Below are positions 1-23,536 of a stretch of 23,536 nucleotides of DNA, one piece after another. Location of the stretch: the IMG/VR virus record IMGVR_UViG_3300042924_006373, positions 1 through 23,536 of that record; one strand, written 5' to 3'. This DNA is from a virus. Numbering within the stretch: the stretch's first letter is position 1; every line of letters begins with the position of its first letter. The position numbers and the translations under genes are program-made. The notes beneath the pieces are model-generated. The model saw nothing but the letters and a program-made list of their open reading frames with translations. It searched no databases and was not told the origin of the DNA.

Positions 1-1433
1 GTTGGCGTAGCTACGTCACCTAAAATAATATTTTTATCTTCAACAATAAGGTTTTGAGTATTAATATTTGTAGTAGTACCGTTAACAGTTAAATCTCCGG
101 CAATAGTAACTGATGAATCAAACGTTGCAACTCCAGTAACATCGAGTGTTCCCGGAACATCAATATTACTTGTCCACTCAACACCAGTTCCAGCTGCGTC
201 GGTTTGAAGCAATTGACGAGCAGCACCATCAGCTAACTTACTAACAGCAATTTCTGCATTAGCATTGATATCAGCATCAATAATTGTTCCATCAACAATA
301 TTTGAACTAGTAATAGTAATACTTGTTGGAAGGGCACCAGTAGCTAGTTTGCTTAAACTAATAGCAGCTGAAGCATTAATATCAGCATCGACAATAGTTC
401 CATTGGCAATCATGGTACTGGTGACTGTACCAGTGTCACCAGTTGTGATAACAGTGCCTGTTGTTGCTGGGAATGTAATAACTGTAGAAGCGGCAATAGC
501 AGAAGATTGGACAGTAGTTGTGCCGCTTGTTGATCCAGGTAAAACAACAGTATTAAATCGACCAGTTGAAGACCGTACTGTTCCAGAAATATCTAACGTA
601 TACGCAGGAGAGCTGTTGTTAATGCCAATATTTCCAGATGCATCAATACGAATTCGTTCAACCCCGTCAGTTGTTAAACCAATTTGATTGGCGGTTGGAC
701 TATAAATACCTGTGTTTAAGTCACCCGTAAACGTTAAACCTGGAGCAGATACTGTTCCTAAGGGCGCAGCAATTGGTGCGTTAAATAATAATCCTGTGTT
801 AGTAACTTTAAAACGTTCTGTGCCATTAGTTACAAAACCAATTTCATCTGCTGCAGGATTATAAATACCGGTGTTTGTATCACCAATAAAAGTAAATGTA
901 GGCGTTCCAACAGAACCAGAGGGAGCAGCAATTGCGCTATTAAAAACTAGGCCTGCATTGGTAATTTTGAATCGTTCAGTACCGTTTGTTACAAAGCCAA
1001 TTTGATCAGCTGCTGGAGCATAAATACCTGTATTGGAATCGCCAACAAAATTAAGGCCAGGATCTGTAACTAACCCCGGAGGAACAGTTAATCTGCTACT
1101 AAAAATTACGTCGCTATTAAAACTTACAACACCAGTAGAATCAATTGCAATTCGGGCAACACCACCAGTAACAAAAGAAAGCTGGTTTGCGCCAGGGTGA
1201 ATTAAACCTGTATCAACGTCCGTTGCAAATTTTAAAGCACAACTTCCAAGAGTACCGTCCCACAGGGCCATGTTAAACCCGTCTTCACGCAGAAGCGGGG
1301 TTCCACCAACGGTACTGCCATTATGAACAACACAGATATTTTTCGTTGTATCAACAGTAACTTCGCCTACTGCACCAGTAAAAACAGCGGTTTCACCCGA
1401 GGTCCCACGACGAAATTGTACTTGAGTAGACAT
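1..1433 (-). CDS. Tail fibre protein, 5' part (runs off the left edge)
   Basis: Reading from ATG at 1433, the frame stays open for 477 codons to the window edge, so the C-terminus is missing. A purine-rich ribosome site (AAGGAAAAGGAAAAACT) precedes the start. The N-terminus (QFRRGTSGETAVFTGAVGEV, then VVHNGS) resembles the N-terminal fibre-attachment domain seen in many phage fibres, such as the Mtd N-terminal type. Residues 65-284 hold about four units of roughly 53 residues built around GD-NTGIY-P-A--IGFVTNGTERFKI. After them come a TLDISGTVR segment and two copies of a DGTIIDADINA...SKLA motif near residues 340-400. It probably forms the host-contacting fibre on the virion. Repeats of this kind are common in cyanophage fibres from memory, but receptor specificity cannot be read from the sequence. 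Confidence 0.85.
   Translation of the reverse strand, partial: MSTQVQFRRGTSGETAVFTGAVGEVTVDTTKNICVVHNGSTVGGTPLLREDGFNMALWDGTLGSCALKFATDVDTGLIHPGANQLSFVTGGVARIAIDSTGVVSFNSDVIFSSRLTVPPGLVTDPGLNFVGDSNTGIYAPAADQIGFVTNGTERFKITNAGLVFNSAIAAPSGSVGTPTFTFIGDTNTGIYNPAADEIGFVTNGTERFKVTNTGLLFNAPIAAPLGTVSAPGLTFTGDLNTGIYSPTANQIGLTTDGVERIRIDASGNIGINNSSPAYTLDISGTVRSSTGRFNTVVLPGSTSGTTTVQSSAIAASTVITFPATTGTVITTGDTGTVTSTMIANGTIVDADINASAAISLSKLATGALPTSITITSSNIVDGTIIDADINANAEIAVSKLADGAARQLLQTDAAGTGVEWTSNIDVPGTLDVTGVATFDSSVTIAGDLTVNGTTTNINTQNLIVEDKNIILGDVATP
582..1241 (-). repeat. Tail-fibre NTGIY repeat array (about 4 x 53 residues)
   Basis: Four in-frame units encode a conserved core GD-NTGIY-P-A-[NDQ]-[QE]-IG-[FL]-T-[ND]G-ERFKI. 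The second and third units are nearly identical over long stretches. The first (DTGLIHPGANQLSFVTGGVAR) is degenerate and the fourth ends in the common motif ASGNIGI. The array could expand or contract by recombination and so change fibre length. Confidence 0.8.
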
Positions 1434-1476
1434 AGTTTTTCCTTTTCCTTATTTTAAAATGACAAACCTTACAGGC

Positions 1477-1899
1477 TCAAACAGCAACCCAGCTTGCAGT
1501 TGTTGCGTTGTAAATGTACAGACGTGGCACTGATTTATCGTAGTGAAGCTGCCCATCAACTGGGTTTGTTGGAAAACCGCTTAATGACGTTGCAGCAACA
1601 GCCTTGGGTGTTTGCCAGGTAGATCCATCATAAATTTTAAAAATTTGAGTGCTTGTGCTATCTAGCCAACTTTCTCCTTTAGACAAACTGGTATAACCAA
1701 TTGGAACAGCATTAGGAGCAGTGCTTCCGACATGGATAGGACCGGCTTTAATTAAATTTGGAGTAGCAGTTGAATCCTTAAAATAAATGCCGGGTTCAGT
1801 TGCATTGTAGTTAATTGCTAGTTCAGCAAGTCCTAAACGGCTAGGAAAAATTCGATCATAAAGAAATTCAGAACGTAAACGTAAAATCTGTACAGACAT
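1477..1899 (-). CDS. Short tail-fibre-like structural protein
   Basis: A 140-residue protein. It starts at an ATG five nucleotides after the stop of the preceding 770-residue gene, with no clear Shine-Dalgarno sequence. The first third reads FPSRLGLAELAINYNATEPG followed by IYFKDS, then KAGPIHVGSTAPN and ESWLDSTSTQIFKIYDGSTW. This 'GELAINYN...PGIYFKD...KVGPVHVG' style is typical of phage fibre or baseplate-associated segments. The C-terminus (DGQLHYDKSVPRLYIYN-TTASW) looks like another small beta-rich repeat. It lies between the large tail protein and the long fibre, so a tail-tip or fibre-adaptor role is likely. The exact function is inferred. Confidence 0.7.
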   Translation of the reverse strand: MSVQILRLRSEFLYDRIFPSRLGLAELAINYNATEPGIYFKDSTATPNLIKAGPIHVGSTAPNAVPIGYTSLSKGESWLDSTSTQIFKIYDGSTWQTPKAVAATSLSGFPTNPVDGQLHYDKSVPRLYIYNATTASWVAV

Positions 1900-1904
1900 A
1901 AAAT

Positions 1905-4217
1905 TTAAGTGTATACGCCACAGTCTACTACTGTAAAAGTAGACTCAACTGGAGCACCATTAACATAAGTACCGCAATCTAAAATCTCAGGTGTAGCATC
2001 TAAAGGAACACCGTTAAGATAAGTTCCACCGTCAATTTGACCTGACCTAAAACTCGGACTGTAGTCTGTTAGCGGTTGATCTAAAAGTCCAAACTTAGCC
2101 GATTGTATTAACTTTGTATCCAGGTTAAACATCTTTTGCATAATGGTTAACATGGTTGTTGTTGTGTTAAGGGGAACACCATCCACGTTCAACTGGTTTC
2201 CGTCCCGTCTAACACTGTCTGTTGCCAACATTGTAATTAGAGCAGGATCATAATTAGTTGTTTCAACTGGCAAATTCCCATCACCAATTGTTTCCTTTAA
2301 CCCAACCCAAGGAGTGCCAAAGTTCAGCATTTTAAAACGTTCTAGTTGCTTCCGTAGTGTTCCACTTTCTTTGGTAAGTTGTTTATAAAACAGTTCTGCT
2401 GTTTCTCCTACAGGTGCATCGTTTGGTTCCAACAGCCAAGTATTCACATACTCGTGCACCTTTAAATTTTGCACGCGACAATATCCACTTGTTACTTGGT
2501 TAATAGGATAGATAATAACAAAATTATTTTCATCAATAATCTGGCTAACAAGGAAATCTTCGGATAAAGCATTCCCGCTTGTAAACTCTAAGTGAACACG
2601 TTTGTTTGCCTGAAGATTGTGAGGTTCTTCAGTTGTAACTGTTATATTTGCACCTGATTGCGTATAGAGTGCTCCAATATTAAATCTGTCATTTCCTTCA
2701 TCATGAAGAATAGACCACATAGCTGCGTAAATATGTTTGCACCAACGTAGTTGATAATACGCAAGCAAAGCTGTGGAATCTTCTGGCGCATCTTCATAAG
2801 TACCTAATTGATAAAAATTATTGATTACAAGGTAACCAAAAGAGTTATAAACACCTACATCGTCTCGCGTATCAATTAAATTGTTATCTCGATCAATTCT
2901 AAAACCAGGTCGAACTATTCGTGCAGGAGTATTGGGAAATTTTCTTTTCTGGCTTTCATCATAAAAGTTATATGCTTCTCGTTTTAAATAATCTTGACAG
3001 CTACATTGGTAACGAATCTCTGTTGTTAAATAACGTCCTACTTCAAATCCTCTATGAGCTGGCGTAATTGTTTTTGAGATTCCCTGGGTATCCGGTTGGT
3101 TTGTAACTGGATTAAAGATGCGTGCTGCATAACTATCATCACGTTGGAACTTTATTTCGTTTGTATTATTATCTATTCCTGTAACGCTGTATCCAACATA
3201 ATCTGAATAATTAAATCCACGAATTCTTCTAAATACTGTTAGGTTGCCGCTGGTTGAACCGCTCTCAATAGTTGTTACTGAAAATTGAGTAGAGTTTAAA
3301 ACAGTAACTTGATAGATACTTGAATCAACCCCACCGCTAGAAACATCTAGATAGACTTCATTATCTGTTGCTAACCCATGAGCAACGCTACATGTAATTG
3401 TTGCTGTTGATCCTGTTCTACTATATGTAGAAACTAAACCAGGATCTTTCTCAACTACACGGTCTACTAAACGTTCTCCTGAAAACAAAGAAAGTGGAGT
3501 AGGAAGATAACGTAAACCTACGCGCTGCTCAACCCACAAAGGATCACTAAAAACAGTAACTCGTTGTGCACTTAAATTTCCACTAGTAGTTACTGACGTT
3601 CCTGCAGTACAAGTAAAAGTATTACTAGTTACACTTGTAATAATTAAAGTATTGCTGACTGCTGCTCCAGAAGAAATATTTAAATAGATTGAATCTCCAA
3701 CAGAGTAACCATGGTTAACAATAGAGACGGTTACAGTGGTACCTGCTTGGCTGTAAGTTCCGTTTTTTACGGCCTGTAAATACCTTACAGACTTAATGGG
3801 TAATCCGAAATTATAAAAGTTAAATGAGTTTGCATCTCTTATGGCAACAATCTGGTGTCCTGATTCTGTATGTGTACTAGGAAAAGCAAACAACCGAGCA
3901 GGAATAAAAATTCCAGGATACTGTTGGAATGTACAATAAATCCGATAATCGCCACGAGAGCTTCGGCCTGTTGCTTGGCCCCCAAAAACAGTTTGCGTTA
4001 AAGTGTATAGCTCATAACCACGTCTCCAGCGGTTCCACATGGAGTCGTGATTGTAGAATCTAATCCGGCTGATTTGTTTTCCATCAGCCGGCTCAAAATC
4101 AAAAGGATTGTCTTTTTTATTGGAAGCAAATTGATTTGCTTCTTTTTTTAATTGATTCGAAAAAGATTTAACGTGGCCATCAAAACGATTCCCAAAACTA
4201 TCTTTTCGTCTTGGCAT
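1905..4217 (-). CDS. Large tail-type structural protein with beta modules and a SWIM-like motif
   Basis: A 770-residue protein starting at ATG 4217, three nucleotides after the upstream stop. A charged N-terminus (MPRRKDSFGNRFDGHVKSF) is followed by a body with three related beta modules at about residues 153-222, 264-330 and 516-584. Each carries an H-G-like turn (NHGYSVGDSIYL, AHGLATDNEVYL, PHNLQANKRVHL) and ends near TSGN or TSGY. They resemble the 'E1 FCCH-like' modules often annotated in phage tail proteins. Between modules two and three lie YQCSCQDY (C405, C407) and WCKHIYAAMW (C493, H495), a CxC...CxH pattern like a SWIM zinc finger with an 85-residue spacer. The C-terminus repeats short units of the type DGGTYLNGVPLD, DCGTYVNGAPVE and DCGVYT. 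It sits between structural and fibre genes, so a tail role is likely. The family is not recognised. Confidence 0.75.
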   Translation of the reverse strand: MPRRKDSFGNRFDGHVKSFSNQLKKEANQFASNKKDNPFDFEPADGKQISRIRFYNHDSMWNRWRRGYELYTLTQTVFGGQATGRSSRGDYRIYCTFQQYPGIFIPARLFAFPSTHTESGHQIVAIRDANSFNFYNFGLPIKSVRYLQAVKNGTYSQAGTTVTVSIVNHGYSVGDSIYLNISSGAAVSNTLIITSVTSNTFTCTAGTSVTTSGNLSAQRVTVFSDPLWVEQRVGLRYLPTPLSLFSGERLVDRVVEKDPGLVSTYSRTGSTATITCSVAHGLATDNEVYLDVSSGGVDSSIYQVTVLNSTQFSVTTIESGSTSGNLTVFRRIRGFNYSDYVGYSVTGIDNNTNEIKFQRDDSYAARIFNPVTNQPDTQGISKTITPAHRGFEVGRYLTTEIRYQCSCQDYLKREAYNFYDESQKRKFPNTPARIVRPGFRIDRDNNLIDTRDDVGVYNSFGYLVINNFYQLGTYEDAPEDSTALLAYYQLRWCKHIYAAMWSILHDEGNDRFNIGALYTQSGANITVTTEEPHNLQANKRVHLEFTSGNALSEDFLVSQIIDENNFVIIYPINQVTSGYCRVQNLKVHEYVNTWLLEPNDAPVGETAELFYKQLTKESGTLRKQLERFKMLNFGTPWVGLKETIGDGNLPVETTNYDPALITMLATDSVRRDGNQLNVDGVPLNTTTTMLTIMQKMFNLDTKLIQSAKFGLLDQPLTDYSPSFRSGQIDGGTYLNGVPLDATPEILDCGTYVNGAPVESTFTVVDCGVYT

Positions 4218-4220
4218 AAA

Positions 4221-4991
4221 TCAATAGTAGCCGCCTTGAGCGTTGATGTAGAAACCGTTTGTTAAAGCAGTCGCGCCATTGGCAGCTGCATAAATTGCCT
4301 GTCCCCTTTGCAGTACTAAACCGCGATTTTTAGGTGCCACTTCATTATTTGCGCCAGCAAAATTAGCACCCGCATGGGGAACAGGATGGTTAATTAAAGG
4401 AAGTTTTTCATTTAACGTTAAACTGTAATACTGACTAAGAGGATTGCTATCAATACTAATAGTAAACAGAGGGAAGAACTGGTTGGTGTTTGTGATTGTG
4501 GATACGTTCGTCAGATAAAAACAAATGTCAACAGGTAAATAAACACTGCAGTTACCACTTGTTGTTGCACTGATTGTTGCTGTTGCAGTAAAGTTGCTAG
4601 CTGTAACATCTGTTACTTCAAGCAATTCATCAGTACCAGTACCGCTTGTAAAGTTTACATAGATTTTTTGTCCGACTTTTACGTTAGCGTTTGCTGCAAC
4701 AATAACAACATCAAGACCAACTTGCGAATAGGTACCAGTTGTCGGGCTTACCGGATCAACAAATAAAGGAGCTTCTTTGGAATAACGTAACCAAATCTCG
4801 TCAACATACGCACCGCTAATCGAAGTATCTGTTAAAGCACTGTCAACATCAAGAATTTTTGTAGCATTGCCAATAGCAGTGGGAATCAAACTGGTAATAA
4901 AAACCTGACCAGAAGCAACAGTCAATAATGCACTGTTAAGCAGTGGCCGGTCGATCATTGCTGGCAATTTGTTAGTGCTTGACGATGCCAC
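4221..4991 (-). CDS. Structural protein with one beta module
   Basis: A 256-residue protein with a GTG start at 4991; GGAG lies ten nucleotides upstream. Residues 85-151 (starting TGTYSQVGLDVVIV, with VKVGQKIYVNFTSG and TTSGN) are related to the three modules in the following 770-residue protein. The flanking parts form a separate domain: the N-terminus is SALLTVASGQVFITSLIPTA and the C-terminus is RGLVLQRGQAIYAAANG, ending GFYINAQGGYY. That outer layout resembles small beta-sandwich virion proteins into which the module appears inserted. It precedes the large tail protein with only three nucleotides between them, so the two are probably translated together and assembled in the same structure. 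Function beyond 'virion protein' is inference. Confidence 0.7.
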   Translation of the reverse strand: MASSSTNKLPAMIDRPLLNSALLTVASGQVFITSLIPTAIGNATKILDVDSALTDTSISGAYVDEIWLRYSKEAPLFVDPVSPTTGTYSQVGLDVVIVAANANVKVGQKIYVNFTSGTGTDELLEVTDVTASNFTATATISATTSGNCSVYLPVDICFYLTNVSTITNTNQFFPLFTISIDSNPLSQYYSLTLNEKLPLINHPVPHAGANFAGANNEVAPKNRGLVLQRGQAIYAAANGATALTNGFYINAQGGYY

Positions 4992-5047
4992 GCTTTGTTT
5001 TCTCCGTAGTAATTAAAAACTTGTGTCTTTATTTTAACTGAAAAAAG

Positions 5048-5257
5048 TTAAGGAAACAACATTGCAAATAACGCAGGATCAATTTGTGCTAATCCTTTAA
5101 TTCTGCTGCCTGCCATACGACGATAATTTCCAGGCATCAAACTAGTACCTGGTTCTGAATCACCTAATAAAGGTCTAAGACCAGGTTCGTAATCTCCTGG
5201 GATGTAACCTAACCCACGGCCTCTAGGTATTTCCCTAAGTTCTTCAAGTTTATCCAT
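5048..5257 (-). CDS. Small hypothetical protein
   Basis: A 69-residue protein whose ATG overlaps the TAA of the preceding gene by one base (TAATG), so it is translationally coupled. It contains a short degenerate repeat rich in Pro and Gly (YIPGDYEPGLRP, LLGDSEPGTSL, MPGNYRRM) and ends in a hydrophobic stretch, DPALFAMLFP. No known family is recognised. Its place among minor structural genes suggests a small virion or assembly protein. Confidence 0.55.
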   Translation of the reverse strand: MDKLEELREIPRGRGLGYIPGDYEPGLRPLLGDSEPGTSLMPGNYRRMAGSRIKGLAQIDPALFAMLFP

Positions 5258-5469
5258 TAGTTTTGTTTGTGTTTAGTGGCTAGTTGAACTGAACGACGTG
5301 CTTTTTCAGCTGCAGGTGTGTTTTTAACAAATTGTTTTCCAGATCGAGATTCTTTTTGTTTCTTTAGATCAGTTTGTTTTCTCTCTTCTGGAGAAAGTTT
5401 TGCCCATGCTGCTTGAGGCAGATAACGTTCTGTACTTTTCTTACCTGGTTCAATTGCTTTATCAACCAT
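5257..5469 (-). CDS. Small lysine-rich protein
   Basis: A 70-residue basic protein. The frame is open further upstream to 5520 through GTG codons. I choose the ATG at 5469 because it overlaps the end of the preceding gene (its TGA is 5464-5462) and has GGAGG 11 nucleotides upstream. The sequence runs ERYLPQAAWAKLSPEERKQT, then is dominated by Lys and Arg with KQFVKNTPAAEKARR. Similar tiny basic proteins recur in virion regions of marine phages from memory. Binding to packaged DNA or a minor virion role is plausible but unproven. Confidence 0.6.
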   Translation of the reverse strand: MVDKAIEPGKKSTERYLPQAAWAKLSPEERKQTDLKKQKESRSGKQFVKNTPAAEKARRSVQLATKHKQN

Positions 5470-5887
5470 CTTGAATCGATCCTCCATAAAGCCAGGCATT
5501 ACATGTTCGATCACCCGCACATTTAAACTTAAACAATTGGCAATAACCTAAGTTTGCACGTTCTTGGACTTCATAGGGATCTGCTGCACCTGTTTCATTA
5601 ATACCCTCAATAATGCAATCAAGGATAGTATCTGATTGATCAAACGCAGCACAATTACAACAACGTGCAGTCATGACAGTATCAACATCACTGTTCCACA
5701 TGTCTGCTTTTTTCTCCCAAAATCCAGGATCAGGATGGTCAGGATTTAAAGGGCCATATCCAAAGTTAGTAATTGTCCAGTTTCTATTTTTGATATTCTC
5801 TTTAATATCAGTGGTTGCTCGTGGACAAGATTGGCCCACAGCAGTAACGGTTTTACCAAGCAAAACTTTTGCTTTTAATTCTTTCAT
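5462..5887 (-). CDS. Cysteine-rich HiPIP-like protein
   Basis: A 141-residue protein with a good ribosome site (AGAAAGG, nine nucleotides before ATG 5887). It has eight cysteines: 21, 76, 77, 79, 91, 116, 123 and 129. The pattern RCCNCAAFD (C76-x2-C79), then LGYCQLF (C116), then RTCNAW (C129) matches the spacing style of high-potential iron-sulfur proteins, in which CxNCxFF, a GxCxLF element and a final CxAW bind a 4Fe-4S cluster. Here the gap between the second and third ligand candidates is longer and contains extra cysteines. The N-terminal 75 residues (with NPDHPDPGFWEKK) are not recognised. No signal peptide is visible. It sits among small structural genes, so it may be a virion component with a metal centre. 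The cluster is inference; a disulfide- or zinc-stabilised fold is the alternative. Confidence 0.65.
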   Translation of the reverse strand: MKELKAKVLLGKTVTAVGQSCPRATTDIKENIKNRNWTITNFGYGPLNPDHPDPGFWEKKADMWNSDVDTVMTARCCNCAAFDQSDTILDCIIEGINETGAADPYEVQERANLGYCQLFKFKCAGDRTCNAWLYGGSIQDG

Positions 5888-5890
5888 GAG

Positions 5891-6121
5891 TTATTTACCT
5901 TTCTCGTATTCTTTACGTGTCATCCATTTTTCTTTACCCCAGTTTTTTAAAGATTTTTGTCCTTCTGTTTTTTCTCCCGTATAACCACCACCTTTACTTT
6001 TATATTCTTGAGCTACTAGTTGAGCTTTACGTGCACTCCATTGACCTGGCTTACCTCCTTTAGAGCCAGCCATAATTCGATCTTTAATGCGTTCCCGCAT
6101 TTCAGGTTTTGTATAGCTCAT
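5891..6121 (-). CDS. Small basic protein, DUF5872-like
   Basis: A 76-residue basic protein whose ATG overlaps the TAA of the previous gene by one base. The sequence carries RIMAGSKGGKPGQWSARKAQ, then YKSKGGGYTGEKTEGQKSL and WGKEKWMTRKEYEKG. From memory, the combination GGKPGQWSARKAQ, GGGY-G and KW--EKW-T matches a short family of unknown function (DUF5872) found in phages and in large DNA viruses of algae and amoebae. Function is unknown. Its charge suggests nucleic-acid binding. It is translated in one unit with the neighbours on both sides. Confidence 0.65.
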   Translation of the reverse strand: MSYTKPEMRERIKDRIMAGSKGGKPGQWSARKAQLVAQEYKSKGGGYTGEKTEGQKSLKNWGKEKWMTRKEYEKGK

Positions 6122-6402
6122 TAGAACTGATTCTGAATTGGTCTTTTATTAAGAATAACAGGAGGCACCATATCACTAGCAGAGCGATCCACCTCACGCA
6201 CGTATGCTGGATTATTTAATTGAAAACGAGGATTATTGCTACCGTTATAACCAACAACATAAGAACAAGGTGTGTGTTGTTCTTGCTTACCTGGCTGCAA
6301 AGGATTAGATAACTCAGCAGTAGTCATGTTGTAATCCTGATACATGTTCCCGTATTGAACAGGAAATGAAGAGCTATAACCAGGTACGTTTGCAAACCTC
6401 AT
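6121..6402 (-). CDS. Small hypothetical protein (MRFAN N-terminus)
   Basis: A 93-residue protein starting at an ATG that overlaps the stop of the M23-like gene (ATGA). It begins MRFANVPGYSSS. The 402-residue protein at 21021-22229 begins MRFANITNYLSN and also directly follows a gene with the same C-terminal tag. The rest is polar (Asn, Pro, Tyr, Gln) with no membrane segment or recognised domain. A minor virion role is inferred from position. Confidence 0.55.
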   Translation of the reverse strand: MRFANVPGYSSSFPVQYGNMYQDYNMTTAELSNPLQPGKQEQHTPCSYVVGYNGSNNPRFQLNNPAYVREVDRSASDMVPPVILNKRPIQNQF

Positions 6403-7061
6403 CCTAAATAATTAACACGAGGAGCTTGGAAAAGTTTTTGTGCCATCTCAAGCGGCGAGAATCTTTGTTTGCTTTGTGTTTTAAAACGATCTACAATGTA
6501 ATTCTCAAGAAGTTGTTTTGGTGTAATTCTTTCTTGTTTCTCACCATCAACAAGATCAATGACAATATTAATTGGTTGACCAGGGATTGATTGTTGTTGT
6601 TGTTGTTGAGTTTTTTGCGTTTGAGCTACTGAATCCATACCCAAAGTTGCTTCTTTTCCGCCTTTAGTATGAAGCAATTCAATTTCATATCCTTCTGGAG
6701 TCTGAATAGTTCCTAACCCTCTTCCTGGTTTAAAAGCTCCCATTCCTTTCCAGTAAATTGGCGTGCCTCCAGGAATACCAAAATCCACGCCCCTGTGATA
6801 AGTAGAGGCTCCAGCAACGGGCGCAGACCTTGGACCGTATGGAGAAGTAATTTGAAAAGCTGGCGTAAACTGTTGACCGGATTGTTTATATAACGGAGTT
6901 TTATTTTCTCCAATCAGCAGGTTTTGCAATCCAGTGCGCCAAGTAGTTGGATCAATATATTGTCCACCTTTTTTAACACGAACATCTAAGTGAGGACCTG
7001 TTGTAGGGAAAACGTCCTCACCTGCTTTTGCAACAAATCCGGTGTGAATAATGCCAGCCAT
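6399..7061 (-). CDS. M23-like (LytM) peptidase with apparently permuted motifs
   Basis: A 220-residue protein; TAAGGTC precedes ATG 7061. Residues 71-104 (ITSPYGPRSAP, YHRGVDFGIPGGTPIYW) match the start of an M23 zinc endopeptidase domain, with the HxxxD pair at H89 and D93. Residues 117-131 (GTIQTPEGYEIELLH) fit the following strands and a catalytic-type His (H131). The element that normally closes the domain, GPHLHF, appears at the N-terminus as TTGPHLDVRVKKGG (H24, D26), so the motif order looks circularly permuted and a zinc-ligand His is replaced by Asp. After a six-Gln run (residues 152-157) comes a C-terminal segment shared with the neighbouring transglycosylase. It probably cleaves peptidoglycan peptide cross-links from the virion or during lysis. 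Activity is inferred. Confidence 0.75.
   Translation of the reverse strand: MAGIIHTGFVAKAGEDVFPTTGPHLDVRVKKGGQYIDPTTWRTGLQNLLIGENKTPLYKQSGQQFTPAFQITSPYGPRSAPVAGASTYHRGVDFGIPGGTPIYWKGMGAFKPGRGLGTIQTPEGYEIELLHTKGGKEATLGMDSVAQTQKTQQQQQQSIPGQPINIVIDLVDGEKQERITPKQLLENYIVDRFKTQSKQRFSPLEMAQKLFQAPRVNYLG
6591..6608 (-). repeat. CAA trinucleotide run encoding six glutamines
   Basis: Six perfect CAA codons (TTG on the plus strand) encode the glutamine linker between the peptidase part and the shared C-terminal domain of the M23-like protein. Such a run can change length by slippage without breaking frame. Confidence 0.8.
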
Positions 7062-7069
7062 GACCTTAA

Positions 7070-7801
7070 TTACATTTTTAAATATTCAACACGCGGAGTA
7101 TTGACAAGACTATGTGCCAACTCCATTGCTGTTGGAACGGAAGAGCCGTCTTGATTGCTAACTCTATTTTTAAATTTATTTAAGAGAGCAGTAAGCGGAT
7201 CTTGTGTTTCTTCTTGTTTTCCTCTCCTATTGATCGTAATGTTAATGGTTGGAATACCGCCTGTTTGCTGTACCGTTGTTGCTTGTGGGCTAGCTGGAAC
7301 TGGTTGGCCAACAGATTGTTTTTGTTGTTGGTAATAGTTGTACAGGTCACCGAGTTTTTTAGAAGGCTGCCCGTAGTAACTTCCGCCACTAGATGTTGGC
7401 AATGAAGCCCACTCTGGAGCAAGCTTGTCAGTAACAACTCCAAATTTTTCTCCCTTTAAGAATGGTTGTAACGCACCGCGTTTTTTATCAATTAAGTAAA
7501 GAGCTGCAAGGTCTTGTGATTTTGGAGAAAAATCAGGTAACCCTAAAGCTTTAGAAGTGCCTTGCCAGGTTGGCGTTAAAAATTGGTATCCTCCAGCAGC
7601 TGTGCTTGTGTAGCCCCCTCCAGTGACGGCTTTATCAGGATGGCGCCAGCCTTTGGACGTATCAAACTTACCACCCCCAAACATGGTTTGATAGCCAGAC
7701 TCTCCTGGAGTGCCCTCGGCATAACGGATGGTATTTAACAGCGCCCGAACTTCGGGACGTGTTTGAAGAAGCGTTTCGTAGTATTGACGTAGCTGAGACA
7801 C
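7070..7801 (-). CDS. Lambda-R-like lytic transglycosylase (GH104 type)
   Basis: A 243-residue protein from a GTG at 7801, four nucleotides after the upstream stop. A TTG at 7849 in the same frame would add 16 residues, and neither has a clear ribosome site. Residues 17-150 resemble phage lambda R endolysin. RYAEGT holds the probable catalytic Glu (E29, matching lambda SEGT), followed by GYQTMFGGGKF, GGYTSTAAGGYQFL, LGLPDFSPKSQDLAALYLI, KKRGALQPF, PEWASLP and YYGQPSKKL. Enzymes of this type cut the glycan backbone of peptidoglycan without hydrolysis. A Gln/Pro linker leads to a C-terminal domain (from about residue 183, INITINRRGKQEE to TPRVEYLKM) shared with the M23-like protein encoded next. 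The position among virion genes and the shared tail suggest a virion-associated enzyme rather than, or as well as, a classical endolysin. Confidence 0.85.
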   Translation of the reverse strand: MSQLRQYYETLLQTRPEVRALLNTIRYAEGTPGESGYQTMFGGGKFDTSKGWRHPDKAVTGGGYTSTAAGGYQFLTPTWQGTSKALGLPDFSPKSQDLAALYLIDKKRGALQPFLKGEKFGVVTDKLAPEWASLPTSSGGSYYGQPSKKLGDLYNYYQQQKQSVGQPVPASPQATTVQQTGGIPTINITINRRGKQEETQDPLTALLNKFKNRVSNQDGSSVPTAMELAHSLVNTPRVEYLKM

Positions 7802-7805
7802 GGGC

Positions 7806-8285
7806 TTATCGGAAGTTGTATTCGAAGTAGAAGCGGGTTCCAACAGCAACGTCTGCGGGTCCAGGTAGGGCCTGAATGAATTCCGCGCCTTCCCGCTCGA
7901 AGCGATAGCGGGCTTGCATAGGGTTTCTATAATTAGCGACGTACAAATGAAGAGCTAAGCGATCAGTTTCATACAGATAAATCTCCGTCCAAGTTTTTAG
8001 TGTGTCTTTAAAATCGGTCGTGGTAATAGTACGGTCAACGTCACCAGCAATATTCTCAAGGCGATTACGAGGAACTGTATTGTTGTTTACACTACCGGTC
8101 ATATCGGTGCGTTTTTCAGCCTCATCGCACCGAGTAACCTGTTCGACCAATTTTTGATACCAGAAAGAATCTGGTACGTTATTAAGAGCTTCTTCTAGTC
8201 GAGCAAGATCACCAGCAGGGATGGATGTGGTGTTATATCCCAGGTGCCAACGAATCTTTGACTTTAAGAAACTATCTAGTTGCAT
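7806..8285 (-). CDS. Probable head-tail connector or completion protein
   Basis: A 159-residue protein from ATG 8285, with no Shine-Dalgarno sequence but a small hairpin at 8304-8320 upstream. It is mostly helical in appearance, with a charged middle (VTRCDEAEKRTDM, NRLENIAGDVDRTI) and an ordered C-terminal half: DTLKTWTEIYLYETDRLALH, then RFEREGAEFIQALPG and VGTRFYFEYNF. I do not recognise a named family with certainty. Size, position after the capsid genes and before tail genes, and the helical N-terminus fit an adaptor or completion protein that binds the portal. The role is inferred from synteny. The GTG start of the next gene lies four nucleotides after its stop. Confidence 0.5.
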   Translation of the reverse strand: MQLDSFLKSKIRWHLGYNTTSIPAGDLARLEEALNNVPDSFWYQKLVEQVTRCDEAEKRTDMTGSVNNNTVPRNRLENIAGDVDRTITTTDFKDTLKTWTEIYLYETDRLALHLYVANYRNPMQARYRFEREGAEFIQALPGPADVAVGTRFYFEYNFR

Positions 8286-8303
8286 TAGAAGAATCTAATA
8301 ACC

Positions 8304-8320
8304 AGAGGATCTAATCCTCT
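8304..8320 (-). other. Small perfect hairpin before the connector-like gene
   Basis: AGAGGAT and ATCCTCT form a perfect 7-bp stem with a three-base loop, 19 nucleotides upstream of the ATG at 8285. It lacks a following T-run, so it is not a convincing terminator. It may stabilise or process the mRNA, or control access to the start codon, which has no visible ribosome site. Confidence 0.4.
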
Positions 8321-8357
8321 ATTAATAGCTTAACACGGTCAAGTTTTACCGCATTAA

Positions 8358-8798
8358 TCATTCAACGCGAACAAGATTTTCTTTAAAGATCTCATCCCAA
8401 TCAACACGTTTAATTCCTTTAAGTTGATCTAGGCGTGCAAACTTTTCTCCGGGCATAGAAGTTTGCAAATCTTTAATGTCACGTGCAGTTTTTAAACCAA
8501 CACCAGGGAGGTGGTCTGCAATTTGCCGAGCACTGGCTGTGTTGATATTAATCCGCATATCAAGCGGAAACGTTTCTTTTGTGGTGGGAATAGGTGGATT
8601 GACGCCTTCTTGTTTAAGCTTCTCAATCAAACGCTCTTCCGTCCGATCCTTTTCATTGGTAGCACCAAGATGAGGAACTAGATCTTCACGATCAATGTAA
8701 AGAACCTCATCTTGGGAATCTACACACATCATGATCCCGTCACCGTGGTGAGAAATCATTTCAACAAGTTGACCGGTTAGTTTGTATTGGTAGAGCAT
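8358..8798 (-). CDS. Helix-hairpin-helix protein with SH3-like N-terminus
   Basis: A 146-residue protein from ATG 8798, with no Shine-Dalgarno sequence. Residues 84-135 form a ComEA-like double helix-hairpin-helix: ININTASARQIADHLPGVGL with a second hairpin at FARLDQLKGIKRVDWDEI. The motifs LPGVG and LKGIK are the expected DNA-backbone-contacting hairpins. Residues 5-45 (TGQLVEMISHHGDGIMM, YIDREDLVPHLG) look like a small beta barrel, and a charged linker joins the two. Such domains normally bind DNA without sequence specificity. The gene lies between the second capsid gene and the connector-like gene, so it may contact the DNA end at the head-tail vertex. That role is inference; a DNA-maintenance function is the alternative. 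Confidence 0.7.
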   Translation of the reverse strand: MLYQYKLTGQLVEMISHHGDGIMMCVDSQDEVLYIDREDLVPHLGATNEKDRTEERLIEKLKQEGVNPPIPTTKETFPLDMRININTASARQIADHLPGVGLKTARDIKDLQTSMPGEKFARLDQLKGIKRVDWDEIFKENLVRVE

Positions 8799-8840
8799 TT
8801 AAATAAATGGCAACTACCAATACAATACCAACCTCAACTC

Positions 8841-8859
8841 AGCTGATCAAGAATCAGCT
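8841..8859 (-). other. Inverted repeat at the end of the second capsid-region gene
   Basis: AGCTGAT and ATCAGCT form a perfect 7-bp stem with a five-base loop and overlap the TGA stop (8856-8854) of the upstream gene. No T-run follows on the minus strand. It is more likely an mRNA 3'-end stabiliser or partial attenuator after a highly expressed gene than a full terminator. Confidence 0.45.
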
Positions 8860-9672
8860 ATCAGTACCGCCCACTTGGGAAGCAAAGTCAATGAACTCAT
8901 TGATATCTTCCCATGCCACGGCAGCGGCAGGACGCAGGTAGTTTACGCGGCAGATAATGTAGCCAGCGCGGCCAGCATCTTTGTCGGTGGAGCTAATAAA
9001 CACACCATCGCCATCCACAGTTGTGGAGGTTACAGCGTTCACGTTAAACACCTTGAAAGTGGTGTCGCCAGTGACGCGGTAGAACATTGCGTTAGCAAAG
9101 TCACCAGCAACAATACCAGCAGTAGTCACGCTACTGGTAAAGGGCAGGTCAGCAACGGTTGTATCGGTCAAGCCTTGAGCAAACAAGTTGCTGGTAGCAG
9201 TAACAATCGAGCTAGCAGCAGCAAGACCGTTAGCTTGAGACGAAGGAACACCAAAAGGAGCACCAGCGTTGTTAGGACCAAGCAGCAGGTTCTCAGTAGA
9301 GGTGCCACCAATATCAGCAGTAACGGGAGCAGCAGGAAAACCTGCTAAACCGTCTGCGGGAAGGTCCTGAGCAATAGCAATAGAAGCACCGTAGATGTAA
9401 GCAGGACGAGCAGAGCTAGCCTGCACCACCAGGGAAGTGCGGTTGTCACGCACCCGGTCGTCAGGACGACGATCAGGAGACGGAACAATGATATCGAAGC
9501 TCTTGTAGCTTGCTTTATCAGCAGCCAGGTTGTCGATTTTAACGTAACCGATCAGTTCAAAAGCTTCAACGCCGGGCCAACCATACACACCTTCGGTGTT
9601 GTAGGAGGACAGGCGGTTAATTTGATTACCGGGTTGCAGGATTGCACCGGCTTCTTCTTTGTAAGCAGCCAT
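8854..9672 (-). CDS. Second major structural protein (possible capsid decoration protein)
   Basis: A 272-residue protein with the strongest ribosome site in the window: GGAAGGAGGT, eight nucleotides before ATG 9672. Base composition is richer in G and C than most neighbours, as in the adjacent capsid gene, which fits high expression. The N-terminus is EEAGAILQPGNQINRLSSYN, with EAFELIGYVKIDNLAADKAS next. The middle is a long Ala/Thr/Ser/Gly-rich region (about residues 100-190), and the C-terminus is CRVNYLRPAAAVAWEDINEF. There is no signal peptide. No specific family is recognised. Its place 18 nucleotides after the capsid gene and its translation signal point to an abundant virion protein, such as a decoration or head-fibre protein. 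Confidence 0.65.
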   Translation of the reverse strand: MAAYKEEAGAILQPGNQINRLSSYNTEGVYGWPGVEAFELIGYVKIDNLAADKASYKSFDIIVPSPDRRPDDRVRDNRTSLVVQASSARPAYIYGASIAIAQDLPADGLAGFPAAPVTADIGGTSTENLLLGPNNAGAPFGVPSSQANGLAAASSIVTATSNLFAQGLTDTTVADLPFTSSVTTAGIVAGDFANAMFYRVTGDTTFKVFNVNAVTSTTVDGDGVFISSTDKDAGRAGYIICRVNYLRPAAAVAWEDINEFIDFASQVGGTDS

Positions 9673-9690
9673 TGTTAATTACCTCCTTCC

Positions 9691-10833
9691 TCAAACGATG
9701 GTAAAAGCAGTGGTAATGAAGTCCTTGTTCAGGTTGGCAAAACCAGCGTACAGCTGCCAAATCAGAATGATAAAGCGGCTGAAGTCATCATTGTTGTTGA
9801 TGAGCACCTGAGCGTTAGGACCACCAATGCCAACGCCAACGGCCTGAGGACCGAAGAACAGAGCAGGAGGAGTGTTGTGGGAAACAGCACCAAGACCGTC
9901 GCCAATATCAACGGTAATGGTCTTAGAGGGAAAGTTAGTGGATTCGTAGAATCGCACACCTTCAAACACAAAGCCAGTCGGCATGGTGGGCTCACCACCC
10001 ACAAACTGGGCTTGACCATACTGACCACCGCCATAGATAGCAGCATTGGGGTTCATGCCGCTCATCAGTGGGTTACCGGGAGCAAAGCCAGGGTAACGAG
10101 CCACTTCACGGAAACCTTGGTCAGCACGCAGGTCCTTCATGAAGGAAGGATCGGCAATACAACGGTAGTAGCCGTCAGCAAAAACAGGAACGTTACGCTT
10201 ACGCAGGCTTTTGACCACGTCAAGCAGGTCGCTCTTCACGTTAAACTTGTAACGCTCAGAGGCATACTCAGTTGCGGTGTAAGCAGCCAGGGTAGTAGCG
10301 CCTGTTTTAGCGTGGTTATTAGGATAGAAATAACCACCTTGGGTGTCAGAAGACTGACCACGGGACTCGGACTTGAACAGTTCGTCCAGGAACACACGGT
10401 CGCGCCAGCGGCGATAGTCGTCCAGCAGAGTCAGCGAACCGATGGACTGGTGGAACATGTTAAGGTTCCCGGTGTCCAGCAGCAGACGCTGAGCAGTCAT
10501 CAGAGTCTCACGAGCAATTTTGAAAGTGCTCGGGAGGTTTGCATTGTTCGGATCAGCAGGACCAGTGTACTCACGCAGAGACACCAGCACTTTGTCCTTA
10601 ACAATCGAACGGCTGTTAGCAGTGCCGATGGTTTGATCCTGGGTACGCTCACGGTTAGTTTTTGTACCAGGATTACCCCAGAAGCGGTAACGGTCTAACT
10701 GAACAGTTTGACCGGGTTGTTTGGTAAAATCGTGAACAACAACTGGCTCGCAAGCCATTTCCACGATATAAGCCGGGTGGGGACGGTAAAGTTCCGCGCC
10801 CAACAGCTTAGGAAAGTCGTTATCAATAAACAT
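9691..10833 (-). CDS. Probable major capsid protein
   Basis: A 380-residue protein from ATG 10833 with only a weak purine site (GAAGAA). It has its own candidate promoter and a leader of about 100 nt. The size is typical of HK97-fold shells. Features include VLVSLREYTGPADPNNANL, a helical segment LTLLDDYRRWRDRVFLDELF, a possible E-loop-like Gly/Tyr region (GGYFYPNNHAK), FADGYYRCIADPSFMKDLR, and a C-terminal part with GGEPTMPTGFVFEGVRFYES. These last elements resemble the N4-gp56/P22-like capsid families. Codon use is GC-rich: sampled 60-nt lines give 55-63% G+C against roughly a third to 40% in surrounding genes, as expected for the most abundant protein. Synteny (terminase, portal, scaffold, capsid) supports the call; the exact capsid family is uncertain. 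Confidence 0.75.
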   Translation of the reverse strand: MFIDNDFPKLLGAELYRPHPAYIVEMACEPVVVHDFTKQPGQTVQLDRYRFWGNPGTKTNRERTQDQTIGTANSRSIVKDKVLVSLREYTGPADPNNANLPSTFKIARETLMTAQRLLLDTGNLNMFHQSIGSLTLLDDYRRWRDRVFLDELFKSESRGQSSDTQGGYFYPNNHAKTGATTLAAYTATEYASERYKFNVKSDLLDVVKSLRKRNVPVFADGYYRCIADPSFMKDLRADQGFREVARYPGFAPGNPLMSGMNPNAAIYGGGQYGQAQFVGGEPTMPTGFVFEGVRFYESTNFPSKTITVDIGDGLGAVSHNTPPALFFGPQAVGVGIGGPNAQVLINNNDDFSRFIILIWQLYAGFANLNKDFITTAFTIV

Positions 10834-10937
10834 GTTGGTTCTTCAGCGTAGGGTTAGCTGATACCGGAGATCGAGAAGATCCCTACATAATGACAGATGC
10901 CATTAAAAGATCTGGGAACTTCCGTCCCATTGATAAA

Positions 10938-10967
10938 ATTATAGCAAGACTTACTTATTGCGGTTAA
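10938..10967 (-). promoter_or_regulatory. Sigma70-like promoter ahead of the capsid gene
   Basis: On the minus strand, TTAACC (10967-10962) and a perfect TATAAT (10943-10938) are separated by 18 nt, with TG one base before the -10 hexamer (TGCTATAAT, extended -10). The start would fall near 10930, giving a leader of about 100 nt before the capsid ATG. The leader contains two small hairpins (TGGGA/TCCCA and GGGATC/GATCTCC). It lies in the longest intergenic gap of the window (10834-10981), where no gene is visible. It would give the capsid and following genes extra transcription by host RNA polymerase. Confidence 0.55.
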
Positions 10968-10981
10968 TAAATAAAAGCAAA

Positions 10982-11710
10982 TTAAGTATCTTGCGATTTT
11001 TCAGGCTTGTTTGCTTTTTCTGCAAACGCCCTAAGGAATCTACCGACGCCAACACCAGCCAGTGCTGTTGCTGCTGGTGACAGCGCGTAACCGGCAACTT
11101 GATACAAACCAGGTTTACCAGAAACAGCAACACCTGCTTGATTCAAAAGATTTGTACCACGACGTGTTGCTTCTATTTCCGAAAAAATGCGGCCACTATT
11201 ATTTAGATAGTTCATTGCAAGAGCAAGGCCAGTTGCCCGGCGAGTTGACGGGGACAGGGCACTAACCCCAATGGTTGCTAATCCAACAACATTTGGATTT
11301 AGCCCAGTATATAAATTACTTTGAATGTAGTTAGGAGTTCCACCACCTGCTGTAATGCTTTGATGGCCAAGCTCGTGGCCAAGAGTAAACTTACTGGCAA
11401 ATGGATAGTTTAAAGAGATAGCTTTTTTTGCTGAATTAGAATAACTAGCGCCTGTAGGACTAGTATTAACCGTAACGTTTGGCTTGACTCCTGTTTGTTC
11501 TGCAAATTTATTAATAATGTTTCTTGAATCTTCAAAAGTTGAGTAATAAGTTTTTCCTTGTAAATTTGTAGTACGTTTAACAGCTGCACCTGTTTCACGC
11601 AACCCTTCTGTTCGATACTGTTGAACAGCTTGTTTTTGTAACTTTTTAACTCCAGTAAAACCAGCTAAGGCAGCTGCTCCACCAAGTGCAGTTTTAAAAA
11701 TAGAGTCCAT
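10982..11710 (-). CDS. HELGH zinc-metallopeptidase-like protein, copy B
   Basis: A 242-residue paralogue of the preceding gene. The active-site helix is SKFTLGHELGHQSI (H112, E113, H116), and a second motif, SGRIFSEIEATRRGTNLLNQ, supplies E178 or E180 as the likely third zinc ligand. HExGH followed by E-[FI]-x-A-[ST]-RR resembles the YugP-like Zn_peptidase_2 family from memory. Ala/Gly-rich hydrophobic stretches occur at residues 8-20 (LGGAAALAGFTG), 138-153 and 212-225, as in membrane-associated members. It lacks an obvious ribosome site, starts nine nucleotides after copy A, and lies directly upstream of the capsid gene, where prohead proteases are normally encoded. A role in processing the head or internal proteins, or in ejection, is inference. 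Confidence 0.7.
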   Translation of the reverse strand: MDSIFKTALGGAAALAGFTGVKKLQKQAVQQYRTEGLRETGAAVKRTTNLQGKTYYSTFEDSRNIINKFAEQTGVKPNVTVNTSPTGASYSNSAKKAISLNYPFASKFTLGHELGHQSITAGGGTPNYIQSNLYTGLNPNVVGLATIGVSALSPSTRRATGLALAMNYLNNSGRIFSEIEATRRGTNLLNQAGVAVSGKPGLYQVAGYALSPAATALAGVGVGRFLRAFAEKANKPEKSQDT

Positions 11711-11719
11711 TACTACAAA

Positions 11720-12388
11720 TTAAATTTCTGTTAGCGCGTTTTTAAAAGACCTTAAAAACCGTCCTGCAGCAAGGCCGCCAAGTGCAGTCATTGCTGGTGT
11801 TGTGGCGTAGGCTGCTGATTGAAATACACCTGGAGCAGGTGAAACAGAATAACCAGCTTGATTTAAAAGTTTAGTGCCTCGACGGCTAGCTTCTATTTCA
11901 GAAATAATACGCCCAGAATGATTTAAATAATTCATTCCTAAAGCCAAAGTTGTTGCTCGGCGCATTGATGGAACCATTGCTCCAACACCAACCGTAGCCA
12001 AACCAACAACATTTGGATTCAATCCTTTATAAGTATTCTCTTGAATCCATCGAAAAGAATCGTTGCTTCGGCCAATAGACTGGTGGCCTAATTCATGGCC
12101 AAGTGTAAACTTACTTGCGCTAGGAAAACTTAAAGAAATAACATTATCTTTTGTTGATGAGTAACTAGAACCTCCAAGATTAGCAACAACTTCAGGTGCA
12201 GGTTGCTGCGTTGATTTTGTATATTGATCTAAGATACGTTGTCGATCTTGTTCAACAAAAGCACTGCCTGTTTCTTGCAATCCTTTTTTTCGATATTGTT
12301 GAACACTTGATCGTCCTAACTGGTAAGCGCCAACAGCCCCAGCTGCTGCTGCAGCTGATTGAAGTAAGTTTGTAACTGCTGTATTCAC
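11720..12388 (-). CDS. HELGH zinc-metallopeptidase-like protein, copy A
   Basis: A 222-residue protein with a GTG start at 12388. It has the same architecture as the next gene: an Ala/Gly-rich N-terminus (LLQSAAAAAGAVGAYQLGR), a shared VQQYR-[KT]-GL-ETG segment, the zinc site FTLGHELGHQSIG (H98, E99, H102), GLNPNVVGLATVGVGAM, and SGRIISEIEASRRGTKLLNQ (E164/E166). The two copies agree at roughly two thirds of positions over the core (residues 88-214) and diverge between residues 42 and 88. Both keep every catalytic residue, so neither looks like a decayed duplicate. The family resemblance to YugP-like peptidases rests on the two motifs and their order. Substrate and role are unknown; see copy B for context. 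Confidence 0.7.
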   Translation of the reverse strand: MNTAVTNLLQSAAAAAGAVGAYQLGRSSVQQYRKKGLQETGSAFVEQDRQRILDQYTKSTQQPAPEVVANLGGSSYSSTKDNVISLSFPSASKFTLGHELGHQSIGRSNDSFRWIQENTYKGLNPNVVGLATVGVGAMVPSMRRATTLALGMNYLNHSGRIISEIEASRRGTKLLNQAGYSVSPAPGVFQSAAYATTPAMTALGGLAAGRFLRSFKNALTEI

Positions 12389-12399
12389 AATTTATGGAG

Positions 12400-12570
12400 C
12401 TACTGCATTAAATCGTAAGGACGATTAAAAGTACTGTACTGAGTTGTAGGCAGTGGTCCAATGCGTTCAAGCGGATTGAATTCTTGAGGTTGCAATGTAG
12501 CATTCTCAATGTTAACTTCTGGCCGAATAAAGTTAGCTAAAAACTTTTTACTTGCAGTTTTGTTTTTCAT
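12400..12570 (-). CDS. Small hypothetical protein, 56 residues
   Basis: ATG at 12570 follows the upstream stop by three bases; a weak GAAGAA lies about eight nucleotides before it. The product starts MKNKTASKKFLANFIRPEVN and ends TFNRPYDLMQ. It fills the only gap between the Gly-rich protein and the first metallopeptidase, has no internal stops, and keeps the tight gene packing, so it is probably real. No family is recognised. The segment FLANFIRPEVN faintly recalls the PRV-Y tag found at the ends of three other proteins here. Confidence 0.5.
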   Translation of the reverse strand: MKNKTASKKFLANFIRPEVNIENATLQPQEFNPLERIGPLPTTQYSTFNRPYDLMQ

Positions 12571-12573
12571 AGT

Positions 12574-13107
12574 TTATTCTTCAATATCAAAATTCATCAT
12601 GCCAGGGCGTTGACGTTGGAAAACCTGTGCAGTTTTCATGTGTGCCGTTGTTCCAATGTTCATAATGGGCAACGGAGATCCCATTTGATTTAAATGCACA
12701 TACCCAGCTTGAAGATCTTGTGGCATAGCACTAGAACCAAATTGACCAACTGCTGGATTACGTTGCGTATTATCTCTAGAAATGTAATCCATTAAAGCAC
12801 TTAAACCAGCATTAGCTCCCATGCCACCAACAAATGCTCCGCTCAAACTAACACCGCTAGCAATTAAACCGACATCACGTTTACCAATATTGCCTTTAGT
12901 GCCAACAGCTGAACCTGCTTGTTGTGCAGTGGCGCCGACTTTTTCTAAAAACTGGCCTACTTTTTGACCAACCTTACCCACTTTGGCTGCTCCAGCAAAT
13001 TCTTGCCCAACGCCTGCAAGTTGTGACCCACGATATTCAAGACCTCGTGCAATGCCGCCCCCTAAATAAGCAGCTGCTGTTCGAGCAGAATCAGGAAGAA
13101 TAGCCAT
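12574..13107 (-). CDS. Gly/Ala-rich hypothetical virion protein
   Basis: A 177-residue protein, first gene after the terminator at 13117-13148, with no ribosome site (AT-rich upstream). The N-terminal half is Ala/Gly-rich and helical (ARTAAAYLGGGIARGLEYRG, QKVGQFLEKVGATAQQAG), followed by a hydrophobic glycine-zipper stretch, VGLIASGVSLSGAFVGGMGA (about residues 79-98). The C-terminus is polar (SPLPIMNIGTTAHMKTAQVF) and ends in acidic FDIEE. No family is recognised. The composition resembles the presumed internal proteins at 18360-22910, so a minor head or ejection protein is a fair guess. Confidence 0.55.
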   Translation of the reverse strand: MAILPDSARTAAAYLGGGIARGLEYRGSQLAGVGQEFAGAAKVGKVGQKVGQFLEKVGATAQQAGSAVGTKGNIGKRDVGLIASGVSLSGAFVGGMGANAGLSALMDYISRDNTQRNPAVGQFGSSAMPQDLQAGYVHLNQMGSPLPIMNIGTTAHMKTAQVFQRQRPGMMNFDIEE

Positions 13108-13116
13108 ATTAGTTAT

Positions 13117-13148
13117 AAATAAAAAAGGAGCAGCTGTGACTACTCCTT
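13117..13148 (-). terminator. Rho-independent terminator between the scaffold-like gene and head genes
   Basis: The transcript strand reads AAGGAGTAG, TCACAG, CTGCTCCTT. This is a 9-bp stem (one G-T wobble) with a six-base loop, followed by TTTTATTTAT. It begins 26 nt after the stop at 13175 and ends about ten nucleotides before the next ATG (13107). No T-run follows on the plus strand, so it acts in the direction of the genes. It may be a partial attenuator that limits read-through. Confidence 0.7.
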
Positions 13149-13174
13149 ATTCTAAACTTAGTTGTTTTTGAAGA

Positions 13175-14356
13175 TCATTCCATCACCAGAAGTTTCTGGC
13201 GGAAAACATTTGGATTTTGTTGTGCCATGGACAAATAGCGCCAGGCATTGACAGGATCACGTTCTGCAACATTGCCAAAGTTATTCCAGAAACTTTGGCT
13301 ATCTACAGTACCTTCTGGAACTGGTGGGATGGGTAAAAAGGGACGCTCTAAATACCCGTTGTTATACCCCGAATCATAAGTGGCTCCGTAGTTATTGCCG
13401 TAACTATAGTCAGTTTTGTTATAAATTTCCGGGTTATAGCAATTGTAGTAAGAGTCGTAGTAATAAGTGCCATCTACGTCGTAGTAACCTTGGGGATCAT
13501 AGTAATACCCATCGGCACCATAGAATCCAGGGTTAGAAGAATTAAAGAAAGAATCGTAGTAATAGGTACCGTCTAAATCGTAATAACCTTGAGGATCGTA
13601 ATAATATCCAGCAGCATCATAGAAACCGCCGTCACTATTACCTTCTTGTACAGGATACGGGCCATTGGGACCGAAAAACTCAATAGTGTAATCAGCGAGT
13701 GTGTCCGGATCTGTAAGAATTGATTCGTAAGCCTGATGTTCTGCAGCAAGTTCTTGTAAAAGACCAACAGATTCTTGCAGTTGCCCAGAGCTTTGAATTA
13801 AAGCATCTTCCAGATTGCAAGAATATTCATTCAGAACAGCAGGCGCATCAGCACCAAAGTGGTCAATAACCTCAAGACTTTGTGGACTTACTCCGTTTGC
13901 CAGTAGCTGTTGTGTTGTTATTCCCTGCGATGTTTGGGAATAATTGGGCGAGTAACCCAGGTTGGATGGATAAATCGGGGCTACCGAATTGTTGCTGTAC
14001 CCCACGCTCTGTTGGGAACTGAAGCTGCCCGGGTCGATTCCGCTCATCCCTACGGATTGTTGACCCTGGAACGGGAAGGGCACTGGCGAACTCAGGAGTG
14101 ACACCACCCTGTTGAACGCTTCCTTGTACGGGTTGTCCGCTGTAGGTTGGGCTTGCGGGTACGACTGGATAGGGGCGTAAGGTGCCGCCGAGATCTGGGC
14201 CTGCATCTGCGGGGCTGGCGACGTCGCCGGTTGGTACGGTGCCACCCATTGACTGGTCGTTGCCACCGGAGCTGCTTGTGGAGCCGCGTAGCTGGTCGGC
14301 GGGGTCGAATACTGTTGGGGTGCCGATTGGATCGGCGCTGCGGTATCGGCCTGCAT
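13175..14356 (-). CDS. Scaffold-like capsid assembly protein, overlapping the portal gene
   Basis: A 393-residue protein with a clear ribosome site (AGAAAGAGG, six nucleotides before ATG 14356). The first 160 codons lie inside the 3' end of the portal gene in another frame and encode a Pro/Gln/Ser/Ala-rich low-complexity region. Residues 155-238 are helical (DALIQSSGQLQESVGLLQEL) and lead to ILTDPDTLADYTIEFFGPNG, a motif I associate from memory with scaffold proteins of related phages. Residues 244-309 contain two tandem 33-residue Tyr/Asp-rich repeats. The C-terminus (PVNAWRYLSMAQQNP, then FRQKLLVME) is helical and would suit capsid binding. Scaffolds guide shell assembly and then leave. The position between portal and capsid supports this. 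A virion protein with a Tyr-rich segment is the alternative. Confidence 0.7.
   Translation of the reverse strand: MQADTAAPIQSAPQQYSTPPTSYAAPQAAPVATTSQWVAPYQPATSPAPQMQAQISAAPYAPIQSYPQAQPTADNPYKEAFNRVVSLLSSPVPFPFQGQQSVGMSGIDPGSFSSQQSVGYSNNSVAPIYPSNLGYSPNYSQTSQGITTQQLLANGVSPQSLEVIDHFGADAPAVLNEYSCNLEDALIQSSGQLQESVGLLQELAAEHQAYESILTDPDTLADYTIEFFGPNGPYPVQEGNSDGGFYDAAGYYYDPQGYYDLDGTYYYDSFFNSSNPGFYGADGYYYDPQGYYDVDGTYYYDSYYNCYNPEIYNKTDYSYGNNYGATYDSGYNNGYLERPFLPIPPVPEGTVDSQSFWNNFGNVAERDPVNAWRYLSMAQQNPNVFRQKLLVME
13430..13627 (-). repeat. Two tandem 33-residue Tyr/Asp-rich repeats
   Basis: Two 99-nt in-frame copies encode GFY-A-GYYYDPQGYYD-[LV]-DGTYYYDS, then a variable Phe/Tyr/Asn tail ending NP. Within each copy, YYYDPQG and TYYYDS are themselves related subrepeats. 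They lie in the scaffold-like protein at residues 244-309. Confidence 0.85.
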
Positions 14357-16085
14357 AAGTTACCTCTTTCTGTAAGCTTTCGAGTGTTCTGTAAAGGAAA
14401 GGCGTCATATCGAGACGCGGATCAGCTGCCAGAGGAAGATCCGGGCGCTGGGGATGTGGTGTACGCATCTCTTGATTAATGAGATCAATGAAAGCTGCAT
14501 ACGCTTTTTGTACTTGTCCAACCATTCGGAATGGATAGCCGGAGAGCATTTCTGCAACTTCGTCATCCGTTTTGGAAGGGAACAAATACTTAAGTGCCTC
14601 AATACTATCAACACCCAATTCTTGTAAGTTACGAGTAAAGATAGATTGATTAACTTTATCTTGTGGAGTGTCTTCATAAACAGGACCCATCCAGCGCCAA
14701 AGAACTGTGCGGTCTCCGTCAGGAGCAAGTCCGATAACGCCAGGGGGAATTTCTTTGGATTCAAAAGCTTTGTTTAAAGCTTTATCTAATCCTTTTTCAT
14801 ACTTCTGTTTTGCTTTTTCATGAGCTTTTAAATCCTCTTCTGTAGCATCTTCAGAAAGAACTGGATATTGCAATCCAGATGCAGCAGCAAGTGACTTTCG
14901 GAAGAGTTGTTCTTCCTGATAAATCATTAACTCAAAACAACGGCAAATTCCGTATGTATAAAGTTGCAGACACTTTTTCTTTGCTGTGGCGCTAACGCGA
15001 CCATAAGCAGATTTAATTTCTGTAGCAGTTACGTTAGTAATAGAAAGGTCATCAATACCGCCAAGAGCAAGACGGATTTCTGATCTTAACTGTTCAACGT
15101 AACGTGCTTGGTCAGTGCTAATTGCGTTTGGAGTAATAAAACCAACACGATCAGTTGGTTCCAGGTTTGCAATAACACGCGGTACGCGAAGCCCGCCTCC
15201 AGGTAAACCAATATAACCAGCTTGTTGGCGGTCAACAGGATCCTGTTTAAAGGTTGAACTAGATAAAGAAAACTCAGATTGGAATCCAGATTGGCTAGCA
15301 ATACTAGGACGTTGCACCGCGCCGTCCCGCGCTGTTTCAACAATGTCGTGTTTTGGCCGAGAAGAAAGAAGTGTAGGGTTACCAAAGAAAGAAAGGTTTG
15401 CCCTAATGTTCTTAACCATCTCATCGTGGGCAATAATTTGATTGGATAACCATTCAAATTCGCCACTTCCTTCTGTTCCAAAAGCGTCTGGGTTATTTAA
15501 AACCTCAACGCAAGGAATAAAACCCAGAGTGTTTTCAACAGTTGTATCGCCAAAAGTTAGGTTTGAATCAATAGAATCAAACGTTAACTCTGATTCACTA
15601 TGGAGTTCTTGGATTTTTTCTGGAGTAATTCGTAAACGCATGTAGCGTTTATCAGTCATTAAACCAACGCCACCAAATCCACGACTGGATTTAACTTTAT
15701 AAGCGTAGATAATAATGACTTCTTCTAGGTCTCCATCCGGAGAGTAGTAAGTTCGATAAGCATCTTTATCAAACCAATAAAGCCGGTAAGTTTTTTTAGT
15801 AGGCCGGATGTAAAACAGGCCTTTACCGTAGGCTAAAAATCGGTCCCAGATGGAATCTAAACGAGCATCAAGTTTGTTAAACTTAATGACTTGTTGAATA
15901 AAATCAAACCGCTGCGTACCAAAGTTATCTTGGTTGGGATAAAACTCCACACCTTGCCTAATCCCAAACATTTTCATTTGGGATAGGTGGGCGTTAATGA
16001 GCATTGTGTCTGCTGACCCCGTGGATTCACGGTTAACAACAGCTTTGAGCATTCCTTCTAGAATGGATTGGCTCGACGTGCTCAT
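13872..16085 (-). CDS. Portal protein with a long dual-coding C-terminal extension
   Basis: A 737-residue protein from ATG 16085, without a clear ribosome site. It follows the terminase and AbrB-like genes. The core fits a portal: LDARLDSIWDRFLAYGKGLF (early helix plus 'GKG' strand), VIIIYAYKV, EWLSNQIIAHDEMVKNIRAN, VGFITPNAISTDQARYVEQL, RLALGGIDDLSITNVTATEI and the following helix AYGRVSATAKKKCLQLY, then a long charged helix (EEDLKAHEKAKQKYEKGLD). It forms the dodecameric vertex through which DNA enters and leaves the head. The last 161 residues (from about residue 577) are Pro/Gly/Ser/Gln-rich and are encoded by the region that also encodes the start of the scaffold-like protein. That tail is disordered in appearance and ends in basic GKRSKSTKS. 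Confidence 0.85.
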   Translation of the reverse strand: MSTSSQSILEGMLKAVVNRESTGSADTMLINAHLSQMKMFGIRQGVEFYPNQDNFGTQRFDFIQQVIKFNKLDARLDSIWDRFLAYGKGLFYIRPTKKTYRLYWFDKDAYRTYYSPDGDLEEVIIIYAYKVKSSRGFGGVGLMTDKRYMRLRITPEKIQELHSESELTFDSIDSNLTFGDTTVENTLGFIPCVEVLNNPDAFGTEGSGEFEWLSNQIIAHDEMVKNIRANLSFFGNPTLLSSRPKHDIVETARDGAVQRPSIASQSGFQSEFSLSSSTFKQDPVDRQQAGYIGLPGGGLRVPRVIANLEPTDRVGFITPNAISTDQARYVEQLRSEIRLALGGIDDLSITNVTATEIKSAYGRVSATAKKKCLQLYTYGICRCFELMIYQEEQLFRKSLAAASGLQYPVLSEDATEEDLKAHEKAKQKYEKGLDKALNKAFESKEIPPGVIGLAPDGDRTVLWRWMGPVYEDTPQDKVNQSIFTRNLQELGVDSIEALKYLFPSKTDDEVAEMLSGYPFRMVGQVQKAYAAFIDLINQEMRTPHPQRPDLPLAADPRLDMTPFLYRTLESLQKEVTYAGRYRSADPIGTPTVFDPADQLRGSTSSSGGNDQSMGGTVPTGDVASPADAGPDLGGTLRPYPVVPASPTYSGQPVQGSVQQGGVTPEFASALPVPGSTIRRDERNRPGQLQFPTERGVQQQFGSPDLSIQPGLLAQLFPNIAGNNNTTATGKRSKSTKS

Positions 16086-16104
16086 AATAAAAACGCAGTG
16101 TTAA

Positions 16105-16290
16105 TCAGTTGTCTTCAATCTCGTAGCCACTTTGGAGACGCCTCAGAGTGATAACGTCATCCTCTACTTCGATATCAAACTCAGTCCCAGGTTGCAAAGC
16201 CATGTCATGGCAAAGCTCATCAGGTAATGGAATGATAGCTGAACCGTAAGCGTCCTGCTCAAGTTCAACAGTAAAATAACCAGTGCTCAT
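16105..16290 (-). CDS. AbrB/MazE-like (SpoVT-AbrB) small protein
   Basis: A 61-residue acidic protein between the large terminase and portal genes. AIIPLPDELCHDMALQPGTE followed by FDIEVEDDVITLRRL matches the swapped-hairpin AbrB/MazE fold: a strand, 'lP-el...L-PGt--di-v-dd-itl'. Such proteins are dimeric DNA-binding regulators or antitoxins. No toxin gene lies beside it, so an antitoxin role is unlikely here. It may be a small transcription regulator, or the fold may be reused in assembly. The start has no ribosome site in its AT-rich upstream region. Confidence 0.7.
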   Translation of the reverse strand: MSTGYFTVELEQDAYGSAIIPLPDELCHDMALQPGTEFDIEVEDDVITLRRLQSGYEIEDN

Positions 16291-16330
16291 GTGGATTTAA
16301 TATTAGTTTAATTCCGACAATACTCTAACT

Positions 16331-17854
16331 TTAATATTCCAACTCCAGCTTGCCTCGCGACATCAATCCATTACAAAGCCACACAAGCGCATCAACGCAG
16401 TCATCGTGCGAGCTAACACCAAAATTAATGATCTCATCCTGGAGTGCTTGGAACTTGCGAAACTTGTTAAAGAAAATTTTGTGCTGTTCAAACAAACCCA
16501 TGATGCCACGGAATCGTGCCAGTTTGTCACCACGGAATCCTTTGACTGGGTGCCAAATAAGATTGTACAGACCGTGCTCTACCTGACAGATCCGTTTAAA
16601 ATCAGCTTCTAGAGATGCCTGGTAAGCGACGGCTTCTGACCAAATATCAACGGTTGAGCCAGTAGGAAAATATTTATCACCTTCTTTGTAAACAATTCCC
16701 CATTCATACATCATTTCCATAATTGCTTCCAGCTTTTCCAGATTACCCATAATCCGGATCCGCTTGCAATCAATAATATAAACTTTGTTTCCTACTCGCC
16801 CGCCAAGTACAAAAACGCTGTAATCGTTGCGCTCACGTATACCAGCAGAAAGATCGACTCCAACACCGAGGGTATCAAACTCTGTAGGAATTTTACTCTT
16901 AATAATCAAATCAGGTGAGATGGAGAGCTCACTGGTTTGAATGATTTGATTTTGATATTGAAAACTAAAGCTAATAGGAGCTTGTCGTTTTCTTTCATTT
17001 AGATATTCTAACGACCACATCTCTGGCCAGTACGAATGTTCTTCTCCTTCTTCATCCAATGTAATGGCTGATTGTACAATTTGAACCCAATCATTGGTTG
17101 GAGTAAATGTGCTGTTGTGAATATCATCATGACGAAAACGTGTACCTAAACAAATAGCTCTCCCACCTTCAAACATAGTTGGAACAATAACTGAGTTCCA
17201 GTTATCTTCCATAGCAGCACGAATATCCCGGTTCTTAATATCATCCGCACTTTTAATTGCGTCATCAATAATACAAAGATGCGAACGTTTTGAGGTCACA
17301 GCACCTTTTAAACCAGCGCAACAAACTGTAAATTCTTCTTCACCAGTGGATTTAATCCCTGCAAACTTCCAATCAATACTCCAGTATTCATTAGAGTTGA
17401 TTCCTTTGGCAATTTTAACCGTTGGAAAAATTTCTTTATATGCTTTACTTTCTTCAATGATTCTTTTGATGGCTGCACTTTTAGGACGTGCAACATCAAC
17501 AGTATAAGAAATATAAAGAATCTTTAATGGTTTTTTATGAAGAGCATGAATTCCAATAGCCCACGCGGTAAATAAACCTAAAACTGTAGATTTGGCTGAT
17601 CCACGTGGCGCCAGAATGTCAATGTTAGGTCCAGCAATACCTAAAAGACATTCGCTATCATCTCCAGTGCAAAGGTAATGATGCCACTCTTTGTGGTGAG
17701 AAGCAGGAGGCTTATCACCTACAACGTCGCAAAAGTAAGCAAAATCTGTTCTGGCTTTTTCAATATCAATATCACTTGTTTTTTTGACAACCTGTTGCTT
17801 TGCACCAGCACGCGCGGTGCGCCGATAAACAGCGTAAAGAGATGTGTTTGCCAT
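16331..17854 (-). CDS. terL: Terminase large subunit
   Basis: A 507-residue protein with a purine-rich site (GTAAGGGG) right before ATG 17854. The N-terminal ATPase has Walker A LAPRGSAKST (residues 81-90), Walker B HLCIIDD (192-198), and the coupling motif ICLGTRFRHDD (234-244). The C-terminal RNase H-like nuclease has GVGVDLSAG (D334), a middle strand VDIWSEA, and HDDCVDALVWL (483-493), whose aspartates should bind metal. It cuts concatemeric DNA and pumps it into the prohead through the portal encoded two genes on. All expected motifs are present and the length is normal, so it should be functional. Confidence 0.93.
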   Translation of the reverse strand: MANTSLYAVYRRTARAGAKQQVVKKTSDIDIEKARTDFAYFCDVVGDKPPASHHKEWHHYLCTGDDSECLLGIAGPNIDILAPRGSAKSTVLGLFTAWAIGIHALHKKPLKILYISYTVDVARPKSAAIKRIIEESKAYKEIFPTVKIAKGINSNEYWSIDWKFAGIKSTGEEEFTVCCAGLKGAVTSKRSHLCIIDDAIKSADDIKNRDIRAAMEDNWNSVIVPTMFEGGRAICLGTRFRHDDIHNSTFTPTNDWVQIVQSAITLDEEGEEHSYWPEMWSLEYLNERKRQAPISFSFQYQNQIIQTSELSISPDLIIKSKIPTEFDTLGVGVDLSAGIRERNDYSVFVLGGRVGNKVYIIDCKRIRIMGNLEKLEAIMEMMYEWGIVYKEGDKYFPTGSTVDIWSEAVAYQASLEADFKRICQVEHGLYNLIWHPVKGFRGDKLARFRGIMGLFEQHKIFFNKFRKFQALQDEIINFGVSSHDDCVDALVWLCNGLMSRGKLELEY

Positions 17855-17877
17855 CCCCTTACCCTAACTCCCTACAC

Positions 17878-18363
17878 TCAGGATTCTTCGGCCAAAATTT
17901 TGGTCCAGACAGCCATCACAGCATCTTGAAGAGGACCTTCAATCGGATCATCCTTAAAGATTAAAACAACCTCACGCAACGCTCGGTCAGCGCCAGCAAG
18001 AATCAAACCTTGTTTATCGCTAAGGTAACGTTCGTCTTGAATTTGTTTGATGGCGCCACGTAATTCTTTTTGAAGCATGGCAATTCGAGCAGTTCCGTTA
18101 TCCTGCTTCACCATACCTAAATCAATTGCTTGGCGAAGTTTCTCAACGTCTTCGCGCATGTTGTCAATTTCTATTTCCAGGATCTGCTGGAGGTTGCGCT
18201 TTTTAAACGTTGCTTGTTGCCATTGGTCACAATCTACGATGTTACCTGTAAACCCAAGAAATCGGGCATACAGGTACATCTGAATTGGTGAACTATGTTT
18301 TTTACAAAAAGTAAAGAAACATTCTTTTTCGTTGTCGCTTAATGTTTCAAGCCAGTCAATCAT
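17878..18363 (-). CDS. Probable terminase small subunit
   Basis: A 161-residue, strongly helical protein whose ATG overlaps the previous stop (ATGA). It is encoded just before the large terminase. The N-terminal part (MIDWLETLSDNEKECFFTF, IQMYLYARFLGFTGNI, DQWQQATF) could form a helix-turn-helix DNA-binding region. The middle (NLQQILEIEIDNMREDVEKL, then QKELRGAIKQIQDERYL) looks like a coiled-coil oligomerisation segment, and the C-terminus is helical (GPLQDAVMAVWTKILAEES). This order is typical of small terminases that recognise the packaging site. The call rests mainly on position and architecture, since small terminases share little sequence. Confidence 0.65.
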   Translation of the reverse strand: MIDWLETLSDNEKECFFTFCKKHSSPIQMYLYARFLGFTGNIVDCDQWQQATFKKRNLQQILEIEIDNMREDVEKLRQAIDLGMVKQDNGTARIAMLQKELRGAIKQIQDERYLSDKQGLILAGADRALREVVLIFKDDPIEGPLQDAVMAVWTKILAEES

Positions 18364-19022
18364 GCACGGAAGGCTGCTCGCGCCTGTGAATAGTCCTGCT
18401 GTTCTTTATAGCGCCTAAACATCTCAAGCTGTTCATTAGTTGTTCGTGTCTCACCGCCGGTTAAACCGATTTGACGTTCTTCACTTTGAGAAGCAACACG
18501 TTGTGTTTCAATAGAACCGCGAGCTTGCTCAGTTGCGGCAAATTTAGTAGCTTCTGCTTGTTGACTTGCAGCAAACTTAGTAGCTTCTGCCTGAGCTAGA
18601 GCACCTTGCAGATTAAACTGTCCTAAACCTAAACGAGTTTCATTGTCAGCTTTTGCTAAGCCCATAGCGGTTATCTCTCTATTTTGGGCATAAGTTGATA
18701 ACCAGTCTTGTTGACCTGCCGTAATTAACCCTTCAATTAATCCTTCATAATTAGGTTGATCAATAGTCCGTACTCCACCTTGTTGTCTTATGTCTCCAGA
18801 TCCTAAATTCTGCCACGCTTTTGAGGCATTAACTGCCTTAGAAGGACCTTTGTCATTTCCTCCTTTTGAAGAACCTCCTTGCTTAGAGCCTCCTTGACTA
18901 GAACCTCCTTGCTTAGAACTTCCTTGACTAGAACCTCCTTGCTTAGAACTTCCTTGCTTAGAGCTTTCTTGTTTAGAACCTCCCTGCTTAGAGCTTTCTT
19001 GTTTAGAACCTTGTTTTGACAT
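18360..19022 (-). CDS. Low-complexity SKQGG-repeat protein with helical C-terminus
   Basis: A 220-residue protein; AAAGGTAATTCAAA precedes ATG 19022. Residues 2-60 are almost only Ser, Lys, Gln and Gly in six-residue units of the type SSKQGG. The rest is helical. Two adjacent 11-residue repeats (QAEATKFAAS, QAEATKFAATE) are followed by RGSIETQRVASQSEERQIGL and a C-terminus, EQLEMFRRYKEQQDY. Such helical repeats occur in internal virion (ejection) proteins. The basic, flexible N-terminus could contact DNA. No family is recognised, and the role is inferred from composition and from the neighbouring proteins. Confidence 0.6.
   Translation of the reverse strand: MSKQGSKQESSKQGGSKQESSKQGSSKQGGSSQGSSKQGGSSQGGSKQGGSSKGGNDKGPSKAVNASKAWQNLGSGDIRQQGGVRTIDQPNYEGLIEGLITAGQQDWLSTYAQNREITAMGLAKADNETRLGLGQFNLQGALAQAEATKFAASQQAEATKFAATEQARGSIETQRVASQSEERQIGLTGGETRTTNEQLEMFRRYKEQQDYSQARAAFRA
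18843..19019 (-). repeat. 18-nt minisatellite coding SKQGG units
   Basis: About ten imperfect 18-nt units (plus-strand core CTTGCTTAGAACCTC) encode the Ser-Lys-Gln-Gly tract. The repetition also keeps another minus-strand frame open over 18803-19075, with a visible KEVLSKEVL pattern, which is a shadow. Unit number is likely to vary between relatives. Confidence 0.8.
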
Positions 19023-19034
19023 TTTGAATTACCT

Positions 19035-19643
19035 TTAACCTCGGACCACGCCAGAACCAGCATTGGTGCCGGCACTTTGACGAACGTTTGCTAATGCGCT
19101 TAAGTAGTTAGCCTGTGAATTTAAGTTGTTAGCTTTCTGGGTGCTAAGCATTTCAGACATTTTAGCAATACGCTCAGCCTGCCGTGTTGGAGATTGAATA
19201 TCAGCTAACAAACTGTTGCGCAAATCTTCTCGACGCAATGCTGTTAAGAAAGGATAAGATGCGGCTGTAAAAGCTAAACCAGATCCTAAACCTAAAGCTT
19301 GTTGCTTGAGAGAGGATTGAAAAAACTTTGGTTCTAACTTGTTAATTAACTTGTCATACAAATCTGCATTAACATCTTCTGCTACACCATAGCTAAGGTC
19401 GCCTGTTTGTTCTTGATTGTTATAACCAAGGCCGGTCCAATTGTCAGCAAGATTTTGATTAGCTATCTCAGTATCTCGTTTCCCTGTTGCAGTATTCAAA
19501 CCAATTTGAATAGGTTGGAATGTTACAGCAGTTTTAGGATCCCAGTATTTTTTACTGGAGCCAACAGGAGATTGCCCTGCAGCATCAAAAAAAACTGACG
19601 GATTTGTTGCGTAAGGATAAAACTGTGAAGAAGGTTGAGCCAT
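19035..19643 (-). CDS. Hypothetical helical protein (possible internal virion protein)
   Basis: A 202-residue protein. The frame is open to a TTG at 19658, but the ATG at 19643 has the ribosome site (TTGAGGGC, about six nucleotides upstream) and follows the previous stop, so it is preferred. The N-terminal half is polar and Tyr/Pro-rich (SSQFYPYATNPSVFFDAAGQ). The C-terminal half has a short hydrophobic patch, LGLGSGLAFTAASYPFLTAL, followed by a long amphipathic helix (RQAERIAKMSEMLSTQKANN, then LSALANVRQSAG). This pairing of a hydrophobic patch with helices fits a minor internal protein. No family is recognised. Confidence 0.55.
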   Translation of the reverse strand: MAQPSSQFYPYATNPSVFFDAAGQSPVGSSKKYWDPKTAVTFQPIQIGLNTATGKRDTEIANQNLADNWTGLGYNNQEQTGDLSYGVAEDVNADLYDKLINKLEPKFFQSSLKQQALGLGSGLAFTAASYPFLTALRREDLRNSLLADIQSPTRQAERIAKMSEMLSTQKANNLNSQANYLSALANVRQSAGTNAGSGVVRG

Positions 19644-19658
19644 TGTTATAGCCCTCAA

Positions 19659-20444
19659 TCAAAGATAACGATACTGGGTAGCACCGGCATTACCAATAGA
19701 AGTTAAGAAACTTTCGCCCATTCGTTGTGCACCAATTTGGGCCTGGCGACGCATAGCTGCATCTGTTTCAAGAGCTGTCCGCAGTTGTGCACCAGCAGCT
19801 TCACGACGAAGATCAAACTCTTTAGTGCGTTGTTGATAAGCTTCAATATAAGGAGCATAGCGCAGAGAGTTAATCATGCTTTGTTGTTCCTGTTGATTCT
19901 GGAAACGAAGCTGACTTTGAATAGTACCAGCAGGATCAGCATAGCTTACAGCACCTGGAGGACCATACTGACTAAGATCACCAGCAACGCCGTAATTAGG
20001 AACATCAGGCATCTGCGGCAGACCTGCACCAGTCACTTGCTGACCAATACCCGCAGCACCTGTTGCAGCCCTTGCAGCTTTACCAGTTAGGCCGCTAACA
20101 GGGCCAGCTAAGCCACTGGCAACGCCGCCAATAAGAGGAGCAGCAAGGAGGCCACCAGCAAGAGGAATACCGATCTGTGCACCTGCTTTTAAACCGGATG
20201 CCATAGTTCCAAGAGGTGTCCCCGCCATAGCAGCAGCAGCCGGACGAAAATAGCTAGCACCAGCGCCTTTTGCAGCTTGTAATCCACCACGTCCTAACCG
20301 TCCGCCAACGTAACCTAAACCAGCACCGGCAGCAGCTTTACCAAAATCACCCTCTCGTAATCCAGGTAACGCACCTAAGCCTGCGCTAAGCATGGGCAAG
20401 GCTTGCATTGCCATCCGCCCTGCTCCAACTAAAATAGGTAACAT
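19659..20444 (-). CDS. Gly/Ala-zipper protein, candidate ejection protein
   Basis: A 261-residue protein from ATG 20444, preceded by a 9-bp inverted repeat. Residues 1-145 are extremely Gly/Ala-rich with repeated small-xxx-small spacing (GAGLGYVGGRLGRGGLQAAK, PLAGGLLAAPLIGGVASGLA, GKAARAATGAAG), suited to membrane insertion or tight helix packing. Residues 165-255 are helical and charged (QSQLRFQNQQEQQSMIN, TKEFDLRREAAGAQLRTALE). The two-part pattern resembles T7 gp14-type internal virion proteins that form a channel across the host membrane during DNA entry. That likeness is compositional only; no homology is claimed. Confidence 0.6.
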   Translation of the reverse strand: MLPILVGAGRMAMQALPMLSAGLGALPGLREGDFGKAAAGAGLGYVGGRLGRGGLQAAKGAGASYFRPAAAAMAGTPLGTMASGLKAGAQIGIPLAGGLLAAPLIGGVASGLAGPVSGLTGKAARAATGAAGIGQQVTGAGLPQMPDVPNYGVAGDLSQYGPPGAVSYADPAGTIQSQLRFQNQQEQQSMINSLRYAPYIEAYQQRTKEFDLRREAAGAQLRTALETDAAMRRQAQIGAQRMGESFLTSIGNAGATQYRYL

Positions 20445-20451
20445 AAACTTA

Positions 20452-20480
20452 ATTGCTTTTGTATCTATTTTAAAAGCAAT
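20452..20480 (-). other. 9-bp inverted repeat upstream of the Gly/Ala-zipper gene
   Basis: ATTGCTTTT and AAAAGCAAT form a perfect 9-bp stem around an 11-nt loop in the 57-nt gap between the stop at 20502 and the ATG at 20444. The stem is AT-rich and no T-run follows, so termination is doubtful. It ends only seven nucleotides before the start codon, where no Shine-Dalgarno sequence is visible, so it may influence translation. Confidence 0.45.
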
Positions 20481-20501
20481 GATCTTAAAGAAAAGATATT
20501 T

Positions 20502-21017
20502 TTAGCGTGCTGCACGATCAATAAGTCCGCCAGCAAGCGCACCAATTGGGGCTCCTAAAGGACCAAACACTCCAAGAGCAGATCCAAGCAAACCAGCACC
20601 TTGTCCAATTGATCCAAAAAGACCCCCAGTGCCTCCGCCTGAATCAGTAACTTTCTGTTTTTGCCCTGGATAAATAATTGATAAAGAGTTATTTATTTTT
20701 TCAACGCGACCGCTAGGAGCAGATGCAGTTGTTCCACCAGTACGTGCAGATTGTGAACTACCCTGATACGCAAGGGCTTTGTTTAAAGCTTCTAATGCCT
20801 TACTTGTTGTTTCACTTCGACCTGTATCAACTTGAGATGGAGACTGAGCAGATTGATAAAAAGGAGTGGAGTCTGTGGAATCTACATTCCTCCACGCATC
20901 AGCGTAATCCCGAGTTAAATCAATTCCCTTTGTATAGTCTCCGAATGTATTTTCTGGCAACTTAAATACATCAGGATTCCAGCTAGCAATACCAGAATCA
21001 TTCCAAGAAATACTCAT
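20502..21017 (-). CDS. Hypothetical protein with C-terminal glycine zipper
   Basis: A 171-residue protein whose ATG lies three nucleotides after the preceding stop, with no ribosome site. The N-terminal part is polar and acidic (SWNPDVFKLPENTFGDYTKG, RDYADAWRNVDS), and the centre is Ser/Thr/Gln-rich. The last 40 residues form a hydrophobic glycine-zipper segment (GLFGSIGQGAGLLGSALGVF, then GAPIGALAGGL) closing with basic DRAAR. This tail could insert in a membrane or pack against similar segments of the neighbouring proteins. The family is not recognised. Confidence 0.55.
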   Translation of the reverse strand: MSISWNDSGIASWNPDVFKLPENTFGDYTKGIDLTRDYADAWRNVDSTDSTPFYQSAQSPSQVDTGRSETTSKALEALNKALAYQGSSQSARTGGTTASAPSGRVEKINNSLSIIYPGQKQKVTDSGGGTGGLFGSIGQGAGLLGSALGVFGPLGAPIGALAGGLIDRAAR

Positions 21018-21020
21018 TTT

Positions 21021-22229
21021 TTATTGCATGTAAGAAGTTAATTGTTGCCAGCTTTGTGCTTGAGGTTGACCTAAAGCTTCTCCAGCACTCTGAAAAGAAC
21101 CGTATTTATGCTTTAAGTATTCTACTGGTTGTTCTTTTTTTAAACGATTTTCTGCCTGTTTGTTAAACACAGCTTGTGATGCTTTCTTTGCTAAATAACC
21201 AGTGCCAAGTCCAGCAGCAACAATGCTTGCAGCTGTGGCAAGCTTAGGCGCACCAATTGGTTCTTTCTGTGAAATTTCTGCCATCAAGTTGGTTAAATAC
21301 TGCACACCTCCCTTTGTTCCTTTATTGATAGGAATGCCTGCTTTTTCTACAGCAATTTCACGACCTAACTGTTTAACAGCTTGTTCCATTTCTGGAGTCC
21401 TGGCCATTACAGTTTGTGCATAGCGCATTTTTTCAGGTAATGCTTTTTGCAATGCGCCTGTAGTTCCAATAGCTGCTGCAGTACCAATAGCTGTGGATGC
21501 CGTAATAGGGAAACCAAAATATTGAATCTCCGGTTCATTTAATCCTTTTGCAGTGCCACGAAGAATGCCAAGAGGTCCAACAAAAGATTGAGACTGTGGG
21601 TCAATCTTTCCAATACCTTCTGGCTTCATATGTTTATAGCGCAGATATTGTTGATACGTTGGATAAGCAACTTCAGGGCGTTCTTGTTTAAATGTTGAAT
21701 AAGGAAGAGGGTCACCGCGACGACCTGTAAAGTAACGCAAAACAGATTCCGCCATAGGGTTAGATGACTTCCGACCTGTTGGATCTTCTTCTTTGGAAAC
21801 AGGTAAAATACTTTTGAAGCCAGCAGGCCGAGCACCTTGTAACGGATTCCCAACAGCACCACCTAAAGCTGCGATAGCAAAGGGAGTGCTCCTGCCAAGC
21901 AGATCTGTTGTAACGGGATCAAGGCCCATCTTCTCCCCAGCAGCACGGCCTACGTTACGGCCCACAGCCAAAGCATGATTTAAAAACCAATAAGTACCAC
22001 GTGATGCATCTGTTAAAACATCAAGGGCACCGGTAGCAGCAGCTAAAGGGAGGTTGCCTTGTTTTGCGTAACCAACCGCTTGCTTCATGCTGCCATAAAC
22101 AGCCCGTGGTCCAGATGCGCCACGACCAAGATTCAAACCTTGTTCTACATAATTGCCAAATTCACTACCAAACTTACCGGCAGCAACAACGCTATTAGAA
22201 AGATAATTTGTAATATTTGCAAAGCGCAT
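21021..22229 (-). CDS. Hypothetical 402-residue internal/virion protein
   Basis: Its ATG directly follows the TAA of the previous gene. It begins MRFANITNYLSNS, like the small protein at 6121-6402, and in both cases the upstream gene ends with the same tag. Ala/Gly-rich segments occur at about residues 115-128 (FAIAALGGAVGNP), 240-260 (PITASTAIGTAAAIGTTGAL) and 325-345 (ATAASIVAAGLGTGYLAKKA), separated by charged helical parts (EKMRYAQTVMARTPEMEQAV). The C-terminus is basic, then polar. No catalytic motif is visible. The layout suits a membrane-active internal protein; function is inferred from composition. Confidence 0.6.
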   Translation of the reverse strand: MRFANITNYLSNSVVAAGKFGSEFGNYVEQGLNLGRGASGPRAVYGSMKQAVGYAKQGNLPLAAATGALDVLTDASRGTYWFLNHALAVGRNVGRAAGEKMGLDPVTTDLLGRSTPFAIAALGGAVGNPLQGARPAGFKSILPVSKEEDPTGRKSSNPMAESVLRYFTGRRGDPLPYSTFKQERPEVAYPTYQQYLRYKHMKPEGIGKIDPQSQSFVGPLGILRGTAKGLNEPEIQYFGFPITASTAIGTAAAIGTTGALQKALPEKMRYAQTVMARTPEMEQAVKQLGREIAVEKAGIPINKGTKGGVQYLTNLMAEISQKEPIGAPKLATAASIVAAGLGTGYLAKKASQAVFNKQAENRLKKEQPVEYLKHKYGSFQSAGEALGQPQAQSWQQLTSYMQ

Positions 22230-22910
22230 TTACATGTACCTTACTGATGGTGTTGAAAGCATGTCTTTAGCCATCTCAAAAGAACTGGGTGCACCTCCTT
22301 GACTAATGTGATACATGTAGCTCGGGAACTTATAGTTCCGAGCATAGATTAATTCCATCTGACGTTGATGCTGTAAAGCATTTAAATCAGCTGCAGTTGG
22401 TCCAGCAGGCGTAGATGCTGATGGCATAGAAGGTACATCACCATACTGAACACTTTGACCACTGCTATAGCTTTCAGGGAAAATAGAAGTTGTAATAGCT
22501 TTGGTCAACGGTTCAGTAAGAGCGTGTGTACTAACAACACCTAAACCTAATTTTCCAGCACCTGCTGCCATCCCTGCTAAACGTGTTGGCATTTGACCGG
22601 ATAATCCCATCTGGCCAAGGCGGTCAGCTAAAGCAGGCTGTAAACCTGAAACACCAGGAACAGCTCTTTTTAATCCAGCCAAGGTTGTTCGTTCAATTGG
22701 CCCACTCAAGGCTCCAATCGTTGCTGAACGTAAAAGACTTTGTTCAAGTGGAGGGGCATCTTTGCCCAGTATTACTGGTAAACCCTGCTCTAATGCAAGG
22801 TTAGCACCAGCGCCTAAAGCAGCTTCTTTGAGAAAAGCCCTACCACCAGCAGGAGCAACAATTGGAGCTAAACGTTGTCCAGCAACGCGAAGTACTTGAC
22901 CGAGCATCAT
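22230..22910 (-). CDS. Ala/Gly-rich protein with the shared C-terminal tag
   Basis: A 226-residue protein starting at a double ATG that overlaps the upstream stop. The first two thirds are Ala/Leu/Gly-rich and helical (APAGGRAFLKEAALGAGANL, RLAGMAAGAGKLGLGVVSTH). The middle is polar, and NYKFPSYMYHISQGG leads into SFEMAKDMLSTPSVRYM. This ending matches the last residues of the transglycosylase and the M23-like peptidase in the window. No enzymatic motif is seen. It may be an internal virion protein directed to the same site as those enzymes by the common tail. Confidence 0.6.
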   Translation of the reverse strand: MMLGQVLRVAGQRLAPIVAPAGGRAFLKEAALGAGANLALEQGLPVILGKDAPPLEQSLLRSATIGALSGPIERTTLAGLKRAVPGVSGLQPALADRLGQMGLSGQMPTRLAGMAAGAGKLGLGVVSTHALTEPLTKAITTSIFPESYSSGQSVQYGDVPSMPSASTPAGPTAADLNALQHQRQMELIYARNYKFPSYMYHISQGGAPSSFEMAKDMLSTPSVRYM

Positions 22911-23329
22911 GATATTGAAGTCCCTTCTTGGCCAGGGAATTGTTTACTGTTTTGGAAACCGTTTTGCGCTCTTTCTTTAATTAAAGAAGTCAAACGTCCA
23001 GGTAAAACAGGATCTTCTACAATTTTACTCTGATCATAAGATTGTAGAAACTGATTTAAATAATCAGATCCGCTTACATTAAACGGATCTTTACCAGTGT
23101 TCGGTACAACTTCTGTTGTTCCTGGCGCCACTGTTAAATCAATTGTTGGATCAAAACTGCCGTAGTTAAAGTTACGTGGATTTGTATCTTTTAAATTTGA
23201 AATCCAACGATTTAAAAACTCACGGCTACCTGCTGTTTGGTCCTGAGCAAAAGGTCCCAGAGAATAACCAGGCTCTTTTGATTCAGCAGAGACTCGTGAA
23301 ATATAAGGTAGTTGGATTTTAGGTGCCAT
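22907..23329 (-). CDS. Hypothetical protein, 140 residues
   Basis: ATG 23329 lies three nucleotides after the preceding stop; the end overlaps the next ATG. The product is polar and rich in Pro, Asn, Ser and Gln (YISRVSAESKEPGYSLGPFA, SGSDYLNQFLQSYDQSK), without membrane segments or repeats. No family is recognised. Tight coupling with the following Ala/Gly-rich gene suggests the same structural module. Confidence 0.5.
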   Translation of the reverse strand: MAPKIQLPYISRVSAESKEPGYSLGPFAQDQTAGSREFLNRWISNLKDTNPRNFNYGSFDPTIDLTVAPGTTEVVPNTGKDPFNVSGSDYLNQFLQSYDQSKIVEDPVLPGRLTSLIKERAQNGFQNSKQFPGQEGTSIS

Positions 23330-23332
23330 AAC

Positions 23333-23533
23333 TTAAGAAGCCTTTTTCTTTTTACGCAAACCAGCTAAGGTCTTAGCTAAGTTTGCACGTTTCACAGTTT
23401 TTTCACTGTAGTCATCTGGATTTGAAATTACTTCTTTTGCAAACTCAGCAGTACTCATTCCTGCTTTCTCTGCTTGAGCAGAAAAAGCGCCAGGTTTTTT
23501 AATAGCACCTTCAATCCAATTTCCTTTAGCCAT
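23333..23533 (-). CDS. Small basic protein (NWIEGAIKKPGAF type)
   Basis: A 66-residue protein starting three bases from the window edge, so its upstream signals are not visible. It opens MAKGNWIEGAIKKPGAFSAQ, has a helical middle (KAGMSTAEFAKEVI) and ends LAGLRKKKKAS. Small basic proteins with an 'NWI--AIKKPGAL' opening are familiar from marine phage genomes, where they are minor proteins of unknown function. It may bind packaged DNA or another virion protein. Confidence 0.6.
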   Translation of the reverse strand: MAKGNWIEGAIKKPGAFSAQAEKAGMSTAEFAKEVISNPDDYSEKTVKRANLAKTLAGLRKKKKAS

Positions 23534-23536
23534 TAT

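Follow-up and report, generated by a model that had tools for sequence, protein, structure and literature searches.

The window, the whole 23,536-base stretch of DNA that was analysed, is an entire IMG/VR virus record and, judged from its proteins, a fragment of a virus related to Synechococcus phage S-EIV1 (KJ410740). Its portal protein shares 52.6% identity with the S-EIV1 portal across 98%, and the terminase, the major capsid protein, the M23-like peptidase and several more proteins have homologues in S-EIV1, with broad synteny. S-EIV1 is described in two papers as a freshwater cyanophage with a short tail whose genes are mostly without matches (PMC7156551, PMC4916379). Three minus-strand genes of the window, encoding a lytic transglycosylase (LYT), an M23-like peptidase (M23) and an Ala/Gly-rich protein (AG), end in a similar sequence (Table 1).

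LYT is listed with a TTG start codon and its real start may be elsewhere. Its profile matches the lambda lysozyme structures 3d3d/1am7 over residues 31-154 (4e-17) and E45 within a YAEG motif is invariant. Based on homology across the catalytic domain, LYT is predicted to be a lambda-type lysozyme/transglycosylase. Lambda lysozyme R (GH104-type; 1am7, 3d3d), which the catalytic domain of LYT resembles, is a soluble endolysin without a tail, whereas LYT is encoded in a structural cluster and carries a linker and a tag.

The peptidase matches the end of the Pfam M23 profile with residues 10-38 (0.0068), the start of the PHROG endopeptidases profile with residues 68-103 and M23 structures in the PDB (4e-4). 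H24/D26, H89/D93 and H131 are invariant. The predicted zinc ligands of the HxxxD motif are present as H89-R-G-V-D93, with both H and D invariant, but the canonical HxH C-terminal to HxxxD is absent from 19/19 sequences, which instead have H24-L-D26 N-terminal to it. On this basis the protein is classified as a permuted M23-like peptidase, not a canonical M23 member; it appears to be circularly permuted, with GPHLDVRV, corresponding to the end of the profile, preceding the HxxxD part. A Foldseek search with the AlphaFold model of M23 (modest pLDDT) returned no significant match. A genome scan for this M23 type chiefly returned ordinary bacterial M23 domains. The same permuted subtype (H24-L-D26 before H89-xxx-D93, and H131) is embedded in a tape-measure-like protein on an Acinetobacter contig, probably a prophage, which represents another virion context for the subtype. 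This Acinetobacter protein (L182) likewise has HLD in place of HxH.

The AG gene falls between the terminase gene and the edge of the window, within a group of Ala/Gly-rich genes that lies upstream of the terminase, and AG has no family match above chance in Pfam, PHROGs or PDB sequences. Similar sequences were also observed in two other places. Beside the major capsid gene, the neighbouring paralogues o242 and o222 (window 10982-12388, minus strand; 53% identity) carry an HELGH motif (FTLGHELGHQSI) and are possibly zinc metallopeptidase-like. Further, o256 and o770 (window 1905-4991, minus strand) have in common a repeated domain of ~64 residues with <=47% identity, present in up to three copies in o770.

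Table 1. Positions in the window of the three tail-bearing genes and their parts.
Feature	Position	Strand	Remarks
LYT and M23 genes	7070..7849, 6399..7061	(-)	among capsid/head genes, structural cluster
LYT, lambda-lysozyme-type lytic transglycosylase (predicted)	7070..7849	(-)	259 aa; PHROG endolysin 4e-34
LYT catalytic domain, residues ~30-182	7304..7762	(-)	contains confident AlphaFold parts
LYT shared tail	7070..7255	(-)	PTINITI strand-like start, helix 218-231, helix 241-249, terminal motif
LYT core 18-residue tag TAMELAHSLVNTPRVEYL	7079..7132	(-)	core of shared tail
M23-like peptidase, permuted motif order and shared C-terminal tail	6399..7061	(-)	220 aa
M23 shared tail	6399..6578	(-)	INIVIDL strand-like start, helix 181-193, helix 203-212, terminal motif
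M23 core 18-residue tag SPLEMAQKLFQAPRVNYL	6405..6458	(-)	core of shared tail
AG, Ala/Gly-rich, third tag carrier	22230..22910	(-)	226 aa
AG core 18-residue tag SSFEMAKDMLSTPSVRYM	22233..22286	(-)	matrix and profile comparison

The shared C-terminal tail and its carriers

The three similar stretches described in the initial annotation were recovered where it had placed them, at the very C-terminal ends of three minus-strand ORFs, with LYT ending in TAMELAHSLVNTPRVEYLKM, M23 in SPLEMAQKLFQAPRVNYLG and AG in SSFEMAKDMLSTPSVRYM. Searching all six frames of the window with a loose version of the motif that it had proposed returned three hits, namely LYT, M23 and AG only, and the profile similarity on which it had made its claim depend proved to be far above chance when the tails of the two enzymes were aligned (57 columns, P 1e-15). 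Its notion of a tail common to all three proteins stands for the last 18-20 residues, while the full domain of ~55-60 residues is limited to LYT and M23. LYT and M23 are built alike: after the conserved catalytic part come a variable linker, frequently rich in Gln, a strand-like INI segment, helix 1, helix 2, which begins at SP/NP-(M/L)-E, and a terminal ..P.xNYF motif with final NYF/NYL (YL in the window phage). The AG tail consists of helix 2 and the terminal motif only. In AlphaFold predictions of the two enzymes as single chains, the cores are more confident, while the linkers (LYT 182-216, M23 133-178) are low and the helices (LYT 218-231 and 241-249, M23 181-193 and 203-212) of low confidence. 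A linker followed by two low-confidence helices is the picture expected of a peptide that becomes ordered on binding to a partner, though low confidence by itself proves nothing.

Within the window alone, pairwise BLASTP matches are marginal by themselves (LYT-M23 tail E 7.6e-4, AG-LYT 0.031). Profile-profile comparison of AG gave P values of 4.8e-6 against the LYT tail and 5.3e-6 against the M23 tail, over 20-23 columns. An 18-residue weight matrix was trained on the tails of LYT and M23, with AG left out, and applied to 12 related phages. All seven AG ends scored 21-33 bits, whereas the runner-up among 835 protein ends scored -2.9 and the highest-scoring of 137,245 internal windows 8.4; among these 835 ends, no further carriers beyond LYT, M23 and AG rose above background. 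The tag is found 0-4 residues from the C-terminus in all carriers, and every clade phage with all three genes in the data has three tagged families and no others. A blind within-genome tail search found that LYT/M23/AG matches recur in several other phages, and AG relatives from a separate scan have the same ending (PTVNYF, PTTRYF, PTANYF). Judged by these comparisons, one end sequence is carried by otherwise unrelated proteins of a phage.

Chance or low-complexity likeness is ruled out by two controls: LYT and M23 tails compared with other-family tails of the same phages gave nothing better than 1.8e-3 in 114 comparisons, and reversed tails gave 0.12-0.56. Similarly, recent DNA duplication or gene conversion is ruled out by the divergence of the tags of one phage at the DNA level, with nucleotide identity of 44-51% and identical residues using the same codon in only 37-64% of cases. 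Such strong codon divergence at identical residues points to selection, not recent copying, as what maintains the match.

Two other proteins were considered as carriers and rejected. The Ala/Gly-rich o261 (window 19659-20444, minus strand) ends in YRYL here and in YRYF in all other clade phages, an L/F switch that parallels the three tags (YL/YL/YM here, YF elsewhere); it is similar by eye but has no matrix score, and homology is unsupported by profile comparison. Directly upstream of AG, o140 (window 22907-23329, minus strand) contains a YLKNFIANYD-like helix resembling the first tail helix of M23. It was the top control comparison (E 0.002-0.003), which is not significant, and it has no tag score.

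Tail type and phage group

The comparison set comprised 80 related loci, with 19 relative contigs rejoined, and relatives were sorted by tail type into groups A-D, group A being that of the window and group D consisting of two sequences. Profile depth is small since the tails evolve fast, and hhalign E values represent single comparisons to be judged against the controls, for which the best E among pairs was 0.016. Inside each group, LYT and M23 tails match one another (A 1.6e-14, B 3e-8, C 7.6e-8, D 2.3e-6). Between distant groups, tails of orthologous enzymes do not match, neither for LYT (A-C 0.012, A-D 0.57, C-D 0.018) nor for M23 (A-C 0.016), although the catalytic parts of the same orthologues share 35-56% identity between the window and groups C and D. 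Group A and group B tails are related to each other. The match of LYT and M23 within groups together with the mismatch of orthologues between distant groups indicates that the type of tail goes with the phage, whichever enzyme bears it. On the strength of these alignments, the tails are old inside a group and altered jointly between groups. LYT/M23 tail scores are also higher within a phage (mean 45) than between phages (30; permutation p about 1e-5, 25 representatives). Within group A alone, own-phage tails are not closer than cross-phage tails (p 0.22), which counts against docking to a common partner.

The AG tag is confined to group A. In group B, the AG orthologue of G018 stops early, without the motif, and in groups other than A, where AG either lacks the tail (G018) or was not found, the shared tail was seen in the two enzymes only.

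In S-EIV1, which differs from the window in its lysozyme and tail type, the place of LYT is held by a different enzyme, a relative of phi29 gp13 that matches the phage tail lysozyme family (PF18013, 2e-36) and is encoded a few genes away from M23. The S-EIV1 lysozyme and M23 tails match each other weakly (E 1.2e-3 and 8.6e-4; best control 0.033), and a tagged AG was not found in this genome. In the S-EIV1 relative L267, the tail of the lysozyme differs from that of its own M23, which again counts against docking. This PF18013 lysozyme (L267:6001-6531) has a tail unlike all other relatives seen, representing either an exception to the rule or a recent tail exchange.

Proposed docking to a common partner and alternative explanations

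The available data suggest that the shared tails let different proteins plug into one docking site, which is probably located in the virion. Specifically, we propose, with a probability of about 0.6, that the tail serves as a modular docking tag at the C-terminus, which would anchor two hydrolases, and in one clade AG as well, to one co-evolving partner, probably part of the virion entry apparatus. Among the readings considered, docking to a common partner draws the most support from the sequence comparisons: there are three carriers only, the tag sits at the C-terminal extreme, predicted order is low and the tails diverge jointly between groups. The earlier suggestion of a targeting or docking signal is thus partly borne out by carriers, position, low order and joint divergence, while binding, a single partner, location in the virion and timing at entry are what we infer. 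Loading of the tagged proteins into the virion is plausible because both enzymes belong to types known from virions and are encoded within the structural cluster, and because AG belongs to an Ala/Gly-rich cluster.

Mechanistically, the flexible and often Gln-rich linker of 35-45 residues would tether the catalytic domain to the INI strand and the two short helices. The free tail would be largely unfolded in solution and would fold upon a single receptor surface of a phage protein, probably in the portal, tail or ejection apparatus of the virion. Once docked, LYT and M23 would be held side by side, as they would be by fusion, and may cut glycan strands and peptide cross-links together at DNA entry. 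In the clade of the window, the last 18-20 residues of AG probably occupy the same or an equivalent site. More tentatively, and with the odds somewhat against it, the tail may represent a lineage-specific C-terminal barcode for lock-and-key virion loading in S-EIV1-like phages. Whatever enzyme gained the local barcode would then dock at one and the same entry site, and enzymes could be swapped while tail and socket co-evolve.

C-terminal wall-binding modules are frequent in peptidoglycan hydrolases, for example in many endolysins, and homology places LYT and M23, the two proteins with the full 57-residue domain, among these hydrolases. The tail could be a cell-wall-binding domain that holds both enzymes on host peptidoglycan or another envelope polymer, and its rapid change between phage groups could track the host. 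We consider this unlikely because the last part of the tail is also found on AG, which has no recognisable enzyme domain, because the tails have no known-domain match above chance in Pfam or PHROG, and because the prediction is a linker with two low-confidence short helices. Neither a known binding family nor a compact predicted fold, as in the wall-binding domains of endolysins, was found.

Similar tails on all carriers and joint divergence between groups would be equally expected if LYT, M23 and AG self-associated by like-to-like helix packing with no separate receptor, and the enzyme fusion in L080 suggests a benefit of being joined. With only the last 18-20 residues present in AG and no coiled-coil-like pattern seen in the tail by inspection, self-association appears improbable. 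Finally, ends of phage structural proteins are often processed and the homology of group A and B tails means that descent accounts for part of the likeness. Even so, it is highly doubtful that the tail has no docking role and is a remnant of ancient duplication or of shuffled domains, or else a signal for processing such as a degron or maturation-protease site: the motif persists despite strongly diverged synonymous sites, tails of orthologous enzymes change jointly, and the window proteins that were searched included no recognisable maturation protease.

Relation to known systems

Bacillus phage phi29 gp13 consists of two domains, a lysozyme and an M23 endopeptidase, and likewise pairs these two activities at one virion place. 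In contrast to the window, where the proteins are separate and would be joined only by the common tail, gp13 is one fused polypeptide, and its lysozyme is of the PF18013 type and not the lambda-R type of LYT. This tail-knob morphogenesis protein 1 (3CSQ) is tail-associated (PMC9662197). LYT and M23 are also fused in distant relatives (L074:9989-11338; L080:9989-11338, L080/G024), as one 450-residue ORF without a tail. These fusions and gp13 indicate that other phages join both activities by different means.

Short end sequences that direct proteins into the particle are known from the capsid targeting sequence (CTS) of the internal proteins IPII/IPIII in T4 and the targeting sequence of P1 DarB (PMC9958956, PMC9024508). 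The tag resembles the T4 CTS as a short end sequence on different proteins, with the virion location in our case being the proposed one. It differs in that the T4 sequence is ~10 aa long, N-terminal and processed by the prohead protease gp21, whereas the tag is 18-57 aa long, found on peptidoglycan hydrolases and not known to be cleaved; its C-terminal position in all carriers sets it apart from T4-type capsid targeting. By analogy, the tag may work like the fused gp13 or the T4 targeting sequence, while belonging to neither.

If this interpretation is correct, the tag would represent natural C-terminal addressing in tailed phages, bringing separate wall enzymes and a structural protein to one site. 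It would also provide a simple sequence handle on entry-apparatus proteins in the large and almost unannotated S-EIV1-like lineage. Since the tail tracks the phage instead of the enzyme, a search for a co-varying partner would test whether tag and socket co-evolve.

Follow-up and report, generated by a model that had tools for sequence, protein, structure and literature searches.

Predicted HELGH metallopeptidases in the head module of S-EIV1-like cyanophages: an apparently accessory, exchanged gene family with two copies in one genome

Introduction

Zincin metallopeptidases share a core that part of one published account describes as a three-stranded sheet with an N-terminal helix, a helix carrying the HExxH motif and a second helix with a glutamate (PMC5512222). 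No domain is more frequent than the zincin among the proteins that phages and plasmids are presumed to inject, according to that account (PMC5512222), and variable SprT- or ArdC-like zincin genes of jumbo phages are read in part of another text as aimed at host proteins (PMC7824862). Further points of comparison are the peptidase families M48 (PF01435; HtpX and BepA type), YugP (PF04298), M78 (IrrE/ImmA) and ArdC and, by genome position, the prohead protease Peptidase_S78 (PF04586).

Here we describe two adjacent HELGH genes, A and B, from a freshwater cyanophage. The window, which is the whole 23.5-kb virus record analyzed, is a fragment of an S-EIV1-like genome. The A/B peptidase family is named ZP, and phages or loci with and without it are denoted ZP+ and ZP−. 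ZP resembles the polyvalent-protein and jumbo-phage zincins in being phage-encoded, in its variable presence and in its catalytic layout; in the parts of the two sources that treat them, however, those enzymes are domains of large proteins or SprT/ArdC-like, whereas ZP is small, stand-alone, membrane-prone and encoded in the head module (PMC5512222, PMC7824862).

Organization of the Head Module

The nearest known portal, terminase and capsid proteins are those of Synechococcus phage S-EIV1 (KJ410740), with identities of 52.6, 65.4 and 69.6%, respectively. In transcribed order, all on the minus strand, the genes run terminase, portal, a long overlapping ORF, x, y, B, A and capsid (Table 1). Both ORFs of the adjacent HELGH pair that the initial annotation had placed directly upstream of the capsid gene are present on this strand. 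The small gene y is found in ZP+ and ZP− relatives alike.

Table 1. Coordinates of features in the window
Feature	Position	Strand	Support or remark
Gene A, 242-aa HELGH metallopeptidase (predicted)	10982..11710	-	A clade; AlphaFold2 pLDDT 90.1
A HELGH, residues 112-116, two predicted zinc ligands and general base	11363..11377	-	invariant in relatives
A Glu178, predicted third zinc ligand	11177..11179	-	invariant in 19-sequence alignment
Gene B, 222-aa HELGH metallopeptidase (predicted), GTG start	11720..12388	-	B clade, like capsid gene; AlphaFold2 pLDDT 91.8
B HELGH, residues 98-102	12083..12097	-	19-sequence alignment
B Glu164, predicted third zinc ligand	11897..11899	-	19-sequence alignment
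y, 56-aa ORF directly 5' of B	12400..12570	-	B-backbone type
x, 177-aa Gly/Ala-rich protein, long form	12574..13107	-	membrane-like segment VGLIASGVSLSGAFVGGMG
Predicted capsid promoter, downstream of A	10938..10967	-	TTAACC, 18 nt, TATAAT with extended TG; consensus match only
Structured leader of capsid mRNA	10831..10937	-	conserved; B-type sequence
Major capsid protein, 380 aa	9691..10833	-	phrog_1357, E 4e-15
393-aa ORF	13175..14356	-	485-nt overlap with portal gene, frames differ
Portal protein, upstream end of head module	13872..16085	-	phrog_20475, E 4.2e-215; phrog_64 portal, E 1.6e-5
61-aa ORF between terminase and portal genes	16105..16290	-	resembles phrog_661
M23-like protein with shared C-terminal end	6399..7061	-	
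Lysozyme-like protein with shared C-terminal end	7070..7849	-	
Third protein with shared C-terminal end	22230..22910	-	

Several neighboring features were recorded alongside the peptidase genes. The overlap with the portal gene recurs, at 476–554 nt and with the relative frame unchanged, in each of the 20 loci compared, among them S-EIV1 (21 tried), and an RBS-like AAAGAGGTAAC.TATG precedes the start of the overlapping ORF in the 19 loci where the start is visible, with a variant in S-EIV1. The S-EIV1 record annotates only the non-overlapping end of this ORF, which to judge from these patterns looks like a real, long overlapping gene. The leader of the capsid mRNA, about 100 nt between promoter and start codon, has a 5' hairpin of the UGGGAC..GUUCC type; a CAGC..GCUG hairpin is also common to the 19 aligned leaders, the middle hairpins are variable, and a compensatory change was counted in one pair only. 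No Rfam family was found in the window. In some relatives the capsid gene is interrupted near codon 4 by a group I intron (Rfam RF00028; L052:5721-5996, L069:2667-2907 and L346:2061-2301, the last on the minus strand) with an HNH-like ORF on the opposite strand. The 61-aa ORF bears a weak likeness to the antitoxin family phrog_4681 (E 0.0026), and the large terminase of S-EIV1 (L008:9081-11621) has 846 aa against 507 in the window, the insertion looking like an intein.

Motifs, Constraint and Predicted Fold

HELGHQS and SEIEA[ST]RRGT-LLNQ occur in both A and B, so that the full motif set reported for two adjacent genes is confirmed. The two proteins are identical at 119 of 222 aligned residues (54%), a similarity far above chance (E 2.3e-63), and at 66 of the 89 residues (74%) of the core from ASKFTLG to LLNQAG; the earlier estimate of about two thirds was about right. 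Of the two Glu residues in the second motif, a 19-sequence alignment shows the first (E178 in A) to be invariant and the second (E180 in A) not, which makes the first the likely third zinc ligand. Both copies are under constraint, as had been proposed, with dN/dS against relatives of 0.16–0.17 for A and 0.14–0.18 for B.

Ala/Gly-rich hydrophobic helices lie at both ends of A and B, and a hydrophobic hairpin lies between the two motifs; these segments are marginal, with a 19-residue hydropathy of about 1.0–1.5. AlphaFold2 predicts a confident zincin-type core in both proteins (Table 1), in the order long N-terminal helix, helix and strands, HELGH helix, hairpin, long Glu helix and C-terminal helix. 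The predicted core consists of three strands, the N-terminal helix, the HELGH helix and the Glu helix, and in B its elements are H46–60, E66–70, E76–78, E83–87, H93–107 (with HELGH) and H142–177 (with E164); the sheet and helices of this model have the arrangement of the zincin superfamily.

Among 37 distinct ZP proteins, both window copies included, HELGH is present in 36 of the 36 that cover it and E..A.R in all 37, and the motifs are kept down to 24–25% identity. One ZP protein that is 25% identical to A (L160) occupies the same slot. The reading as zinc metallopeptidases with membrane-prone helices has held up, given motifs invariant in 36–37 distinct proteins, confident predicted cores and low dN/dS. 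From these features we infer zinc binding and catalysis, and the hydrophobic sequence segments suggest membrane association.

Relationship to Known Peptidase Families

In structural comparison, many zinc peptidases can be superposed on the ZP core at Z 4–6, including ArdC and M1 aminopeptidases, BepA (Z 5.8 over 111 residues, 3.4 Å) and IrrE (Z 5.2–5.3 over 91–92 residues, 3.4–3.7 Å), a level that can mean only a common arrangement. No match exceeds Z 8, and rows of helical ABC transporters score equal or higher. Foldseek returned no PDB or BFVD match to the ZP models at E 0.001 or better.

Profiles of peptidase families drawn from genomes were compared with ZP and controlled by 60 shuffles in which HELGH was kept. 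M48 scores 57.6 over 133 columns with both motifs aligned (shuffle maximum 49.0), M78 46.2 over 30 columns around HELGH with one motif (42.4), and YugP 41.1 over 82 columns with both motifs (34.5); the hhalign E-values are those of single pairwise comparisons and not of a database search. Since the scores exceed the shuffle maxima, there is signal beyond HELGH, and it is best for M48. Masking HELGH removes most of it (scores 24.9 and 23.3), and the wider placement of ZP therefore rests largely on the active-site motifs.

With M48, ZP shares HExxH, a downstream E-x-E-A with R.G and an AGY-like tail. It differs in having hydrophobic helices at both ends and in the M48 signature HExxH...ExEAD, of which HExxH and E..A are present while a Ser or Thr, or in one case an Asn, stands in place of the Asp throughout the 19-sequence alignment. 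PF01435 matches were listed for two of 14 members, both below the cut-off of 20.3 bits (L054 14.6, L157 15.0). The YugP-like character suggested in the initial annotation stands in part: the order HExGH, hydrophobic hairpin and E..A[ST].R agrees in a profile alignment with 26 PF04298 proteins, but PF04298 has no match in the window at E up to 10 and the profile score is weaker than that of M48. None of six records exceeded the PF04298 cut-off, and a pure YugP assignment was dropped. The family also gave no hit in 13 sampled genomes, mostly of cyanobacteria, other than Heliobacterium and Formimonas. PF04298 hits in three long relatives appear by sequence to be ArdC-like proteins elsewhere in those contigs and were set aside as not ZP; ArdC-like proteins with HELGHA lie elsewhere in three ZP+ phages (L121, L122 and L123). 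M78 and ArdC resemble ZP in the FTLAHE-type active-site helix and in structural rows at Z about 5, but the M78 profile match is confined to the columns around HELGH, with one active-site motif aligned, and an M78 assignment was not adopted. On sequence and model comparison, we take ZP for a zincin family without a name of its own, close to M48 and YugP.

Distribution of ZP

In scans of viral contigs, 50 IMG/VR contigs besides the window proved to carry ZP relatives, with few exceptions in the corresponding slot. ZP occurs in 85 of the 150 loci searched, counts that include overlapping re-fetches of the same contigs, and two copies occur in the window only. No ZP relative was confirmed in a pattern scan of the genome_contigs collection, in which 84,980 species are represented by one genome apiece. 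Against 386 genomes of the cyanobacterial phylum, the ZP profile gave 12 weak hits, mostly M48-like, and no clear orthologue. Proteins of three small genomes of that phylum (L313, L321 and L322) have the ZP layout of HELGH, hairpin, E..A and hydrophobic end; their matches are weak (E 6e-5 to 0.007), and they are possible distant cellular relatives. PHROG and NCBIfam yielded nothing significant for ZP, Pfam cut-offs were not reached, and PADLOC offered no convincing model, its capP matches spanning the HELGH helix only; a match to a PPR protein was discarded as a repeat artefact. No paper on the family was found in the open-licence literature searched.

To the extent that close relatives are concerned, presence is patchy. 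Of 595 confirmed hits to the capsid protein, the 80 best were taken as loci, which confines the ZP fraction to close relatives. Seven were dropped for an incomplete slot (one of them ZP+), and ZP is present in 14 of the 73 loci with a complete slot, or 14 of 68 by distinct slot sequence. It is absent from the other 54 of these slots among the best 80 hits, with capsid proteins about 88–97% identical, and from S-EIV1. In further records of 58–84 kb, 5 of 10 lack ZP, five of the ten having been chosen for carrying it. On a capsid tree of 71 rows, from which rows without x or a full capsid gene were left out, ZP was gained or lost at least three times. One ZP+ and one ZP− phage (L067 and L068) have near-identical capsid genes and different cassettes, and in one contig (L161) some 50 kb separate a divergent ZP (9685-10419) from the capsid gene (59925-61055), the head slot there holding a short x and no ZP. 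With related phages carrying one copy or none, ZP looks like an exchangeable extra and not like head-building machinery.

Origin of the Two Copies

On the ZP tree, A groups with one set of phages (L003-L006; support 99/99) and B with another (L029-L038; 100/99), and a topology constrained to unite A and B fails the AU test (p 1.65e-57). A capsid DNA tree places the window as sister to the B-type phages (99/99). At the upstream junction, y and B are B-type and the start-codon context of A is shared with A-type phages; after A, the capsid leader is again B-type, with the switch inside the shared promoter. Together, the clades, the capsid affinity and the junctions indicate that A was probably inserted from another lineage into a B-type genome, between B and the capsid promoter.

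The adjacency of A and B on the same strand at 54% identity speaks for a tandem duplication, which would have to be ancient within the group and followed by loss of one copy in all other members. That origin is no longer tenable as the main explanation and appears very unlikely: the two genes lie in different clades and are not sisters, ZP is single-copy at 84 of 85 loci (overlapping re-fetches included), and the flanks of the pair are B-type, the capsid gene and leader of the window going with the B clade. Because the window is a single metagenomic contig, the pair might also have arisen by chimeric assembly from two strains. A single crossover between two contigs, however, would leave an A-type leader, and the two switches observed, at the start codon of A and in the shared promoter, make a simple chimera unlikely; we give it very little weight, marginally less even than duplication. 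Insertion of A from another lineage remains the probable origin of the pair.

The Neighboring Gene x

The length of x is 179–237 aa in 24 ZP+ slots and has a main mode of 142–145 aa (range 86–198) in 52 ZP− slots, where two 86-aa entries (L099 and L106) are y wrongly taken for x and a different 198-aa protein (L108 and L111) was counted as x. This variable gene product of the slot before the capsid gene has a clear hydrophobic N-terminal segment. A membrane-like Gly/Ala-rich module of x is found in 21 of 21 ZP+ rows and 3 of 50 ZP− rows under a rule (no Pro, hydropathy of at least 1.25) that was set after seeing the data; the S-EIV1 x was counted as module-free, its segment having a hydropathy of 1.56 but holding a Pro. 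ZP and the module change together in all three independent pairs on the tree (p 0.25), and with three pairs only, the association cannot reach 0.05.

Discussion

We consider it slightly better than an even bet that ZP is an accessory, membrane-associated metallopeptidase, swapped by recombination, whose substrate at the membrane would be a host protein or x. A and B would then be small enzymes of the zincin superfamily, each predicted to bind one zinc through both HELGH histidines and a glutamate, Glu178 in A and Glu164 in B. In S-EIV1-like cyanophages the gene usually ends the portal–x–y run ahead of the predicted capsid promoter, and it would be an accessory one, subject to gain, loss and exchange through recombination; B would be the window's backbone copy and A an addition from another lineage. 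The sequences themselves establish the gene order, the invariant motifs, the patchy presence, the two clades with their exchange and the junctions at the insertion. We infer a target at the membrane: during infection the enzyme most likely acts at the host membrane on a protein close to it, a host protein being a likelier substrate than a capsid protein. In its presence and absence, its swapping and the stacking of two clades, ZP resembles genes aimed at variable host factors, an argument also made for the SprT- and ArdC-like peptidases of jumbo phages (PMC7824862). This reading has to accommodate the usual place of the gene inside the head operon, which also fits a virion protein, the ABC-transporter rows that equal or exceed peptidase matches none of which passes Z 8, and the marginal hydrophobicity of the segments; nor do any of the results point to a particular host target.

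The position between portal and capsid genes had led to the proposal that ZP is the prohead maturation protease, replacing the usual serine enzyme. Peptidase_S78 is indeed missing, and no conventional prohead protease, the finding named beforehand as counting against the proposal, turned up elsewhere (0 of 12 records match PF04586). ZP− phages, though, equally lack S78, so that the absence of a known prohead protease is a trait of the group at large and offers no pointer to ZP. Position is also the only likeness: ZP is predicted to be a metallo- and not a serine-type enzyme and is dispensable in the group, and conservation with the head genes, as expected of a maturation protease, is not seen, only 14 of 68 distinct slots carrying ZP and S-EIV1 lacking it, while in one phage ZP lies far from the capsid gene. 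Across 67 distinct capsid proteins the N-terminus, MFIDNDFPKLLGAELYRPHPAYI, hardly varies from residue 1 onward, and none of 137 loci has an in-frame extension, which argues against a removed N-terminal part. A role for ZP as an essential head-maturation protease finds no support and is highly improbable.

Two other readings keep ZP closer to the particle. A virion-borne protease, ejected with the DNA and directed at the host envelope or at proteins injected alongside it, would suit the late head-module position, the Gly/Ala-rich helices and the prominence of zincin domains among proteins thought to be injected, as part of PMC5512222 has it; yet one ZP homologue lies outside the head module, and ZP does not have the C-terminal peptide common to the two downstream wall-hydrolase-like proteins, which leaves such a protease unlikely. 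That peptide (such as ELAHSLVNTPRVEYLKM) occurs in similar form on the M23-like, the lysozyme-like and a third protein of the window, a related end of the ..PVNYF type is present on M23- and lysozyme-like proteins in most ZP+ relatives examined, with some M23-like copies more divergent, and by its sequence it could be a packaging or docking tag. Only a shade less doubtful is the idea that ZP processes or works with x, by clipping or inserting it, x perhaps being an ejected internal protein. The longer x of ZP+ slots, the near-exclusive membrane-like module and the concerted changes speak for such a partnership, but they amount to three pairs and a module rule chosen after the fact, and exchange of x, y and ZP as one linked cassette would account for the pattern equally well; moreover, one phage (L095) has the module without ZP, and L161 is a counter-example with ZP elsewhere and a short head-slot x. 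A combination of these two ideas, in which x and the peptidase form an exchangeable two-part virion module, x inserting into the cyanobacterial membrane during ejection and the co-delivered peptidase cutting an inner-membrane protein or maturing x, is distinctly less probable than either. If it were true, related phages would differ in their membrane attack by cassette swap, and the window phage would stack two specificities.

The outcome removes the claim of a metallo-type head-maturation enzyme. ZP keeps its full predicted zinc site across a widespread group of cyanophages, though no convincing Pfam, PHROG, NCBIfam or PADLOC model covers it. Being a membrane-prone protease that is exchanged among phages whose capsid genes are nearly the same, it is a good candidate for a host-directed function, and the naturally paired ZP+ and ZP− phages make such a function testable.

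Follow-up and report, generated by a model that had tools for sequence, protein, structure and literature searches.

In phage P22, the head genes follow the order terminase, portal, scaffold and coat, and a 13-nt gap separates gene 1 (portal) from gene 8 (scaffold). The P22 procapsid holds 12 portal chains and 60-300 scaffolds, and the scaffold triggers portal oligomerisation and forms a nucleation complex with the portal (PMC9320234). In the cyanopodovirus P-SSP7, genes 8 (portal) and 9 (head assembly) stand in the same order and overlap by 1 nt. The scaffold Nu3 of phage lambda starts inside the upstream head gene C; Nu3 is in frame with C, so this DNA is not dual-coding. Terminal overlaps formed by overprinting have been described in viruses, on the same strand and out of frame (PMC8227390, PMC2992710), and in DNA viruses the proportion of overlap declines as genome length grows (PMC2992710).

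Here we describe a stretch of viral DNA of 23,536 bases, a record of IMG/VR (referred to as the window), where a portal gene and a probable scaffold gene follow each other as in P22 and P-SSP7. Unlike the P22 pair, they overlap, sharing 485 nt on the same strand and out of frame, like the overprinted overlaps described above. Synechococcus phage S-EIV1 has the same portal-to-scaffold arrangement, with an out-of-frame overlap of 554 nt. In the window, the overlap encodes low-complexity, predicted disordered segments, and both frames are under purifying selection. What sets it apart from the known viral overlaps is that both partners are core head genes, and that the tailed phage carrying them has a large dsDNA genome (79 kb in S-EIV1). 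Overlapping genes are already known, but it is unusual for two core head-assembly genes of a dsDNA tailed phage to share half a kilobase out of frame, and the literature we searched (titles and abstracts, with incomplete coverage) describes no overlapping portal and scaffold genes.

We consider it highly probable that this is a genuine terminal overlap, same-strand and out-of-frame, which is ancestral, is selected in both frames, and has its scaffold initiated internally within the portal mRNA. With hundreds of sequences available, it provides a naturally replicated test case of two proteins evolving on one DNA. It also puts right the gene annotation in a widespread cyanophage group, in whose one annotated isolate the overlap was missed, and offers an entry point for studying what sets the amounts of portal and scaffold.

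Gene layout of the window

The terminase, portal and capsid of the window match those of S-EIV1 (KJ410740.1) at 65%, 53% (52.6%) and 69% identity; in this comparison S-EIV1 is the one close phage record. Judged by these identities, with the homologous portal, terminase and capsid in identical order, the window is a member of the S-EIV1-like cyanophage lineage. The original paper on this lineage, cited in PMC5332604, uses the word widespread in its title, and in marine viromes the S-EIV1 group makes up 3.3% of the signal from cyanophages (PMC5332604).

The large terminase gene (16331-17854) adjoins the portal gene, and the capsid gene (9691-10833) corresponds to phrog_1357, major head protein. 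Our ORF check reproduces the frames of the first-pass annotation, with the portal frame open to 13872 and a second frame, shifted by +1, starting at ATG 14356. Other overlaps between plausible neighbouring genes in the ORF list of the window are short, from a handful of nt to some tens. The features of the locus are:

13872..16085, minus strand: portal gene, 737 aa; core at about residues 1-580, tail (577-737) within the overlap; TGA stop at 13872
13175..14356, minus strand: probable head scaffolding gene, 393 aa, by position and predicted architecture
13872..14356, minus strand: dual-coding overlap of 485 nt, out-of-frame (+1); neither frame interrupted in 403 of 407 loci, and both under purifying selection
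14363..14367, minus strand: Shine-Dalgarno-like AGAGG of the scaffold, within the portal gene; conserved, of AAAGAGG or AAGGAG type in relatives
14360..14362, minus strand: TAA in the scaffold frame just 5' of the ATG, fixing the 5' limit of that frame
14354..14356, minus strand: ATG start codon of the scaffold (CAGG next), identical in 403 of 403 loci
14060..14134, minus strand: conserved scaffold residues 75-99, NPYKEAFNRVVSLLSSPVPFPFQGQ, containing a predicted helix (76-89); from alignments and model
13932..14132, minus strand: portal residues 652-718, the overlap centre, clearly selected in both frames by substitution rates
13932..13985, minus strand: C-terminal motif of the portal, GSPDLSIQPGLLAQLFPN, with residues invariant among 46 representatives
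14161..14340, no strand: G+C-rich core of the overlap (66%), from composition
14357..14641, minus strand: about 95 portal codons 5' of the scaffold start that vary less at synonymous sites

The scaffold frame begins with AGAGG-TAA-CTT-ATG; a strong ribosome site had been noted for ATG 14356.

Elsewhere in the window, two adjacent paralogues with a GHELGHQ zinc-peptidase-like motif (10982-11710 and 11720-12388, minus strand) lie between the scaffold and capsid genes. In close relatives there seems to be just one such gene, belonging to either type, and the pair may reflect a duplication or a merger of the two types. We also notice a tandem repeat at 18870-19011, with 9.5 copies of a 15-nt unit (consensus AGAACCTCCTTGCTT).

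Portal and scaffold proteins

The portal protein matches phrog_20475 (virion structural) over nearly its full length (4e-215), and matches to the portal profiles phrog_64 and phrog_104 are weak. A Foldseek search of the PDB with the portal model, itself of low confidence (pLDDT 44), returned 18 matches at E<=1e-3. All 18 are phage portals, including those of SaPI1, 80alpha, A-1(L), T7 and P-SCSP1u, which confirms the earlier assignment as a portal. The final predicted helix of the core spans residues 561-579 and the overlap starts at codon 577, so on this model the portal fold appears to stop at the start of the overlap, and disorder is predicted for the tail beyond it. Nine residues of the portal's C-terminal motif are invariant in the 46 representatives (G701, D704, Q708, P709, G710, L715, F716, P717 and N718), and the motif QPG.L.QLFPN is kept between lineages whose portals are about 52-54% identical.

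The scaffold gene sits between the portal and major capsid genes. Its predicted model shows a 45-residue helix (171-215) and C-terminal helices (353-392), with the remainder largely disordered. A further helix, NP[YW]..AFN[RK]VV, is conserved in the N-terminal part. We found no family match in PHROGs, Pfam or BFVD and no viral fold match, and comparison with known scaffolds, including gp9 of P-SSP7, detected no homology in sequence or fold. Hence the first-pass description of a scaffold-like gene stands on position and predicted architecture and not on homology to known scaffolds; on the former grounds, the gene is a probable head scaffold. Both products were described as low in complexity within the overlap, as we also see.

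A Tyr/Asp/Gly-rich insertion in the scaffold contains a 99-nt tandem repeat (13421-13618, minus strand; YYYDPQGYYDxDGTYYYD). A comparable Tyr-rich stretch occurs in one relative (L002); the insertion is missing from S-EIV1 and from most of the aligned relatives.

The overlap is conserved among relatives

We gathered 491 loci from IMG/VR, two MAG contigs and S-EIV1, some of which share a contig. The portal stop is visible in 407 of them, and all but four of these (403) have an overlap of 476-692 nt, representing 259 distinct overlap DNAs. It occurs in three sub-lineages, down to 52% portal identity: the window-like one, the S-EIV1-like one, and a third (L325-L343) whose portals are about 54% identical to that of the window and 74-77% to that of S-EIV1. 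The scaffold ATG is identical in 403 of 403 loci, preceded at a suitable spacing by an SD-like site (AAAGAGG or AAGGAG). The portal stop shifts by about 200 nt among loci, and the overlap changes in length only by steps that preserve both frames. Stop codons in one frame of relatives had been named as the finding that would speak against dual coding, and we observed no convincing stop in either frame.

Judged by their sequences, the four exceptions seem to stem from errors of assembly or sequencing. One locus (L082) has an assembly-type duplication in the portal, in one (L108) about 10 nt separate the stop from the end of the contig, one (L428) carries an out-of-frame deletion, and one (L447) has a lone stop in the portal shortly before the overlap. 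The last two may alternatively be natural defects. Seven of eight IMG/VR scans, which reached the three sub-lineages, yielded no convincing relative without the overlap. As far as this distribution can tell, the overlap is ancestral to the sampled S-EIV1-like cyanophages.

Two S-EIV1-like phage contigs (L081 and L082) lie inside the Bacteroidetes MAG QQUU01, where they are probably a contamination of the bin.

Composition and chance openness of the overlap

Our recount bears out the jump in G+C previously counted by hand. G+C reaches 66.1% at 14161-14340 and 58.8% over the whole overlap, extends at 51.9% through 14357-14460, and is 41-42% in the non-overlapping parts of both genes. The clade averages are about 60% for the overlap in each clade and 44-45% for the portal body. 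In codon usage, both frames of the overlap fit the portal body poorly, the portal frame slightly less so (-0.21 for the portal frame against -0.26, and -0.09 for the portal frame against -0.15).

When codons were permuted with the scaffold amino acids kept, the portal frame stayed open in 3% of trials for the window and in 3.6% on average for the 46 representatives. Permuting the portal codons instead left the scaffold frame open in 1.3% (window) and 12% (average). The double-open frame of one genome is only moderately improbable by chance. An overlap in 259 distinct relatives, combined with the frame-specific selection estimated from their sequences, is far beyond it.

Both frames are under purifying selection

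To measure selection, we counted substitutions by their effect in both frames, following the logic of OLGenie (PMC7531306) in our own implementation, with stops excluded and a transition weight of 3. Disjoint pairs (40 in clade A, 31 in clade B, the S-EIV1-like clade) were picked by similarity of the portal body, because picking by overlap identity could bias the rates.

Over the whole overlap, the scaffold ratio NN/NS is 0.34 [0.27-0.42] in clade A and 0.40 [0.31-0.51] in clade B. The portal ratio NN/SN is 0.54 [0.43-0.68] in clade A and 0.74 [0.54-1.00] in clade B, where the upper limit touches 1.00. As a control, the +1 frame in portal codons 1-400 gives 0.92 [0.77-1.09] and 1.01 [0.86-1.19], respectively. 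In the central ~66 codons, the portal ratio falls to 0.35 [0.22-0.49] in clade A and 0.39 [0.21-0.63] in clade B, with scaffold ratios of 0.35 and 0.38. The scaffold frame stays at 0.3-0.5 in all parts of the overlap. The portal linker is weakly constrained (0.74 [0.54-0.98] in clade A, 0.68 [0.42-1.04] in clade B), and 3' of LFPN the portal codons of clade B appear close to neutral (1.56 [0.97-2.39]). The third frame is without the pattern of constraint seen in the two coding frames.

We also evolved the real sequences in simulations. With the scaffold frame alone constrained, the portal ratio is about 1.0 (range 0.80-1.23); with the portal alone constrained, the scaffold ratio is about 1.05; and with both constrained, the ratios come near those observed. 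An AT-biased mutation alters little, and the observed ratios remain below 1 at transition weights of 1-5. The first-pass annotation had proposed that synonymous variation be compared across the overlap; the rate of portal-synonymous, scaffold-changing substitutions collapses there from 0.462 to 0.097 in clade A and from 0.320 to 0.057 in clade B. Its reading of about 160 codons as dual-coding is supported by the open frames in relatives and by the selection in both. By these substitution patterns, purifying selection maintains both the tail of the portal and the scaffold's N-terminal part as real coding sequence, most strongly in both frames at the central 66 codons.

Just 5' of the scaffold start, about 95 portal codons (14357-14641, minus strand) also show lowered synonymous variation in both clades, and a block, GTGTTGATAGcATtGAaGCACT, is nearly fixed across lineages. 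The +1 frame of this segment is without clear selection, and for the same reason the +1 open stretch at 14405-14764 was rejected as a third coding frame. The segment is possibly a promoter or RNA element.

Alternative explanations of the overlap

If the scaffold frame alone mattered, the portal tail would be an unselected read-on, its stop having drifted downstream since the G+C-rich scaffold codons leave the frame open. The weakly constrained linker (0.74 and 0.68), the ratio of 1.56 after LFPN in clade B and the ~200 nt variation in the stop position would all suit such a tail. For the central part, however, it is disfavoured by portal ratios of 0.35 and 0.39 and by the conservation of QPG.L.QLFPN between lineages, and simulations with a neutral portal give about 1.0 against the observed value of 0.53. 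We regard a read-on tail as improbable. The converse, a scaffold whose true start lies 3' of the portal stop, with the open frame ahead of it a mere by-product, has the GenBank annotation of S-EIV1 (AHV82225.1) on its side. It conflicts with the low scaffold-frame ratio all along the overlap, with the ATG and SD-like site kept in all 403 loci, and with the conserved helix NP[YW]..AFN[RK]VV, and we find a late start hardly credible.

Conservation of the nucleotides themselves, as a packaging site or a regulatory RNA, would be in keeping with the G+C-rich block and with the lowered synonymous variation reaching ~95 codons 5' of the scaffold ATG. Yet the conservation depends on reading frame as coding predicts and is absent from the third frame, the overlap varies in length only by steps that preserve both frames, and the fold at the scaffold start has z = -0.66; a DNA or RNA signal in place of two proteins is therefore very unlikely. 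The wide overlap of frames also makes it geometrically possible that frameshifting from the portal yields a portal-scaffold fusion as the second product. The conserved SD-like site, the in-frame stop just 5' and the invariant ATG point instead to internal initiation, and by inspection of the consensus we noticed no conserved slippery site upstream of the scaffold start, which leaves a fusion with almost no probability.

Proposed working of the overlap

In our model of two selected frames with internal initiation, ribosomes on the portal mRNA would read on to 13872, giving the ~580-residue core and a disordered tail that bears the conserved QPGLLAQLFPN segment. Other ribosomes would start at the internal Shine-Dalgarno site and ATG 14356 and make a separate scaffold, so that the same DNA would give its disordered Pro/Gln/Ala-rich N-terminus with one helix. 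A good internal start could supply the excess of scaffold over portal, and one message would yield both partners that nucleate a procapsid. In the most speculative step, the tail and the N-terminus encoded by the shared DNA might act in portal-scaffold recognition.

The production of the two proteins had been suggested to be coupled. The portal stop lies about 0.5-0.7 kb 3' of the scaffold start, so stop-start coupling is excluded. Translational coupling by RNA structure finds no support either, as the RNA around the scaffold start is predicted to fold no better than shuffled sequences (z = -0.66). A promoter scan around the portal and scaffold genes gave fewer sites than in shuffles. It is conceivable, though we think it unlikely, that the overlap was fixed for setting the portal:scaffold ratio and for co-located synthesis, with a scaffold-binding tail of the portal and a portal-binding N-terminus of the scaffold overprinted. 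If true, two interacting interfaces would be overprinted on one stretch of DNA.

Annotation of S-EIV1

In the S-EIV1 record the overlap is unannotated. The GenBank protein AHV82225.1 is given a start at 59863, downstream of the portal stop, although its frame, with SD and ATG, already starts at 59287. The annotation thereby omits 192 of the 325 scaffold residues (59%).

We also notice a discrepancy at the capsid gene of the same record (KJ410740.1, 60784-62010; L083/L496). On the plus strand the match to the capsid extends over 60859-61989, and the annotated ORFs there are one on the minus strand (60784-61545) and a truncated one on the plus strand (61540-62010). The major capsid gene of S-EIV1 thus appears to be misannotated.
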